64,000 bases of DNA from Dyella acidiphila (GTDB lineage: Bacteria > Pseudomonadota > Gammaproteobacteria > Xanthomonadales > Rhodanobacteraceae), in assembly GCF_014863405.1 (NCBI RefSeq), contig NZ_JACZZA010000002.1:186001-250000 (forward strand), written 5' to 3'. Each line of letters starts with the position of its first letter. Position 1 is the first letter of the stretch. The position numbers and the translations under genes are program-made. Below, in pieces: positions 1 to 64,000 of this stretch. A model generated the notes under the pieces. It ran no database searches and had not been told where the DNA came from. It was given only the letters and a program-made list of their open reading frames with translations.

Positions 1-1034
1 CGATCCACTCCGGCCTGCAGCGGCGCGGCATCGCCGAACAAGGGCGCCAGCGCCGAGGCCAGTCGTCCCAGATTCCACCACGCCACATTCGGCTGCTGGC
101 CGAAACGGTAACGGCGGCGCATGGCGTCGGTAGTGTTGGGGGTCCAGTCCAGATCGTAATCGTCGATCCAGCCGTAGGGGCCGTAATCAATGGTAAGGCC
201 GAGCACGGACATGTTGTCGGTATTCATCACGCCGTGCACGAAGCCCACACGCATCCAGTGCGCAACCATCCGCGCGGTGCGGGCGCAGATCTCGGCAAAC
301 CAATCGCCGTAGAGATTTTCGCCGCTGCCGCACAGTTCGGGAAAATCACGGCGGATGGTGAAATCGACCAGCCGGCGCAACAGCTCCAGATCGCCGCGCG
401 AGGTGGGCAGCTCGAAATGCCCGAAGCGGGTGAACGAGGGCGCCACGCGGCAGACGATCGCGCCCGGCTCGTGCTGGGGATGGCCGTCGTAGAACATGTC
501 GCGCTCGACCAGGTCGCCAGTCAGCACCAGGCTCAACGCGCGCGTGGTGGGCACGCCCAGGTGATGCATCGCTTCGCTGCACAGAAATTCGCGGATCGAG
601 GAACGCAGCACGGCACGGCCATCCGCACCGCGCGAATACGGGGTGGGACCCGCACCCTTAAGCTGCAGCTCCAGCCGGCCACCCTGCGCCGTCAGCACTT
701 CGCCGAGGGAAATCGCGCGCCCGTCGCCGAGCTGTCCGGCCCAGGCGCCGAACTGGTGGCCGCCGTAGTTGGAAGCCCATGGCTGCATGCCATCGAGCAC
801 CGCGTTGCCGCCGAAAACCTCGGCGAACCACGGCTGAGCAATGTCCGCCTCGCCCAGCCCGAGCGCAGCCGCCATTTCGCGCGACCAGGCGATGACTCGC
901 GGCGCCGCCACCGGGCTGGGGGCGACCCGCGAATACAGCGCGCCATGCACCTGGCGAGGGCCGCTGCCGTGCTCGGCATCGCCGGGCAGCTCGCGCAGGA
1001 ATGCGTTATCGAATTGGAGGGAAGTCAAGGACAT
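1..1034 (-). CDS. selO: SelO (YdiU) family protein adenylyltransferase, C-terminally cut by window edge
   Basis: This is the N-terminal 344 codons of a SelO/YdiU protein; the gene runs off the left edge. SelO is a pseudokinase-fold enzyme that transfers AMP from ATP to Ser/Thr/Tyr residues of target proteins and is linked to redox stress in E. coli. Visible family segments are [17 protein letters not shown] (residues 91-107), [10 protein letters not shown] (126-135) and NTDNMS (271-276), which supplies the metal-binding Asn, followed by DYGP (283-286). The ATG at 1034 is chosen because the family starts just before the LQFDNAF segment. The gene stands alone, facing away from a small doubtful ORF. 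Identification is confident; the missing C-terminus cannot be assessed. Confidence 0.93.
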
Positions 1035-1179
1035 GGCAGCGCATATTCGGGCGATTGGTGGCTGATACAAGACTGATGGCAGAGGCCAAATAATCACCTT
1101 CACCTTATATATACATTCACGTCATTTCCTTGCTACAGTGCCTCCGCGGCTACGCAGGGGTAGCCGATGGAGTAAACAC

Positions 1180-1383
1180 ATGCACATGCTTCTCGCTCGT
1201 TCCGCCTTGTCGCGCGGAATGCAGCTGGTAGCAGGGATGCTCTCAGTAGTAACCACGCAGGACGCCCTTCCCGAACGCAGCAACAAGGCGTCGGAATTCA
1301 CGCTGGTCTCCTGGACGTCAAGCGCGCGATCGCGCCGCGAAGACGAACTGGCCCGAAGCCGTCTGGATCACCCCTTAAGCTGA
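1180..1383 (+). CDS. Doubtful small ORF, 67 codons
   Basis: This short ORF lies between selO and rsuA. It starts at an ATG preceded by GATGGAG at a workable distance. The predicted product begins with a short hydrophobic stretch and ends in a polar, Arg-rich tail. I recognise no family. It could be chance in GC-rich DNA, or part of an untranslated leader. It is listed only because the stretch upstream (about 1085-1130) is unusually AT-rich for this genome and could hold a promoter. Confidence 0.2.
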   Translation: MHMLLARSALSRGMQLVAGMLSVVTTQDALPERSNKASEFTLVSWTSSARSRREDELARSRLDHPLS

Positions 1384-1398
1384 CCTCGCCGCTACCGA

Positions 1399-2118
1399 TC
1401 ATGCGCGGGCGGATTCGCTGTTTTCGAAAATCCGCTCGATGTCGCTCGCGTCGAGGGCACGCCACGCGCCGGCCGCAAGCTCGCCAAGATCCAGACCGCC
1501 GACGGCGCTGCGATGCAGCGTCTCTACATGATTGCCGGTAGCCGCGAACATCCTGCGTGCCTGGTGATAGCGCCCTTCAGAGAGGTGCAGGCGCGCCTGG
1601 CGCGACCCCAGCACCTCGAGCAACGCCGGCAACAGCGGCGTGGTTTCCGACTCCAGCAATAGCGTGCCGCTAGCGAACAAGGCCTGTTCGTCGCCGCGCA
1701 GATCCTGCGCCAGGCTGGCCTCGTAAACCTTGGCGATCTGCGCGCGCGGCGAAATGATCCGATGCAGCAGCGCGCCATCGTCGGTGAAGAGCAACAGACC
1801 GGAAGTATCGCGGTCCAGCCGGCCGACCGTGGACAGCGCCGGACTGCGCGCGCGATAGCGCGGCGGCAACAGGTCGTACACGACACGGCCCGGATCCTTG
1901 CGCGAGCAAGTGACACCCAGCGGCTTGTGCATCATCAGCACCAGGCCGGTCGGCGGATCGAGCGGCTCGCCGTCGATGCGGATCTGCGCCGGCTCCACTT
2001 TATCGTCGGCGTACAACACTTCGCCGTCGGGATCGGTGATGCGTCCTTCGCGGAACATCCACGCGACATCCTTGCGGTTGCCATAGCCCAGATTTGCAAT
2101 CAGCCTGACCAGCCTCAT
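1399..2118 (-). CDS. rsuA: 16S rRNA pseudouridine synthase, RsuA/RluE family
   Basis: This 239-residue protein isomerises a uridine in rRNA; in RsuA the target is U516 of 16S rRNA. An S4-like RNA-binding segment occupies about residues 1-55, followed by the catalytic domain. The signature GRLDRDTSGLLL lies at 99-110, with the catalytic Asp at 102. Length matches RsuA (about 230). The start is the ATG at 2118, which overlaps the stop of the upstream methyltransferase gene by 4 nt (ATGA), so the two are translationally coupled rRNA-modification genes. RluE and RluB are alternatives within the same family; the short N-terminus favours RsuA. Confidence 0.85.
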   Translation of the reverse strand: MRLVRLIANLGYGNRKDVAWMFREGRITDPDGEVLYADDKVEPAQIRIDGEPLDPPTGLVLMMHKPLGVTCSRKDPGRVVYDLLPPRYRARSPALSTVGRLDRDTSGLLLFTDDGALLHRIISPRAQIAKVYEASLAQDLRGDEQALFASGTLLLESETTPLLPALLEVLGSRQARLHLSEGRYHQARRMFAATGNHVETLHRSAVGGLDLGELAAGAWRALDASDIERIFENSESARA

Positions 2119-3185
2119 CCGCGTACACCTCGTGCTTCGATGACTTTGAAGCCATCTTGTATGGCGGCGACGCGCACTTGCTCGAAGTGCGTCGCCAGCG
2201 TTGCTTCGTAGGGCAGATGGCGGTTCGCCACCAGCCAAAACTGTCCGGTTCGCTGCAGCGCCTGGGCCGCACGCGCGATAAAGGCCCGGCCGAGTTCCGG
2301 CAGATCCGCGCGGCCCTGGTGAAACGGCGGATTGCTGACGATTACGTCGTAGCGCGGCTCGACTCCCGCCGTGACATCGTGCCAATGCACGGCACAGGCC
2401 AGCGTACGCCCATGCTGTTGCACGGCTCGCTCGAGATTGAGCCGTGCGGGTTCCAGTGCGCGCGCTTCTGCCTCGTAGAGATCGAGCGCCGTGACGTGAC
2501 GGCAACGCGCAATGATCTGCGCGGCAAGAAAACCGTAGCCGGCGCCGAAATCAGCCACACGTCCGTGCAGATCCTCCGGCAGATGCGCCGCGAGCAGCGC
2601 AGAAGCGGTGTCGACGCGATCCCAGGCAAACAGGCCCGGCCGGCTGAAATAGCCAGCCGCATTCGGCTGCGGCCGGTCCAGCGTTAGCCATGTTTCCAGC
2701 AGCGCGGGATCGTGCGCTGTCGCCGGCGAGCTGCCCCAGAACACGCGGCATTTGTGCTTGGAACGATGGCTTACCGAACCGAGCAAGGCCTGCAGATCGG
2801 CCTGCGCGGATTTGGCGCCCTCGGCATTGGGCACGCAGGCCAGCACCGTGCCGCCACCCTGTGCATGCAAGACGGCCCGCGCAAACAATGCGCGCGCTTC
2901 TTCGCGCTGACGCGGCGGCAATACCAGCACCAATTTGAAGCGCGCGTCCGGTGCTGCATCGCCCAGCGCGAGTCCGCTGCGCGACAACGCCTCGGCGAAG
3001 GGCTTGAAGCTCTGTTCGCACAGCCACGCCGGCTGTGCCATTTCACGCAGGCGGTAACCGTCGCGCGCACGCAGGAAGAGCACGCTGCCGTCGGCGGGCA
3101 GGCGCAGGTCGCCGTCGGAAAAGGGCAGGAAAAGCGCATCCAGCACCGCATCGGGCGCGGACGCATGGATACCGACCATGGTCAA
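2115..3185 (-). CDS. rsmC: Class I SAM methyltransferase, RsmC-like (16S rRNA guanine-N2)
   Basis: This 356-residue protein has the two-domain layout of RsmC/RlmG: a degenerate methyltransferase-like N-terminal half and an active C-terminal half. The SAM-binding glycine motif FGAGYG is at 213-218 and the base-binding NPPF motif at 285-288, typical of N2-guanine or N6-adenine methyltransferases. RsmC methylates G1207 of 16S rRNA. Its end overlaps rsuA by 4 nt, consistent with a small rRNA-modification operon. The start at 3185 could instead be the ATG two codons downstream. Assignment to RsmC rather than RlmG is probable, not proven. Confidence 0.78.
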   Translation of the reverse strand: MTMVGIHASAPDAVLDALFLPFSDGDLRLPADGSVLFLRARDGYRLREMAQPAWLCEQSFKPFAEALSRSGLALGDAAPDARFKLVLVLPPRQREEARALFARAVLHAQGGGTVLACVPNAEGAKSAQADLQALLGSVSHRSKHKCRVFWGSSPATAHDPALLETWLTLDRPQPNAAGYFSRPGLFAWDRVDTASALLAAHLPEDLHGRVADFGAGYGFLAAQIIARCRHVTALDLYEAEARALEPARLNLERAVQQHGRTLACAVHWHDVTAGVEPRYDVIVSNPPFHQGRADLPELGRAFIARAAQALQRTGQFWLVANRHLPYEATLATHFEQVRVAAIQDGFKVIEARGVRG

Positions 3186-3270
3186 GGCGGATGCATCCGG
3201 AGGGAATCAGGGGGCGTATTGTACGCGCCGCTTGGCTGTCTCTTGCTGCCTGTTGCGAACACCCCCGCAC

Positions 3271-3350
3271 CGTCATCCCGGCGTAGGCCGGGATCTAGCG
3301 TCTTTAATGCAACGAAGTCACTAGGTCCCGGCCTGCGCCGGGATGACGGT
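3271..3350. repeat. REP-type intergenic inverted repeat
   Basis: Two arms beginning CGTCATCCCGGC and ending GCCGGGATGACG face each other across about 20 nt. Each arm also carries its own CCGGG/CCCGG hairpin. A near-identical unit lies at 7754-7831, also between genes. The composition and placement match REP/BIME elements mobilised by REP-associated tyrosine transposases, one of which is encoded at 32321-33031. Confidence 0.8.
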
Positions 3351-3388
3351 GAGGTGTTTACGGGGGTATCGCCAAGAGTGCCGGCGGT

Positions 3389-5389
3389 TTAGGCCTTTTG
3401 CCCCAGCCGCGCGATCCAGCGATACATCAGATACGTCACCAGCGCGAAGGCAATGCCGCCGATCCAGATCGAAGCGGTGCCGAAACTGTCGCCCACCAGC
3501 GCCAGCGGTGCACCCTTGCCGGAGAACACCACGATCGCCGCCACCACCACACCGATGATGCTCTCGCCCACGATCAGGCCCGAGGCGAGCAGCACGCCGA
3601 GCTGCTTGACGGCTTCGGCGCGAGGCGTGCGGTCGGCGCGCTTGTCGAAGTACCAGCCGACGATGGCGCCGGCCACGATCATCAAGGTGGTGGACGTGGG
3701 CAGGTAGATGCCCAGGCCAACCGCCAGGGGCGGCAGGCGCACGGACTTGGTGGTCGCGCCGAGCACCGCGTCGATCACGATCAGGCCGACACCGATCAGG
3801 CCGCCGACGATGATCAGGCTCCAGTCGATGTTGTTCTGAATCACGCCCTGCGCCAGCGCCGAGATCAGGCCAGCCTGTGGCGCGGGCAGCGCATGGGCCG
3901 GATCGACACCGGGCGCGCCCAGGAAGCCGTAGGCGTGATTGAGCAGGTCCAGCACCGGCGGAATCACGATGGCGCCGGCAATCACGCCGATCACCAGCGC
4001 CACCTGCTGGCGCCACGGCGTGGCATCCACCAGCTGGCCGGTCTTGAGATCCTGCAGGTTGTTGTTGGCGATCGCCGCTACCGCAAACACCACTGACGTG
4101 ATGAACAGCGCGAAGGCCACCAGCGCCTTGCCCGAATCGACCGGCAGATCCGACTTCACCCCCGCCACCAGCAGCAGCGCGGCAATGATCACCACCAGGA
4201 TGCCGATGCCCGAGAGCGGACTGTTGGACGAGCCGATCAGGCCGGCCATGTAGCCGCACACCGTCGACACCAGGAAGCTGAGGATCAGCACGAACACCAC
4301 GCCGCCGATCACCAGCAGCGCGGTGTGCGAGCCCAGTCCGCTGGTCATGCTGAAATTGCCCAGCAGGTACGCGATCGGCAGCATGCAGATCAGCACGATC
4401 AGGCCGACGATGCCGATCGGCATGTCCTGCTCGGTACGCGGCAGCGTGGCGCCCTGCCCGGCCTTGCGCACGCGCGAGACGGCCATGGCGGAAGCGAGGC
4501 CGCTGACCACCGGCTTGACCAGCTTGGCCAGCGTCCAGATCGCCGCCACGCCGATGGTGCCCGCGCCGACGAAGCGCACGTAGTGGCTCCACACGCCCTG
4601 CGCCACATCGGCCACGTCGCCGGTGGCCGGATGCAGCAAGCTGAAATGCGGTACCGCCCAGCCCCAGCCGATCAGCGCACCGACCAGCATGGCGATGCCC
4701 ACCCACAGGCCGACCAGGTGGCCCACCGCGAACAGCGCGAACGACAGGCTGAAGTCGTAGCCGCTGGCCGCGCCGCGATCGCCGATGCGGAAGTACTGCA
4801 CCACGTCGCTGGCAAAGATCTTGGTCTGCACCACGATGTAGAACACCGCCGACACGATCGAGCCGACCACCACCGCCATCAACCCGCTGGTGCCGCCTTC
4901 GACCGCGGCCGATTGCGAGGCCTCGGCATGCTCGCCCGAGCCCACCTTGAGCACCTCGGCACAGGCCACGCCTTCCGGATAGGGGAGATCCGAATCGGTG
5001 ACCAGCGCGCGGCGCAGCGGGATGGTGTACATCACACCGAGGATGCCGCCCGAGGCGCAGATGCCGAACGAGATCCAGAACGGGAAGCCCGTCCACCAGC
5101 CCACCATGATCAGGCCGGGCAGCACGAAAATGATCGCCGACAGCGTGCCGGCCGCCGAGGCCACCGTCTGCACGATGTTGTTTTCCTGGACGCTGGAATT
5201 CTTCATCGCGCGCAGGATGGCCATCGAGATCACCGCCGCCGGAATCGAGGTGGCGAAGGTCAGGCCGGCCTTCAGGCCGAAGAACACGTTGGCCGCGGTG
5301 AACACGAGCGTGATCACGATGCCGATGATCAGGCCACGGATAGTGAGTTCGGCGCGCGGTTCGGCGCCGGGTCCAGGTGCTGCATTCAC
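3389..5389 (-). CDS. OPT family oligopeptide transporter
   Basis: This multi-pass inner-membrane protein of about 666 residues belongs to the oligopeptide transporter (OPT/YSL) superfamily. Members import peptides or metal-chelator complexes by proton symport. Hydrophobic segments run almost end to end, starting near residue 20 with the N-terminal LTIRGLIIGIVITLVFTAAN stretch; glycine-rich transmembrane helices and a long central cytoplasmic loop follow. The GTG at 5389 is preferred because GGGGAG sits about 7 nt upstream; a TTG at 5404 would overlap that site. The gene is monocistronic, with a REP element downstream. Substrate cannot be told from sequence. Confidence 0.88.
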   Translation of the reverse strand: MNAAPGPGAEPRAELTIRGLIIGIVITLVFTAANVFFGLKAGLTFATSIPAAVISMAILRAMKNSSVQENNIVQTVASAAGTLSAIIFVLPGLIMVGWWTGFPFWISFGICASGGILGVMYTIPLRRALVTDSDLPYPEGVACAEVLKVGSGEHAEASQSAAVEGGTSGLMAVVVGSIVSAVFYIVVQTKIFASDVVQYFRIGDRGAASGYDFSLSFALFAVGHLVGLWVGIAMLVGALIGWGWAVPHFSLLHPATGDVADVAQGVWSHYVRFVGAGTIGVAAIWTLAKLVKPVVSGLASAMAVSRVRKAGQGATLPRTEQDMPIGIVGLIVLICMLPIAYLLGNFSMTSGLGSHTALLVIGGVVFVLILSFLVSTVCGYMAGLIGSSNSPLSGIGILVVIIAALLLVAGVKSDLPVDSGKALVAFALFITSVVFAVAAIANNNLQDLKTGQLVDATPWRQQVALVIGVIAGAIVIPPVLDLLNHAYGFLGAPGVDPAHALPAPQAGLISALAQGVIQNNIDWSLIIVGGLIGVGLIVIDAVLGATTKSVRLPPLAVGLGIYLPTSTTLMIVAGAIVGWYFDKRADRTPRAEAVKQLGVLLASGLIVGESIIGVVVAAIVVFSGKGAPLALVGDSFGTASIWIGGIAFALVTYLMYRWIARLGQKA

Positions 5390-5472
5390 GGGCGGTCTCC
5401 CCAAACTGTCCAGCTAACAAGATAGCGTGGATCGCCGGGGTGATGTTGATCGCCGTATTTGTGCAAGCGCAC

Positions 5473-5496
5473 AGGCGCCCGCTGCGGGGCGCCTTT
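5473..5496. terminator. GC-rich hairpin, possible terminator
   Basis: AGGCGCCC and GGGGCGCC pair around a short loop and are followed on the plus strand by TTTT. It sits just past the end of the minus-strand lipoprotein gene, but the T run is on the other strand, so its direction is uncertain. Confidence 0.35.
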
Positions 5497-5507
5497 TCGT
5501 ACCGATA

Positions 5508-6038
5508 TCAGCGCGTGCGGTGTGCGGCTTTCTGCATATCGGCACGCAGCTGGGACGCCATCTCATTGGCCCCGTCGGCCAGTAGCGTCGGCAGCGTCTG
5601 CGCATAGCCCTGGTCACTGCCGCTACCTGCCGCGGACGCGGATACCTGCGCCTTGTAGTCGTGGTTGGTATCGAAACCGCGCGCCCAGATCGCACATTGC
5701 ATGCTGAGGTCCAGGCCCAGTTCGCCCGGCGCCTTCTTTTCGTTGACGTGCACCGCGGCATCCAGCGAGGTGCAGGTCACCACCAGATCCTGGAAATAGT
5801 CCGGCTGCAATTGCGCCCCGAGCTGCGATTGCACCGCCGCGGCCAGTGCCGGCGCGGGCTCCAGGATCAGCTTGTGATCCAGTCCGCGCACCTCGAGCTT
5901 GTCCGGGCCGCCGGCCACGGTAAGCCACGGCGCAGTGCCCGGCCTGACCAGATCCCCGAGCGATGCCGGAGCATGTACGACCTCACCACCGCAGGCGCTG
6001 AGCAGCGCCGCGGTCCCAATGACCACCAAGCGTTTCAT
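5508..6038 (-). CDS. Hypothetical lipoprotein
   Basis: The product has 176 residues. It opens with a short lipoprotein signal, MKRLVVIGTAALLSAC, with a lipobox (LSAC) that places the acylated Cys at residue 16. The mature part contains no domain I recognise. Two internal cysteines (around TCTS and MQCA) could form a disulfide. The residue after the lipid Cys is Gly, so outer-membrane sorting is likely. The gene is transcribed toward the OPT transporter with an 118-nt gap, and is divergent from the S10 peptidase gene. Function unknown. Confidence 0.7.
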   Translation of the reverse strand: MKRLVVIGTAALLSACGGEVVHAPASLGDLVRPGTAPWLTVAGGPDKLEVRGLDHKLILEPAPALAAAVQSQLGAQLQPDYFQDLVVTCTSLDAAVHVNEKKAPGELGLDLSMQCAIWARGFDTNHDYKAQVSASAAGSGSDQGYAQTLPTLLADGANEMASQLRADMQKAAHRTR

Positions 6039-6204
6039 CCGGAACTCCCCTCTACAGACATCCCGAATTTAATGCAGCGCAGCAGTCGCTTCAACGCCCG
6101 GTGCTTCGTGATGCGACGCAGCCCGCAGCCGTGACCTTGGGCACGGTGGGCAGCGCGCGCCTGCTTGGCTAGTCTGGGCGGTCCGTATGTCCCGAGGAAC
6201 CGTT

Positions 6205-7707
6205 GTGCGCAAAATCCTGCAATCCGCCCTGCTCGCCGCCGCCGTCGCCGCTGCCTGTTTCCCCGCCTATGCCGGCGACGACGCCAAGGCCACGCCCGCC
6301 CAGGACGGCAGCAATGCGGACGGCTTCCATCTGCCGCCCTTTCCCGCCGATGCGCATACGAGCCAGTCGGTAGAGGTCGACGGCCACACGCTGAAATACA
6401 CCGTCACCGTAGGCACACTGCCGGTGCGCGACGACAAGGGCAATGTCACCGGCCAGGTGGTCTTCACCGCCTACACCATGCCCGGCAAGAACCGGCCGGT
6501 AACCTTCGCGCTCAATGGCGGCCCAGGTGCATCCTCGGTGTATCTGAACTTCGGGGCGATCGGTCCGAAGCGGGTGAACTTCGGCGTGGATGGCGCCAAT
6601 CCCTCCGATCCGGCCGTGCTGCACGACAACCCGGGCACCTGGATCGGCTTCACCGACCTGATCTTCATCGACCCGATCGGCACCGGCTACAGCCGTGCCC
6701 TGGTGCCGGAAGACAAAGCCACCAAGCTGTTCTACAGCACCGACACCGATATCTCCTACCTCTCGCGCGTGGTCTACGACTGGCTGGTGAAGAACGGTCG
6801 CATGGAGTCGCGCAAGTATCTGGTCGGCGAAAGCTACGGCGGCTTCCGCGGCCCGCGCATCACCGAGTATCTGCAGACGCAACTGGGCGTGGCGATGAAC
6901 GGCGTGGTGCTGCTGTCGCCCTATCTGGATGGCTCGGCATCCGATAACGAAAACGTGTCGCCGCTGCCGTGGATGCTGACCCTGCCCTCGATCGCCGCGG
7001 CCCATCTGGAACGCGAAAACCGCCTCACCGCCGAAGCGATGGCGCCGATCGTCGCCTACACCCGCGGCGACTACGCCACCGCCTTGATGAAAGGACGCAC
7101 CGATCCGGCCGCCACCGCGGCGATGATCCAGAAAGTGACCGAACTCACCGGCCTCGATCCGGTATTCGTGCAGCGCTCCGGCGGACGCCTGGAAACGCAG
7201 GCTTATCTGCGCGAGGTGTATCGCGCCGAAGGCAAGCTGGGCAGCCGCTACGATTCCAACGTCACCGCCTGGGATCCGTTCCCCTACGCACCGCACCAGG
7301 TCGGCGGCGACCCGATCCTCAACGGCATCATCGCGCCCACCACCACGGCGATGGTCAACTTCGTCACGCAGACCGTGGGCTGGAAATACGACGGCCGCTA
7401 CAACGCACTGAGCTTCGACGTGAACAAGCTCTGGCACGAAGACGACGATGCCAACCAGGGCTCGGTCAGCCAGCTGCGCCAAGCGGTGGCCAACGATCCG
7501 AACCTGCACGTGCTTATCGCGCATGGCTGGGACGATCTGTCCTGCCCGTTCATGGCTTCCGTGCTGATCGTCGACCAGATGCCGGCGATGGGCGATCCCA
7601 CGCGCGTGCAGGTGAAGGAATATCCCGGCGGGCATATGTTCTACACGCGCGCGGCGAGCCAGTCGGCGCTGCTGCAGGATGTGAAGACGCTTTACGGCGT
7701 GCGCTGA
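6205..7707 (+). CDS. Secreted S10 family serine carboxypeptidase
   Basis: This exported alpha/beta-hydrolase-fold peptidase removes C-terminal residues from peptides. From the GTG at 6205 it has 500 residues with a Sec signal peptide over about residues 1-23 (hydrophobic core LLAAAVAAACFPAYA). NGGPGASS (104-111) forms the oxyanion region and GESYGG (208-213) holds the nucleophile Ser210. A late Asp (in DDLSCPF) and His (GGHMFY) complete the triad. The GTG start is preferred over the ATG at 6187 because AGGAAC lies 4-9 nt upstream and the signal peptide then begins cleanly with Met-Arg-Lys. It is monocistronic, with a REP element downstream. Confidence 0.9.
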   Translation: MRKILQSALLAAAVAAACFPAYAGDDAKATPAQDGSNADGFHLPPFPADAHTSQSVEVDGHTLKYTVTVGTLPVRDDKGNVTGQVVFTAYTMPGKNRPVTFALNGGPGASSVYLNFGAIGPKRVNFGVDGANPSDPAVLHDNPGTWIGFTDLIFIDPIGTGYSRALVPEDKATKLFYSTDTDISYLSRVVYDWLVKNGRMESRKYLVGESYGGFRGPRITEYLQTQLGVAMNGVVLLSPYLDGSASDNENVSPLPWMLTLPSIAAAHLERENRLTAEAMAPIVAYTRGDYATALMKGRTDPAATAAMIQKVTELTGLDPVFVQRSGGRLETQAYLREVYRAEGKLGSRYDSNVTAWDPFPYAPHQVGGDPILNGIIAPTTTAMVNFVTQTVGWKYDGRYNALSFDVNKLWHEDDDANQGSVSQLRQAVANDPNLHVLIAHGWDDLSCPFMASVLIVDQMPAMGDPTRVQVKEYPGGHMFYTRAASQSALLQDVKTLYGVR

Positions 7708-7753
7708 TCGCCCGCCACGTACATGTTTGGCGAGATATACCGCTGCACCTTAC

Positions 7754-7831
7754 CGTCATCCCGGCGCAAGCCGGGATCCAGTGTATTGCTGTGTGAAAGT
7801 CGCTGGGTCCCCGCTTGCGCCGGGATGACGG
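7754..7831. repeat. REP-type intergenic inverted repeat, second copy
   Basis: Same architecture as 3271-3350: outer arms CGTCATCCCGGCGCAAGC and its near-complement around a central spacer. It lies between two convergent genes (S10 peptidase and the Oxidored-like protein), where it may also help end transcription. Confidence 0.8.
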
Positions 7832-7882
7832 TGAGGATGGTGGGGACAGCGAAGCAAGCTCGGCGATCGGATCAACGCACCA

Positions 7883-8080
7883 TCACAACACCACATCCGG
7901 ATGCCGCGCGCGCCACGCCGCCAGCAATGCGCGGTAATGCTGCCGCGCCTCTTCGTAGTAATCGAAAATGCACGGATCGCAGCCGTTGCCGCAGCAATCG
8001 CCCGGATCGGGCTCCACCGGCGGCGTGGGCGGCGGATCGTCGCGCAACAGGTCTTGGTTGACGGGGACGTTGTCGTTCAT
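7883..8080 (-). CDS. Small Cys-rich oxidoreductase-like domain protein
   Basis: The product is 65 residues. The Pro-rich N-terminus (DDPPPTPPVEPDPGD) leads into CCGNGCDPCIFDYY (29-42), the signature of the oxidoreductase-like domain family (Pfam Oxidored-like), which is also found in mitochondrial proteins. Four clustered cysteines could bind a metal or form disulfides. No signal peptide is present, so it is probably cytoplasmic. The biochemical role of the family is not established. The ATG at 8080 gives the expected short length. Confidence 0.75.
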   Translation of the reverse strand: MNDNVPVNQDLLRDDPPPTPPVEPDPGDCCGNGCDPCIFDYYEEARQHYRALLAAWRARHPDVVL

Positions 8081-8178
8081 AAGCAAACAAAGCTGGATAT
8101 CGCCAGCATGGTAGCCGGATCTCATCACTTCAAGCTTGGCGCGGGTCACCTGCGCGCCACCCCACATCAGGAGCACGC

Positions 8179-9330
8179 ATGATGCGCACCTCGTCTTCTT
8201 TCCGTTCCAGACATCTGCTGGGCGGCCTGCTGTTTCCCCTCGCCATGCTGGCCTGCGGCGCTGCCGCGGCTCAGAGCTCACCCGCCGGCTATCGCGTCGT
8301 CGGCTATGCCAATGGCTGGAATCCGGTACAGACCAAGGATGCCGGCAAGATCGACACACTGATCTTCGCCTTCGCGCATCCGCAGGGCGGCAAAGTCACC
8401 CTCGCCGATCGCGATGTGAAGCCGCTGCAGCAGCTGATCGCACTTAAAAAGATCAACCCCAAGCTCAAGGTGGATATTTCCGTCGGCGGCTGGAGCGTGG
8501 GCGGCTTTTCCGAAGCGGCCAGCACCGTCGCCGGCCGCCAGCTGTTCGCCGACAGCGCCGCGGAACTGGTCGCCGCCCAGCATGCCGACGGTCTCGACGT
8601 GGACTGGGAATATCCGGGCCATCACGAGTCGGGTATTCAATCCAGCCCGCAGGACGAAGCCAACTACACCCTGCTGCTGAAGGCGATCCGCACCAGCCTC
8701 GATCGCGTCGGCGCTGCACATGGCCGCACCGGCGCCAATCACTACACGCTCAGTGTGGCGATTGCCGATGGTCCCTTTGTCGATCATGTCGATATCGCCG
8801 CCATCAATCCGTACCTGGATTGGTTCAACCTGATGACCTACGACTTCGTCAACGCGATGACACCGACCACCGGCCACCACACCGGCCTGCACGCCTCCAA
8901 GCTGATCGCCGGCGACGGCCGCACCACCGACCGCGCCGTGCAGCAATTCCTCGCCGCTGGCGTGGCGCCGAACAAGCTGCTGATCGGCGCGGCCATCTAC
9001 GGCCGCGAATTCGCCGACGTGAAGCCGGACCACAACGGCCTCTACCAGGCCTTCGGCCACTACCAGGGCGGCCACAACTGGCCAGAACTGAAAAGCGATT
9101 ACATCAACAAGCAAGGCTACGTGCGCCACTGGGACGCCGATGCACAGGCGCCCTATCTGTGGAACGCAAAGACGCATTGCTTCATCAGCTACGACGATCC
9201 GCAGTCGATCGCCGCCAAGATGGCCTACATCAAGGCCCAGCACCTGGGCGGCATCATGTATTGGGAGCAGACGCTCGATCCCAGCGATGAATTGATCGAT
9301 GACATGTGGCGCGGCTTGCAAGATCGCTGA
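8179..9330 (+). CDS. Secreted GH18 chitinase
   Basis: This 383-residue glycoside hydrolase family 18 enzyme hydrolyses beta-1,4-linked N-acetylglucosamine polymers by substrate-assisted catalysis. A signal peptide covers about residues 1-31. SVGGW (101-105) forms the conserved beta-3 strand, and DGLDVDWE (137-144) carries the catalytic Glu144. No carbohydrate-binding module is seen, unlike the two chitinases at 17.5-20.8 kb. The ATG at 8179 follows AGGAG by 5 nt; the next codon is also ATG. A perfect hairpin follows the stop. It is the first of three chitinases in the window. Confidence 0.92.
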   Translation: MMRTSSSFRSRHLLGGLLFPLAMLACGAAAAQSSPAGYRVVGYANGWNPVQTKDAGKIDTLIFAFAHPQGGKVTLADRDVKPLQQLIALKKINPKLKVDISVGGWSVGGFSEAASTVAGRQLFADSAAELVAAQHADGLDVDWEYPGHHESGIQSSPQDEANYTLLLKAIRTSLDRVGAAHGRTGANHYTLSVAIADGPFVDHVDIAAINPYLDWFNLMTYDFVNAMTPTTGHHTGLHASKLIAGDGRTTDRAVQQFLAAGVAPNKLLIGAAIYGREFADVKPDHNGLYQAFGHYQGGHNWPELKSDYINKQGYVRHWDADAQAPYLWNAKTHCFISYDDPQSIAAKMAYIKAQHLGGIMYWEQTLDPSDELIDDMWRGLQDR

Positions 9331-9334
9331 TATG

Positions 9335-9362
9335 CATCGCCCCGGCACTGTCCGGGGCGATG
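9335..9362. terminator. Hairpin between convergent genes
   Basis: An 11-bp perfect stem (CATCGCCCCGG with CCGGGGCGATG) has a 6-nt loop but no clear U run. It lies between the chitinase stop and the end of a minus-strand gene and probably limits read-through in both directions. Confidence 0.5.
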
Positions 9363-9378
9363 ATCGGGTGGCGCAAAC

Positions 9379-10161
9379 TCAATTCGGCTTGCGGAACTTG
9401 AACATGAATTGATCCGTATGGCCGCGGATCGAGGCATCGAAGACCTTGTTGGTATGCGGGTCGCTCGGATTGCGCAGCACGCTGCTTTCGCCTGCGAACA
9501 CGAAGCCGGCCGATTCCACCTGCTTCTTGACGATGTCCGGATCGATGCGATGCAAGGTATCGGTATCGGCCATGCCGCTGCCTGCCGGCGCCACGTGGTC
9601 GATCACCACAAACAGGCCGCCCGGCTTCAGCGCCGCATACACTTGCTTGTCGAACGCCACCGGATCGACCTTGCCCATGAAGGTGTCCGGATAGTCGTGG
9701 TAATTCTGCGAGGTGAACACGATGTCCACCGATTCAGGCGCACTCAGCTGCGCGGCCGGCTGGCTGAGGATGGTGACGTTCGAATAATGCGGATCGGCGG
9801 CGATTTTCTGGGTGATCGTCACGTTGTCCGCATCTTCCTTGGCGTACTCGTTCGGCCACAGTGCATAGACATGCCCCTGCTTGCCGACGATACCGCTGAA
9901 CACGCGCGTGAAGTAGCCGCTGCCAGGGATCAGCTCCAGCACTTTCTGGCCTGGTTTTACCTGGGTGAAGACCATCACGTCGGTGATCTTGCGGCGCGCA
10001 TCGTTGCTGGCATCCTGCGCACGCGCCGGATCGCTGATGGCGGCCCTGACGTAGGGCGGTACGTAATACACCGCATGCATGTGATTGGCCTGCGGCGTCT
10101 GCGCCAGAGCAACTCCTGACAGACTGAGCGCCGCAAGCACGGCGATGGTTATCGAACGCAT
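9379..10161 (-). CDS. Exported methyltransferase-like protein (COG4798 type)
   Basis: This 260-residue protein has a Rossmann SAM-methyltransferase fold preceded by a Sec signal peptide (residues 1-20, ending SGVALAQ). Motif I is VLELIPGSGYFTRVFS, and a later LKPGGLFVVIDH strand matches motif post-III of class I methyltransferases. Proteins of this type are annotated as predicted methyltransferases, although export is odd because SAM is not expected in the periplasm. ATG at 10161; GGAGA lies just upstream. Substrate unknown; a repurposed or cofactor-free role is possible. Confidence 0.75.
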   Translation of the reverse strand: MRSITIAVLAALSLSGVALAQTPQANHMHAVYYVPPYVRAAISDPARAQDASNDARRKITDVMVFTQVKPGQKVLELIPGSGYFTRVFSGIVGKQGHVYALWPNEYAKEDADNVTITQKIAADPHYSNVTILSQPAAQLSAPESVDIVFTSQNYHDYPDTFMGKVDPVAFDKQVYAALKPGGLFVVIDHVAPAGSGMADTDTLHRIDPDIVKKQVESAGFVFAGESSVLRNPSDPHTNKVFDASIRGHTDQFMFKFRKPN

Positions 10162-10253
10162 GACGATCTCCTGGTTGAAGGGACGAGCCATCGCATCGAT
10201 TGTGCGCCCGCCCCTGCCGCCTTGATACCTGACCTTTGGGCCATGGTGCGTGT

Positions 10254-10841
10254 TCAGCTCGCCAGTGGCCAGCGGCCGAGCAGCTGATAGTGGCCCTTGC
10301 CCACCACGCTGTGGATCAGCAGCAAATGCTGCACCTGCCAGCTGATCGGCTCGACCGGCACGCTCTGCGGCAGTTCGCGCCGGGCGTAGGCCAGCGTCAC
10401 ATGCGGCGTGAACGGCCGCTCCGCGCGCCGATGCACGCCGATCTGCGCCAGCGCCTGCTCCACTTCCTGCCAGAGACTGAGCAGAAGCGGCGGCACCATG
10501 CTGCCGCGCAACACACACGGCGGTTCGCGGCCGCGGAAACTGGCGACGTAGTCCAGCGTCCAGGCAAACGACGGTGCATGCACGTTATCGGCGGCAAGCT
10601 TGGCCAGGGTGACCAGTTCCATCGGCAATTGCGGATAGTCGCCGAGAAAATTCAAGGTGGCATGGAAGCGCTCGGGCCTGGTCCAGCGCGCACGCAACTC
10701 GGGATGCTGTTCCGCCAAGCTGCGGGCAGCTTGCTGGATGCGATAGCGCACGGGCTCGTCCGGCATCAGTGCAAAGAACAGCCGATGGGTCTCGGGCGGC
10801 GGCGTATTGAAAAGACCGGTCTGTTTCACGCGCTCAGTCAT
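10254..10841 (-). CDS. thpR: RNA 2',3'-cyclic phosphodiesterase (ThpR/LigT family)
   Basis: This 2H phosphoesterase opens 2',3'-cyclic phosphates on RNA to 2'-phosphomonoesters and can ligate tRNA halves in vitro. The two HxTx motifs that define the family are both present: HATL (in RFHATLNFLG) and HVTL (in FTPHVTLAYAR). The family core opening, RLFFAL, follows a short polar N-terminus. Two ATGs are possible, 10841 and 10859; neither has a good Shine-Dalgarno sequence, and the shorter protein (195 aa) fits the family better. Neighbours are unrelated. Confidence 0.85.
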   Translation of the reverse strand: MTERVKQTGLFNTPPPETHRLFFALMPDEPVRYRIQQAARSLAEQHPELRARWTRPERFHATLNFLGDYPQLPMELVTLAKLAADNVHAPSFAWTLDYVASFRGREPPCVLRGSMVPPLLLSLWQEVEQALAQIGVHRRAERPFTPHVTLAYARRELPQSVPVEPISWQVQHLLLIHSVVGKGHYQLLGRWPLAS

Positions 10842-10910
10842 CGTGGAAGCGTACTGCATGAAAGCGGCTGCGTTAGGCTTGCATTCTTATTGCATACAGG
10901 TGTTCACCTC

Positions 10911-11711
10911 ATGAAGAACTCACCGGCCATCGCCACTTATGACGCACAGCCGATGCGCGATCGTGTCGTGCTGATTACCGGTGGCGCGCAAGGTATCAGC
11001 CGCGGCATTGCGCAGGCCGTACTGGCTGCGGGTGGCTCGGTCATGCTCGGCGATCTGGACAAGCAGGCCGGCACCGCGTGCTTGCAAGAGTGGCAACTCG
11101 GCAAACGCGCTGCCTTCCGCCAGCTCGATGTCTCGCGCGAAACCAGTGTGCGTCGCTGGATCGACACGGCGCTCGCGCACTTCGGCCATATCGATGGACT
11201 GGTCAACAACGCCGGCATCGCCGATCCGCACCAGGGACCGCTGCATGAGCTTTCGCTGGAAAAATGGAACCGCTATCTGGGCACCAATCTCACCGGCGCG
11301 TTTCTATGCTGCAAATATGCCCTGCCAGCCTTGAGCGATACGGGCGGCGCCATCGTCAACATCGCTTCCACCCGTGCACTGCAATCGGAACCGCACACCG
11401 AAGCCTATGCGGCCAGCAAGGGCGGCCTGGTCGCGCTGACCCATGCCATGGCCGTCAGCGCCGGCCCCGCGGTGCGCGTCAACGCGATCCTGCCCGGATG
11501 GATTGCCACCGATGCCTGGCAGAAACCGGAAACACGGCACAAGCCCAAGCTCAGCCGGGCCGATCACGCGCAGCATCCGGTCGGCCGGGTCGGCACGCCG
11601 GAAGATATCGGCGCGCTGGCAGTCTATCTATTGGGCTCCGCGTCCGGCTTCGTCAGCGGCCAGCACTTTGTGGTGGATGGCGGCATGACGGTCAAGATGC
11701 AGTACGTCTGA
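10911..11711 (+). CDS. SDR family oxidoreductase
   Basis: This classical short-chain dehydrogenase/reductase has 266 residues. The nucleotide-binding TGGAQGISRGIA motif is near residue 22, NNAG appears mid-protein, and the catalytic YAASKGG (Tyr-x3-Lys) follows the Ser strand NIAST. The C-terminus has the usual SGFVSGQHFVVDGGMT. The Asp after beta-2 (in GDLDKQ) favours NAD(H). The substrate is unknown. It is a single gene, divergent from thpR, with only 69 nt between starts, so they probably share a promoter region. Confidence 0.87.
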   Translation: MKNSPAIATYDAQPMRDRVVLITGGAQGISRGIAQAVLAAGGSVMLGDLDKQAGTACLQEWQLGKRAAFRQLDVSRETSVRRWIDTALAHFGHIDGLVNNAGIADPHQGPLHELSLEKWNRYLGTNLTGAFLCCKYALPALSDTGGAIVNIASTRALQSEPHTEAYAASKGGLVALTHAMAVSAGPAVRVNAILPGWIATDAWQKPETRHKPKLSRADHAQHPVGRVGTPEDIGALAVYLLGSASGFVSGQHFVVDGGMTVKMQYV

Positions 11712-11717
11712 GGCAGC

Positions 11718-12218
11718 TCAGCCCGCATCGCGCAGAAACACCGGCAAATCGGTGGTCGGCACACTGGCGCCAAGGCTGTACATCATCATCGCCACGTGGC
11801 CGCGGTGATAGCTCGCATGATTGACTACATGCTGCAGGATCTCGCCGCGGCGCAGCACACCTTCGCCGCCGCCGATGAAGGTGAAGCTCACCGGGTCGTC
11901 GCAGTGCTGCTCATCCAGCGCTGCGGTGTAGGCGACGTACCAGTCGTTGATCTGCATCTGTTGCGTGTACAGCGTGGCGAAGTCCGGACAATCTTCCGGA
12001 TTACGCGAAGTGAAACCGTGCGGCACACCTTGCAGATGCGCTTGCCACACCTGGTCCATCGCATTGAGGTGATGCAGCGTGCGCAGCAGGCTGCCGAAGA
12101 TGATCGGCTGCGAGCGTGTCAGCGCCTGCTCGGGCACGTTGGCCAGCGACTGGTAAATCAACCGGTCGGCCCACGCGCGGTAACGGGCAAGCATTTGCAG
12201 GTTTTGCGGCTGCGACAT
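11718..12218 (-). CDS. DinB family protein (putative metal-dependent thiol-type enzyme)
   Basis: The product is 166 residues and an all-helical DinB/YfiT four-helix-bundle protein. Three metal-ligand histidines are visible: one in LHHLNAMD near residue 50 and two in VVNHASYHRGHV near residue 138. Relatives include bacillithiol- or mycothiol-dependent transferases and hydrolases, but most members are uncharacterised. It is convergent with the SDR gene, with 6 nt between stops. Cytoplasmic; no signal peptide. Confidence 0.85.
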   Translation of the reverse strand: MSQPQNLQMLARYRAWADRLIYQSLANVPEQALTRSQPIIFGSLLRTLHHLNAMDQVWQAHLQGVPHGFTSRNPEDCPDFATLYTQQMQINDWYVAYTAALDEQHCDDPVSFTFIGGGEGVLRRGEILQHVVNHASYHRGHVAMMMYSLGASVPTTDLPVFLRDAG

Positions 12219-12495
12219 GGCGGTTATCCGGGGTGGGAGGCGGCCATGATACCGGCTGCTCCCGGCCGGAAAAATCGCGAACGTGCGATAGCCTGCGCCG
12301 ATGAACGCCGCGCCTGTTTAACCACGATTTGGGTTGCAGCAAATCCAGGCAACACAACGTCTTGCGAAATTCACGCAAACATGCAGCGCAAGTTTTCCGC
12401 TGAACACAGCTGAACTTGGCGGCTTTTCGCTGTATGTAATCGCGCGTTTTCTCGCGTTTTCTCCTGTACGGTGCACGCCGAGGAGGAGACACCCC

Positions 12496-13626
12496 ATGAA
12501 AACAATGACTTCCACGCAATATTTTTCGACGAAGCGTCGCTGGCTCGCGCGCTCCGCCGCAGCATTGTTCGCCGCTGCAACTGCGCTCACCGCGCTGCCG
12601 CAGCAGGCGCATGCCGGTGTCTTTATCGGCGTCGGTATTTCGGTCGGCTTTCCGCCGCCGGTATTGCCGGTTTACGTGCAGCCGGTTATTCCCGCACCAG
12701 GCTATATCTGGACGCCGGGCTACTGGGCATGGAACGGCGTCGAGTACTACTGGGTGCCGGGCACCTGGGTGCTGCCGCCGTTCTATGGTGCACTGTGGAC
12801 GCCGGGCTACTGGGGCTGGGCCGGAGGCGTATACGCCTTTCATGCCGGTTACTGGGGTACGCATGTCGGCTTCTACGGCGGCGTGAACTATGGCTTCGGC
12901 TACACCGGTGTGGGCTATCTCGGCGGCCACTGGGGGGCGGGTGGTTTCTACTACAACCGCTCCGTGAATCAGTTCGGCGGCGTGCACGTCACCAACGTGT
13001 ACAACCAGACCATCGTGCATAACACCTTCATCAACCGCACCAGCTATAACGGCGGCCAGGGTGGTCTTAGCGCACGCGCCACGCCGCAGCAGATGGCTTT
13101 TGCACGCGATCCGCACAATGTCGGCCCGATCGCCGCGCAGCAGACGCAGATGCGTGCAGCCAGCCAGAATCGCGCGATGTTTGCCTCGGTCAATCACGGC
13201 AGTCCGGCGATTGCCGCGACCCAGCGCCCGGGCGTATTCAACGGGGCCGGCGTGATGGCGGCGCGTGGTGCCGCAGCACCCGGAGCGGCAGCCGGCCGCT
13301 TCACGCCGGCAGCCGCCAACGTGCAGCACGTAAACAACAACATGGCGCTGCGCTCGGCCAGCTATGCACCGCATGCCAACACCGCCGCGCGCCCGGCCAG
13401 CGTCAATCGCAGCGCGTATCACCCGTCGACGGTCAATCGCGGCAACTACAGTGCGCACACTGCGAGCTCGTACCGGCCGGCAGCCAGCAGTTATCGGGCA
13501 GCTCCGAGCTATCACGCTGCGCCGCAGTATCACGCTGCGCAGAGCTACCATCCCGCAGCGGCACCGCGAGGCGGTGGCGGTGGCCGGCCGTCCGGTGGTG
13601 GCGGCCACGACTCGCGTCACGGCTAA
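12496..13626 (+). CDS. Secreted YXWGXW-repeat protein
   Basis: This 376-residue exported protein has a signal peptide ending around QAHA (residues 1-36). The first half is aromatic- and glycine-rich, with repeats of the YXWGXW type: PGYWAWNG, PGTWVLPP, PGYWGWAG and AGYWGTHV. The second half is Ala/Ser/Asn-rich, and the C-terminus carries SYRAAPSYHAAPQYHAA repeats and a Gly-rich tail with His. YXWGXW proteins are common in proteobacterial envelopes, but their function is not established. A strong AGGAGGAG ribosome site precedes the ATG. A clear terminator follows. Confidence 0.8.
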   Translation: MKTMTSTQYFSTKRRWLARSAAALFAAATALTALPQQAHAGVFIGVGISVGFPPPVLPVYVQPVIPAPGYIWTPGYWAWNGVEYYWVPGTWVLPPFYGALWTPGYWGWAGGVYAFHAGYWGTHVGFYGGVNYGFGYTGVGYLGGHWGAGGFYYNRSVNQFGGVHVTNVYNQTIVHNTFINRTSYNGGQGGLSARATPQQMAFARDPHNVGPIAAQQTQMRAASQNRAMFASVNHGSPAIAATQRPGVFNGAGVMAARGAAAPGAAAGRFTPAAANVQHVNNNMALRSASYAPHANTAARPASVNRSAYHPSTVNRGNYSAHTASSYRPAASSYRAAPSYHAAPQYHAAQSYHPAAAPRGGGGGRPSGGGGHDSRHG

Positions 13627-13652
13627 GCCGTTCTATCTACGGCATGCACTGG

Positions 13653-13685
13653 AACCCCGGGAGCGTCGCTCCCGGGGTTTTTCTT
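13653..13685 (+). terminator. Rho-independent terminator of the YXWGXW gene
   Basis: AACCCCGGGAGC pairs with GCTCCCGGGGTT around a 2-nt loop and runs directly into TTTTTC. It begins 26 nt after the stop codon. Confidence 0.9.
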
Positions 13686-13710
13686 TATCTATTGCAAGAG
13701 ATCGTGTGCA

Positions 13711-13744
13711 AAAAGAAACCCCGCCAGCGGCGGGGTTTCTTTTA
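13711..13744 (-). terminator. Rho-independent terminator of the DUF3014 gene (bidirectional)
   Basis: AAAAGAAACCCCGCC pairs with GGCGGGGTTTCTTTT. The symmetrical A and T tracts let it work both ways. It lies 7 nt past the minus-strand stop at 13751. Confidence 0.9.
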
Positions 13745-13750
13745 TCCGAT

Positions 13751-14608
13751 TCAGTGCGCGATCTGCCCGCCGGCCAACAGGCTGCGAATCATGCGCAACT
13801 TCGCCTTGAATTGCTGCTCATTGGCCGGCCCCATGCGCAGCATCAGCTTTTGGCCGTTGGACAGCGACTGCAATTGAGGATCGACGAACAGATAACGCGA
13901 GCCCGATTTGGTCACGGCAATCGAGGCATGCAGATCGGGAGCGGCGAGCATGTCATCAATCGCCACGATCAGGCGATCGTTGAAGTAGCCATGCGGATAA
14001 CCGAGCTCGCGGTACGCCTGCTGGAACAAGGGATAGTTATGCCGGTACCAGTCGACCAGCGTATGCGGATCGGCGCTTTCCAGCACGGCTACATACGGAT
14101 CGTAGCGCCCGGCATTGCCCGGACCGATCACGGTGACGCCATTGGCCTGCACGGTCTGCAGGCTGCCCGCCGGCGTGTGTAGCGGCAAGATGTAGTTGCT
14201 GCCCATGCTGTGGCGCGGCAGCGCATCGACCGTGGCGACGGTGCGCGAGATGATCTGATTAGGTACAAGCAGCGCATGCAGATCGCCGCCTGCGGCCAGT
14301 TTGGACAATGCATCAAGCACGCTGGCATCGCTGTCGCCCAACGCCGGCAGCGGTGCTGTGGACGCCGATACAGGGCCTGCCGCCGCTTGTGCGATGGGGT
14401 GCTCGATAGCCGTGGATGCACTGCTCGCCGGCGCATTCGATGAAGAGGACGCGGTCGGCAATGTGGTCTGCTCATTGCCCGGCGTTGCCTTGGGCTGCAT
14501 CGCCATGCGCACCAGATAGACGCCTGCCGCAACGATGGCGAGCACCACCACGATCGCCACCAACCAGCTGGCGTAAGAGCTGCGCTTTTTGCTTCTTCTA
14601 GGGTTCAC
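13751..14608 (-). CDS. DUF3014 domain membrane-anchored protein
   Basis: The product is 285 residues. A single N-terminal membrane anchor (about residues 14-34, SWLVAIVVVLAIVAAGVYLV) is followed by a Ser/Ala/Pro linker (about 40-95) and then a globular domain matching DUF3014. The domain, from about residue 100 on, is predicted periplasmic. GTG start at 14608 with AGG upstream. No function is known for DUF3014; in related genomes it is usually a single gene, as here. Confidence 0.75.
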   Translation of the reverse strand: MNPRRSKKRSSYASWLVAIVVVLAIVAAGVYLVRMAMQPKATPGNEQTTLPTASSSSNAPASSASTAIEHPIAQAAAGPVSASTAPLPALGDSDASVLDALSKLAAGGDLHALLVPNQIISRTVATVDALPRHSMGSNYILPLHTPAGSLQTVQANGVTVIGPGNAGRYDPYVAVLESADPHTLVDWYRHNYPLFQQAYRELGYPHGYFNDRLIVAIDDMLAAPDLHASIAVTKSGSRYLFVDPQLQSLSNGQKLMLRMGPANEQQFKAKLRMIRSLLAGGQIAH

Positions 14609-14737
14609 GCTACGACCTGTTTCACAATGAGTACCCGATTGTGACAGGCATGGCGGCGGTTTGTTCGCTCAGCGGCACGGCGCGAGCGGCTACGCACCGG
14701 ATATCCGCAAATGAATGGCCCTGCTTTTCTGCTGCGT

Positions 14738-15706
14738 TCAGGCGACGCGAAAATGGCCGTCTGCGGCCGCAGCGCCGGCCGCTTCCGCGGTGTCGGCGTC
14801 GAGCGATCGGACCGGCACCACCGGCGGAAAACTGTCTTCGCGGTTGAAGAACAGGCTGCTGGCGGCGTACAGCTCCTCATACGAGGCCAGACGCTCGCGC
14901 AGCAATTCGCGCAATTGCGGGCCGAACAAATGGTCGACCTTGCTCTCGGTCTGTTGCGGCAGGCCGCTGAGCGCATCGCGCTTCCACGGCTCGGTCTTGA
15001 GGTCGGCAATATTCTGATGGCAGGTCTGATCCAGCTCGACCTGCGTCGGCAGCTCCAGAAAGCTGCACAGGCGATGCCATTCCTCTGCCGGGTTCTGCAT
15101 CAGATCTTCGAGGAAAATGAAATGATGGTTGCGCGTACCAATGCGCGAGCGATGCACCTCCGCCGCACGATTCCAACGCACCACCCACTGCATCAGGCCG
15201 CCACTGAAGGATTTGTTGCCATAGCGCATTTCGGCATCGGTAATCGACGCCAGCACGTCGATGCCGGGACGGATCACATGGATCACCCGCGCTTCGGGCA
15301 AATAGCGCTCGATTTCCGGCAGATAGTGCAGATGATGCGGCGTCTTTTCGATCCACATGGAGCGGCCGCCCTGCTCGGCAAGGCCATCCAGAATTTCGAT
15401 GAAGCGCGCTACGCAGTCGTCCTGGAACCAGGGCGCGCGCGAAAGCGGCTGTTCGGGCCCCAGCAGCGATTGCTGCAATTGCATGAATTCGCGGCGGCCG
15501 TAACGGCGGGTCAGGCCCAGCCGGCGCGCCATCTTGCGGCTGCGCGGCCTGGCCTCTTCGTCGCCCAGGCGGCAATGCAGGCCGCCCAGCAGGCGCGGGA
15601 AGAAACCGGTTTCGGGGAGGGTGAAAACCTGGGGATGCCTGGCCAGCATGGCCTGCACGATAGTGGTGCCTGACCGCGGGCACCCGACGACAAAGGTTCG
15701 TTGCAT
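14738..15706 (-). CDS. Sulfotransferase family protein
   Basis: This 322-residue protein uses PAPS to sulfate an unknown acceptor. The 5'-phosphosulfate loop GCPRSGTT sits at residues 8-15, right after the first strand, and the 3'-phosphate region VIHVIRPGIDVLAS follows about residue 138, with the conserved Arg-Pro. No signal peptide is present, so it should act in the cytoplasm, for example on a lipid, glycan or peptide precursor. It is divergent from a diguanylate cyclase; the intergenic region contains a strong nested dyad. No PAPS synthesis genes are nearby. Confidence 0.83.
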   Translation of the reverse strand: MQRTFVVGCPRSGTTIVQAMLARHPQVFTLPETGFFPRLLGGLHCRLGDEEARPRSRKMARRLGLTRRYGRREFMQLQQSLLGPEQPLSRAPWFQDDCVARFIEILDGLAEQGGRSMWIEKTPHHLHYLPEIERYLPEARVIHVIRPGIDVLASITDAEMRYGNKSFSGGLMQWVVRWNRAAEVHRSRIGTRNHHFIFLEDLMQNPAEEWHRLCSFLELPTQVELDQTCHQNIADLKTEPWKRDALSGLPQQTESKVDHLFGPQLRELLRERLASYEELYAASSLFFNREDSFPPVVPVRSLDADTAEAAGAAAADGHFRVA

Positions 15707-16050
15707 GAGCAGCTTACGCCCCCCGCTTTTTTATTGACTACTGATCGTGCGTCGTATCGCGTCGGCGCTGCTTTAACTACTTAACGCGTCAGATTTGGCT
15801 TACTGGCGTGTCAGGTTACTGTAAGTTGACGCAACTTACACATAACTGACACGTGTGTCCACATCGCCGGGGCCCCGTTTACAGTACTTAACCAGCTCGA
15901 GCCCCTTATACGCGGCTCAAGCCCGCTCAGGGCCGGCCGGTCCTGCGCTGATTTGCAGCAAATAACCGGCCCGCGCAGCCCTTAGCCGTCGCTTCGGCAC
16001 GACCCGTGCATGACCCAGGCAACCCGATCTGCCTGGCCATCCGCGGAGAC
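15707..16050. other. Divergent intergenic region
   Basis: This 344-nt stretch separates the sulfotransferase and cyclase starts. No small gene is convincing. It contains the dyad at 15807-15853 and a third partial copy of its GTCAG half near 15786-15793, so it looks regulatory. Confidence 0.6.
15807..15853. promoter_or_regulatory. Nested 47-bp dyad, likely operator
   Basis: Two 22-nt arms match at 18 of 22 positions around an ACG centre. The outer part is CGTGTCAG paired with CTGACACG; the inner part is TGTAAGTTG paired with CAACTTACA (perfect 9 bp). Four mismatches lie between the two matching blocks. Position between divergent genes suggests a transcription-factor site controlling one or both; an RNA hairpin is the alternative. 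Confidence 0.55.
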
Positions 16051-17445
16051 ATGGAAACCAACAGCTGCCCGCCCCTGCCCACCGTCATGGACCTGCTCCT
16101 TGACGCGATCTGCGTGGTCGACACGCAGGGTCGGTACGTGTACGTGAGCGCAGCTTACGAGCGGATCTTCGGCTACGCGCCAGAGGAGGTGCTGGGGCGC
16201 CCGATGATCGAGCTGGTGCATCCGGAGGACCGCGCACGCACCCTGCAGATGGCCGACCAGATCATGAGCGGCCAGCCCAACCCCAGCTTCCAGAATCGCT
16301 ATATCCGCAAGGACGGCCGGGTGGTGCACATCATGTGGTCGGCCCGCTGGTCGGAGGCCGACCAGGTACGCATTGCGGTGGCGCACGACATCACCGAACT
16401 CAAGCGCGCCGAAGGCGTACAGGACGCGCTGCTGGCGATTTCCGAAGCGGCCCATACGGCCAAGGACCTGCTGGCGCTGTTCCAGCGCATCCACCAGATC
16501 ATCGATGGCCTGCTGCCGGCCCGCAATTGCTACGTGGCCTTGTACGACGAACGCCAGGACGAGCTGAGTTTTCCCTATTACGTCGACGAATACGACGAAG
16601 CACCGCCGCCGCGTCCGCTGAGCCAGGCCACGCTTACTGGCGAGGTCATCCGTACCGGCAAGCCCCTGCTGCTCACGCCCAGCACCCGGCCGGCGATCCT
16701 GGACGGGCGCCTGCATTATGTCGGGCGCGATTCGCTGGACTGGCTGGGCCTGCCGCTCAGCACACCGAGCGGCTGCATCGGCGCAATCGTGGTGCAGAGT
16801 TATTCCGGCGAAGTGCGCTACACCACGGAAGACCAGGCGCTATTGCAGTTCGTCTCCAATCAGATCGCCGCTGCCATCGAGCGCAAGCGCAACGCGACCT
16901 GGCTGCAATACATCGCCGGCCATGATGTGCTTACCGCGCTGCCCAACCGCGAGCTGTTCTACGACCGGCTGGAAACGGCGTTGGCCGTGGCGCGCCGCGA
17001 CCAGCTGCAGCTGTCCGTGCTGTACATCGACCTGGACCGCTTCAAGCAGGCCAACGACAGCCATGGCCACGACGTGGGCGATCAGCTGCTGCGCGAGGCG
17101 GCGCGGCGCATTCGCCTGTGCCTGCGCGAATCCGATACGGTCGGGCGCCTGGGCGGCGACGAGTTCGCAGTATTGCTGCTGGGCGTGCATCGGTCGGAGG
17201 ATGCCTGCGTGGTGGCCGAGAAAATCCGCGACATGCTCAACCAGCCGTTCGAGCTGAACGGCCATTGCCTGCAGATCTCCTCCAGCATCGGCATTGCGGT
17301 GTATCCCGAGCATGGCCAGGATCGCAAACGCCTGATGCGTCATGCCGACACCGCCATGTATACCGCCAAGCGGCGCGGACGCAATCAACTGGGCATGGCC
17401 GAGATCGCCGACTTCAGCGAGGACGATGCGCCGCTGGACGCCTAG
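16051..17445 (+). CDS. PAS-GAF-GGDEF diguanylate cyclase
   Basis: This 464-residue cytosolic sensor cyclase makes c-di-GMP from two GTP. A PAS domain (about 12-125, with LLLDAICVVDTQGRYVYVS and a PAC end) is followed by a GAF domain (about 135-285) and a GGDEF domain (about 300-455). The active-site GGDEF is intact at 368-372, and the product-inhibition RxxD site (RESD, Arg359) stands five residues before it. The ATG at 16051 follows GCGGAGAC; a GTG at 16006 would add 15 residues without a better ribosome site. No transmembrane segment, so the input should be an intracellular ligand or redox state. Confidence 0.92.
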   Translation: METNSCPPLPTVMDLLLDAICVVDTQGRYVYVSAAYERIFGYAPEEVLGRPMIELVHPEDRARTLQMADQIMSGQPNPSFQNRYIRKDGRVVHIMWSARWSEADQVRIAVAHDITELKRAEGVQDALLAISEAAHTAKDLLALFQRIHQIIDGLLPARNCYVALYDERQDELSFPYYVDEYDEAPPPRPLSQATLTGEVIRTGKPLLLTPSTRPAILDGRLHYVGRDSLDWLGLPLSTPSGCIGAIVVQSYSGEVRYTTEDQALLQFVSNQIAAAIERKRNATWLQYIAGHDVLTALPNRELFYDRLETALAVARRDQLQLSVLYIDLDRFKQANDSHGHDVGDQLLREAARRIRLCLRESDTVGRLGGDEFAVLLLGVHRSEDACVVAEKIRDMLNQPFELNGHCLQISSSIGIAVYPEHGQDRKRLMRHADTAMYTAKRRGRNQLGMAEIADFSEDDAPLDA

Positions 17446-17454
17446 CGCAGCCGC

Positions 17455-17486
17455 AAAAAGGCCACCGGCACTCCGTACCGGTGGCC
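17455..17486 (-). terminator. Terminator on the minus strand after the modular chitinase gene
   Basis: GGCCACCGG pairs with CCGGTGGCC, and the plus-strand AAAAA before it becomes a U run on the minus strand. It terminates the chitinase transcript, and its far side abuts the cyclase stop. Confidence 0.75.
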
Positions 17487-17505
17487 CGCCCTGCAGCGCT
17501 GCACC

Positions 17506-17540
17506 GCTGGCGGCCCGGGCATGCCTCCCGGGCCGCCAGC
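17506..17540. terminator. Perfect 14-bp stem hairpin
   Basis: GCTGGCGGCCCGGG pairs with CCCGGGCCGCCAGC around a 7-nt loop, immediately downstream of the chitinase stop. It probably protects the mRNA 3' end or adds to termination with 17455-17486. Confidence 0.55.
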
Positions 17541-17556
17541 GGCTTCCCCCTGCTCG

Positions 17557-19128
17557 TTACTTGCCGATGTCCTTGAGGATCTCGTTGGTGTAGCCAAGCA
17601 CGCCCACGCTCGGATACGAGTTGCAGGTCGACGAGGCGCCGCCTGCCGCACACGGCGTATCGCGATCCAGCGACCAGAAGTGCACGCCGGCCAGGCCGTT
17701 GGCGGTGGCGTAGTTGGTAATGGTGTCGATATCGGCCAGCGTAGTGATTTCGCTGGCCGAATCGTTCTGGCCGATCATCGGCGTCAGCTCGATATGGCTG
17801 GATGGCACGCCATAGGTGTGCTGCAAATTGACCACCGCCTGCACCGCCGACTGACCCATTTCGCAGACGCCGCTCACCACCACGCAATTGGCCGCCGAGG
17901 TGCCGCCGTAATCCATCGTCATCAGGTTGATGGTGTAGTTCTTCAACGCCGGACTGGATGCCTGGATCGCCTGCACCACCCACGCGCCGAGAGTATTGAC
18001 GCCGCCATAGCTGCCGTCGGAAGCACCCAGCGTGGCGATGGTGAAGGAGAAGCGCAGGTTCGGATATTGCGACTGCGCCGCGGCCACGTCGGCCACCAGC
18101 TGCTGAATTTCAGCTTGCGACTGGCCGCCTTCGATATCGAAGTCCACGCCGATCATCTGCGCGGTGTAGTACTTGGCGATAAAGCTCTCGAACGCCGATG
18201 CCGACGAACAGGTGAACACGCCGGCTTCGCCGCCGGTGGACACGATGTAGTTGAGACCTGCGCTGGACAGCGAGTTGGCTGCGCCTGGCGTGATGTTGGC
18301 GGAAATGAATTCCGACGGCGTCACGCCGGCCCAGTTCTCGCTGCCGCATTCGCCGGTGGCGAAGGCCAGCGTGATTGCGGGCAGTTGCGGCACCTGTGTT
18401 TCATACAGACCACCGCTGCCGACCACCGGAATCGCCGTACCCGTCACCGCCGTGGCCATCGCATACGTATTCCAGTTCATGTTGATGCTCATGTCCTTGT
18501 AGGGACTGAACACGAAGCCGCTGGGTGTAGGCGTGGGTGTCGGAGTTGGCGTAGGTGTCGGAGTGGGGGTGGGTGTCGGTGTAGGAGTCGGCGTGGGTGT
18601 AGGAGTCGGCGTGGGCGTCGGCGCGCCGCTGCACGATCCCTCCGACGTCCACGGCGCACCGCTACCGGCGGCGCCGTTGTTGGTCGCCGGATTATTGCCC
18701 TGGGTCCAGAAGTTCGCCTTGTAGTTCACGCCGCTTTCGCTGACCAGCGCACCGCCACTGTAAGCGGTGGACGCCACCCAGGCCGGATCGCAGCCGGGCG
18801 ATGGCGTGGGGGTCGGCGTGGGCGTGGGCGAGCCGCCGCAAGCACCTTGCGAGGTCCAGGGTTCGCCGCTGCCGGCACCGCCACTGTTGCTCGCCGGGTC
18901 ATTGCCCTGCGTCCAGAAGTTCGCCACGTAGTTGACGCCGTTCTCGCTGGCCTGGTTGCCGGCGACATAGACATTGGTGGAAACCCACGCCGCCGCGCAG
19001 CTCGCTTGCGCATGCACGGCCTGTATCGGCGCCACCGTCAGCACGGTGGTGGAAAGCGCCGCGCCAACCGCGGTGCTCAGGGAACTCAACGCCAGCGTGG
19101 ACCACTTGCTTGATTTCTTCACTTGCAT
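17557..19128 (-). CDS. Secreted modular GH18 chitinase with two chitin-binding domains
   Basis: This 523-residue enzyme is built as follows: signal peptide (1-41), CBM5/12 chitin-binding domain (about 43-97, with WTQGNDP and a final C), short Thr-Pro linker, second CBM5/12 (about 112-166), long (Thr-Pro)n linker (about 170-202), GH18 catalytic domain (203-523). The catalytic motif is GVDFDIEGG with Glu333. Paired cysteines suggest disulfides. The ATG at 19128 follows GGAGA. It is a close paralog of the chitinase directly upstream (19434-20765), including the leader before the start codon. Together with that enzyme it should degrade insoluble chitin outside the cell. Confidence 0.92.
18523..18622. 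repeat. Tandem GT/GC-rich minisatellite encoding the Thr-Pro linker
   Basis: Repeats of 6 nt (variants of GGTGTA, GGCGTG, GGAGTC) on the plus strand encode alternating Pro-Thr on the minus strand. Such tracts change length by slippage or recombination, and a matching tract lies at 20385-20467. Confidence 0.8.
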
Positions 19129-19433
19129 GGGACTGTCTCCAAGGTTGGATTGAACCGCGACAGGTGAGAAACATCGGCGTATGCACGGCCGCGTTCCGGG
19201 CAGCCATGGGGGATCGGCGCCACACCCTTCCATGCGCGCTGAATACCGCGTGTTCTGCTTTGCGATGACTGTGCAAATAGATGTGCAGCGCCAGCTCGAT
19301 GCGCACTGCACCTGTGCATGCCGGCAGCGAACCGGGCGTTCCGGTCCGCTGCGACATCCCCTGCTCCATCCGTGGCAACCGGACGCGTGCGCCCGGCCGC
19401 GCACGGCATGGCGCCGTGCGCGCTTGCTTGTAT
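19129..19433. other. Intergenic region between the two paralogous chitinases
   Basis: This 305-nt stretch holds the 5' leader of the downstream chitinase, which resembles that of the upstream copy over about 50 nt before the start. A hairpin (GCGCACGG/CCGTGCGC, 19399-19421) lies just past the end of the upstream chitinase gene and may end its transcript. No ORF is convincing. Confidence 0.5.
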
Positions 19434-20765
19434 TTACTTGCCGAGGTCTTTCAGGAACTCGTTGGTGAAGCCGAGCACACCCACGCTCGGATACGAGTTG
19501 CAGGTGGCCGAAGCCGAACCTGCCGCGCACGGCGTGTCGCGATCCAGCGACCAGAAGTGCACGCCGGCCAGGCCATTGGCGGTGGCGTAGTTGGTGATGG
19601 TGTCGACGTCGGCCAGGGTGGTGATTTCACCCTGCGAATCGTTCTGCCCGATCATCGGCGTCAGCTCGATATGGCTGGCGGGAATGCCATAGGTGTGCTC
19701 CAGGTTCTGCGCCGCCTGGATCGCCGACTGGCCCATTTCGCAGGCGCCGTTCACCACCACGCAATTGGCCGCCGAGGTGCCGCCGTAATCCATCGTCATC
19801 AGGTTGATGGTGTAGTTCTTCAGCGCCGGACTGGAAGCCAGCACCGCCCGCACCACTTCGTCGCCCAGCGAATTCACGCCGCCGTAGCTGCCGTCGGAAG
19901 CACCCAGCGTGGCGATGGTGAAGGAGAAGCGCAGGTTCGGATATTCCGATTGCGCGGCAGCGGCATCCGCCACCAGTTGCTGGATCTCGGCTTGCGACTG
20001 GCCGCCTTCGATATCGAAGTCCACGCCAACCATGTGCGCCGTGTAATACGAAGCGATAAAGCTTTCGAACGACGACGCCGAGCCGCAGCTGAAGGTGCCG
20101 GCCTGGCCGCCGGTGGACACTACATAGTTAAGCCCGGCGCTGTTCAAGGCGCTGATATTGCCGGCGATGAAACCCGAAGCCGAAATGCCGGCCCAGTTCT
20201 CGCTGCCGCAGGTGCCGGTGGCGAAGGCCAGCGTGATCGCACCCAGGTTCGGCTCTTGCGTTGAATAGAAGCTGCCGCTGCCGACCAGCGGCAAGGTGCT
20301 GCCGGTGACCGCGGTCTGCATCACATCCGTATTCCAATTGACGCTGACGCTGATGTCCTTGTACGGACTGAACACGAAGCCGCTGGGCGCTGGCGTCGGG
20401 GTTGGCGTAGGAGTCGGCGTGGGCGTGGGGGTCGGTGTAGGAGTCGGCGTAGGGGTCGGCGTCGGCGAGCCGCCGCACGCGCCTTGCGAGGTCCACGGCT
20501 GACCGCTGCCGGCGCCGCCATTGTTGGTGGCCGGATCGTTGCCCTGGGTCCACCAGTTGGCAACGTAATTGGTGCCGTTCTCGCTGGCCTGGTTGCCGGC
20601 GGTGTAAACCTGCGTGGCACTCCACGCAGCAGCGCATGCCGCTTCGGCATGCACGGTCTGCACCGGTGCTGCGGTAAGCAGCGTGGTGGACAAGGCCGCA
20701 CCCAGTGCGGTGCTCAGCGAGCTCAAGGCCAGGGCGGACCACTTCGTCGACTTCTTCACTTGCAT
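19434..20765 (-). CDS. Secreted modular GH18 chitinase with one chitin-binding domain
   Basis: This 443-residue paralog of the neighbouring chitinase has signal peptide (1-41), a single CBM5/12 (about 43-97), a Thr-Pro linker (about 100-127) and a GH18 domain (128-443) with GVDFDIEGG and catalytic Glu253. The catalytic domains are very similar, and the signal peptides nearly match. The difference is one chitin-binding domain and linker length. The ATG at 20765 is preceded by CTGGAGACAGTCCT, matching the other copy. A tandem duplication is the simplest origin. Acts extracellularly on chitin. Confidence 0.92.
20385..20467. repeat. Tandem GT/GC-rich minisatellite, second copy
   Basis: The same hexamer-type repeat as at 18523-18622 encodes the Thr-Pro linker of the upstream chitinase. 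Identity between the two tracts makes recombination between the genes plausible. Confidence 0.8.
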
Positions 20766-21358
20766 AGGACTGTCTCCAGGCTTGGATGGAATCACAAACA
20801 GGTGAGCTGCATCGGCGATTTCAGACGCCTTCCAGGCAGTCATGTGGGGACGATCGCCTTGTTCGCTTCCATGCGTGTTCCCGCGTGTCATGCATGTCGC
20901 ACTTGCCAAAAAGCGCAGCGAGTATCTGCCTAGCATGACAACGTTGTCCAGTACGTTTGGCCGCTATGCCCACGCGATAACGTGATTCGTATCGCAAAGA
21001 AGAAATTGCCATATCTGCATTGCGTCAATTCACACTTCGTGCACAACCATGCACAGCAAAAAGGCCAGAAAAGCAGCCTTTTGACGCTGCAACGCAACAA
21101 GCAGGCGATGCCCGCGGCATACGATCGATGCAATGCAAACGCAAGCATCAAGCGGTGCGCGGCATCGCTGCGATGCCATCTTCGGGCATCTGGCAGTGCA
21201 ACACATGCCCGGCATGGCGTGGCGCAAAAAATAGACACTTATGACAACGATGGCCACGAAGGACAGCGCCGGCCAGGACAAAAATTCCCGCGCCGCATGT
21301 CGAATCGCGCGCACGCTGCTCGTCGCCATGTAGAGCCACCACGCACAGGAGCTTGGCC
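20766..21358. other. 593-nt divergent intergenic region
   Basis: This carries the shared chitinase leader (about 20766-20815) and a less GC-rich central part. A hairpin, CAAAAAGGC with GCCTTTTG (about 21057-21083), has A and T tracts on both sides and could end an unrecognised small RNA. The reading frames seen here lack ribosome sites and look like chance. No gene is called. Confidence 0.4.
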
Positions 21359-21859
21359 GTGAATACCCGATTCCAGCGCATCACCCCTTTCCTATGGTTC
21401 GACGACAAGGCCGAAGAGGCCGCGCACTTCTACGTATCGGTGTTCGACAACGCGCGCATCCTCGCCAGCACCCGCTACGGCAAAGAGGCAGCCGCTGCAT
21501 CGGGGCGCGCGGCAGGCTCGATCATGACGATCGCCTTCGAACTGGATGGCCACAAGTTCACCGCACTCAACGGCGGCCCGGTGTTCAACTTCACGCCCGC
21601 GCTGTCGCTGGTGGTCAATTGCCATACGCAAGAAGAAGTCGACCACTACTGGAACAAGCTCTCGGCCGATGGCGATCCCACCGCGCAGCAATGCGGCTGG
21701 CTGAAAGATCGCTATGGGCTGTCCTGGCAGATCGTGCCGACGCAGCTGGTCGACTATCTGACGCATGCCGATGCGGCGAAAGCGCAAAAGGCCATGCAAG
21801 CCATGCTCAAGATGAAGAAGATCGACCTGGCCGTGTTGCAGCAGGCGACAGAAGCCTGA
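21359..21859 (+). CDS. VOC family protein (PhnB-like)
   Basis: The 166-residue protein has the vicinal-oxygen-chelate fold of the PhnB/3-demethylubiquinone-methyltransferase-like group, opening TPFLWFDDKAEEAAHFYVSVF and continuing with the NGGP segment. The end (GLSWQIVP) is a family hallmark. Members are often metal-binding and include glyoxalases and resistance proteins; this subgroup has no firm function. The GTG at 21359 lies 8 nt after AGGA, which is better than the TTG at 21353. Single gene. Confidence 0.82.
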   Translation: MNTRFQRITPFLWFDDKAEEAAHFYVSVFDNARILASTRYGKEAAAASGRAAGSIMTIAFELDGHKFTALNGGPVFNFTPALSLVVNCHTQEEVDHYWNKLSADGDPTAQQCGWLKDRYGLSWQIVPTQLVDYLTHADAAKAQKAMQAMLKMKKIDLAVLQQATEA

Positions 21860-21942
21860 AATGTCGCGCCCTCCTGCGCATCACGGGGAGGGCGTCGCCG
21901 CTTGTACCATGGGGCACGCATCGGGCCCCGAAGAACAGCGCA

Positions 21943-21972
21943 ATGACGCAGCGCACCATCCAGGCGTATAAT
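21943..21972 (+). promoter_or_regulatory. Sigma-70 type promoter of the MFS gene
   Basis: A perfect -10 TATAAT (21967-21972) sits 18 nt after ATGACG (21943-21948), a fair -35. Transcription would start near 21979, which rules out the earliest in-frame ATG at 21971 as the start codon of the MFS gene. Confidence 0.55.
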
Positions 21973-22021
21973 GGATGAATCCGGCTCCCCCTACCGGATG
22001 GATCAATACAGTCTTACTCCC

Positions 22022-23254
22022 ATGGCCGATGCCTCCCGCTCCATCGCGACCGAACACGGTCGCCAGTCCGGCGTGCTGCTGTCGATTCTCAGCACCGTCG
22101 CCTTCACCTTCATCGCCTATCTGACCATCGGCCTGTCCCTGGCCGTGCTGCCGACCTTCGTGCATGGCCAGCTGGGCCTCGGCGCGATGCTGGCCGGCCT
22201 GGCCATCAGCGTGCAGTACGTGGCGACCTTGCTCAGCCGTCCGCATGTCGGCCGCATGGCCGATGCGAAAGGTCCCAAGCGCACGGTGATCACCGGCCTC
22301 ACGCTGTGCGCCGCCAGCGGCGCGCTGCTGTTGCTGGGCGCACTGGCAGCGCATTGGACATGGCTCAGCCTGAGCCTGATCTTCCTGGCGCGACTGGCGC
22401 TGGGTTGCGCAGAAAGCTGCGTCGGCACCGGCGCCATCACCTGGGGCATGGGCCAGGTCGGCCATCACCACACTGCGCGGGTCATTTCCTGGAATGGCGT
22501 GGCCACCTATGGCGCGATCGCCGCCGGCGCACCGCTGGGCGTGCTGCTCGATCACCGTTTCGGCTTCGCCGCCATCGGCGTGATCAGCCTGCTGCTGCCG
22601 CTGCTCGCCCTGCCGCTGGCGCAACTCAAGCGCGCCACGGCGGTAGCTGCAGAGGAACGCTCGCCCTTCCGCACGGTAGCCGCGCGCGTCATTCCCTACG
22701 GTATCGGCCTGGCGCTGGGCTCGATCGGCTTCGGTTGCATCGCCACCTTTATCACGCTGTTCTATGCCACGCATGGCTGGGACAACGCCGCCTTCGCGCT
22801 CACCGTGTTCGGCGTGGTGTTCGTCGGCGTACGCTTTATCTTCGGCCGCACCATCAACTGGCTGGGCGGTTATCGCGTGGCGATGGCGTCGCTGGCCATC
22901 GAAGCGATCGGCTTGCTGACCATGTGCCTGGCGACGAACGCGCACATGGCCACGATTGGCGCAGCCGTCGCCGGCCTGGGTTTTTCATTGGTGTTCCCGG
23001 CGCTCGGGGTGGAAGCGGTGCACCGCGTGCCGGCGCACAGCCGCGGCTCGGCGCTGGGCGTGTTTTCCGTGTTCATGGACGTGGCCATGGCGCTCGCCGG
23101 CCCCTTCGGCGGCTGGGTTGCCGGCGGCATGGGCTACAACGCGGTGTATGGACTGGCGGCGATCGCGGCGATTGCCGCAGTGATTCTTGCATTGGTGTTG
23201 CAGGCGCAGGCGGCGCGTGAGGCCGCCACGCCAGCCATGGCAACGGATGCGTGA
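22022..23254 (+). CDS. MFS transporter, YhhS-like (UPF0226)
   Basis: This 410-residue 12-helix major facilitator resembles E. coli YhhS, with strong agreement in the YLTIGLSLAVLPTFVHG helix-1/2 region, the SRPHVGRMAD loop (MFS motif A position), RVISWNG in helix 5 and GFSLVFPALGVEAV in helix 10. YhhS-type carriers are proton-driven exporters, linked to arabinose or glyphosate efflux in some reports; the substrate here is unknown. Starts at 21998 and 22022 are both compatible with the promoter; 22022 aligns best with YhhS. Inner membrane. Confidence 0.85.
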   Translation: MADASRSIATEHGRQSGVLLSILSTVAFTFIAYLTIGLSLAVLPTFVHGQLGLGAMLAGLAISVQYVATLLSRPHVGRMADAKGPKRTVITGLTLCAASGALLLLGALAAHWTWLSLSLIFLARLALGCAESCVGTGAITWGMGQVGHHHTARVISWNGVATYGAIAAGAPLGVLLDHRFGFAAIGVISLLLPLLALPLAQLKRATAVAAEERSPFRTVAARVIPYGIGLALGSIGFGCIATFITLFYATHGWDNAAFALTVFGVVFVGVRFIFGRTINWLGGYRVAMASLAIEAIGLLTMCLATNAHMATIGAAVAGLGFSLVFPALGVEAVHRVPAHSRGSALGVFSVFMDVAMALAGPFGGWVAGGMGYNAVYGLAAIAAIAAVILALVLQAQAAREAATPAMATDA

Positions 23255-23404
23255 GCCCGCGCCAATGACGTGGGTACGGGCACTGCCCACAAATCGCCAC
23301 ACCACTGTCAAATATCTGAAATATAAGATTATTTTAGGATTTTTCACCTAAAGTTCACGCCACTGGCGCCGACTAGGAGGCATCCCCTTCCCCAAGGTGT
23401 GCCC

Positions 23405-25048
23405 ATGTCCCGTTTGTTCTCCGGCCTGTTTCGGGTCACGTTGCGTCGAATCCTCCTGCTTCGTCTTGCCGGCACGCTGCTGCTGCTACTCGCCATCGGC
23501 GCCATGTGTGCGCTGCAACTGACGCATGCAGACCAGCGCATCCAGTCGGTGGTCAGCGGCACGCTGGCGCCGATCTCCGATGTCGGCCGCATCCAGAGCG
23601 ATTTCAACAACGATTTCCAGGCGCTCTCGCATGCCGTGCTGATGCGCCTGCCTTCGGCGGCCGACGATGCCGCCACCGCCATCAAAAGCAACCGCGTCGA
23701 TATCGATCGCTACTGGAAGCCACTGCTGCAGAGCGGCCTGGGTACGCAACAACAGCAGCTGCTGACCGTGGCGGCCGAACATCGCAAGGATGCCGAACAG
23801 GCCATGGACGATACGCTGGCACTGCTGCAGGCCGGCCAGTTCGATATCGCCCAGCTCAAGCTCGCCACCGACGTGCAGCCGGACTTGGTGCCGCTGCAAA
23901 GCGATTTCACCAATCTGTTCGAGAGCGCTCTGGCTGCCGGCAAGGCGGAAGCGCAGACCCAGCATGTCGCCAACCGGCATGCATTGATCGTGCTGCTGGC
24001 GGTATTCGCCGGCGCCTTGCTGCTGGCCTGCCTTAGCGACGGCATCCTGATCCGCGCGCTGGGCGCACGCCTGCGGCTGGCCAGCGGTGTGGCGCAGCGC
24101 ATTGCACGCGGCGAACTGGGGCAACCGGTGGCGATCGGCCGCGACGACGAGATCGGCGATCTGCTGCGCGCCCTGGTGGCGATGGATACGCAATTGGCCG
24201 GAGTCGTCTACGAAGTGCGCAACGGTGCCGCCCAGGTCCGCGAAGGCGCGCAGATGCTCGAACAAAGCACGCTGACGCTGAGCCAGCGCACGCAAGCGCA
24301 GGCAGCGAGCCTGGAACAGAGTTCCGCCTCGATGGAACAGATGGCCGCCAGCGTGGCCGAAGCTGCCGCGATGGCGGATCAGGCCAGCCGCGTCGCCGCC
24401 GATTCGCGCCGCCTGGCCGAGCAAGGCCAGCACGTGGTGGCGCATTCGGTGACTGCCATGGATGCGATCGATCGCTCCGGCCAGCGCATTGCCGAATTCG
24501 TCGGCCTGATCAACGACGTGGCGTTCCAGACCAACCTGCTTGCGCTCAACGCCGCAGTGGAAGCCGCGCGCGCCGGCGAACATGGACGCGGCTTCGCGGT
24601 GGTTGCCGCCGAAGTGCGCGAACTGGCGCAGCGCTGCTCGGCCGCTGCCCGCGAAGTGAAGCAGTCGATCGAGGCCAGCGCCGATGCACTGCTCGACGGC
24701 CGCAGCCATGTCCAGCGTTCCGGCGAGGCCTTGCACGGCATCGTCGCCAGCGCTGCACTGGTATCGGAAAAAGTAGCCGGCATGGCACTCTCCGGCCGCG
24801 AACAGAAGGCCGGCATCGACCAGGTCAATCTGGCCGTGGCCGGCATGGACGCCATGACCCAGGAAAACGCCGCGCTGGTCGAGCGCACCGCCAGCATGAG
24901 CCACAACATGCGCGACAACGCGGAAGCTTTGCTGCAGCAGATGGCGTTCTTCCGCATCGAAGCGGTTGCGATCGGTGAAGGCATCCATCCGGTCCAGGCC
25001 GTGCCGCCGATCGCAGCGATCTATCCCAGCCTGGATCAAGCCGCCTAG
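23405..25048 (+). CDS. Methyl-accepting chemotaxis protein
   Basis: The 547-residue chemoreceptor has an N-terminal membrane segment (about 18-38), a periplasmic four-helix-bundle ligand domain (about 40-195), a second membrane segment (about 197-218), a HAMP region with [11 protein letters not shown], and a long cytoplasmic coiled coil. The signalling hairpin tip is intact ([20 protein letters not shown]). No C-terminal CheR-binding pentapeptide is seen. The stop is 4 nt before the ATG of the EAL-CBS-GGDEF gene, so the two are co-transcribed and possibly coupled. No che genes are nearby. Start ATG 23405, after AAGG. Confidence 0.92.
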
Positions 25049-25052
25049 TGTC

Positions 25053-26837
25053 ATGGTCTTTCAGCGCGACAGTGCACGCCTTACTTCGCTGCTCGACCGG
25101 GCGCAGAACAACTTGCACGCCGTATTCCAGCCGCTGGTGCGGCTCGATACGCTGGAAATCGTCGCGCACGAAGGGCTGACGCGTCCGGCCGAAGATCTCG
25201 GCGGCATCAGCACGCCGGAGCTGCTGAACCTGGCGCGCGTCGAAGGGCGGCTGGGCGAATTCGAACTGGCTGCCGCACGCACCGTTTGCAGCGCGTTCGT
25301 GGCACAGCAGGCGCCCGGGCGCCTGCTGGTGAATCTGAGCGCGCAGGCGTTCATGCAGAAATCGATCAAGCCCGACGACCTGATCGATGCGCTGAGCGCC
25401 GGCGGCATGGATCTCAGCCGTATCACCATCGAGCTGACCGAGCGCGACATCGTCGACGAACCCGCGCGCCTGGCGAACGCGCTCGGCTATCTGCGCGCAC
25501 GCGGGGTGCGCTTTGCGCTGGACGATTTCGGCAATGGCCATTCCAACTTCGAGATGTGGAATGAAATCCATCCGGAAGTGGTGAAGATCGACCGCTACCT
25601 GATCCACGGCCTGGCCAAGAGCGCCGAACGCCTCGCCATCGTGCGCGCGCTGTGCCAGGTGGCCGAAACGCTCGGCGCCGACCTGGTCGGCGAAGGCGTG
25701 GAAGAAGCCGACGACTTGCGCATGCTGCGCGAACTGGGCATCTCCTATGCGCAGGGCTTCCTGCTCGGCCGTCCGGCGCCGCGAGTGGTCGACAAGGTCT
25801 GCGACAGCGTGGTGAGCGCGCTGAACCATCCGATGATCGCCGTGCCGCCGCGCCTGCGCGGCCCGGTCACGCAGCGGCCGATGCACCTGGGCCACCTGGT
25901 GATCGAAGCACCCGCGCTCACCGCGCAACACAACAACAACGATGTAATCGCCCTGTTTAGCAGACAGCCGGAACTGCATGCATTGGCGGTAGTAGAAGAA
26001 GAACAACCGATCGGCCTGATCAACCGGCGCGTCTTCAGCGAACGCATGGCGCAGCCGTATACGCGCGAACTGTATGGCCGCAAAAGCTGTACCGCCTTCA
26101 TGCATGAAGCACCGTTGCTGTGCGATGTGCGGCAATCGCTGGAAAGCATGGCCGATATCCTGCGCGGGCAGGATCAGCGCTATCTCAGCGACGGCTTCGT
26201 GATCACCCGCGAAGGACGCTATCTGGGCCTGGGCACCGGCGAATCACTGGTGCGCCGGGTTACCGAACTGCGCATCGAGGCTGCCCGCTATGCCAATCCG
26301 CTGACCTTCCTGCCCGGCAATATCCCGGTGACCGAACACGTAGCGCGGCTGCTGCGCGCGGAAGTGGCGTTCACCGTGGCCTACGTGGATCTCAACCACT
26401 TCAAGCCGTTCAACGACCAGTACGGCTATTTCCGCGGCGACGAGATGATCCGCCTGCTGGCCGGCATTCTTACTGCGCAGGTGAATCCGCGCAGCGATTT
26501 TGTCGGGCATATCGGCGGCGACGATTTCCTGCTGGTGTTCCAGAGCGAGGATTGGGAACAACGCTGCCGCCAGATGGTGGCGCTGTTCAACCAGCGCGCC
26601 CAGGGCCTGTTCGCGGAGGAAGACATCACGCGCCAGGGCATCGTCGGTGAGGATCGCCACGGCAATACGCAGTTCTTTCCGCTCACCACCGTGGCGATCG
26701 GCGCCGTGCGTGTCGCGCCGCCCTTTCCGGGCCATCCGGAAACGCTGGCGACGCTCGCCGCGCGGGCCAAGCGTCACGCCAAGCGTGCGCAGGTGGGCTT
26801 CTATCTGCTGGCCGGCGAGTCCAACTGGCCGGCCTAG
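25053..26837 (+). CDS. EAL-CBS-GGDEF protein, likely c-di-GMP phosphodiesterase
   Basis: This 594-residue protein carries an EAL domain (about 20-250), a CBS pair (about 280-400) and a GGDEF domain (about 430-590). The EAL signature reads EGL (Glu40). The other catalytic elements are present: NLS, ELTE, DDFG, KID and EGVE, so hydrolysis of c-di-GMP is likely. The cyclase motif is GGDDF (488-492), with Glu replaced by Asp, so that domain is probably a GTP-binding regulator. The CBS pair suggests adenine-nucleotide input. It follows a chemoreceptor gene by 4 nt, which implies that the pair links an external signal to c-di-GMP level. Confidence 0.9.
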   Translation: MVFQRDSARLTSLLDRAQNNLHAVFQPLVRLDTLEIVAHEGLTRPAEDLGGISTPELLNLARVEGRLGEFELAAARTVCSAFVAQQAPGRLLVNLSAQAFMQKSIKPDDLIDALSAGGMDLSRITIELTERDIVDEPARLANALGYLRARGVRFALDDFGNGHSNFEMWNEIHPEVVKIDRYLIHGLAKSAERLAIVRALCQVAETLGADLVGEGVEEADDLRMLRELGISYAQGFLLGRPAPRVVDKVCDSVVSALNHPMIAVPPRLRGPVTQRPMHLGHLVIEAPALTAQHNNNDVIALFSRQPELHALAVVEEEQPIGLINRRVFSERMAQPYTRELYGRKSCTAFMHEAPLLCDVRQSLESMADILRGQDQRYLSDGFVITREGRYLGLGTGESLVRRVTELRIEAARYANPLTFLPGNIPVTEHVARLLRAEVAFTVAYVDLNHFKPFNDQYGYFRGDEMIRLLAGILTAQVNPRSDFVGHIGGDDFLLVFQSEDWEQRCRQMVALFNQRAQGLFAEEDITRQGIVGEDRHGNTQFFPLTTVAIGAVRVAPPFPGHPETLATLAARAKRHAKRAQVGFYLLAGESNWPA

Positions 26838-26874
26838 ACCGACGCGCGGCGTGGCCGCGCGTGCATGGAATGGC

Positions 26875-27249
26875 TCAACGCACGTGCAGCCAGTGCACGT
26901 AGACACGGTTGAGGCGATCTTCTTCGCGGAATCCTTCGCGCCCCTCCACTACCGCGCCCCAGACCGTGCGCGCTACGCCGGCCTGCATCCGGTCGATGCG
27001 TACCTGCTCGCCCGGCGGGATCAGGAAACGCGTCTCCAGCACCATCACATGGTCGCTTTCCCAAACCAGCGTGGCGTGGCGGGCGGTCGTGGCGCCCCAG
27101 CCCAGATGGATCTGCACATTGACGGCGGCAAATGCGCCGCGGTTGTCCAGCTTCCAGCTCTCGGTTTTGCTCAGCAGCGACTGCAGGCGTGGATCTTCCC
27201 AATCCACCTCGTTATTGGACAGCTTCGATTGGGGCTTGAAATGGCTCAT
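26875..27249 (-). CDS. Conserved hypothetical protein, paralog A
   Basis: The 124-residue soluble protein has no recognised domain. It is clearly homologous to the protein encoded at 27470-27850. Shared blocks are WEDPRLQSLL/WDDPELSSLL, LDNRG, LGW, ATLVWE and EGREGFREEDRL near the end, which then closes with HWLHV. The pattern of alternating hydrophobics and the late charged turn suggest a small beta-barrel; a distant PilZ-like fold is a speculation only, as the PilZ RxxxR and NxSxxG motifs are not seen. It is convergent with the EAL gene. Confidence 0.7.
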   Translation of the reverse strand: MSHFKPQSKLSNNEVDWEDPRLQSLLSKTESWKLDNRGAFAAVNVQIHLGWGATTARHATLVWESDHVMVLETRFLIPPGEQVRIDRMQAGVARTVWGAVVEGREGFREEDRLNRVYVHWLHVR

Positions 27250-27469
27250 GCAGGCATCTTTCCGGTTCAGATCGGCGCCACCGCGCCATCGCTCGCACGC
27301 AACATCACCGTGCGCTCCCTGCCCCCCGCAGCAAACGTCGCTACGGGCGTATCAAGCCGGCGTGCCGCGCCTGGCCGGGGGACCGGGGCACCGCAGCGCC
27401 GCATACTGGTTTGGTATTGCTGGCGTGCTTTAGCGCGTTATCGGCCCGGCGGGGATTTCCTTTAGGGCA

Positions 27470-27850
27470 TCAGCTGGTGGGTTTTACCTGCAGCCAGTAC
27501 AGATGGATGCCGCGCAGGCGGTCTTCCTCGCGATAGCCTTCGCGCCCTTCCGCCACCACGCCCCACAGCGTGCGGATGCGCTCGCCCAGATGCTTGTCCA
27601 CCCGCACCTGGTCGCCCTTGGCCAGCGGGAAGGTGGCTTCCAGCACCACCGACCTGTCGCGCTCCCACACCAGCGTCGCCGAGCGGCCCACCGAACCGCT
27701 CCAGCCCAGGTACACCTGCACCTCCTGCGACGTGTAGCCGCCACGGTTGTCCAGCTGCCAGCTGTCGCTGCGCTTGAGCAGGGAGGACAGTTCCGGATCG
27801 TCCCAATTGACGCGGACATGGGAGGACTGGGTATGCGGCTTATGGGTCAT
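27470..27850 (-). CDS. Conserved hypothetical protein, paralog B
   Basis: The 126-residue product is the upstream partner of the 26875-27249 gene and arose by duplication. The central part reads LDNRGGYTSQEVQVYLGW and the C-terminal part EGREGYREEDRLRGIHLYWL. ATG at 27850, followed by a polar His-rich start. The 220-nt gap to its paralog suggests separate or loosely coupled transcription. I do not recognise the family. Cytoplasmic. Confidence 0.7.
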   Translation of the reverse strand: MTHKPHTQSSHVRVNWDDPELSSLLKRSDSWQLDNRGGYTSQEVQVYLGWSGSVGRSATLVWERDRSVVLEATFPLAKGDQVRVDKHLGERIRTLWGVVAEGREGYREEDRLRGIHLYWLQVKPTS

Positions 27851-28133
27851 CGGGGGTGTTCCGGGGAATCGAGGGAGGGGCCGTGATGGATTAATGCCGC
27901 GCACGTTAAGGTCTTGTATACGCGCCCGGCCGCCGGCCCGAGTTTTCCGCCGTGGCCGGAGCATCGATACGCCGCAACGCACAAAAGTTCCGTGGTGATA
28001 CCGTGAATCGGCCGCCAAACTGCGGCAGAACCGCGCTGCGGCCGAATGCCGCAATGCACGCTGAACTCCCGAATCGTCCGCGCTAACGTCAACCCCAGGT
28101 TTCAGCAGCAGCGTTCACAGCTCGGGGGAGTTG

Positions 28134-28823
28134 ATGGCGAAGCACGGAACACATCGCATCGAGCAACTGGTCTTGGTGCATTGGCCGGCAGGTTCCCTGC
28201 TCGGCGTCAGCGCGTATATCGGCGCCCGCTATGGCACCGGTGTGCAGAGCGCCGTCCACATGACCATTGTGTGGCTGCTGTTGCTCGCCTGCTGGGTGTG
28301 CGCCGCGCTGTGCTGCATCGGCTATCGCCAGCGCATGCGCCGGCTGCTGGTACGCGATCAGCTGGGCGAGCTCTGCCGCATGCACTGGCGTGCGTTCGAA
28401 GGCCGCGTCGCGCAGGCGTTCCGCTATCGCGGCTACGCCGTGCAGCACATCAGCGACGGGCACGGCGGCCAGGACGATACGGACAACGGCCTGGACCTGA
28501 TCGTGCACAAGCATGGCCTCACTACGCTCGTGCAATGCCGGCACTGGGGCAATCGCAGCGTCGAGGTGAAAGACGTGCGCGAGATGTACAGCCTGATGAA
28601 ATACCACCAGGCCTCCGCCGTGAAAATCGTCGCCTGCGGCGACTACACCGAGGATGCGTGGAAATTCGTCACCGGCAAGCCGTTCGAACTGATCTACGGG
28701 GAAACCTTATTGGCGATGCTCAGCGATGCGCAGCTGCCGATCGATTCCAGCGTGGTGCCGTTCCGGGCGCCGGCATCGCCGCCGCCGATGCACCACCGGC
28801 CGCGCACCGCCGCCCATCCTTGA
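28134..28823 (+). CDS. Membrane-anchored Mrr-like restriction endonuclease domain protein
   Basis: This 229-residue protein has two N-terminal membrane segments (about 14-32 and 41-63) followed by a cytoplasmic Mrr_cat-like PD-(D/E)xK domain (about 85-200). The domain begins with WRAFEGRVAQAFRYRGYAV and has DNGLDLIVHK, then LVQCRHW, where the usual catalytic Lys of QxK is Arg. Such fusions are widespread, but their nuclease role is mostly untested. Start ATG after GGGGGAG. A homolog with the same layout and a similar leader begins at 63579. A terminator follows. Confidence 0.82.
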   Translation: MAKHGTHRIEQLVLVHWPAGSLLGVSAYIGARYGTGVQSAVHMTIVWLLLLACWVCAALCCIGYRQRMRRLLVRDQLGELCRMHWRAFEGRVAQAFRYRGYAVQHISDGHGGQDDTDNGLDLIVHKHGLTTLVQCRHWGNRSVEVKDVREMYSLMKYHQASAVKIVACGDYTEDAWKFVTGKPFELIYGETLLAMLSDAQLPIDSSVVPFRAPASPPPMHHRPRTAAHP

Positions 28824-28833
28824 CGCTTTCGAA

Positions 28834-28858
28834 CAACGCCGCCCAGTGCGGCGTTTTT
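28834..28858 (+). terminator. Rho-independent terminator
   Basis: AACGCCGC pairs with GCGGCGTT around a short loop and is followed by TTTTT-type bases, 11 nt after the Mrr-like gene. Confidence 0.85.
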
Positions 28859-28879
28859 CATGCTACCGGCGAGCACCGC

Positions 28880-29602
28880 TCAGGTCGCGTCGTGAAAGAT
28901 GATGCCCAGCGTATGCCGATGGCCGGCGCGGATACGGCTCACACCATGCCGCATATTCACCCGGTAACTGCCGCGTGCGCCCTGCACCGGCCGATGATGG
29001 ACCGCAAAAACCACCGCATCGCCCTGCTGCAGCGGCACCACTTCCGGCCGCGATTGCATGCGCGGACGCTGCTCGGTCAACACGAATTCCCCACCGGCAA
29101 AATCCACCTGCGGCTGCGACAGCAGAATCGCCACCTGCAGCGGAAACACATGCTCGCCATACAGATCCTGGTGCAGGCAGTTGTAATCGCCTTCGCCGTA
29201 CTGCAGTAGCAGCGGCGTGGGACGCAGCTGTCCTGCCTGCTGACAGCGGACCAGATAGTCGGCATGCGTCGAGGGATAACGCGCTTCCTCGCCCATCGCT
29301 TCGTTCCAGCGGTTGGCGATCGGCGCCAGATGCGGATACAGATCGTTGCGCAGCTGCTGAATCAGCGCCGGCAGCGGATAGCGGAAGTATTTGTATTCGC
29401 CGCGGCCGAAACCGTGCCGCCCCATGCACACCGTGCTGCGGAAATGTCGGCCCTGCGGATACAGCGCGGCCAGCATGCGGCATTCGTCCGCGCTCAACAG
29501 TCCCGGCAGCATCGCCGCGCCGCGCTCGTCCAGTTCACCGCCTACTTGCGACCACGCGATCGCCGAAAGCCGTTCATCGCCGGCCTGCCCTGCATGCTGC
29601 AT
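28880..29602 (-). CDS. 2OG-Fe(II) oxygenase
   Basis: This 240-residue non-haem iron oxygenase couples 2-oxoglutarate decarboxylation to hydroxylation of an unknown substrate. The HxD iron site is HQD (in NCLHQDLYG), a distal His follows in VHHRPVQG, and the 2OG-binding Arg lies in GSYRVNMRHG. The fold is the prolyl-4-hydroxylase-like double-stranded helix in the C-terminal half. Start ATG 29602. Neighbours are functionally unrelated, so the substrate cannot be inferred; tRNA, protein and small-molecule targets are all possible. Confidence 0.82.
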   Translation of the reverse strand: MQHAGQAGDERLSAIAWSQVGGELDERGAAMLPGLLSADECRMLAALYPQGRHFRSTVCMGRHGFGRGEYKYFRYPLPALIQQLRNDLYPHLAPIANRWNEAMGEEARYPSTHADYLVRCQQAGQLRPTPLLLQYGEGDYNCLHQDLYGEHVFPLQVAILLSQPQVDFAGGEFVLTEQRPRMQSRPEVVPLQQGDAVVFAVHHRPVQGARGSYRVNMRHGVSRIRAGHRHTLGIIFHDAT

Positions 29603-29681
29603 GTGTGTGCCTGATCTTGTCCGCCGTTAACTCGGGCACAGACTAGCGAACAGGCTAGCGCCGCACACTCCGTTTCTTGCC

Positions 29682-30119
29682 TTACGCAGGCCAGCGATAG
29701 CCGAGCACACTATCCAGCGGATAGCCCAGCTCGCGCACTTCTTCCAGCTGGTTGCCGCCGAGCAGATAGATCGTCTCGGCATCGTGGCGCAGGTAAAAGC
29801 CCACATGCCCTTTCCAGCTGGCGGGATCGTCTTCGCGCGTGAGTACCGCCACGCAACCGTAGACCGGCTGCTCCAGCGGCCGGCCCCAGTCGAGCCAGGA
29901 GCGGGCCAGTGCGGAACCGGTACCGCGGATGCCGATGCGGCCCAGGCACCAGTTCACGAACGAGGAGCACCAGGAGATCTTGTCGTCATAGCCCACCAGG
30001 GCGGTATGGCCGTTGTACTCGACGATGCGCGGGTTGCTCTGCCCCGGACCGAACCGCCGCACCCCGCGTTCGGCCAGGGCGATCGGCATCCATGCGGGTG
30101 CTTCATCAGTGTGGCGCAT
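29682..30119 (-). CDS. TIGR02594-type NlpC/P60-like peptidase
   Basis: The 145-residue protein matches the TIGR02594 family, related to CHAP/NlpC cysteine amidases. The likely catalytic Cys is in SWCSSFVNWCLG and the His in GHVGFYLRHD. It begins APAWMPIALAERGVRRF, typical of the family. No signal peptide is present. Two bases separate it from the upstream transporter gene, so it is probably co-transcribed. Possible roles are peptidoglycan cleavage, though export would have to be by another route. ATG at 30119 is preferred to TTG at 30125. Confidence 0.8.
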   Translation of the reverse strand: MRHTDEAPAWMPIALAERGVRRFGPGQSNPRIVEYNGHTALVGYDDKISWCSSFVNWCLGRIGIRGTGSALARSWLDWGRPLEQPVYGCVAVLTREDDPASWKGHVGFYLRHDAETIYLLGGNQLEEVRELGYPLDSVLGYRWPA

Positions 30120-30121
30120 GC

Positions 30122-31396
30122 TCAATGGCCGGCCTGCGCATCCTGTTTCGGCTTGATCATCAAGGCCAGCATGGTCAGCACCGCAGCCGCCGAAAGGTAG
30201 TAGCCGACATATTCAAGCCCATAGGTCTTGGCCAGCCAGGTCGCCAGGTACGGCGCCAGCGAGGCGCCGAAAATGCCCGCCATATTGAAGGCCAGCGACG
30301 CGCCGGTGTAGCGCACCGCGGTGGGAAACATCTGCGCCAGCGTCGCGCCAAGCGGCCCATAAGTGATGCCCACCACGCACATGCCGATCACCATGAACAG
30401 CAGGCCGCTGTGCGCGAACAGCGCGGCATAGGCGATGCCGAAGACAAAGATCAGCAGCGTGGCCAGCACCATCGTGAAGCGATTGCCGCGACGGTCGGCC
30501 AGCAACGCGGACAGCGGAATGAACAGCGCGAAGAACAGCACCCCAACCATCTGCATGATCAGGAATGTTTCGCGCGAGTACGCCAGCTTGGAGGTGGCCC
30601 AGCTCAAGGCGAATACCGTCATCAAGTAGAAGATCACGAAGGTGGCCAGCGTCGCGAACGTGCCGGCGAACAAGGCGCGTGGATGCTCGGTGAGTACCGT
30701 GAGCATCGGTACGCGTACGCGCTCCTGCTGCGCCATTGCGCGCGCAAAAGCCGGCGTTTCGGTCAGGCGCAGGCGCATCCACAGGCCGATCAGCACCAGC
30801 GCCGAACTGGCGAGGAAGGGCACGCGCCAGCCCCAGGCAAAGAACGCGGCGTCGCCCATATGCTCGGTCAGCCACAGGAACAGGCCGGTGGCGATGAAAA
30901 AGCCGATCGGCGCGCCAAGCTGCGGAAACATGCCGTACCAGGCCTGCTTGCCCTTGGGCGCATTCTCGGTCGCCAACAGCACCGCACCGCCCCACTCGCC
31001 GCCCAGGCCCAGGCCCTGCCCCAATCGGCACAGCGACAACAGCAGCGGCGCGATCACCCCGATATGCGCATACGTCGGCAACACGCCGATCACCACCGTC
31101 GAGATGCCCATGGTGAGCAACGCCGCCACCAGCGTGGCCTTGCGCCCGATCCGGTCGCCGAAATGCCCAAACAGCGCCGAGCCGATCGGCCGCGCGACAA
31201 AGGCCAGCGCAAAGGTGGCAAACGACTGCAGCGTGGCCGAAGCCGGGTCGGCAGCGGGAAAGAACAGCTTGGGAAACACCAGCACCGCCGCAGTGGCGTA
31301 GATGTAGAAATCGAAGAACTCGATGGTGGTGCCGATCAGGCTGGCGAACAGAACTCGGCCCGGCGAATTGACCGGCGTGGCGACAGCATCCTGCAT
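30122..31396 (-). CDS. MFS transporter, metabolite:H+ symporter (MHS) family
   Basis: This 424-residue 12-helix proton symporter resembles KgtP/ShiA/ProP-type carriers for organic acids or osmolytes. The first helix contains GTTIEFFDFYIYATAA, a hallmark of the MHS family, and loop 2-3 reads GHFGDRIGRKA (MFS motif A). Cytoplasmic loops are short. ATG 31396. Its stop is 2 nt before the ATG of the amidase-like gene. The divergent ArsR/SRPBCC promoter lies upstream, but sharing of control is only a possibility. Confidence 0.87.
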   Translation of the reverse strand: MQDAVATPVNSPGRVLFASLIGTTIEFFDFYIYATAAVLVFPKLFFPAADPASATLQSFATFALAFVARPIGSALFGHFGDRIGRKATLVAALLTMGISTVVIGVLPTYAHIGVIAPLLLSLCRLGQGLGLGGEWGGAVLLATENAPKGKQAWYGMFPQLGAPIGFFIATGLFLWLTEHMGDAAFFAWGWRVPFLASSALVLIGLWMRLRLTETPAFARAMAQQERVRVPMLTVLTEHPRALFAGTFATLATFVIFYLMTVFALSWATSKLAYSRETFLIMQMVGVLFFALFIPLSALLADRRGNRFTMVLATLLIFVFGIAYAALFAHSGLLFMVIGMCVVGITYGPLGATLAQMFPTAVRYTGASLAFNMAGIFGASLAPYLATWLAKTYGLEYVGYYLSAAAVLTMLALMIKPKQDAQAGH

Positions 31397-31478
31397 TTCC
31401 AGGTACCCGCGATGAAGGTCGGCCGATTCTGCCAGAGGCGGTCCTGGCGCGGGGCAGAATTTTTTTCCTATGCGTACA

Positions 31479-31494
31479 GCAACCAATTGGTTGC
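31479..31494. promoter_or_regulatory. Operator 1, palindrome over the -35 region
   Basis: A perfect 16-bp palindrome GCAACCAATTGGTTGC overlaps the start of the -35 hexamer of the SRPBCC-arsR operon. It has the same GCAACC-N4-GGTTGC design as operator 2. Confidence 0.75.
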
Positions 31495-31519
31495 ATATCC
31501 GGCACAGCGGATCTAATAT
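31491..31519 (+). promoter_or_regulatory. Sigma-70 promoter of the SRPBCC-arsR operon
   Basis: TTGCAT and TAATAT are separated by 17 nt, giving a near-consensus promoter. Transcription should start near 31526, inside operator 2. Confidence 0.7.
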
Positions 31520-31535
31520 GCAACCTGGAGGTTGC
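31520..31535. promoter_or_regulatory. Operator 2, palindrome over +1 and the ribosome site
   Basis: GCAACC-TGGA-GGTTGC repeats operator 1 with a different spacer. It contains the GGAGG ribosome site of the SRPBCC gene, so a bound repressor would block initiation, and in the transcript the arms could also mask the ribosome site. Confidence 0.72.
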
Positions 31536-31537
31536 CC

Positions 31538-31999
31538 ATGAACACATCGACCAACAGCATCGAACGGCAGATTCATATCCGCGCGCCGCGCGCCAAGGTG
31601 TGGCGCGCGCTGGCCGACGCCGAATCCTTCGGCGACTGGTTCGGCGTAGCGCTCAAAGGAAAGCAGTTCGTCGCCGGGCAGCCGATCGAAGGACCGATCA
31701 CCTACCCGGGCTACGAGCACCTGCTCTGGCGCGTCGAGGTCGATCGCGTCGAGCCGGAGCGGCTGCTGTCCTTCTACTGGCATCCGTTCGCGATCGATCC
31801 CGACGTCGACTACTCGCAGGAAACACCTACCCTGGTGCGCTTCGAGCTGGAAGAAAGCGCCGACGGCACCTTGCTGCGGCTGCTTGAATCGGGCTTCGAC
31901 CAGATTCCTCCCAGCCGGCGCCTGGATGCCTTCCGCGCCAACAGCAATGGCTGGGAGCAACAAATGATCAATATCGAAAACTATGTCGCCACGCACTAG
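31538..31999 (+). CDS. SRPBCC (AHSA1-like) protein
   Basis: This 153-residue START/Bet v1-like fold protein begins with RQIHIRAPRAKVWRALADAESFGDWFG, typical of the activator of Hsp90 ATPase homolog 1-like group. It has a hydrophobic cavity and an unknown ligand. The ribosome site lies inside operator 2. Its last 17 nt overlap the arsR gene, so the two are translationally coupled. Such SRPBCC-ArsR pairs are common; the SRPBCC member is usually the regulated product. Confidence 0.85.
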   Translation: MNTSTNSIERQIHIRAPRAKVWRALADAESFGDWFGVALKGKQFVAGQPIEGPITYPGYEHLLWRVEVDRVEPERLLSFYWHPFAIDPDVDYSQETPTLVRFELEESADGTLLRLLESGFDQIPPSRRLDAFRANSNGWEQQMINIENYVATH

Positions 32000-32324
32000 C
32001 GCCGCCGGTTCGCTGCAAAAGTCCGCACCGGTCTTTTCCGCGCTGGGCGACGAAACACGCCTGCGCCTGATCGCCTTGCTGTGCGCGGGCGGTGCCCTGT
32101 CCATCGCCCAGCTCACCGCCGGTACCGATATCACGCGCCAGGCCGTGACCAAGCATTTGCAGGTACTGGCCGATGCCGGCCTGGTGCGCGACCTGTGGCA
32201 GGGCCGCGAACGCCTGTGGGAATTCGAAGCCGGCCGGCTGGACGAAGCGCGGCGTTCGCTCGACACCATCGCGCAGCAGTGGGATCGCGCCCTGGCCAGA
32301 TTGAAAGCGCGCCTGGAAGATTAG
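31983..32324 (+). CDS. ArsR family transcriptional regulator
   Basis: This 113-residue winged-helix repressor has the fingerprint SALGDETRLRLIALL at the start and the recognition helix ITRQAVTKHLQVLADAGLV. The metal-binding ELCVCDL motif of arsenic and zinc sensors is replaced (GALSIAQLTAG), so it does not sense metals at that site. Most likely it represses its own operon through the two GCAACC palindromes. ATG at 31983, overlapping the SRPBCC gene; convergent with the transposase gene with a 4-nt overlap. Confidence 0.88.
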   Translation: MSPRTSAAGSLQKSAPVFSALGDETRLRLIALLCAGGALSIAQLTAGTDITRQAVTKHLQVLADAGLVRDLWQGRERLWEFEAGRLDEARRSLDTIAQQWDRALARLKARLED

Positions 32325-33031
32325 TCCCCGCCGATCGCCGCAGGCAGGCTGCGGCGCGGACGATGCGCGGGCCGTGCCTTGGCATAGCGGCCGAGCGCAT
32401 GTTCTACCCAGGCCTGGAACGAAGGCGAACCGAGCGCGCGCTGCTGCTGGATATAGGTGCGGATTTCCTGCAGGTGCTCGCCGTCGATATCGCTGGCGAA
32501 CAGTTGCCGGTAGGCACGCTGGCATGCGGCCGGCTCGCTGCCCAGCGCCAGGTAGCGCGAGTGCGGCACGATCAAGGGATCGCGGTCGCCCAGCGCATTG
32601 GCGCCATAGCTGGACCAGGCATATGCCGATGGCTCGCCGACCAGGCCGACGCGTACCGGATTGAGTTCGATATAGCGATAGCAGCGGAGCAAGTAATCCT
32701 CGGCATCGACCAGGCAGGATTTGTAGCGCCCTTCCCACAAGGTACCGCTGCGCCGGTAGGTCACGTTGACATAGCTGACATAGTTGCGGCCCAGCGATTG
32801 CATCATGCTCGCCAGCGCGCCGACGCTGGACGGCGTAAGCAACAGGTGCACGTGATTGGGCATCAGCACGTAAGCATGCACGGCGCACTGCCAGCGCTGG
32901 CTTGCATGCAGCAGTTGCGCGAGATAGCAACGGCAATCCGCCGCCGCGAAAAAGCATTGCCGATGCCCGTGACCGCGCTGGATCACATGCTGCGGTACGC
33001 CGGCAAGATCGAATCGTGGTGACCGTGGCAT
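32321..33031 (-). CDS. REP-associated tyrosine transposase (RAYT)
   Basis: This 236-residue Y1-type single-strand transposase is related to IS200/IS605 TnpA and domesticated for REP elements. It starts MPRSPRFDLAGVPQHVIQRG, has the metal-binding HVH (in MPNHVHLLL) and the likely catalytic Tyr in CYRYIELNPVRVG. The length is usual for RAYTs. No IS ends or TnpB are nearby, consistent with a single-copy chromosomal RAYT. REP-like repeats at 3271, 7754 and perhaps 40729, and hairpins at 33160-33290 just upstream, are the likely DNA partners. Confidence 0.9.
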   Translation of the reverse strand: MPRSPRFDLAGVPQHVIQRGHGHRQCFFAAADCRCYLAQLLHASQRWQCAVHAYVLMPNHVHLLLTPSSVGALASMMQSLGRNYVSYVNVTYRRSGTLWEGRYKSCLVDAEDYLLRCYRYIELNPVRVGLVGEPSAYAWSSYGANALGDRDPLIVPHSRYLALGSEPAACQRAYRQLFASDIDGEHLQEIRTYIQQQRALGSPSFQAWVEHALGRYAKARPAHRPRRSLPAAIGGD

Positions 33032-33159
33032 CGAGTAGCCTCCATGCAGCGACACGTAGCGCACGAAAAGACAGGCAAACACGCTTTGCAACGAAGCTCG
33101 ATTGTTCGCCGCAGATGACCACCGCAGAAATCGGCGATGAGCGTATATCGCGTTGCGGT

Positions 33160-33290
33160 GTAGAACGCGTGACGAAACATCGTCACGCCGCTGCGCATTC
33201 ATGCCATGACGGCATATGCCCGCAAGCATGCGCAAAACGGCTTGTAATTGCGCCCATTCGAATAACGGGGACAGGCTGGCTTACGCCAGC
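33160..33290. repeat. Hairpin cluster upstream of the RAYT gene, possible REP sites
   Basis: Three stems occur in 131 nt. GTAG (33160-33163) precedes a 9-bp stem GCGTGACGA/TCGTCACGC with AACA loop (33167-33188). ATGCC/GGCAT follows (33201-33215), then GCTGGC/GCCAGC with TTAC loop (33275-33290). A GTAG tetranucleotide before a hairpin is the known recognition layout for RAYTs. The sequence differs from the REPs at 3271 and 7754. Confidence 0.4.
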
Positions 33291-33659
33291 ATGAAGATCC
33301 CCCGCGCATCCGATACATCAGCCGTGCAAGTGCGCCTTGCTGCAGCCTTGCACTAACCAGCTGCAGGATCCGCTGCGCATCGCCTCCATTCGATCTGCGC
33401 AACTTTTCCGGCGGACACGGTGAAACAAAACGCTACGCGCGACTATGCGCCCAGCGCTCATACGCTCCGGTGGCGTCAGCGCTTCCACTACCGGCAACCG
33501 AATCGGCCATCAGCAGATCCTGCGCGACGTCGCCGTGGTCGGCAGGCTCCAGCGCAAAATGCGATGCGTGTGCATCGAACGATTCTTCGCGGCGCGACTT
33601 GCGCGAGCGCTACATGTCCAGACAGACCCGGGACAGCACGGTGGCAACCAGTCGCCTAG

Positions 33660-33896
33660 TTTTTACCTGGGCGACACCGGTGTGATGCAGCCGCAGTCAC
33701 ATCTGCCGCACCGCGTCTTCCATTTCGCGGTGCAAACCGGGCATGCGATAGCCCTGATCCTGTACCCGACACGGTGTGGGGCAAAGCCTGCCGACCAGAC
33801 CCACTGGCCATGCCGCCCCTGGTCAGCGCCCAGATCGACCGGTGGAATCGCCTCGACGTCGCCACCCGCCAAATGGGCGGCAGTTGGAAGCCCTGA
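33660..33896 (+). pseudogene. Possible gene remnant, 78-codon open frame
   Basis: The frame opens after a TAG at 33657-33659 and ends at TGA 33894-33896. It has GC-rich third positions and a protein-like stretch, VWGKACRPDPLAMPPLVSAQ, near its middle, but no ribosome site before either possible start (GTG 33774, ATG 33810). It matches nothing I recognise. It may be the end of a decayed gene or a very short gene beginning at 33810. Confidence 0.25.
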
Positions 33897-34009
33897 GCAC
33901 TACGCATCCCGCCGCCGGGAACCGGCCCGGTGGCGGGACATTGATCAGAGCATCCCCGAACCGCTTAAACTGCCGATTGCAATCGCCATAGCGAACAGGA
34001 CCGCGAATC

Positions 34010-35122
34010 ATGCAGCGAGCGATGACTTCCATGCGCCCCTTGGTCGGCTGGATCACGGTTGCCCTGTTCCTGCTGTTCGGCAGTGGCTGGATCGCCGGCC
34101 TCAGCCATACAACCGGCATCGGGCTGTTCCTGTGGCTGTTCCTGGTCATCGTGTGGGTAGCCTTCGGCGTAGTGCACGAGGCCGAAACGCTGGCCGAGAT
34201 GCTGGGCGAGCCGTTCGGCACCCTGGTGCTCACGTTGTCGATCGTGGTGATCGAGGTGGTGCTGATCTCGGCGGTGATGCTCAGTTCGCAAGGCAATGCC
34301 ACGCTGGCGCGCGACACCATGTATGCGGTGCTGATGATCGTGCTCAACGGCGTGGTCGGGCTGGGCCTGCTGATGGGCGGCATCCGGCATTACGAGCAGG
34401 TCTACAACCTCAAGGGTGCGGCGGCTTATCTGTCGGTGATCATTCCGCTCACCATCATCGCCCTGGTGCTGCCGGACTTCACCACCTCCACCCACGACGG
34501 CACGCTGACGCCGCTGCAGGCGGTGATGTTTTCGCTGCTCACCATCGCCTTGTACGGCGTGTTCCTGTGGCTGCAGACCGGCCGGCACCGCGGCTATTTC
34601 ATAGCGCCCGATGCGCAGCCGATCGACCCGCACGAAATGGAACACCATCGGCCCGAACCGATCGACAAAAAGCAGCTGATGCTGCACTTCGTACTGCTGC
34701 TGGTGAACATCCTGCCGATCGTGATCCTGTCCAAGAGCATGGCCAAGATCCTCGACTACGGCATCGAGGCCACCGGCGCACCGGTGGCGCTCGGCGGCAT
34801 CGTGATCGCCATCCTGGTCTTTGCCCCCGAAGGCATTTCCGCCCTGGTGGCGATCCGCGCCGACCGCCTTACCCGTGCCGTCAATCTCTGCCTGGGCGCG
34901 GTGACCTCCACCCTGGGCCTGACCGTGCCGGCCGTGCTGGCGATCAGCCTCTACACCGGCAACCCGGTGCTGCTCGGGCTGGCACCCTCAGGCATCGTGA
35001 TGCTGATCGCCACGCTGATCCTCAGCTCGATCACCTTCTCCAACTCGCGCACCAGCATGCTGGAGGGCGCGGTGCATCTGTCGCTGTTCGTGGTGTTCCT
35101 GGTGCTGGTGTTCAGCCCTTAG
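34010..35122 (+). CDS. chaA: Calcium/proton (sodium) antiporter ChaA
   Basis: The 370-residue inner-membrane cation/H+ exchanger of the ChaA/CaCA group has 11 or so membrane helices and two inverted alpha repeats. The first contains the acidic VVHEAETLAEMLGEPFGTLV segment and the second FAPEGISALVAIRADRLTRA, each with the conserved Glu in the membrane. Length equals E. coli ChaA (366). A His/Asp-rich cytoplasmic loop (DPHEMEHHRPEP) joins the halves. ATG at 34010; a second ATG five codons later is possible. It exports Ca2+, Na+ or K+. Convergent with the DUF3455 gene (4-nt overlap). Confidence 0.9.
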   Translation: MQRAMTSMRPLVGWITVALFLLFGSGWIAGLSHTTGIGLFLWLFLVIVWVAFGVVHEAETLAEMLGEPFGTLVLTLSIVVIEVVLISAVMLSSQGNATLARDTMYAVLMIVLNGVVGLGLLMGGIRHYEQVYNLKGAAAYLSVIIPLTIIALVLPDFTTSTHDGTLTPLQAVMFSLLTIALYGVFLWLQTGRHRGYFIAPDAQPIDPHEMEHHRPEPIDKKQLMLHFVLLLVNILPIVILSKSMAKILDYGIEATGAPVALGGIVIAILVFAPEGISALVAIRADRLTRAVNLCLGAVTSTLGLTVPAVLAISLYTGNPVLLGLAPSGIVMLIATLILSSITFSNSRTSMLEGAVHLSLFVVFLVLVFSP

Positions 35123-35601
35123 GGAAAGAACTGATACAGCGCGCTGTACGGTACGCGCACCTCGGTGCCGGCATGGCCTGCATCGCAGCCCGTGGCGGGC
35201 GCCACGCCGCCCTCGGTGTGTGCGCGCACGATGTATTGCACCGCGGCCATCGTGCCGCTGCCGCTATGCGACTTGGCATGCAGCACCAGCCACGCGACGG
35301 CGCCGGCATCCGGCGACGGCGCCGCGGTCAGCGGCTCGGCCACCACCGTGCTGCCGTCATTGGCCTGCCAGCTGGGCCCGGCGAAATGCTTGCCGATGGT
35401 TTGTCCCTTGGCGTCCAGCAAGCTGGCGTCAGGCGCCTTCAAATGCCACGCATAAGCGCCGCCAGCTGCGCTGCAGGTATAGATCTGCACGCCTTTGCCG
35501 AGTGCCTCGAAAGCCGCCGGCTTGGTGGTCGCGGCCTGTGCATGGACGGCTCCGGCCAGCGCCATCGACAGCACGGCGCAGCTCATCAATGATTTGTGCA
35601 T
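35119..35601 (-). CDS. Secreted DUF3455 protein
   Basis: The 160-residue exported protein has a signal peptide (1-22, ending AVHAQA). The family core is visible: LGKGVQIYTCSA, HLKAPDASLLDAKG and GKHFAGPSWQA, then a C-terminal VQYIVRAHTEGG. DUF3455 proteins are common in soil proteobacteria and fungi but have no established role. Two cysteines (Cys in YTCSA and ATGCDAG) may pair. Weak AGAAT ribosome site before ATG 35601. Confidence 0.8.
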   Translation of the reverse strand: MHKSLMSCAVLSMALAGAVHAQAATTKPAAFEALGKGVQIYTCSAAGGAYAWHLKAPDASLLDAKGQTIGKHFAGPSWQANDGSTVVAEPLTAAPSPDAGAVAWLVLHAKSHSGSGTMAAVQYIVRAHTEGGVAPATGCDAGHAGTEVRVPYSALYQFFP

Positions 35602-35662
35602 GGTTATTCTCCGATCGGGGCCAGTCATGTTATTGGCGAAATGTGAAAGTGCGCGTACAGGC

Positions 35663-36967
35663 CTAGGGCCGGCCGATCGCCTGGATCTGCGCCGGCTCAC
35701 CGAACTTGGTCGCCAACCAGTCGAATAAGGTTGCATGCCACAGGCTGGGGGCGCCGATCTGGCAATGCTCGCCGCCGCCCGAGGCGCGGTCGTAAACAAT
35801 ATTGGTGACACTGCGCGCCGCGGTAAGACTCAGCGCAAACGCCTTGGCCTGCTCTGGCGGCACGAAGTGATCGTCGGCGCCGGACAGGATCAGCACGTCG
35901 GCCTTGATCCGCGCCGCCACCGGCGCCAGCGTGTAGGCCTTGAACGCATCCAGCACCTCGAACGGTCCCTTCACCCCGAGCACCCACATGCCGTTCTGCA
36001 CCGACCACTGCGCACCGGGATCGCTGGGGCCATGCTTGCCCAGCCAGTTGAGCACGCCGGTGTAGCCGTGCTGACGCAGCCAGAACACGAACAGCGGCAC
36101 ATTACGCGCGGCGATCGCGCCACCATCGAAAAATGCATCGTACGCCACCACGCCGCTGATGCGCGGATCGAAAGCCGCGGCGCGCGGTGCAAGATAGCCG
36201 CCCATGCTCTCGCCGATCAGCACGATCTTGCCGGAAGTGGGATGCGTGGCAAGAAACGTATCCAGCACAGCTCCGTTGGGCTTTTCCCACTGCGGCGTCA
36301 TGGTCAGGCCCTGCTCGCGCAGCACCGAACCCTGGCCCGGCCCTTCGTAGACCAGCACCGGATAGCCACGTTGCTGCGCCGCTGCCACCACATGAAAATA
36401 CAATTCCTCCATCGTACTGTCGTAACCGCCTACGACCACCAGCAGCGGCTTGCTGTCCGATCCCGCCGGGCCGGGGAAATAAAGCGCATTCAAATGGTAT
36501 TTGCCGTAAGGCACGCTGATGCGCTCGTACTTCACGCCCAGCACGCCCAGTCCCTGGTAGAACGCGGCGATATTCTTCTTCCATGCCGGTACGCGCTGCG
36601 CATCGTTCGGCGCAAGAAAAAATTCGGCGGCGCGATAGTAGTTGTGGGCGCGCAGCAAGGCATCGCCCTTGCCGATGGAATCGTCCGTGTGTTGCGCCAG
36701 GGTCATGGCACGATCGCCTGCCGCCATCCAGCGCTGATACCAGCCTTGCGCATCGCCTGCCTTGAGCCCGGCAATCGCCTGCCCTACTTCGCCGCCATCG
36801 CCACCGACGCCGGCAATGTCGTTGAGCACGCGCGCGGTCTCGAAGTTATAGGTCTGGTCGCTGAAATAACGTGGACTGCCCAGGTCCGGCTGCGGGCGGT
36901 CGAGAAAATGCCAGATTACGCCGGCTACGATCAGCACGGCTGCAATGATGAAGAAACGGTTGCGCAT
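35663..36967 (-). CDS. Membrane-anchored alpha/beta hydrolase (S9/FrsA-like)
   Basis: The 434-residue protein has an N-terminal signal anchor (about 4-22, FFIIAAVLIVAGVIWHFL), a helical region (about 30-150) and an alpha/beta-hydrolase domain (about 165-425). The nucleophile elbow is GESMGG, an Asp lies in LSGADDHFVPP and the final His in GGGEHC. The helical N-terminal part and the strand LVVVGGYDSTMEE are shared with FrsA-like and dipeptidyl-peptidase-like hydrolases. Predicted periplasmic esterase or peptidase; substrate unknown. ATG 36967. Confidence 0.8.
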   Translation of the reverse strand: MRNRFFIIAAVLIVAGVIWHFLDRPQPDLGSPRYFSDQTYNFETARVLNDIAGVGGDGGEVGQAIAGLKAGDAQGWYQRWMAAGDRAMTLAQHTDDSIGKGDALLRAHNYYRAAEFFLAPNDAQRVPAWKKNIAAFYQGLGVLGVKYERISVPYGKYHLNALYFPGPAGSDSKPLLVVVGGYDSTMEELYFHVVAAAQQRGYPVLVYEGPGQGSVLREQGLTMTPQWEKPNGAVLDTFLATHPTSGKIVLIGESMGGYLAPRAAAFDPRISGVVAYDAFFDGGAIAARNVPLFVFWLRQHGYTGVLNWLGKHGPSDPGAQWSVQNGMWVLGVKGPFEVLDAFKAYTLAPVAARIKADVLILSGADDHFVPPEQAKAFALSLTAARSVTNIVYDRASGGGEHCQIGAPSLWHATLFDWLATKFGEPAQIQAIGRP

Positions 36968-37326
36968 GATTCCACCTGTTCGGTTAATGCCGGCCTCGTG
37001 CGGGCCAGAACTGGCCCGCGCCATACACAACTGATTGTGGGAATTGCGTCGGCGCCAGCCAGTGACAGCTGTCAAACGCTTGTTATGCGTTCCGCAGGGC
37101 GCCGCGGCGAAGCATGCTTCGCGCTGGATGAACCGATCCCCCTACAACACGCCAACTTGAATAAAACTACACCTGATTTGGCTTAGACTGCCCACCGGCG
37201 ATCGGCAGCGGCGCGCCAGATGCTTTATCGCTGCCGGCCATCGCCATCAGGATTTTTCACCACGCAGGCACGCGACACTGGCCCGGTGCATGCGCCAAAC
37301 GATGCATATCCGAGGAGGGTAAGTTG
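36968..37326. other. 359-nt divergent intergenic region
   Basis: No gene seen. A perfect 12-bp palindrome TGACAGCTGTCA (37063-37074) lies about 95 nt upstream of the hydrolase start and may be an operator. A strong GAGGAGGG ribosome site ends the region before the small Pro-rich gene. Confidence 0.5.
37063..37074. promoter_or_regulatory. Palindrome, possible operator
   Basis: TGACAGCTGTCA is a perfect two-fold site in the divergent region between the hydrolase and the Pro-rich gene. No regulator gene is adjacent. Confidence 0.35.
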
Positions 37327-37689
37327 ATGACTCGCACCTCACGCACGCCGATTCTCCGGCAGTTGGCCGCCGTCGCGATCGCGCTGGCCGTTGTTGCGCC
37401 GTCGATGCCGGCACAAGCGCAATACTACCGCCGCCCCGGTCCGGGCTGGCATCGTCCGCCGCCGCCCCCGCCGCCGCGCTGGGATCGCCGCCGCCATGAC
37501 GGCGGTGGCGGTGCAGGCGTAGCGATCGCAGCTGGCCTGCTGGGCGTAGTGGCAGGTGCGGCCATTGCCAACTCCGCTGCCAATGCCTCCGCGCCGCCGC
37601 CCGGTGTGGTCTACCAAAGCTCGGCGCCCCCGCCGCCGCCGCCGCCGGGCGTGGTCTATTACAACAACGGCGCCCCTCCGGGATATTGA
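37327..37689 (+). CDS. Small secreted Pro/Gly-rich protein
   Basis: The 120-residue protein starts with a signal peptide (1-31, ending PSMPAQAQ). The mature part has RPPPPPPPR, an RRHDGGGGAG turn, a hydrophobic stretch AIAAGLLGVVAGAAIAN that could span a membrane, and two PPPGVVY repeats (the second preceded by seven prolines). This layout, a glycine-zipper-like helix between proline blocks, is seen in envelope proteins of unknown role. GGAGGG ribosome site. The next gene, a Spy-like protein, follows in the same direction. Confidence 0.65.
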   Translation: MTRTSRTPILRQLAAVAIALAVVAPSMPAQAQYYRRPGPGWHRPPPPPPPRWDRRRHDGGGGAGVAIAAGLLGVVAGAAIANSAANASAPPPGVVYQSSAPPPPPPPGVVYYNNGAPPGY

Positions 37690-37757
37690 GCATCCCTGCG
37701 CATCCGGTTATTTCGCGCCCTTGTCGGGCCCGTACTCATGCATTGGAGCTTCCCATC

Positions 37758-38294
37758 ATGAACAAGCTTATTCGCAAGGCTGCTCTACCCGCCGTACTGT
37801 CGCTCGCCTTGTTCGCCGGCACGGCCATGGCCCAGAGCACGGCGCCGGCGGCCGCTTCGCCATCGACTGCTGCCCCCACCGCCACCAAGTCCCATGCGCA
37901 GCGCCGCATGGATGAAGTGGAGCAGCAGGTCAGCGATCTGCACGACGAACTCAACATCACCGACGCGCAGTCGAGCCAGTGGACCGCCTATGCGCAGGTG
38001 ATGCGCGACAACGCGCAGCGCACCGGCCAGGCACTGCACCAGCGCCACCAGCAAATGGAAAGCATGAGCGCCGACGACTCGATGAAGTCGTATGCGCAGC
38101 TGGCGCAGTTGAATGCGGACAACATGCAGAAGCTCTCCTCCGCCTTCAGCGCCCTGTACGCCGTGCTGTCGCCGGAACAGAAGCAGACGGCGGACGAGCT
38201 GTTCAAGAACCGCCCGCCGCGTGCCGGCGGCCATCACGGCGACAAGGGGGGCAAGCCGGCCAGCGCTTCCTCGGCGGCTTCGTCCGGCACCTGA
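37758..38294 (+). CDS. Spy/CpxP family periplasmic protein
   Basis: The 178-residue periplasmic protein has a signal peptide (1-25, ending TAMAQ) and an all-helical body with an LTxxQ-like motif, NITDAQSSQW, and a second LSPEQKQTADEL. These are the two hallmark motifs of the Spy/CpxP/LTXXQ family, ATP-independent envelope chaperones. The C-terminus is His/Gly/Ser-rich. The gene follows the Pro-rich gene by 68 nt and is followed by a strong terminator, so the two may form an envelope operon. Confidence 0.85.
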   Translation: MNKLIRKAALPAVLSLALFAGTAMAQSTAPAAASPSTAAPTATKSHAQRRMDEVEQQVSDLHDELNITDAQSSQWTAYAQVMRDNAQRTGQALHQRHQQMESMSADDSMKSYAQLAQLNADNMQKLSSAFSALYAVLSPEQKQTADELFKNRPPRAGGHHGDKGGKPASASSAASSGT

Positions 38295-38316
38295 TCGCGT
38301 CGCAGCGTTGATCCAC

Positions 38317-38357
38317 AACAAGGCCAGAGGCTCGCCGCCTCTGGCCTTGTTGTTTTT
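38317..38357 (+). terminator. Rho-independent terminator
   Basis: CAACAAGGCCAGAGGC pairs with GCCTCTGGCCTTGTTG and is followed by TTTTT. It closes the Pro-rich/Spy-like transcript. Confidence 0.92.
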
Positions 38358-38451
38358 GCTTGCCGCATCAGGTCCGTGAAGCGCGACGCCTGCCCTGTTA
38401 ATCGCCGGCCGGCCACATGCACAATCGCCGCAGGCAATCAGGAGGGTGACC

Positions 38452-39324
38452 ATGGCGACTGAAGGCAATGTCATGCTGGCCGATGGCAGGCGCATGACTT
38501 ACGCCGAATTCGGCATGCCTGACGGTCACCCGGTGTTTTATTTTCACGGCACGCCTTCGTCGCGGCTGGAGCCGCTGCTGATCGGCGAAGCCACCTTCAC
38601 GCGCCTGGGCCTGCGCATCATTGCCCCCGACCGCCCCGGCATAGGACGCTCCAGTTTCCAGCCGCAGCGCCGCTTTGCGGACTGGCCGGCGGACCTGCTG
38701 GCACTGGCCGATGCGCTGCAGCTGGATACCTTTTCCCTGCTCGGCCACTCCGCCGGCGGCGTGTACGCGGCAGCGTGCGCCGCATGCATTCCCGAGCGCG
38801 TGCAGCGCGCGGTGATCGTGTCCGGCCTGTGGTACATGGACCAGCCGCAGCTACTGGCCCAGCTGCACTTCTTGAACCGCCTGGGCTGGCTGCTGGCCAG
38901 GCACGCGCCGGGACTGCTTCGGCTGCTGCTGCACCGCACGGCGGTGAGCATCGGCAAGGACCTGTCGCAGATGAAGCACATCCTGCCGCCGGCCGATTAC
39001 GACGCCTTCGAATATCCCGGCCGCTACGAAGCCTTCGGCTACGTTTTCCGCGAAGCACTGCGCCAGGGCACGCGCGGCACCGCCTGGGACATGCGCCTGT
39101 ATATGCATCCGCTGGGTATCCGCCTGGAGGATATCCAGATCCCCCTGCAGGTATTCCATGGCGGCAAAGACGCCAACATGCCGATCGAGCTGGTGCGCGC
39201 AACGCTCGCCTCCATCCCCACCGCCACGCTCACCGTCTATCCGTACGAGGCGCATCTCTCCACCTTGTGCAATCGCTTCGACGATATCGCCAGGGCATTG
39301 CTCGAGCCGCGCACGCGGGACTAA
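38452..39324 (+). CDS. Alpha/beta hydrolase
   Basis: The 290-residue cytosolic hydrolase has oxyanion region FHGTPSSR, nucleophile elbow GHSAGG, an acid in FHGGKDANM and His in YEAHLS. The cap is helical. Family 6 (AB_hydrolase) members include esterases, haloperoxidase-like and lactonase enzymes, so the substrate is open. The GGAGGG ribosome site precedes ATG 38452. The ExbD-like gene follows by 72 nt in the same direction. Confidence 0.83.
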   Translation: MATEGNVMLADGRRMTYAEFGMPDGHPVFYFHGTPSSRLEPLLIGEATFTRLGLRIIAPDRPGIGRSSFQPQRRFADWPADLLALADALQLDTFSLLGHSAGGVYAAACAACIPERVQRAVIVSGLWYMDQPQLLAQLHFLNRLGWLLARHAPGLLRLLLHRTAVSIGKDLSQMKHILPPADYDAFEYPGRYEAFGYVFREALRQGTRGTAWDMRLYMHPLGIRLEDIQIPLQVFHGGKDANMPIELVRATLASIPTATLTVYPYEAHLSTLCNRFDDIARALLEPRTRD

Positions 39325-39396
39325 GCTGGCCGCGCCCGGCTCCCCCTTTGCGCCGGGCCCACATCGACATCCACAGCTCGTACGGGAGGAAGAACT

Positions 39397-39798
39397 ATGG
39401 CTTTCTCTGCACGTGTATCTCGCGACGTCATGGCCCAGATCAACGTCACGCCACTGGTCGACGTCTTGCTGGTGCTGCTGATCATCTTCATGATCACCTC
39501 GCCCATCGTCACCCACAAGGCGACCATGGATCTGCCGCAACTCTCATCTAAATCGCCACTGGAAGTCGTACCGCCGATCCACCTGGGCATCCATCCGGAC
39601 GGTGAAATGGACTGGAACGGAACCCCCATCCGGGCCGACCAGTTGGCCGCACAACTGAGCATCGCCGCCAGCCGGGCACAACAGCCGGCCTTGCAGATCG
39701 AGGCGGCCGATGGCGTGGCGTACGACAGCGTCGCGCGTGTGCTGGCCAAGGCCAAGGCACAGGGGCTGGTCCGTATCGACATGCTGGGCACGCGCTGA
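39397..39798 (+). CDS. ExbD/TolR family protein, orphan
   Basis: The 133-residue protein has a short cytoplasmic start, one membrane helix (about 20-40) with the conserved proton-channel Asp in PLVDVLLVLLIIFMI, and a periplasmic domain that ends with the family-type AKAQGLVRIDMLG. It would energise TonB or Tol systems together with ExbB/TolQ. No exbB, tonB or tolQ lies nearby, so it must pair with proteins encoded elsewhere, as for the second ExbD in some xanthomonads. GGGAGG ribosome site; terminator at 39817. Confidence 0.87.
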   Translation: MAFSARVSRDVMAQINVTPLVDVLLVLLIIFMITSPIVTHKATMDLPQLSSKSPLEVVPPIHLGIHPDGEMDWNGTPIRADQLAAQLSIAASRAQQPALQIEAADGVAYDSVARVLAKAKAQGLVRIDMLGTR

Positions 39799-39816
39799 GC
39801 AGGTGACACCGATCCA

Positions 39817-39844
39817 GGCGCCACCTGCGGGTGGCGCTTTTTTT
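39817..39844 (+). terminator. Rho-independent terminator
   Basis: GGCGCCACC pairs with GGTGGCGCT-like bases around TGCG and runs into a 7-T tract after the exbD-like gene. Confidence 0.88.
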
Positions 39845-39906
39845 GGCGCGCCGCCTTGCCTGCGCACTGCCTCCGATATGGCATGTGCCGGCTCGACGCC
39901 GCCTTC

Positions 39907-39912
39907 TATAAT
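39907..39912 (+). promoter_or_regulatory. TATAAT -10 box, possible leaderless start
   Basis: A consensus TATAAT lies 7 nt before the ATG of the dioxygenase gene (39919). Transcription would begin at or next to the A of the start codon, giving a leaderless message. No -35 consensus is obvious. Confidence 0.5.
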
Positions 39913-39918
39913 TGCGCC

Positions 39919-40641
39919 ATGTCGATCCCACCCAATGCCCCGCTGTCCGATGCCATGCAACGCGACGGCTTCTGCTTTGTCACCGCCGACATCATGCAGC
40001 CGCTGCTGCAATCGGCCGGCACGCTGTCCGACTGGACGCGCTTTGCGGAAAGCTGGAACCGGCTTGGACCGGATCCCTACCTGGCGGCGAAAGGCCGCTT
40101 CCGCCGTCGCCGCCATGCGACTTTCAGCGCCGATGCACACGGTGCGCTGGCGCTGGCACCGCATCAGCCGCATTTTCAGGCGCTGCAGTACAACACCTTG
40201 CAAGGCGATATCGAGCGCTGGTTCGAACCGATCGAGGCCAGCATCGCCGACGGCGACAGCCTGCGTACCATCCTGGCCTTCTGCAATGGCTTGTTCAGTT
40301 CACTCGCTCCGGCGGTAGCGCAATGGCATGTGGAAGTGCATCAGTTCCGCATCGAAGCCAGTGCCGATGCCGCCGGCGAACCGACGCCGGAAGGCAGCCA
40401 TCGCGATGGCGTGGATTTCGTGCTGGTGTTGCTGGTGGACCGGCACAACATCGCCAGCGGCACCACCACCATCCATACGCCGGACGGCAAGCCGCTGGGC
40501 GATTTCACCTTGACCCATCCGTTCGATGCAGCCCTGATCCACGACCCGCGCGTGTTTCACGGGGTGACAGCGGTGACGCCGCTAGTGGCAGGAGAAGCGG
40601 CGCACCGCGATGTATTGGTGGTGACGTTCCGGGCGCGTTGA
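39919..40641 (+). CDS. 2OG-Fe dioxygenase family protein (PF10014 type)
   Basis: This 240-residue non-haem iron dioxygenase resembles the L-isoleucine 4-hydroxylase-like family. The iron site is HRD (in GSHRDGVDFV), with the distal His in FHGVTAV; a late Arg (HRDVLVVTFRAR) may bind 2-oxoglutarate. It hydroxylates free amino acids in characterised members; the target here is unknown. There is no ribosome site, but a TATAAT box lies directly upstream, so translation may be leaderless. A REP-like repeat follows. Confidence 0.82.
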   Translation: MSIPPNAPLSDAMQRDGFCFVTADIMQPLLQSAGTLSDWTRFAESWNRLGPDPYLAAKGRFRRRRHATFSADAHGALALAPHQPHFQALQYNTLQGDIERWFEPIEASIADGDSLRTILAFCNGLFSSLAPAVAQWHVEVHQFRIEASADAAGEPTPEGSHRDGVDFVLVLLVDRHNIASGTTTIHTPDGKPLGDFTLTHPFDAALIHDPRVFHGVTAVTPLVAGEAAHRDVLVVTFRAR

Positions 40642-40728
40642 GGCCCGTGCGCAATGCGTTTCGCAGTCAGCTAGCGCATCCAGCGAATCACGCACCGTAG
40701 CCGGCCCCAATCCTGCGTCTTGCCACGC

Positions 40729-40772
40729 CGTCATGCCTGCGCCCGCTTTCGCGGGAATGATGACTCAGTAAC
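40729..40772. repeat. REP-like hairpin, second type
   Basis: GTCATGCCTGCGCCCGC faces GCGGGAATGATGAC around TTTC. Compared with the repeats at 3271 and 7754 it has a distinct core (CCCGC/GCGGG), as in the widespread GTCATTCCCGCG class. Intergenic, between convergent genes. Confidence 0.65.
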
Positions 40773-40798
40773 GACTAAGCAAGTTGAATAGCACTTGC

Positions 40799-42247
40799 TT
40801 ATGAACCCGTCGATTTCCGGCTCGCCTTCCACGCCATCACGCGCTCGTTGATATAGCGATCGTAGTCGTACCCCGTCTCCAGCCTCGGCGCAGGACGATG
40901 CGTACCCTGCTCAGCATCCGGCACCGGCAGGCGCGATACCAGCTCTGCATACACTTCCTGCAGATGCGAAGGCTTGTTCGCCGAAGGGTTGGTGCCGCTG
41001 GATACTGGCACCGTCACGCCCGCCAAAGGATCGTCCGTGCGCGGCGTGGTCAGCGTGAGTACCGCGCCGACATCCGGTGCCGCCGCGTCGCGCTTGGTCA
41101 GCGGCGGCACATTCCAGCGCTGTTCCACGGTTTTCAAGATCGAGGTGTGGTCGAACGGCGTTGCGCCTTGCGCGACGCGGAACACCGTACCGGCAGGAAT
41201 CAACGGCGAGATCAGCACGGTCGGCACGCGCGGCCCGAAGCGCGTGAAATCAAAACCGTATTCACCGACGCTGGCATCCGGCGCCACCGCACCCGCCGGG
41301 GGTGCCACGTGGTCGTAGCAGCCACCGTGTTCGTCATAAGTGACGATCAGCAAGGTCTGGCTCCACGCCGGGCTGTTGCGCAAGGCGTAATACACGTCAT
41401 GCAGGAACTGCTCGCCCAGCGCCACATCGTAATTCGGATGCTGGCTATTGCCTTTGGAGCCCCAGCTCGGCTCGAGAAAACTGTAGGACGGCAGCGAACC
41501 GTTCGCTGCATCGCTCTGAAAGTCGGTGAACTGGCCGAAGTAGGTATCGGCGAGATTGGTGAGGTCGGTGAAGGTCATGCGCGTCAGCGGCTCGGCGGTG
41601 TAGCCATAGACCTTCCAGCTGACATTCTGCTTGGTCAGTGCGGTATAGATGCTGGGCGCGGTAAAGGTCTTGGTCTTGTCGTCCATATGGCCTTGCGACG
41701 TGCCGGCATGCACGAAGGCGCGATTGGGCAGGGTTTCGGTGGGTACCGAGCCATACCAGTGATCGCATACCGCAAAACCGCGTGCGAGCGCGGACAGCAC
41801 CGGCAAGGTTTCCGGCGTGTGCATGCCCATGATGTCGTTGGCGACCGTGCCGGCGAAAATCGAATAATTCTCCTTCGCCTCCCAGCCCAGCGTGTAGGAA
41901 AAATCGCTGATAAAGCCCTGGTTGGTAGCCACCGGCGGCGTCGGCGCGGTGTTGCTGCCGAACAGCTGCGAGTTGGTGGCGGTATAGCCTTCGCCCGGAT
42001 CGGCACCCGGCATGAAATACGTGCTGGCAGCGGCCGGCTGGATCTTGAACACCGTTACCGCGGCGGTGCCGCCGGCACCGGGATTGGATTCCTTGCCGGT
42101 CAGGCCTTCGAACGGCTGCCCTGCCGGCGACACATTGCCGGCATCGCTGTAGAGAAAACCAAGCATGTGATCGAAGGAGCGGTTCTCCAGCATCACCACG
42201 ACGATATGGTTGATGGCCGACAGCGAAGGGGCATCCGATGCAGACAT
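40799..42247 (-). CDS. Phosphoesterase family (phospholipase C/acid phosphatase-like)
   Basis: The 482-residue protein belongs to the phosphoesterase family that contains phospholipase C and AcpA. The N-terminal metal site INHIVVVMLENRSFDHMLG is intact (about residues 11-29). Other ligand regions are VYDEHGG-like (VTYDEHGGCYDHV) and FDHTSILKTVEQ. Members cleave phosphodiesters or phosphomonoesters, usually after Tat or Sec export. Here no signal peptide is visible at the ATG 42247, so either the start lies elsewhere or the enzyme is cytoplasmic. Divergent from nothing; LysR gene upstream in the same direction. Confidence 0.82.
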   Translation of the reverse strand: MSASDAPSLSAINHIVVVMLENRSFDHMLGFLYSDAGNVSPAGQPFEGLTGKESNPGAGGTAAVTVFKIQPAAASTYFMPGADPGEGYTATNSQLFGSNTAPTPPVATNQGFISDFSYTLGWEAKENYSIFAGTVANDIMGMHTPETLPVLSALARGFAVCDHWYGSVPTETLPNRAFVHAGTSQGHMDDKTKTFTAPSIYTALTKQNVSWKVYGYTAEPLTRMTFTDLTNLADTYFGQFTDFQSDAANGSLPSYSFLEPSWGSKGNSQHPNYDVALGEQFLHDVYYALRNSPAWSQTLLIVTYDEHGGCYDHVAPPAGAVAPDASVGEYGFDFTRFGPRVPTVLISPLIPAGTVFRVAQGATPFDHTSILKTVEQRWNVPPLTKRDAAAPDVGAVLTLTTPRTDDPLAGVTVPVSSGTNPSANKPSHLQEVYAELVSRLPVPDAEQGTHRPAPRLETGYDYDRYINERVMAWKASRKSTGS

Positions 42248-42372
42248 GGTGTCACCTGTTGGAGGGATGAAAGCGTATTTCGCCACACGCCATGTTCAGC
42301 CGGCGTGCTCATGACTGATCGAACGAAACTAATCCGCTTCTGTGACAGTTTCTTGCAGCCGCCGCCGGCGAT

Positions 42373-43275
42373 TCACCCGGCATCCAGATACGGCGCCATG
42401 ATGCCGCGCAGCCATTCCATGAATACCTGCACGCGCGCAGACAGATTGCGCCGCTGCGCATACAGCAGCGACACCGGCATCGGTTCCGCACGGTATTGCG
42501 GCAGCACTTCCACCAGCCGGCCCTGCTCGAGCAGTTCGGTCAGGCCGACGCGTGGCGCCTGGATGATACCCAGCCCCGCCAGGCAACCCTCCTGGTAGGC
42601 CTCCACGCTGTTGACGGTCAGCACGCCCGGCATCGGCACATAGCAGCAGCTATCGCCTTCCAGATACTCGAAGCCGGGCGGACGCTGCCCGAGCGTGGGC
42701 ACGTAGTGGATCAGCAGATGCCGCGGCAGCTCGTCCAGTTCGCGCGGCATGCCGTGCTGTTGCAGATACGCAGGGCTGACGCAATTGGCAATCGGAAACA
42801 TGCCCAGCCGACGCACGATCAGGCTGGAATCGTCCAGCGTGCCCACCCGCAGCACGCAGTCGAAACCTTCGCCGACCACGTCGACGCGCCGATCGGTGCA
42901 GCTCAATTCCACCTGGATCTGCGGATGCTCACGCAGAAACTGCGGCAGGTGCGGCATGAGGCGCCGCGCGATGCTGCCGTTCATGTCTACGCGCAAGCGG
43001 CCGCTGATCGACTGTGGCGCCTGCTGGAACATGCTGCTGACCTCGTCCATGTCGGCGAGCAGTTCCTTGCAGCGCTCGTAGAACAGCTGGCCGTCCTGGG
43101 TCATCTGCACCCGGCGGGTGGTCCGGTGCAACAGTTGCGTGCCCAGCTGCGCTTCCAGCTGCTGCACGGCGGTGGAGGCGCTGGCCTTGGGCAGGCCCAG
43201 GTTGTCGGCGGCACGGGTGAAACTGGCCATTTCCGCCACCCGCACGAAGATGTGCATGGCTTCGATCCGGTGCAT
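42373..43275 (-). CDS. LysR family transcriptional regulator
   Basis: The 300-residue regulator has the N-terminal winged helix (about 1-60), with FVRVAEMASFTRAADNLGLP and the second helix ASTAVQQLEAQLG, then a periplasmic-binding-like effector domain (about 90-295). It belongs to the large DsdC/AaeR-like clade that often controls an adjacent oxidoreductase. It is divergent from the SDR gene at 43395, and the 119-nt space contains an interrupted palindrome. It probably activates or represses that SDR. Confidence 0.9.
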   Translation of the reverse strand: MHRIEAMHIFVRVAEMASFTRAADNLGLPKASASTAVQQLEAQLGTQLLHRTTRRVQMTQDGQLFYERCKELLADMDEVSSMFQQAPQSISGRLRVDMNGSIARRLMPHLPQFLREHPQIQVELSCTDRRVDVVGEGFDCVLRVGTLDDSSLIVRRLGMFPIANCVSPAYLQQHGMPRELDELPRHLLIHYVPTLGQRPPGFEYLEGDSCCYVPMPGVLTVNSVEAYQEGCLAGLGIIQAPRVGLTELLEQGRLVEVLPQYRAEPMPVSLLYAQRRNLSARVQVFMEWLRGIMAPYLDAG

Positions 43276-43290
43276 CGACCATCCCCAGAT

Positions 43291-43309
43291 TGTTCGTTTT
43301 ATGCGAACA
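43291..43309. promoter_or_regulatory. Likely LysR operator
   Basis: TGTTCG-N7-CGAACA is a perfect interrupted palindrome of the T-N11-A kind bound by LysR regulators, placed between the lysR and SDR starts. Confidence 0.55.
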
Positions 43310-43394
43310 CAGCACTCATAATCTGCTTATTTATACGATTAGTACAGATCAATAAGCTGAGCGCCATTGGTTCACCTCAACCCTGGAGACGCCC

Positions 43395-44162
43395 ATGAGC
43401 AGCACGCAAACCCCCATCGCCCTGATCACCGGCGGCAGCCGCGGACTGGGCAAGAGCATGGCCTTGAAGCTGGCCGAACACGGCACCGACGTGGTGCTCA
43501 CCTATCGCTCCAACCAGAGCGAAGCCGAGGCGGTGGTGGCCGCCATCGCCAAACTTGGCCGCCGCGCTGTGGCGCTGCAGCTGGACGTGGGCAAGAGCGC
43601 CAGCTTCGCGGCCTTCGCCGATCAGCTGCGTGCGGTATTGAAGGATCACTGGCAGCGCAGCCAGTTCGATTTCCTGGTCAACAACGCCGGTATCGGCATC
43701 CACGCCAGCTTTGCGGAGACCACCGAAGCGCAGTTCGACGAATTGGTGAACGTGCATCTCAAAGGCGCGTTCTTTCTCACCCAGACCCTGCTGCCGCTGA
43801 TCGTCGATGGCGGCCGCATTCTGAATATCTCCAGCGGCCTGGCGCGCTTCAGCCTGCCTGGCTATTCGGCTTATGCCGCGATGAAGGGCGCGATCGAAGT
43901 GCTGACCCGCTACCAGGCCAAGGAACTGGGCGCACGCCGCATCGCCGTCAACACGCTGGCGCCCGGCGCGATCGAAACCGATTTCGGCGGCGGCGTGGTG
44001 CGCGACAACGCCGATGTGAATGCCTTTGTGGCTGCGCAGACAGCGCTGGGCCGCGTAGGTCTGCCGGACGATATCGGCGGTGCGGTGGTGGTGCTGCTGT
44101 CGAAGGACAGCGGATGGATCAATGGCCAGCGTGTCGAAGCATCGGGCGGCATGTTTGTCTGA
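43395..44162 (+). CDS. SDR family oxidoreductase
   Basis: The 255-residue classical SDR has TGGSRGLGKSMA (about 13-24), NNAGIGI in the middle, the catalytic Ser strand NISSG and YAAMKGAIE (Tyr-x3-Lys). The end, GWINGQRVEASGGMFV, is typical. The basic residue after beta-2 (TYRSNQ) favours NADPH. It is divergent from the LysR regulator, a standard arrangement for an inducible reductase. ATG at 43395; CTGGAG ribosome site. Confidence 0.9.
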   Translation: MSSTQTPIALITGGSRGLGKSMALKLAEHGTDVVLTYRSNQSEAEAVVAAIAKLGRRAVALQLDVGKSASFAAFADQLRAVLKDHWQRSQFDFLVNNAGIGIHASFAETTEAQFDELVNVHLKGAFFLTQTLLPLIVDGGRILNISSGLARFSLPGYSAYAAMKGAIEVLTRYQAKELGARRIAVNTLAPGAIETDFGGGVVRDNADVNAFVAAQTALGRVGLPDDIGGAVVVLLSKDSGWINGQRVEASGGMFV

Positions 44163-44198
44163 CGTCTTGCACGAATGCACGCACTCGCCGACTTGTTC

Positions 44199-44221
44199 CC
44201 TCCCCTGCTCGGCAGGGGAGG
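44199..44221. terminator. Hairpin after the SDR gene
   Basis: CCTCCCCTGC pairs perfectly with GCAGGGGAGG around TCG, without a U tract. It probably stabilises or ends the SDR transcript. A similar hairpin is at 57767. Confidence 0.45.
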
Positions 44222-44358
44222 CTTGGCGTGGGCTTGCACGTACTTGCCACACACCCTTGCATCGATAGCACACGCTTCACACCGGCACGCCTTCAAGCAC
44301 ATCCCGCCTCTTCCCCCAGGGTGTAAGGTTGCGATCTGACATCGTCCGGGGAGTCGCC

Positions 44359-46341
44359 GTGGTCAGCTACAGTCCCTTGCATTCGACACCGAGCCGCGAG
44401 CAGGCGCTGCACGCCTTGTATGAGGCGGCCGAGCTCGAACACTGCTTGATGTGCACCTATCTCTACGCAGCGTTTTCGCTGAAATCCTCGCTCGACGAAG
44501 GCCTCACCCCGATCCAGCTGGATGCCGTCGCGCGTTGGCGGCAAAGCATCGTGCAGGTGGCCATCGAAGAGATGGGCCATCTGATGGCGGTGTGGAACAT
44601 TACCGTCGCGCTCGGCGGCGCGCCGCGCGTGGGACGGTCCAATTTCCCGCTCGATCCGGGCTATCTGCCGGCCGGCGTGGTGGTGAAACTGGCGCCGTTC
44701 AACATGGCCACGCTGCAGCATTTCATTTTTCTGGAACGCCCGGCGGGTTCCAGCGAACCCGATGGCGAAGGCTTTGCACCGGAGCGCGCCTTCGTGCGCG
44801 GCGCCGATGGTCCGCGGCTCACACCGATGGGCATGAATTACGACACCGTCGGCCAGTTCTATCAGCTGCTGGCCGAAGGCCTGCGCCTGATTGCCGAGCA
44901 GCATGGCGAAAGCGGCGCCATGTGCGGCGACCCGTCGCTGCAACTCTCTTCCAACGAAGTCAACCTGCCCGGCGCCAAGCGCGTGATCTGCATGAAGACC
45001 GCGCTGGCCGCCTTCGATGCGATCGTCACGCAAGGCGAAGGCGCGCAGCAGAACACGGTGGATTCGCACTATCAAAAATTCGCGGCGATCCGCACCGAAT
45101 ACGAGCAACTGCTGGCTGCGGATCCTTCGTTCGTACCGGCGTTTCCGGCCGCGACCAATCCCGTACTGCGTCGCCCGCCGCGCCCCGAAGGTCGCGTGTG
45201 GCTGGAGGACGAACGCGCCATCGCTACTGTGGACCTGGCCAACGCAGCCTATGGCCTGATGCAGCGCCTGCTGGCGTACACCTACGCCGTACCCACGCAG
45301 GATCCGGACAAGAGCGTGTCGCTGGATCTGGCCATCGGCCTGATGCATGCGCTGACGCCGCTGGCCGAACGCGCCGCGCGCCTGCCGGCCGGACCGTCCA
45401 ATCCCAATTGCCACGCCGGCGTCACCTTTATCACATTGCGCGATGCCTCGGCGCTGCCGCCCGGTCCCGGTGCACGGCGCTTTTTCCGCGAACGTTTCCA
45501 GCAACTGGCCGAAGCCGGCGAACGTCTCGCGGCCTGCGGCGATCCGCGCGCGATCCAGGCCGCGTCGATTCTTTCCAGGCTGGCGCAGCGCGCCGAGCAG
45601 GATTTCGATCTGGCCAGGCCCACACCATGGGTGCCTGCCGCCGCACCGGCCGCCGCCGTAGCAGCGCCGCCCGCGCCTGCACCGGCGAGCACGGTGCAGG
45701 ACGGGGTCGAACGCGTGGAAGGCGAGAAGATCACCATCCTCTACGAAACCAAGCGCTGCATCCACGCGCGCTTCTGCGTCACCGGCGCGCCCAAGGTGTT
45801 CCTGGCCAATGTGCAAGGTCCCTGGATTCATCCCGATGCGATGGATGCGGAGCGGCTGGTGGATATCGCCCACGCCTGCCCTTCCGGCGCCATCCGCTAC
45901 CAGCGCCGCGATGGACGTCCGGAAGAAACCGCGCCGCCGGTCAACCTCGCCGCCATCCGCGAAGCGGGCCCCTACGGCTTCCGCGGCGACCTGCGCCTCG
46001 CCGGTGCGTTCGCCGGCTATCGCGCCACGCTATGCCGCTGCGGTGCGTCGAAGAACAAGCCGTTCTGCGACGGCTCCCATCACGACATCCCCTTCACCGC
46101 CACCGGCGAACCGCCCACCGGCAGTGCCGATGCGCTGCCCGTGCGCGACGGACCGCTGCACATCGATCCCCAGCTCAACGGGCCGCTGAAAGTGCGCGGC
46201 AACCTGGAAATCACCAGCGGCACCGGCCGCGTAGTGGCCCGCATCACCAGCGCCTTCCTGTGCCGCTGCGGCCACAGCCAGAACAAGCCGTTCTGCGACG
46301 GCAGCCATGCCAAGGCGGGCTTTGTGGCCGATGGGGCCTGA
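44359..46341 (+). CDS. Ferritin-like (iminophenyl-pyruvate dimer synthase-type) protein fused to 4Fe-4S and two CDGSH domains
   Basis: The 660-residue fusion protein begins with a ferritin-like domain (about 12-270) of the iminophenyl-pyruvate dimer synthase group (VioB/RebD type), with ELEHCLMCTYLYAAF and AIEEMGHLM as the helix pair with ExxH-type ligands. A helical middle part and an Ala/Pro linker (about 425-450) follow. A Fer4_19 mono-cluster domain (CIHARFC and HACPSGAIRY) is next, then two CDGSH [2Fe-2S] motifs (CRCGASKNKPFCDGSH, CRCGHSQNKPFCDGSH). GTG 44359 follows GGGGAG by 5 nt. It has no signal peptide; a cytosolic electron-transfer enzyme is likely. Substrate unknown. Confidence 0.85.
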   Translation: MVSYSPLHSTPSREQALHALYEAAELEHCLMCTYLYAAFSLKSSLDEGLTPIQLDAVARWRQSIVQVAIEEMGHLMAVWNITVALGGAPRVGRSNFPLDPGYLPAGVVVKLAPFNMATLQHFIFLERPAGSSEPDGEGFAPERAFVRGADGPRLTPMGMNYDTVGQFYQLLAEGLRLIAEQHGESGAMCGDPSLQLSSNEVNLPGAKRVICMKTALAAFDAIVTQGEGAQQNTVDSHYQKFAAIRTEYEQLLAADPSFVPAFPAATNPVLRRPPRPEGRVWLEDERAIATVDLANAAYGLMQRLLAYTYAVPTQDPDKSVSLDLAIGLMHALTPLAERAARLPAGPSNPNCHAGVTFITLRDASALPPGPGARRFFRERFQQLAEAGERLAACGDPRAIQAASILSRLAQRAEQDFDLARPTPWVPAAAPAAAVAAPPAPAPASTVQDGVERVEGEKITILYETKRCIHARFCVTGAPKVFLANVQGPWIHPDAMDAERLVDIAHACPSGAIRYQRRDGRPEETAPPVNLAAIREAGPYGFRGDLRLAGAFAGYRATLCRCGASKNKPFCDGSHHDIPFTATGEPPTGSADALPVRDGPLHIDPQLNGPLKVRGNLEITSGTGRVVARITSAFLCRCGHSQNKPFCDGSHAKAGFVADGA

Positions 46342-46360
46342 CACTGGACATTGACTGCCA

Positions 46361-46505
46361 TCGAGTCGCCAACAAAACGTAGCGAGCGGTCGCCAGGCGG
46401 GTGCGGGTGGCGCGCAGGAACCGGCGTGTACTGGCCGTACATGAGGATTCCGAGCACCGACCGCGCCCGCCTGGCGGCCGCGCAGTAGTTTTGCTGACGA
46501 CTCGA
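46361..46505. repeat. 145-bp imperfect inverted repeat before fabV
   Basis: The left arm starts TCGAGTCGCCAACAAAAC and contains CGGTCGCCAGGCGGGTGCGG; the right arm carries their near-complements and ends TGCTGACGACTCGA. The centre has TGTAC/GTACA flanked by GGAA/TTCC. The whole folds into one long hairpin. I know similar intergenic repeats from Lysobacterales and Pseudomonas by memory but cannot name the family with certainty. It lies 70 nt before the fabV start. Confidence 0.7.
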
Positions 46506-46575
46506 CCACCCTGCGCCAGCGCATGGTGGCCTCCCCGTTTAGAATAGGCGGCTTGTCGTCGCGTGAGGATTCTTC

Positions 46576-47781
46576 GTGATCATCCATCCCAAGGTTCGTG
46601 GCTTTATCTGTGTTACTGCGCATCCGCTCGGCTGCGAGAAAAACGTGCAGGAACAAATCGGCATCACCAAGGCCAGCGGCGAATTCGCGGCCGGCCCCAA
46701 GCGGGTGCTGGTGATCGGCGCCTCGACCGGCTATGGCCTGGCCTCACGCGTCACTGCCGCCTTCGGCTATGGCGCCGCCACCCTGGGTGTGTTCCTGGAA
46801 AAGCCTTCCAGCGAGAGCAAGCCCGGCACCGCCGGCTGGTACAACTCCGCCGCCTTCGACAAGCTGGCCAAGCAGGCCGGCCTGTACAGCCGCTCGATCA
46901 ATGGCGATGCGTTTTCGCATGAAACCCGCCAGCGCGCGATCGAGCTGATCAAGAACGACATGGACGGTCCGATCGACCTGGTGGTGTATTCGCTGGCCTC
47001 GCCCGTGCGCAAGCTGCCCGACAACGGCGAGCTGGTGCGTTCGGCGTTGAAGACCATCGGCAACACCTTCACCGCTTCTTCGGTGGATACCAATCGCGAT
47101 GCAGTGATCCAGGCCACGGTGGAACCGGCGACCGAGCAGGAAATCAAGGACACCGTCACCGTGATGGGCGGCGAAGACTGGGCGCTGTGGATCGACGCGC
47201 TGAGCAAGGCCGGCGTGCTGGCCAAGAACGCCACCACCATCGCCTACAGCTATGTCGGTACCGAAATCACCTGGCCGATCTACTGGCACGGCACGCTCGG
47301 CCAGGCCAAGCAGCATCTGGACAACACCGCGCGCGAACTGCGCACGCACCATGCCGCCGAAGGCCTGCACGCCTATGTGGGCGTGATGAAGTCGGTGGTG
47401 ACGCAGGCCAGCTCGGCCATTCCGGTGATCCCGCTGTACGTCTCCATGGTGTTCCGCATCATGAAGGAAAAGGGCATCCACGAAGGCACCATCGAACAGA
47501 TCAACCGCCTGTTCCACGAACGCCTGTACCGCCTCGACGGCAACGCACCGGAAACCGACAGTGAGGGCCGCCTGCGCCTGGACGACTGGGAATTGCGCGA
47601 GGACGTGCAGCAGGCCTGCAAGGCGCTATGGCCCACCGTCACCACGGAAAACCTGTGGCAAGACACCGACTACGCCGGCTACAAGCACGACTTCCTCAAC
47701 CTGTTCGGCTTCGATCGCAAGGATGTCGACTACGAAGCGGATGTGAATCCGGATGTGCGCTTCGACGTGGTCGAATCGTAA
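46576..47781 (+). CDS. fabV: Enoyl-ACP reductase FabV
   Basis: The 401-residue NADH-dependent trans-2-enoyl-ACP (CoA) reductase does the last step of fatty-acid elongation. FabV is an SDR-superfamily enzyme with an extended active site: the Tyr-x8-Lys pair is [10 protein letters not shown], and the nucleotide motif is GASTGYGLA (about 49-57). The N-terminal [20 protein letters not shown] is a family hallmark. FabV is naturally insensitive to triclosan. GTG start at 46576 with GAGGA upstream. The gene is alone, bounded by the long dyad upstream and a strong terminator downstream. Confidence 0.96.
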
Positions 47782-47807
47782 ATCGAACCGACACCCAACG
47801 TACCGAA

Positions 47808-47850
47808 ACAAAAAAAGGCGGCGCTGGCTGAGCCAGCGCCGCCTTTTTTA
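47808..47850. terminator. Bidirectional Rho-independent terminator
   Basis: AAAAAAAGGCGGCGCTGGCT pairs with AGCCAGCGCCGCCTTTTTT. It separates fabV from the convergent beta-propeller gene, with T tracts in both directions. Confidence 0.95.
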
Positions 47851-47858
47851 TCAATACC

Positions 47859-49022
47859 TCAACGCATGATGCCGGTATGCCCCAGCGAGTAGCGTCCCGG
47901 CTGCGGCCACACGGCCAGACCGTGCGGCTCCATGCCGACCTTGATGATCTTCACCTTGCCGGTGCTGGTGTCGAACGCATACACCACGTCATCGAAGCGG
48001 CCCGACAGCCATAGCCACTTGCCGTCGGCCGTGACATTGCCCATGTCGGGGCTGCCGCCGCCGGGAATCGGCCAGTTGGCCACCACCTTGCGCGTGGCGA
48101 AATCGATTACCGACACGCTGCCCGGACCGTTGCGCGGGCCATGCACCTTGTTCGAACCGCGATTGGCCACGTACAGCTTGGTGCCGTCGCGGCTGGGATA
48201 CATGCCGTGCGTGCCGATGCCGGTCTTGATGAAGCCGATCTTGGTGAAGCTGTCGCCGTCGATCAGGAACACGCCGTCGGCCATCATGTCCGCTACATAG
48301 AACACCTTGCCGTCCGGCGACACGCGGATGTCCTGCGGCATGCCACCCTTGCGCAGCTCCAGATAGCCGAGCACCTTCTGGTTGACCATGTCGATCTTGG
48401 CCACCTTGCCGCCGAATTCGCAGGTAAAGATCGCGTACTTGCCGTCGATCGAAAAATCGGCGTGATTGATGCCCTTGCACTCCGGCACCTGCAGCGCGTT
48501 CTTCAGCGCCATGGTGTGCGCATCGCGGAAATCCAGGCGCGCATGCGCCTCGGCCACCACGATCGCTTCCTTGCCATTGGGCGTGAAGTACATGTTGTAC
48601 GGATCGTCGACCATCACTTCCTTGCCGGGCTTGCCGGTGAACGGATCGATCGGCGTGAGGCTGCCGTCGTTATGGCCTTCGGCGTTGTTGGTCACCCACA
48701 GCGTTTTGAGATCCCACGCCGGCACCACGTGCTGCGGGCTGCGGCCGACCTTGAATTTGTCGACCACCTGGAAGCTGGACGGATCGATCACGTACACGTC
48801 GTTCGAACGCAGGTTCGGCACGTAGATGCGCGCAGGCGCACCCTTCACCGCCGGGCTGAACATGTTGTAGCCGGCATCGCTGTACATGTTCTGCGGGTTG
48901 GTTACCGACGGCATGCCGGGAACGGTGGTGACGCTCTGCGCCAGCGCCGCGGCGGACACGCACATACCAGCCAGCGCAACGCCGGCAAACGAGGCAAGAC
49001 GCCCAAAACGATCAAATTTCAC
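47859..49022 (-). CDS. Secreted YncE-like beta-propeller protein
   Basis: The 387-residue exported protein has a signal peptide (1-29, MKFDRFGRLASFAGVALAGM... ending ALAQ). YVTN-type repeats build a propeller: RIYVPNLRSNDVYVIDP, KTLWVTNN, KVFYVADMMADGVFLID, KLYVANRGSNKV and WLWLSGRFDDVVYAFD. Such proteins bind small ligands, metals or proteins in the periplasm; YncE binds DNA in vitro. The GTG at 49022 has AGGGA upstream and gives a clean signal peptide; TTG 49049 is the alternative. A PQQ-like role is possible but not shown. Confidence 0.8.
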   Translation of the reverse strand: MKFDRFGRLASFAGVALAGMCVSAAALAQSVTTVPGMPSVTNPQNMYSDAGYNMFSPAVKGAPARIYVPNLRSNDVYVIDPSSFQVVDKFKVGRSPQHVVPAWDLKTLWVTNNAEGHNDGSLTPIDPFTGKPGKEVMVDDPYNMYFTPNGKEAIVVAEAHARLDFRDAHTMALKNALQVPECKGINHADFSIDGKYAIFTCEFGGKVAKIDMVNQKVLGYLELRKGGMPQDIRVSPDGKVFYVADMMADGVFLIDGDSFTKIGFIKTGIGTHGMYPSRDGTKLYVANRGSNKVHGPRNGPGSVSVIDFATRKVVANWPIPGGGSPDMGNVTADGKWLWLSGRFDDVVYAFDTSTGKVKIIKVGMEPHGLAVWPQPGRYSLGHTGIMR

Positions 49023-49122
49023 AGCAAATTCCCTAGGTAGAGAGGGCAATAGAAACCACGATGAATGGCCATCGACGCATACCGCCTGCCGATGGCGAAA
49101 CCTGCTTGCGCAGCGGCCGACG

Positions 49123-49938
49123 TCACCGCCCCGCTGTGTCTTTCCGGATGGCCTCGACCGTGCGCGAAACTATAGCATCCACGCCCAGCTGGCCGAGTTC
49201 GGCGCTGGACCGGTGCGGATCGCCGCCATACACGCCATCGGCTGCGCCCAGCCTGGGGCTGGCCTTGAGCGCGCTCAGGCGCACCATCTGCGGCGCTACG
49301 GCAAGCTGCAGTGAGGTATCGGCGAGCCCGGCATGGGTGCCGATTTCGTCATCGCGATAGCCATGCTGGCGCAGGATCTGCGCATAGCCGTCCGACGCCG
49401 CGTCGTAGTATTCCGAAGGCAGAATCGCGCGTGCACTGGTATTGGCCCAGGTCTTGTTCAAATGCGCCACTACCTGCTTGAGATCTTTCTGGTAACCGCC
49501 GTGGTCGCCGAGAAACACCACGTTGCGAAAGCCATGCACGGCAAAACTGTTCGCCGCCGATTCGAGCAGCTTTTCGAATACGTCATCGGGAATGGTGATG
49601 GTGCCGGGAAACCGCATGTGCGAAGTCGGCGGCGCATAGCTGCCTTCGGGCACATAGGCCACCACCGGCGCAACCAGCGCATTGCCCAGCTGCTGGGCGA
49701 TCTTCTGCGCCAGGTATTCCGCGCGCACGTTGTGCTTGCCCACCGCGATATACGGACCGCTCTGCTCGGTGCCGCCGATGGGAATGATCACCGTGGTTTT
49801 GCCGGCGCGGATCTGCTCGCGCAGCTCGGTCCAGGTAAGGTTCTGCAACTGCACGGTTGGCGGCGCTTGCGCCAGCGCGGCATGTGCGCTGATCAGCAAA
49901 ACGACAGAGGCGATAACACGCCGTAATGAATGATGCAT
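49123..49938 (-). CDS. Exported creatininase family amidohydrolase
   Basis: The 271-residue protein has a signal peptide (1-23, ending AALAQ) and the creatininase fold. The metal and active-site segments are PIGGTEQSGPYIAVGKHN, SHMRFPGTITIPDDV, FLGDHGGYQKDL and DEIGTHAGLADTS. Most creatininase-like enzymes are cytosolic amidohydrolases; export is unusual. The function could be cyclic-amide hydrolysis or mycofactocin-like maturation. No partner genes are seen. ATG 49938. Confidence 0.82.
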   Translation of the reverse strand: MHHSLRRVIASVVLLISAHAALAQAPPTVQLQNLTWTELREQIRAGKTTVIIPIGGTEQSGPYIAVGKHNVRAEYLAQKIAQQLGNALVAPVVAYVPEGSYAPPTSHMRFPGTITIPDDVFEKLLESAANSFAVHGFRNVVFLGDHGGYQKDLKQVVAHLNKTWANTSARAILPSEYYDAASDGYAQILRQHGYRDDEIGTHAGLADTSLQLAVAPQMVRLSALKASPRLGAADGVYGGDPHRSSAELGQLGVDAIVSRTVEAIRKDTAGR

Positions 49939-50031
49939 GGTCGAAAAACACCACAGGGGAAGATGGCGCGATATGGTTGCACGCCATCTTGCTCAATGCA
50001 CCTGCGGCGCAGGTTTTGCCCGCGGATTGCC

Positions 50032-50346
50032 TTATTCGTTCTCGGGAATGGCCTTGCGGAAAACCTCTTCCCAATAGGCCATGCGTTCCGAATAGGCTTC
50101 GCGTACCGATTCGGGCTGATCGTCCTGCAGGCTGCGCACCAGGGTGATGGGCAAGGTGGCCGACGCCATCTGCCGCCAGGTGTCGGCGGCGTCGCGCAAA
50201 TGGGAATGGGAGGCAAGCAGTGCGGCGATCACCTGTTGATCCACCATCTGCTGCGCGCTCAGTGCCATCACGCCTTCCAGCGCCATATCGGTGCGCTTGG
50301 AAAGAAACGTCACGGCGTCACCCCAGTTGTTGAAGCTGACTTCCAT
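50032..50346 (-). CDS. Conserved hypothetical small protein
   Basis: The 104-residue protein is helical and acidic, beginning MEVSFNNWGDAVTFLSKRTD and ending FRKAIPENE. No cysteines, no signal, no recognised motif. It may be a phasin-like helical protein, but nothing here proves that. A GGAGG-type ribosome site (GGCGCC upstream is weaker, AAGGAGGC clearer on the minus strand) supports translation. Neighbours are the creatininase-like and cupin genes, all on the same strand. Confidence 0.6.
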   Translation of the reverse strand: MEVSFNNWGDAVTFLSKRTDMALEGVMALSAQQMVDQQVIAALLASHSHLRDAADTWRQMASATLPITLVRSLQDDQPESVREAYSERMAYWEEVFRKAIPENE

Positions 50347-50428
50347 GGGCGCCTCCTTGTTTGAGTGGGGATGGCCCGAGCCTATCACCAAGCGGCGCAG
50401 AACGATGTCATGGGCGCGTCCACGCCGT

Positions 50429-50932
50429 TCAGGGCTCGCCGTCCCAATAGTCGAGGTCGCTGCCGGCTCGCTGGATCCGGTTGACCGTGTGGCCGCCGTC
50501 CGTGCGGGCGATCGCCGCATATTTGCCCGAATCGGGGTATTCGACCAGGTCCGGGCTTTCGCGGGTGCTGATCGAAAGATATTGCAGCGGCGCGTCCGAG
50601 CTGTTGATGAGCTGGTGCGGATACTCTGGCCCTGGCGGAATGAAGATTACGTCGCCGGCCGTGATCGGCAGCAGTTCCCCGGCTACGCGCAAGGTGCCGC
50701 TGCCGGCCAGCACCACGAACATTTCTTCCTGTGCGTAGTGGAAGTGATACGGGCACGAACGCTTGCCAGGTGCGACGGTATCGATCGACGCACCGAGCTT
50801 GCTCGCCGCCGTACCCGTGCCGAGGCGTGCGCACACGGTGTCGTACAGCGGATCGCGCCGTTCCTGCACGGTGGCGGCAGTGTTGATATTGCGGATCAGC
50901 TTGGCCGCCAGTGCACGCGCGGTTTCGGTCAT
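50429..50932 (-). CDS. Cupin domain protein
   Basis: The 167-residue protein has one cupin barrel with motif 1 PYHFHYAQEEMFVVLAGSG (His-x-His and Glu ligands) and motif 2 PGPEYPHQLINSSD. The DVIFIPPG strand separates them. Such single-domain cupins include sugar isomerases and mannose-6-phosphate-like enzymes as well as regulators; the metal and substrate cannot be told. ATG 50932. Downstream of the DksA-like gene with a 14-nt gap, so likely co-transcribed. Confidence 0.85.
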   Translation of the reverse strand: MTETARALAAKLIRNINTAATVQERRDPLYDTVCARLGTGTAASKLGASIDTVAPGKRSCPYHFHYAQEEMFVVLAGSGTLRVAGELLPITAGDVIFIPPGPEYPHQLINSSDAPLQYLSISTRESPDLVEYPDSGKYAAIARTDGGHTVNRIQRAGSDLDYWDGEP

Positions 50933-50946
50933 TGTCGGCGGTCCTT

Positions 50947-51210
50947 TCAGCGCAGCTGGCTGTCCTTGCTGCCGCGCCGGTTGAAGAGCCCGGCGCTGCG
51001 TTCGGCATCATGCTCCTGCTGGCAGGCCACGCACAGCCGTACCCCGGGCACGGCTTCGCGCCGTGCCGCGGGAATCGGGGCGTCGCATGTTTCGCAATGC
51101 GTCAGGCCGGGGCCTTTGCGCAATTGCCGCCGCGCACGCTGGACGGCGTCGTTGACGGTGGCGTCGATCTGGTCCTGCACGGCACCATCGCCAGCCCATC
51201 CGGTAGCCAT
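50947..51210 (-). CDS. DksA/TraR C4-type zinc finger protein (YbiI-like)
   Basis: The 87-residue protein has the TraR/DksA zinc finger CETC-x17-CVAC in its C-terminal half. The N-terminal helix (DQIDATVNDAVQRARRQL) is short, as in YbiI. Such small relatives can bind RNA polymerase through the secondary channel, but the Asp pair of the DksA tip is not conserved in a clear way. ATG 51210. It precedes the cupin gene by 14 nt. Confidence 0.88.
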   Translation of the reverse strand: MATGWAGDGAVQDQIDATVNDAVQRARRQLRKGPGLTHCETCDAPIPAARREAVPGVRLCVACQQEHDAERSAGLFNRRGSKDSQLR

Positions 51211-51273
51211 AAGGCCTCCTGCAGCTCTACTAGCGAACTGCCTATATTACTCGCCGCCCATGCAACCGGCCCT

Positions 51274-52008
51274 TTACGCCGCCAGCGGCGCCCAGGCGTG
51301 ATCCGGATAAAAGCGCTGCATCATCCGCTGTACGTAGGCCACCAGGCGGGGATGGCCCAGCAAGGTCTGGCGCAGCGGCGTGTCGAAATACGGGGTAAGA
51401 ATCGAGGCCAACACCCCTAAAGCGGTGGCATCGACGCTGCTGACACGCTCGCCCATCAGATAGCTGCGTTCGCCCAGCAACGCGGCCAGCGCATCGATCG
51501 AGCGCCGGCCCAGGCTGGCGATCTCTTCCCCGTTATGGCGACCGATGCCATGTGCCCGCAGATCGGCTTCCTTGCGCTCCTGCAATTGACAGCGCAATGC
51601 TTCGCGCTCTGATTCCGGTGCGCTGTCGGCAAAGCGTGCCGGCCCTTTGGCGAAGTTCTCCGGCACGATCCAGCGGAACCAGACCATGGCGAAATACAGA
51701 TGGTCTTCCAATAGCCGTTCGATCGCCCAGGCCTCGGCGCGCTGCCGTGCATCCAGGCCTTCGTCCAGGTCCACGCCGTACTTGCGCTCGATATGCGCGC
51801 GGATAAAGGTGGAATCGGGTACCGCTTCGCCATCGTCGACGATGTAGGGCACCTTGCCTTTGGGGGCCAGCGGCGGGATGGTCGATTCGCGCTGGTAGGC
51901 CAGCCCGGCCATCTGCAATTGCACTTCCGTCTTGAGCACGAACGGGCTGGTATCGGGCATGCCGAAACCGGGGCGGGTGGCGTAGAAAACAAGATTCGAT
52001 GCGGGCAT
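51274..52008 (-). CDS. Glutathione S-transferase family protein
   Basis: The 244-residue protein has a thioredoxin-like N-terminal domain (about 5-80) of the Tom37/metaxin-like GST group: TSPFVLKTEVQLQMAGLAYQ, then GKVPYIVDDGEAVPDST in the glutathione pocket. The all-helical C-terminal domain follows, with LLGERSYLMGERVSSVDATALG. It may detoxify or isomerise electrophiles. ATG 52008. Gap of 60 nt to the GIY-YIG gene upstream, same strand. Confidence 0.87.
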   Translation of the reverse strand: MPASNLVFYATRPGFGMPDTSPFVLKTEVQLQMAGLAYQRESTIPPLAPKGKVPYIVDDGEAVPDSTFIRAHIERKYGVDLDEGLDARQRAEAWAIERLLEDHLYFAMVWFRWIVPENFAKGPARFADSAPESEREALRCQLQERKEADLRAHGIGRHNGEEIASLGRRSIDALAALLGERSYLMGERVSSVDATALGVLASILTPYFDTPLRQTLLGHPRLVAYVQRMMQRFYPDHAWAPLAA

Positions 52009-52068
52009 GTCCGTGCTCGTTGCGGAAAGGTGCGCACAGCGTGGGCGAGGCCTGCTGACAGCATCGTG

Positions 52069-52686
52069 TCAGCAGCGGCGCCGCTGCCATGCCATGACTT
52101 CCGCCGGCAGCAGTGCGGCCAGGTCCATGCCGGCCGCCGCGCAGGCGTCCAGCGTATCGCCCAGCGCCTGCGCATAGCGTCCGTCCTGGGCCGGCGGCGG
52201 CAGGTTGAGCACCTGCCATTCGATCATTGCCAGCATGCGCGAGGACCATTCGAACAAGGCATCGGCGCGCTCGGCGAAGCGCTGGTGCAGCCAGTCGCGC
52301 AGCGGTGCGTGCACTCGGTAGCCATAGCGTTCGGCGATTCGCCCGGCGAATGTGCCCGCTTCCTCGGCAATGCCCCGGAACCACTCGGTATGGCCACCTG
52401 CCGCCGCCGAAACCAGCAAGGGGGCGCTGGCCCGGTGCGCCGGCCAGCGCTCGATCAGCAGGCGTTCCATGCGCCGGGCCTCGGCCAGCCGCCCGGTTTC
52501 CACCAGCAGGCCTCGGTCCAGATCGAACAGCGTGAAAAAGCGCGGGTAGAAAGTGCGCAGGCGCTGCACCGGATCATGGGTGAATCCGACCTTGGTGAGG
52601 TCCTCGCCCTGGCACGGCAGCACGTAGACAAAGGTGCGCCCGCGCCGGCCGGTGCGCCAAAGATCCAGTTCGTCCTGCTCGCTCAC
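52069..52686 (-). CDS. GIY-YIG nuclease family protein
   Basis: The 205-residue protein carries a GIY-YIG-like domain of the T5orf172 group in its N-terminal half: FVYVLPC (in place of GIY), then TKVGFTHDPVQRLRTFYP (YIG-type strand with Arg). A helical region follows with MERLLIERWPAHRASAP and GHTEWFRG, the Glu being the likely metal ligand. These domains cleave DNA in characterised relatives, but chromosomal singletons are mostly unstudied. GTG 52686 with GGGATGGG upstream. Divergent from the borosin methyltransferase gene. Confidence 0.78.
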   Translation of the reverse strand: MSEQDELDLWRTGRRGRTFVYVLPCQGEDLTKVGFTHDPVQRLRTFYPRFFTLFDLDRGLLVETGRLAEARRMERLLIERWPAHRASAPLLVSAAAGGHTEWFRGIAEEAGTFAGRIAERYGYRVHAPLRDWLHQRFAERADALFEWSSRMLAMIEWQVLNLPPPAQDGRYAQALGDTLDACAAAGMDLAALLPAEVMAWQRRRC

Positions 52687-52758
52687 CCCATCCCCGCAAT
52701 GACCAATGTCGCTCGACCAGCATCCTTCGACCCGCAATACTGCCCAGGTAGTCGTAGC

Positions 52759-52764
52759 AGGGGT
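52759..52764 (+). promoter_or_regulatory. Ribosome site of the borosin methyltransferase gene
   Basis: AGGGGT lies 6 nt before the TTG at 52771 and decides that start. The surrounding CAGGGGTAAGTCG closely matches CAGGGGTTAGCTCG before the precursor gene. Confidence 0.6.
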
Positions 52765-52770
52765 AAGTCG

Positions 52771-53577
52771 TTGAACAAGGCATCATCCGGGGGCAGCCTG
52801 GTCTGCGTGGGGATCGGCATCACGCTAGGCGCGCATATCAGCCCCCTCGCCCGCAGCCATATCGAGCAGGCCGATGTGATCTTCATGGGCGTCTCCGACG
52901 GGGTCGTGGAGCTGTGGCTGAAGGGCATGAACAAGGATGCCCGCAGCCTGCAGCCGTATTACCAGGAAGGCAAATCACGGGTGGAAACCTACCAGGAGAT
53001 GGTCGCCGCCATGCTCGCCGAAGTACGCGCCGGCAAGCGGGTATGCGGGGTGTTCTACGGCCATCCGGGCGTATTCGCCTGGGCGCCGCACAAGGCGATC
53101 GAAGTGGCGCGCAGCGAAGGCTACCCGGCCCACATGGAGCCCGGCATCTCGTCCGCGGACTGCCTCTACGCCGACCTGGGCATCGACCCCGGCAGCCATG
53201 GCTGCCAGTACTTCGCCACCAGCCAGTTCATGATCTACCGGCGCCAGATCGATCCGTCCGCCTGGCTGATCCTGTGGCAGGTAGGCCTGGCGGGTGACAA
53301 CACCAACCGCCGCGTGGCCACCGGGCCGGCCTACCGGCAGGTGCTGGTAGACGTATTGGCGCGCCACTATCCCCTGAAACATGAGGTGATCCTCTACCAG
53401 GCCGCTACCTTGCCGATCCAGTCGCCGCATATCCGGCGGCTGGCCCTGGCGGCCTTGCCGGGGGCTGACATCAAGGCCCTGGATACGCTGGTCGTGCCAC
53501 CTGCCAGCGAGCTGCAGGTGGATGCCGATGTCCTCAAGCGGCTGGATGCGCTGGATCGGAACGAGGTGGATGGTTGA
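52771..53577 (+). CDS. Borosin-type alpha-N-methyltransferase (split, SonM-like)
   Basis: The 268-residue tetrapyrrole-methylase-fold protein closely resembles the split borosin methyltransferase SonM, which N-methylates the peptide backbone of a separate precursor using SAM. It begins GGSLVCVGIGITLG (SAM strand), has Arg70-x3-Tyr74 in SRVETYQEMV, equivalent to the catalytic Arg/Tyr pair of OphMA (R72/Y76), YGHPGVFAW (96-104) and MEPGISSADCLYADLGIDPG (122-141). LPIQSPHI near the end is also shared. It lacks the cobalt- or uroporphyrin-pathway context of porphyrin methylases. TTG 52771 is chosen for its ribosome site and because SonM starts at the same place; ATG 52699 is an alternative. Confidence 0.88.
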   Translation: MNKASSGGSLVCVGIGITLGAHISPLARSHIEQADVIFMGVSDGVVELWLKGMNKDARSLQPYYQEGKSRVETYQEMVAAMLAEVRAGKRVCGVFYGHPGVFAWAPHKAIEVARSEGYPAHMEPGISSADCLYADLGIDPGSHGCQYFATSQFMIYRRQIDPSAWLILWQVGLAGDNTNRRVATGPAYRQVLVDVLARHYPLKHEVILYQAATLPIQSPHIRRLALAALPGADIKALDTLVVPPASELQVDADVLKRLDALDRNEVDG

Positions 53578-53694
53578 GTCCGCCGGGTCCGCGCCGCGCG
53601 CGACTCCATGGCAGGCTATGATGGGCGGCGCCCCGCGGCTCTCGGACCTACGCGGCGAGGGCGCCAGGGGAAACGCAAATAAGCTGATGAAAAC

Positions 53695-53700
53695 AGGGGT
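53695..53700 (+). promoter_or_regulatory. Ribosome site of the borosin precursor gene
   Basis: AGGGGT lies 7 nt before ATG 53708. The site at the earlier in-frame ATG (53687) is too far from its own purine run, so 53708 is the preferred start. Confidence 0.6.
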
Positions 53701-53707
53701 TAGCTCG

Positions 53708-54037
53708 ATGTCGAGTGTGGTCGATTTTCTGGAACAAATGGGCAGCGATGCGCGCTGGCGCGATGCATCGCTGGAAGACATTGCACAGACGCTGGCCGAG
53801 CAAGGAATCGAAGCACCGATGTGCAATGCGATTCTGGCCAAAGACAGCACCGGATTGCAGGCCTTGCTGGGGCAGATCCAGTTGAACGGCGAACAGCTTC
53901 CCGGGCCGCACGAAGTGCCCGTACCGGCAGAACCCGAACCCGAGGAGGAGGAAGAGGAAGACGATGAAACTCACGACGAGCACAAGGCACCCCATGCCGG
54001 TCGCTCGCCCGTTCCTTCGTCAAGCTCTTCGCCGTAA
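53708..54037 (+). CDS. Candidate borosin precursor peptide with borosin-binding domain and acidic tail
   Basis: The 109-residue protein has two parts. Residues 1-55 resemble the borosin-binding domain of SonA: FLEQMGSDARWRD, a G-containing helix AEQGIEAPMCNAI and KDSTGLQALLG line up with the F..Q.G.DA, AHGL and D..KLK.LSG pattern. Residues 56-109 are the candidate core: QIQLNGEQLPGPHEVPVP, then EPEP, a run of Glu/Asp, a His-rich stretch and a Ser-rich end. It follows the methyltransferase gene by 130 nt and precedes a cyclase gene by 6 nt. The N-terminal domain is fairly secure; the core and the N-methylation itself are inferred. Confidence 0.75.
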   Translation: MSSVVDFLEQMGSDARWRDASLEDIAQTLAEQGIEAPMCNAILAKDSTGLQALLGQIQLNGEQLPGPHEVPVPAEPEPEEEEEEDDETHDEHKAPHAGRSPVPSSSSSP

Positions 54038-54043
54038 CGAGCC

Positions 54044-55915
54044 ATGGGCACCACCGGCATCAAGCGCCGGATTTGCTTGGCAGCAGGCACCCTGCTGCTG
54101 AGCATGGTTGCGGGCATCGCGCCCGCAGCCACCAATCAGACCGACGACACGGCGCAACTGTTTGCCCGCGCCGACACGCCGCTGAAGATGCTCGACAACA
54201 CCGCCTACGTGGGCTTGATCGCACAGCTTGAACGCAAGTCCGCCTCGCTGTCGGAGACGGACAAATGGCATTTGCGCTACCTGGAAGCCTGGCAGACCGC
54301 CTTTGTCGGGCAGAACGACAAGGCGCGCGTCTTGCTCGAAGCGATTGCCAAGCAGGCGCCCACCGATGATTTGCGCGAACGGGCGCGCGGCACGCTGATC
54401 AATATCCTGGGCCTGGGACATCGCTACGAAGAAGCGTTTGCCTACCTGGACCAAGCGCTGGACGAACTTCCCAACATCACGCGCAACAGCACCCGCCAGC
54501 TGGTGCTGGGCGAGGCCGCGCAGTTGCTCACGGAGGCCGGCCAATACGACCTGGCGATCAACTACGCCGACCAGCTCCTGCAGATACCGGACGCCAGCGG
54601 CTATAGCTGCACTGGCATGCGCATCAGGGTGGGTGCGGAATTCCACAAGGGACCGCACACCGACAAGCTGCTGTCCTTGCTCGAACATGCCGTCACCACT
54701 TGCCTGGCCAACAGCAACACCTTGTCTGCCGACACCTTGCGGCGCGACATCGCCGCGCTGAAGATCGAGCAGGACAAAAGCGACGAGGCCATCGCGCTGC
54801 TGCAAAACAGCTACAGCGGCATGATGAAACTGCAGTACCAGGACCTTGCCTCGCAATACGACGTACTGCTCGCCGAGGCCTACTGGAAACAGGGCAATCT
54901 CGCACAAGCCGAAAAATACGCAGTGGCAACGGTGGACATCGCCTCCAAGAGCGAATTCGCCGAGCCGCTCAGCAGTGCCTACCAGCTGCTCTATCAAATT
55001 GCCCGACAGAAAGGCGATCTGCGCGATGCGCTGATGTACCACGAAAAATTCATGAGCGCCGACAATGCCCACCTGGATGACGTGCGCGAGAAAGCGCTCG
55101 CCTATCAGGTGGTCAAGCAGCAGGTGGACGCGAAGAAAACCGAGCTCGACACGCTGAACAAGCAGAACCAGATCCTGCAATTGCAGCAGGCACTGGATCG
55201 TAACGCCGTGCAGACCAGCCGGCTCTACATCGTGTTGCTGCTGACCTTGCTGGCATCGATCGGCCTGTGGCTGTATCGCCTGAAGCGCTCGCAACTGCGC
55301 TTTATGCGCATGGCGCGCGAAGACGGCCTCACCGGCATCTTCAACCGCCAGCATTTTGTCGACGAAGCCGAGCAGGCGATGCGCAGCGCCGCCAAGGCTA
55401 CGCGCTGCGCCAGCCTGCTGCTGATCGACCTGGATCATTTCAAGGCGATCAATGACACGCATGGACATATCGTGGGCGACCAGGTCCTGCGGCGCACGGT
55501 GGCGGTATGCCAGCGCTACCTGCGGTCCGGCGACGTATTCGGCCGCCTCGGCGGCGAGGAGTTCGGTATTTTGCTGCCCGATTGCAGCGCCGAAACCGCG
55601 ATCGAGCGGGCCGAGCAGATCCGTCGTGCGATCTATTCGGCTTCCGCCGACGAGAGCCAGGACATTCCGATTTCGGCCAGCCTGGGCATTGCCTCCAGTG
55701 CGCATCACGGCCACGACCTGCGCGACCTGCTGGCCGCCGCCGACGAGGCGCTTTACCGTGCCAAGCGCGATGGACGCAACCGCGTGGTGATCAATATTTC
55801 CGGCTATGGCGCAACGAGTGCGCCCACGCCCAAAGGCGGCGAACGCAACATGGCCGGCCGCATATCGGATATCGCAAAGGATGGCGAACCGTTTAATTAC
55901 GCGACCGAGAAGTGA
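54044..55915 (+). CDS. TPR-GGDEF diguanylate cyclase, copy 1
   Basis: The 623-residue protein has a signal peptide (1-29), a TPR-rich periplasmic sensor (about 40-370, including AYVGLIAQLERKSASLSE and YEEAFAYLDQALDEL repeats), a coiled coil (about 370-400), a membrane segment (about 392-410, SRLYIVLLLTLLASIGLWLY) and a GGDEF domain (about 425-585). The active site is GGEEF (503-507) and the inhibition site RSGD (Arg494) is intact. Such periplasmic-TPR cyclases are common in Lysobacterales. ATG 6 nt after the precursor stop, so co-transcription with the borosin genes is likely. Confidence 0.9.
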   Translation: MGTTGIKRRICLAAGTLLLSMVAGIAPAATNQTDDTAQLFARADTPLKMLDNTAYVGLIAQLERKSASLSETDKWHLRYLEAWQTAFVGQNDKARVLLEAIAKQAPTDDLRERARGTLINILGLGHRYEEAFAYLDQALDELPNITRNSTRQLVLGEAAQLLTEAGQYDLAINYADQLLQIPDASGYSCTGMRIRVGAEFHKGPHTDKLLSLLEHAVTTCLANSNTLSADTLRRDIAALKIEQDKSDEAIALLQNSYSGMMKLQYQDLASQYDVLLAEAYWKQGNLAQAEKYAVATVDIASKSEFAEPLSSAYQLLYQIARQKGDLRDALMYHEKFMSADNAHLDDVREKALAYQVVKQQVDAKKTELDTLNKQNQILQLQQALDRNAVQTSRLYIVLLLTLLASIGLWLYRLKRSQLRFMRMAREDGLTGIFNRQHFVDEAEQAMRSAAKATRCASLLLIDLDHFKAINDTHGHIVGDQVLRRTVAVCQRYLRSGDVFGRLGGEEFGILLPDCSAETAIERAEQIRRAIYSASADESQDIPISASLGIASSAHHGHDLRDLLAAADEALYRAKRDGRNRVVINISGYGATSAPTPKGGERNMAGRISDIAKDGEPFNYATEK

Positions 55916-55968
55916 GGTCGCGCCAGGCACCGCCGGAGCGCGCCGCGCTCCGCGTCATTTGTCCAGGC

Positions 55969-57729
<1,761 letters not shown>

Positions 57730-57766
57730 ATACGAGAGCGCCGCGGTGGCGCACGTGTTGAAGCAC

Positions 57767-57791
57767 TCCCTTCCCCGTTGCCGGGGAAGGG
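57767..57791. terminator. Hairpin between convergent genes
   Basis: TCCCTTCCCCG pairs with CGGGGAAGGGA around a 3-nt loop, without a U tract. It separates the borosin-cyclase operon from the sedolisin gene. Confidence 0.5.
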
Positions 57792-57801
57792 AGCCAAGAC
57801 A

Positions 57802-59424
57802 CTACTGCTTCAGATTGGCAGCAACATTGCCCACCACCAGGCTGCCCCAGCCGGTGGTGTAGTCCCAGCCCACCGCAGCCGTTTCGCCATCGTTGTTGCC
57901 CGAGGTCACATCGTGGAAATCGCTGGCATAGTTGGACGCTGCATCCTGGTACAACAGCGGCGCGGCAAAGCCCAGATTGCCGTCGGCCTGCAGGATCAGC
58001 GCCCACGATCCCACGAACAGCGGCGAGGCCAGGCTGGTGCCGCCGATCTGCTGATTGGCCTGCCCGTCCACGATCACCAGTGACCCAGTATCCGGGCTGG
58101 CATCGAAGGCAACGTCCGGCACGCCGCGGTATTGCGAGCTGCCGTTCTGGCCTACGCCCTGCTGCCAGCTTGGAATCGACTCGATCGTACTGGGGCTGCC
58201 GCCGGTGGCGCCTTCGTTCGAGCTGAGGTTGTTCCACACCGTTTCGTTGGTCCAGGTGGTGGTGCCGCCGGTATACAGCTCGGTACCGCCCACCGCGACC
58301 ACATACGGCGAACTGGCCGGATAGCTGGGCGTGATGCCGCCGTTGCCGCATTCGTCCGCACCGGAATCGCCGGAGGATACCGAGAAGGTCTGGCCCTGCG
58401 ACTGCGCCTGCTCGAAGATCTGGTCGTCAGTGCTGGTCGGCGCGTCGCTCTCGCATTCGCCCAGCGATACATTGATCACCGGCACGGCATTGGCCGATAC
58501 CACCGCGTTGTAGTCGGTGGTGAGATCCGAATCGCTCATCGAGGTGGCGTCGTACAGCACCAGCTTGCTCACCCCGCCGGTGATGCCGACGATATCCTGC
58601 GTATCCAGGTCCCACTCGCCATCGCCGCTGGTATCGCTGCTGCCGCTGCCCACCACCTGCACATTGATGGTGGCCAGGTTATTGTTGGAAGCGAACTGCT
58701 GCAGATCGCTCTCCACGTTACTCATGCTGCCCTCGGTGATCACCCCCACCGCGATCGAAGTCGCCGGCGACAGGCTGCTGGCGCCGTAGATCGCATTGAA
58801 ATCGGTGGGGTTGTGCGCCACGGCCGAGCCGCTGGCGTTGCTGTGCACGGCATTGGGATTGATGCGGTGGGCAAAGGTATGCGCCACATGCACGGTCTGC
58901 ACGCCGAGCACCTCCAGCACCGTGCCTTGCAGCGACGCGGGGATTTTCACATCGCTGGCATTGGCGTAGGCGTCGCGGCCATCATGCGTATGCACGTGCA
59001 CGAAGCTGGTGCCGAATGCCGCCTGCGCCGTATCGGCGCGGCCATAGCCTTCGACCAGCATGCGATTGGGCGCAATGCTCACCTTGCTGAAGCCGGCCCG
59101 GGTCAGATAATCCGCCACCGCCTGCGCCTGTGCCTGCGTCGGTGCGTACTGCGCATTGAACTGCGCGGAGCTCAGCGGCTTCTGGCCGCGCTTGGCGAGA
59201 TACGACTGCAGCTGCGCCTGATTGCGCAGCTTAAGCGACACCACGATATGCATCGGCTGCGCAAACGCCAGCGGCCCGACCACGGTATCGCCCTGGCGCA
59301 ATGCCGTGGCGTGCTTGATGGCGACCATGGATGCGGTGTCGCCCTGCGATGCGGCGAACGCCGATGCGGCAGTGGCCACGCCAAGGGCAATGATCAACGA
59401 CTTGAGACGAAGATGACTCGGCAT
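57802..59424 (-). CDS. Secreted S53 sedolisin-type serine peptidase
   Basis: The 540-residue acid-acting peptidase has a signal peptide (1-25), a pro-kumamolisin activation domain (about 38-185) and an S53 catalytic domain (about 205-540). The Glu-x3-Asp pair is EWDLD (Glu270, Asp274), the oxyanion Asp is in SSGDSGA (Asp353) and the nucleophile Ser464 in GGTSLASP. The end, VTSGNNDGETAAVGWDYTTG, is the calcium-binding loop region. These enzymes are secreted as zymogens and mature by self-cleavage at low pH. ATG 59424. Confidence 0.93.
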   Translation of the reverse strand: MPSHLRLKSLIIALGVATAASAFAASQGDTASMVAIKHATALRQGDTVVGPLAFAQPMHIVVSLKLRNQAQLQSYLAKRGQKPLSSAQFNAQYAPTQAQAQAVADYLTRAGFSKVSIAPNRMLVEGYGRADTAQAAFGTSFVHVHTHDGRDAYANASDVKIPASLQGTVLEVLGVQTVHVAHTFAHRINPNAVHSNASGSAVAHNPTDFNAIYGASSLSPATSIAVGVITEGSMSNVESDLQQFASNNNLATINVQVVGSGSSDTSGDGEWDLDTQDIVGITGGVSKLVLYDATSMSDSDLTTDYNAVVSANAVPVINVSLGECESDAPTSTDDQIFEQAQSQGQTFSVSSGDSGADECGNGGITPSYPASSPYVVAVGGTELYTGGTTTWTNETVWNNLSSNEGATGGSPSTIESIPSWQQGVGQNGSSQYRGVPDVAFDASPDTGSLVIVDGQANQQIGGTSLASPLFVGSWALILQADGNLGFAAPLLYQDAASNYASDFHDVTSGNNDGETAAVGWDYTTGWGSLVVGNVAANLKQ

Positions 59425-60165
59425 TTCTTTACTCCTGAATTTGAGGCAAGCGACCCCGTTGGGGCCGCGTAAAACCCCATGACAAGACATGTCGCGCGCA
59501 CGCGACTCCGATTGGTTTGGAAAGTGCCTTGCGATTCCCCGAGCCCGGTAGGCTGCCGCTCCCCCTGCGTCCCCGACGCAGGCAACGCCGATCTTGCGCT
59601 CGAGCGACGGATGCAGATGCGCGTCGCCATGGAATCGTTCGCCGCCGACTCCCTTGGCGAACGCATCGAAATTATTGAGCGCGCAAAGTAGCGTCAAGCA
59701 TTTGCGTTCAGCGCAATGCTGCCGAAATTAGGTGCAGTTCATCAGTGTGCACGCGCGCGCGTAAAGCGGATACGCGTGTACACATCACTCACAAACATGA
59801 TCCGAGCGTGTGCTGCCGCGCGGCCGCTTTTTTCTCGACAGCTGCTTGACAGCTTGCCGCCCTTAAAGCGCCATAACAGCAAGGCAAAGTTCCGCGTGGC
59901 GTTGAGGGGATGTGAAAGACGCTGCGCGCATGCAGGCGAGATCATCGCGTGGTGACGGCCGGCAATGCCCACGCGCAAGTTTGCTGCAAGTATCATTTTC
60001 ACAAAGCTGACGCACCCGCTGCACGCCATCCCGGCATCGGTTCGCATCGCTGACACCGGTTTTCCGCCGCTGTGCCGGCGCGTGTCGCCTGGGTTACGCT
60101 TCGCCGACTCAAGCAACGCGTTGCCTGCCAACCGTGCTGTTTCCACGTCATAAGGGAGTATGTCC
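59425..60165. other. 741-nt divergent intergenic region
   Basis: No protein gene, tRNA or known riboswitch is convincing. The part nearest the sedolisin gene (59425-59690) has ordinary composition. From about 59700 to 60000 it is more AT-rich, with alternating GCGC tracts near 59750-59775 and a TTGACA near 59846. It may contain promoters for both flanking genes. Confidence 0.45.
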
Positions 60166-61356
60166 GTGCAACGACGTCAATTTCTGCGCCAGGCCAGCAC
60201 CACGCTGGCGCTGGCGTCTACCGCCGGGTTGGCCGGCTGCGCCAGGCAAGCCGTACTACCTCGCGCCCCGGCGGCAGCAGCGCCGCCGTCCGCACGGCTG
60301 GCCCCGGCAGCGCCGCAACTGGCACAGATCCGCGCCCAGGTGGATCGCATCACCGGCGTCTATGTCTGCACGCGCCCCTTCCGCGCCGCCGGTCCGCGCA
60401 TCGAGCTGGAAAAACTGGATCACAAGGCCATCGTGCACAACTACGGGCACGGCGGCAGTGGCTGGTCGCTGTCGTGGGGTTCGAGTGCACTGGCCGTGCG
60501 CATGGCGCAGGACACCGGCGTGCGCGAAGTGGGCGTGATCGGCTGCGGCGCACTCGGGCTGACCTCGGCCCTGCTGGCACAGCGTGCCGGCCTGTCGGTA
60601 CGCATCTACGCCAAGGCGCTGCCGCCGGATGTGTTCTCGATGCGTGCCACCGGCCTGTGGACGCCGGACTCGCGCATCTGCGATGCACAGCACGCCGCCG
60701 ATTTCGGCGATCGCTGGGAACAGATGGCACGCACGTCCTTTACCAAATACCAGAGCCTGCTGGGCCTGCCGGGCGAACCGGTCGAATGGATCGACGGCTA
60801 CCATGTGCTCACCGCGGCCAGTCAATTGCCAAACGTTTCCGACGAGCCCGATTACGCCGACTTCAGCGAGCGCATCAACGACCTGGGGCCGCAATCGGTC
60901 GACCTGCCCGAAGGCAGCACACCGTTTCCGGAGCCGGTGCGGCGCTTCAGCACCATGATGTTCAACATCACCAACTATGCGCGCATGCTGATGACCGATT
61001 TCCAGCTGGCCGGCGGCAAAATCGTCGTGCGCGAATTCCATCATCCGCACGAACTGATGGCGTTGCCGGAGCGCACCCTGATTAATGCCACGGGTTACGG
61101 TGCGCGCGCCCTGTTCAACGACAACTCGATCATTCCCGTGCGCGGCCAGACCGCTCGCCTGATCCCGCAGCCGGAAGTGAACTACATGCTGGTAGCGCAT
61201 AACGTCAACGTGATTCCACGCCGCGACGGTCTGCTGGTGCAGGCCTTCGGCGACAGCGGGAACTTCAACAACCCCGACCTCACGCCGGACCGCGCGTTTT
61301 CCGAAGCGGCGGTGCGCCGGGTAGCCGGGATCATGGCCAGCATGCGCAATACCTGA
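60166..61356 (+). CDS. Tat-exported FAD-dependent oxidoreductase (DAAO family)
   Basis: The 396-residue flavoprotein begins MQRRQFLRQASTTLALASTAGLAGC: a twin-arginine signal followed by a lipobox (LAGC), so it is probably a lipoprotein on the outer face of the membrane. The GTG at 60166, 8 nt after AGGGAG, fits better than ATG 60160. The dinucleotide motif is VIGCGALGLTSALLA. It resembles D-amino-acid oxidase and glycine oxidase family enzymes, with INATGYGARALFND and VRGQTARLIPQPE. Substrate unknown; D-amino acids or amines are reasonable guesses. Confidence 0.83.
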   Translation: MQRRQFLRQASTTLALASTAGLAGCARQAVLPRAPAAAAPPSARLAPAAPQLAQIRAQVDRITGVYVCTRPFRAAGPRIELEKLDHKAIVHNYGHGGSGWSLSWGSSALAVRMAQDTGVREVGVIGCGALGLTSALLAQRAGLSVRIYAKALPPDVFSMRATGLWTPDSRICDAQHAADFGDRWEQMARTSFTKYQSLLGLPGEPVEWIDGYHVLTAASQLPNVSDEPDYADFSERINDLGPQSVDLPEGSTPFPEPVRRFSTMMFNITNYARMLMTDFQLAGGKIVVREFHHPHELMALPERTLINATGYGARALFNDNSIIPVRGQTARLIPQPEVNYMLVAHNVNVIPRRDGLLVQAFGDSGNFNNPDLTPDRAFSEAAVRRVAGIMASMRNT

Positions 61357-61407
61357 GTGCGTGACGGCGTTGCCGCCCTCTGCCGGTGCAGAGGGCGGCA
61401 TGGCGCC

Positions 61408-62325
61408 TTACTTGCCCGCATCCTGCCCTTTGCTCAGGTCGATCATCGGGATCGAACCGGCGCCGACCACTTGCGGCAGACTGCCGTTCCAATGCTGCAA
61501 GCCATAGAAGTGCGCATATTCCGGATTGCCCTTCAGCGCCTCGCCGACGGTATCGATCGCCTTGGCCTGGGCCTGGGCCTGCAGCACCGTGGCCTGCGCC
61601 TCGCCGTTGGCGCGCTCGACGGCGGCGGCCGCTTCCGCACTTGCCGTCACGGTTTTCTGCTCGCCTTCGAACTTCTTCTGCGCCACCGTATTTTCGGCTT
61701 GCACGACGAGGTTCTTGGCGCGCACAGCTTCCTCGATCGATTGATCGAAGATCGGCGAGTAGTGGATGCCGACCAGCTGCACGTCGATCACGTCCACGCC
61801 GAACAGGCGGCTCAAGGCTTCGCTGATATCCTTGCGCATCTGCTGCGTGATCTGCGCGCGCTGATCGGAAATGGTCAGCGTGTTGTATTGCGCAAAGGCC
61901 GCCAGCGCGCGGTCGCGCACCACCGGCAGCACGGTAGCCTCGATATCCACCGCACCGGCGCGGCCGATGTGATACAGCAGGTTCATCACGGCGGAACTGG
62001 GAATCTGGTAGATCAGGCTGACGTCGATAGTCACCTTCTGGTTGTCATTGGTGTAGACATCCAGGCCATTGAGCGTATAGACCGAACGGCTGGTCTGCAG
62101 GCGATCCACCGACTCGAAGAACGGCACCTTGAAATGCACGCCCGTGGTCAGCGGCGCAGTGGTCATCGGCGTGCCGCCCAGCCAGCGCGTGCCGGCCTCT
62201 TCGCTGGGCGATACCACGAATACGCTGTTCACCAGCAGCAGCACGATAACGATCGCCAGCAGCAGGCCACCGACACCGAAGCGGCCGGAAAAACTGTTCG
62301 GACCTTTGGGAGGTAAATTCAACAT
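61408..62325 (-). CDS. SPFH/prohibitin family membrane protein
   Basis: The 305-residue protein has an N-terminal membrane segment (about 18-38, FGVGGLLLAIVIVLLLVNSVFVV) and an SPFH domain (about 40-215) like HflK, HflC and prohibitins, then a coiled coil (about 220-265, rich in Ala/Glu/Gln: NTVAQKKFEGEQKTVTASAE). Such proteins form ring-like scaffolds that organise membrane proteases or lipid domains. No hfl genes adjoin. ATG 62325; no partner genes. Confidence 0.87.
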   Translation of the reverse strand: MLNLPPKGPNSFSGRFGVGGLLLAIVIVLLLVNSVFVVSPSEEAGTRWLGGTPMTTAPLTTGVHFKVPFFESVDRLQTSRSVYTLNGLDVYTNDNQKVTIDVSLIYQIPSSAVMNLLYHIGRAGAVDIEATVLPVVRDRALAAFAQYNTLTISDQRAQITQQMRKDISEALSRLFGVDVIDVQLVGIHYSPIFDQSIEEAVRAKNLVVQAENTVAQKKFEGEQKTVTASAEAAAAVERANGEAQATVLQAQAQAKAIDTVGEALKGNPEYAHFYGLQHWNGSLPQVVGAGSIPMIDLSKGQDAGK

Positions 62326-62831
62326 GGACGATCTCCATTAGCTAGGCAGCAAATAAACGTGCGCAGCAGATAACGCACCGCGCTACGCGGCGGCCCGTCT
62401 GCAGACACTTTGAAGATGGAAGTCATAAGGCCGGTACGGCGCGTGCCGTCACCGGACAAACGCGTGCGTCAGCCTGCGCCGGCGGCAGCTGGAAAAACCT
62501 GGACTTCGCGCAAGGACCTAGGCATGGCGTTCTCCCCCTGGATGGGAGGCATGGTGGCGTAAAGAGTCATGGGTGGCGAGTGCCGGCGCGACGTTGGCAC
62601 GTGTGCGCGGCTTGGCTGGATGGGGGCAGTGATCAGGCGATGGGTCAGGGAATCCGACGATGGCCTTGCTGGCTATGCATTATCCGCCTTTCCCGTGCAG
62701 AAGGCGCTGCGCCCGACAATAAATTGCGGAAAATTTACGCGGCGCGGTGGCGCGCTTATAGCGCCTTTATCGGCGTCGGCTGGAACATATCGCCCCAGTC
62801 TTCGCCGCCAGAGCCTGCCATCGTGACCATC
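62326..62831. other. 506-nt divergent intergenic region
   Basis: No gene seen. The right part (about 62720-62775) is richer in A and T and probably carries the promoter of the dehydroquinase-like gene; GCTTATAGCG near 62753 is the most -10-like sequence. Confidence 0.4.
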
Positions 62832-63248
62832 ATGATCATCCAGGGCCCCCATGCCACTTCGCGCTCGCTGAGCAAGGAACTGCTGGGCCATCTCAAGCAA
62901 CTCGCCCTGTCGGCGGGACGCACGGTGGAGGTATGCACTTGCAACGGTCTGCGCGATTTCGTGGCACGCATTCGCACGGCGCGGCCGCAGACTACCGAGT
63001 TCATGCTGCTGGCGCCCGGCGAACTGGCCGGACAGGTGCAGACCCAGCCGGAATCCGGACTCGGCGCAGCGCTCGATGCGCTGGCCATGCCGTATATCGA
63101 AGTGCAGGACGACTGCGACAACACCCTGGAAGCCGCCGAGCATGCATGCCGCGGCCCGCTCGCCACCGTGGTGATCAACGGCGACACCGTCGCCAGCTAC
63201 AAGATCGCGCTGGGCATTGCCTTGAACCGTTTGAAAGTCGCCCTGTAG
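62832..63248 (+). CDS. Degenerate type II 3-dehydroquinate dehydratase-like protein
   Basis: The 138-residue protein has the flavodoxin-like fold of type II dehydroquinase (AroQ). MIIQGPHA matches the NGPNLN strand. AGRTVEVCTCNGLRDFVARI, MLLAPGELAG (in place of NPGAYTHTS), PYIEVQDD (for PVIEVHLSN) and TVVINGDTVASYKIAL line up in order. The catalytic Tyr and His of AroQ are missing, so it should not dehydrate dehydroquinate. It may bind a related ligand. ATG 62832; GTG 62823 is an alternative. The assignment rests on pattern only. Confidence 0.5.
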   Translation: MIIQGPHATSRSLSKELLGHLKQLALSAGRTVEVCTCNGLRDFVARIRTARPQTTEFMLLAPGELAGQVQTQPESGLGAALDALAMPYIEVQDDCDNTLEAAEHACRGPLATVVINGDTVASYKIALGIALNRLKVAL

Positions 63249-63578
63249 CCGCCGCTGCAGGTCAAGCCTGCGACACACATCCACTTGGGTCATTACCCGA
63301 CGCCCGCGGGGTGACGCAGCGAGTCAGCCCGGCCGGATCGCCCACCGGAATACCGCGCAGCGCCCTGGTCCTGCCGGCGCCCCGTATCAGGGAAAACAGA
63401 TACTTCCGCCAGCCTCATGCGGATGGTTTTCGATAGGTATGCCCTGCCGTCGCCGCGCCCGCGCTTGGCCCAGTTCCTGCTTGCTCTACGCCCGACGGCA
63501 CTACGCCGATAAAAACATACGCACGTGAACAATCTGCAGGTGGCATGGCCGCCCGCAGCCGGGTGCTCAGGGGGAGCG
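63249..63578. other. 330-nt intergenic region
   Basis: Nothing recognised. The part just before the next gene (63565-63580) carries CTCAGGGGGAGCG, similar to the leader of the Mrr-like gene at 28134. Confidence 0.4.
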
Positions 63579-64000
63579 GTGGCAAGGCGCAAAGACAGCG
63601 GAATCCCAATGGTCTCCGGCCTGCCGTGGCAAGCCGGCATCGTGCTCGGTGTGACCGGTTATGCCGCCGTGCGCTATGGCCTGGGCTGGTGCATGTCGAC
63701 CTTTGGCGGCCCGGTCGGGCAAACCCTGGGCACCACGCTGGCCGACGGCACCTATGCGCCGATCGCCTGGCTGCTGCTGGGCGCCTGCTGGCTGGCCGCG
63801 CTGATTTCGTTCCTGGACAACCGCCGCCGCCGCCATTTGCTGGGCATGCAGACCGGGCTGGGTGCACTGGGCGCGCTGGATTGGCGCACCTTCGAAATGC
63901 TGATGCGCGATACCTTCCGGCAGCAGGGTTACAGCGTGCGCGAAACGAGCATGGGCGGCAACGACGGCGGCGTCGACCTGATCCTGCACAAAGACGGCCG
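63579..64000 (+). CDS. Membrane-anchored Mrr-like protein, C-terminally cut by window edge
   Basis: The first 140 residues are present. The protein is homologous to that at 28134: GLPWQAGIVLGVTGYAAVRYG matches the first membrane segment, a longer periplasmic loop follows, a second membrane segment (APIAWLLLGACWLAALISFL) precedes a basic stop, and the Mrr_cat-like domain opens with WRTFEMLMRDTFRQQGYSV and reaches GNDGGVDLILHKDG. The catalytic Lys region is beyond the edge. The GTG at 63579 gives the same N-terminal length as the paralog; GTG 63525 and ATG 63609 are alternatives. Confidence 0.82.
   Translation, partial: MARRKDSGIPMVSGLPWQAGIVLGVTGYAAVRYGLGWCMSTFGGPVGQTLGTTLADGTYAPIAWLLLGACWLAALISFLDNRRRRHLLGMQTGLGALGALDWRTFEMLMRDTFRQQGYSVRETSMGGNDGGVDLILHKDG

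Follow-up and report, generated by a model that had tools for sequence, protein, structure and literature searches.

The stretch of DNA analysed here, referred to as the window, comes from a soil bacterium, is 64,000 nucleotides long and carries on its + strand a methyltransferase gene, a small precursor gene and two sensor genes in close succession. The methyltransferase (MT), a SonM-type peptide backbone α-N-methyltransferase by sequence, is encoded at 52771..53577 (268 aa, TTG start). The stop codon is followed after 130 bp by the gene for a SonA-like precursor protein of 109 aa (53708..54037), and this after 6 bp by the gene for TPR-GGDEF protein 1, a predicted diguanylate cyclase (54044..55915), which is overlapped by 4 bp by the gene for TPR-GGDEF protein 2 (55912..57729). 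The two sensor genes are not mentioned in the first-pass annotation. Between 52550 and 58000 no site for a sigma-70-like promoter was found, and terminators were found at chance level only. The TTG at 52771 had been chosen as the MT start in the first-pass annotation, the alternative being an ATG upstream at 52699. The choice is supported by the nine nearest same-genus loci (window included), in which the start codon closest before the G-S-L-V/A-C-V-G strand is TTG in seven, GTG in one and ATG in one. Two genes of the opposite strand lie upstream: 52069-52737, where T5orf172 matches below threshold (E 0.0023), and 51274-52008, encoding a glutathione S-transferase (GST_N_4, 1.4e-27).

The MT is a member of the Pfam TP_methylase fold family (E 1.6e-20), as would be expected if it were a tetrapyrrole or rRNA methylase of the CobA, CysG or RsmI type with an unrelated small neighbour. 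That identity is ruled out, down to a vanishing residual chance, by comparisons which uphold its earlier placement in the SonM family rather than among cobalamin or sirohaem methylases. In phmmer searches of solved structures, SonM (PDB 7LTC) matched with E 4.4e-74, fungal OphMA-type enzymes with E values between 2e-51 and 7e-43 and the top-scoring tetrapyrrole enzyme with E 2.4e-4, which puts SonM about 70 and the OphMA-type enzymes about 39 to 47 orders of magnitude ahead. The NCBIfam CysG and Cob models scored far under their cut-offs on the MT. In a tree of 32 rows, with unsettled bootstrap and a very long RsmI-like branch, the genome's own two CysG-like rows and one RsmI-like row make up one side of a 99/96 branch, and the window MT groups with the borosin enzymes; clustering with CobA/CysG/RsmI-type enzymes, for which the tree was checked, was not seen. 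SonM itself falls together with a row that is 92.5% identical to it. The presence of a partner with a predicted borosin-binding domain, described below, also speaks against a tetrapyrrole or rRNA methylase.

The motifs quoted in the first-pass annotation (VCVGIG, SRVETYQEM, YGHPGVFAW, MEPGIS...LGIDPG and LPIQSPHI) are all found in the MT, in frame and on the + strand. The enzyme is 48% identical to SonM. Comparison at the SonM residues named in passages of PMC8429565 shows that the R-x3-Y pair, which likewise favours the SonM family, is retained (R70/Y74, equivalent to SonM R67/Y71), as are Y58, Y93, F99, W166, Q55 and Q167 of SonM. Four positions are altered: E146 is A149 in the MT, E173 is D176, and R68 and F179 are both replaced by V. 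The dN/dS of the MT relative to the nearest orthologue is 0.137, a rough value with high dS.

A structure model and fold matching predict, for the first ~55 residues of the precursor, a fold like that of the SonA borosin-binding domain. The model places this domain at residues 1-55 (53708..53872), with helices 3-13, 22-31, 36-43 and 47-55. The remainder (53873..54034) comprises a putative core and a Pro/Glu-rich, acidic tail ending in Ser, and has no predicted secondary structure (block pLDDT 51-65). SonA chains were the top matches (E 0.014) of a precursor profile built without SonA; a profile including SonA gave E 1e-17, which is circular, and was set aside in favour of the SonA-free one. 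The profile and the predicted fold together bear out the earlier description of a 109-residue neighbour with a SonA-like helical N-terminal domain. We rejected the idea that the precursor is a chance open reading frame, because a homologue follows the MT in 29 of the 31 regions compared within the genus (the window and 30 fetched ones) and because dN/dS against the nearest orthologue is ~0.26 in both halves, again a rough value with high dS. Judged by sequence and predicted structure, the enzyme and precursor almost certainly represent a type IV-like class of split borosin.

The window core reads NGEQLPGPHEVPVPAEPEPEEEE and is polar and proline-rich. The amide of a proline cannot be N-methylated. 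We compared the window precursor with 112 related precursors. One group of these has a short hydrophobic stretch followed by P-A/G and then acidic residues (for example NVSCMLMPGKEDE or FVIPGEEE), and a second, the PQ-type group, follows the pattern M/N-x-x-P-Q-x-x-Q-x-P-G-H-E-E. The best six-residue hydropathy is 0.58 for the window core; the median is 2.275 among 76 non-PQ precursors and 0.02 among 33 PQ-type ones. Passages of PMC11285071 describe mainly hydrophobic cores as targets of the borosin enzymes tested, and according to passages of PMC11395268 some acidic residues are also methylated in KchMA. We consider it plausible, and somewhat more likely than not, that the polar core of the window is methylated on its backbone. 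Polar cores, if accepted, would stretch the known substrate range of these enzymes.

TPR-GGDEF protein 1 (Pfam GGDEF 1e-44, TPR_19 6.3e-06) has an N-terminal hydrophobic segment, a TPR sensor and, by hydropathy, a further hydrophobic segment near residues 391-414. It carries GGEEF at residue 503 and an RSGD site, which we take to be the I-site motif. Protein 2 (Pfam GGDEF 3.3e-42) retains GGEEF and has HSND at the I-site position. The GG(D/E)EF motif is intact in 81 of 81 TPR-GGDEF relatives drawn from the best 80 of at least 566 relatives, and the first TPR-GGDEF gene of the window has a dN/dS of 0.09 (rough). In both proteins of the window, the sequence suggests a TPR superhelix that is probably periplasmic, joined to a cytoplasmic GGDEF domain. 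The superhelix of protein 1 (54128..55225) has a Cys pair, residues 189 and 220, that is present in 82 of 82 aligned sensors. Its model (pLDDT 93.2) resembles, by fold matching, the peptide-binding TPR proteins Rap, NprR, AimR and LGN. Foldseek ranked LGN first, with APC/C and IFIT1 chains also high, and sequence identity to Rap, NprR and AimR is only 8-14%. TPR superhelices are alike in general, so the match to Rap, NprR and AimR indicates a possible binding shape and not a ligand.

The MT, precursor and sensor genes almost certainly form a conserved operon. They are co-directional in 28 of the 31 same-genus regions mentioned above, which hold 32 of the 33 strong MT matches; the remaining match (G015:C82) is on a short contig and was counted instead, as L072, among the best 80 of at least 566 relatives. 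One exception is the C5 locus of the window's own genome. The other two have MTs 41% identical to that of the window. An alignment-based scan of contigs returned these relatives, at least 566 among at least 590 matched stretches, of which the best 80 were used; the same scan with a single protein as query gave no match. The best 80 come from Dyella, Rhodanobacter, Luteibacter, Frateuria, Fulvimonas, Rudaea, Peristeroidobacter, Steroidobacter, Arsukibacterium and others, and were surveyed with profiles built from same-genus rows, the MT profile also holding SonM. The order MT, precursor, TPR-GGDEF was found in 71 of the 71 contigs among them that have at least 2.5 kb downstream, although these are not independent events, the best 80 being near relatives that in many cases come from related species. 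Among the nine contigs with less than 2.5 kb downstream, six have the precursor and a partial or full sensor; in one a sensor but no precursor was detected, and two stop at the MT.

Within the same best 80 of at least 566 relatives, a precursor stop lies no more than 100 bp upstream of 78 of 81 TPR-GGDEF genes (score at least 580 and length at least 1500 bp, a filter that drops partial copies and the divergent copy of L145). At L145 the precursor is 115 bp upstream of that divergent copy. The precursor-sensor pair is repeated in some loci and extra precursors are found upstream in others; a Luteibacter locus (L128, 6858-9117) has seven consecutive precursors, and there the long acidic tail is confined to the last one, which adjoins the sensor gene. 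Precursors are present at L012 and L014. The window's own genome encodes three further MTs of this kind, each with at least one precursor. At its C5 locus (L057, 6099-7536) we observed two tandem precursors ending in VDHHSNAVWTEQH and VDHSSHSAWIDND, with neither a long acidic tail nor a TPR-GGDEF gene. At L066 and L067, where the MTs are ~41% identical to that of the window, no precursor or sensor was found nearby, and these loci are perhaps of another borosin type.

The sensor is also nearly specific to such loci. In the window's own genome, 4 of 4 full-length sensor matches lie beside a borosin locus (at three of the four loci), and 23 other matches cover the GGDEF end only. In a class sample of 369 genomes, ten had an MT and three a sensor, and 7 of 7 sensor matches were beside an MT. 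Seven MT genomes of this sample had no sensor match. One of them, G363 (L162), has an MT, a TPR hybrid histidine kinase and, on visual inspection, a small SonA-like precursor; the other six have more distant MTs, and in their fetched regions the profiles for TPR, GGDEF and histidine kinase matched nothing. An order sample comprised 247 genomes, of which 61 had the MT and 50 the sensor (both in 45, MT only in 16, sensor only in 5, neither in 181), counts from related genomes whose odds ratio of co-occurrence is not a clean test. Here 75 of 88 sensor matches are within 6 kb of an MT, and 13 are away from one, five of these in genomes with no MT at the threshold used.

We fetched 80 MT regions of the order sample, from 59 genomes, which account for 83 of its 92 MT matches (of the nine unfetched, that of G363 was seen as L162). 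A same-strand TPR sensor is within 2.5 kb in 76 of the 80. No TPR sensor of at least 35 bits was found within 2.5 kb at L203, L260 and L267, the last of which has a histidine kinase with a TPR score of 25, and at L209 the TPR-GGDEF gene is on the opposite strand. The TPR part stays while the output domain is swapped: across the 76 regions the output is GGDEF in 51, histidine kinase in 10 and not detected by profiles in 15, among them L229, where GGDEF is in a separate neighbouring ORF, and L269, at a contig end. At L161, L162, L252, L253, L256 and L261 the TPR sensor carries a histidine kinase in place of GGDEF, and L161 has both kinds. At L241, L243, L245, L248 and similar loci, from genomes of ~2.5 Mb, the MT is followed by two to four TPR proteins of ~350-372 aa with no detected output domain.

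The sensor also accompanies a near copy of the characterized SonM-SonA pair. One of the 76 order-sample regions with a sensor, L208, is probably from a Shewanella. Its MT shares 92.5% identity with SonM, its 71-aa precursor has the same residue as SonA at 50 of 56 positions compared, and its TPR-GGDEF gene begins 1 bp after the precursor stop.

Co-variation between precursor and sensor was measured over 78 adjacent pairs from the best 80 of at least 566 relatives. Partial correlations of precursor distances with TPR distances, given GGDEF, were 0.675 for the binding domain and 0.445 for the tail, and those with GGDEF distances, given TPR, were 0.164 and 0.055; the TPR domains are more variable than the GGDEF domains, and this by itself could yield these values. 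In loci with two precursor-sensor pairs, pairing agreed in only 18 of 28 comparisons.

Neither neighbour clustering in the best 80 of at least 566 relatives nor tblastn for the pro-kumamolisin type found a protease or exporter common to the loci. A route from cytoplasm to periplasm is thus missing from our best explanation. The window does encode a pro-kumamolisin-type protease (57802-59697, - strand; Pfam Pro-kuma_activ 1.1e-20). Its gene lies immediately beyond TPR-GGDEF gene 2 and runs convergently to it, and the product may be a maturation protease or a bystander. Related proteins occur in 2 of 30 same-genus regions, in 7 of 80 named contigs from the best 80 of at least 566 relatives (six by clustering and seven by tblastn, five of these below 45% identity) and in 0 of 80 order-sample regions; two close relatives (L042/L078 and L043/L095) have the gene at the same place. 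An NfeD-like serine protease and an RND-type pump were seen by eye in four loci each of the best 80.

We favour, with moderate confidence, the reading that a split borosin pair has been built into a signalling operon and that the neighbouring sensor probably takes its product as input. The SonM-type enzyme would bind the precursor through its SonA-like N-terminal domain, a step that sequence and predicted fold strongly support, and, as expected from the family, would transfer methyl groups from SAM to backbone amides just after the binding domain. The operon, by its gene order, would also yield the two membrane TPR-GGDEF proteins, whose function is predicted from their domains. The modified peptide would then be cleaved and exported, and its binding by the TPR superhelix would set the c-di-GMP output. 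That the modified peptide is the ligand of the sensor is possible, though short of probable. We suggest more tentatively that split borosins of this kind may be peptide signals read by a dedicated periplasmic TPR receptor shaped like Rap, NprR and AimR, with an output that is mostly a diguanylate cyclase and otherwise a histidine kinase.

The same gene order would arise if this were an ordinary split borosin with another target, the TPR-GGDEF genes being merely co-transcribed so that peptide production is coupled with the sessile state. Operon layout alone cannot separate co-regulation from binding, and the sensor is absent from the C5 locus and from the six more distant MTs of the class sample. 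However, a sensor architecture that is nearly confined to borosin loci, and that persists when GGDEF gives way to a histidine kinase, is more than a plain co-regulated cyclase would need, and we consider this explanation rather unlikely. We think it improbable that the membrane cyclase has the whole precursor, in methylated or unmethylated form, as its partner or inhibitor, with the acidic tail as the active part and no small peptide released. Such a role would fit the loci's lack of a common protease or exporter and the tails, which hold a median of 12 acidic residues in precursors directly before a TPR-GGDEF gene (n=84) versus 5 elsewhere (n=26), in sequences that are related and not independent. 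It sits poorly with a precursor in which no secretion signal is seen by eye and a TPR domain that is predicted to be periplasmic, and in several loci upstream precursors have little or no acidic tail.

The window copy might instead be drifting, its core having lost the hydrophobic residues of its relatives, so that there would be little or no methylation though the genes persist. The core's low hydropathy score and its NGEQLPGP, where relatives have LIAMFVPP or FVIPGEEE, are what this would predict. Against it stand the low, if rough, dN/dS values of the MT, the first TPR-GGDEF gene and both precursor halves, the largely polar, Pro-rich cores of two related species (G002 and Dyella mobilis) and the 33 PQ-type precursors, which are likewise polar; we give drift only a slim chance.

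Among known systems the window most resembles SonM-SonA of Shewanella oneidensis, the type IV split borosin of 7LTC described in passages of PMC8429565, in having separate MT and precursor genes. The R-x3-Y pair and most of the checked active-site residues are retained, and the precursor domain has the same predicted fold. It differs in its longer precursor (109 aa versus 71 aa) with a long acidic tail, in its polar, Pro-rich core, where the L208 precursor has YLIISH, and in the A and D that replace SonM E146 and E173. Unlike in the fused fungal borosins OphMA and dbOphMA, the precursor is encoded apart, and there is no evidence of a cyclic product. The receptors of Rap-Phr, NprR-NprX and AimR, which we take to be the RRNPP group, are cytoplasmic and come from Gram-positive bacteria or their phages, whereas the TPR domain of the window is probably periplasmic, contains the conserved Cys pair and is coupled to GGDEF or, in relatives, to a histidine kinase.

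In the passages of the cited borosin papers, bacterial split borosins are assigned no job. Nearly all close relatives have a gene for a TPR sensor next to those for the enzyme and precursor, which suggests a concrete, testable job, that of a peptide signal setting c-di-GMP or kinase output. If true, this would be a form of Gram-negative peptide signalling that uses a ribosomal N-methylated peptide and that occurs also next to a near-identical SonMA pair in a Shewanella-like genome; backbone N-methylation would make the signal peptide durable, and Shewanella SonMA, structurally characterized already, would be the place for testing the signal role. If false, the sensor link would still tell when borosin peptides are made. 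A literature search (diguanylate cyclase, GGDEF, quorum sensing), with the main split-borosin papers outside its scope, found no proposal of a receptor for borosin products, and one pairing borosin with Dyella found nothing. In PMC11395268, GGDEF is among the abbreviations spelled out in the Figure 1 legend, which belongs to a scheme of borosin types, so the GGDEF link may be partly in print already.

A GNAT acetyltransferase gene lies just before a precursor in 13 of 80 loci (best 80 of at least 566 relatives) and could encode an additional tailoring enzyme. It follows the MT at L086, L090, L092, L097, L104, L110, L129, L132 and L145, and the first sensor gene at L077, L079, L080 and L099; the L092 copy matches Pfam Acetyltransf_3 at 5.7e-26.
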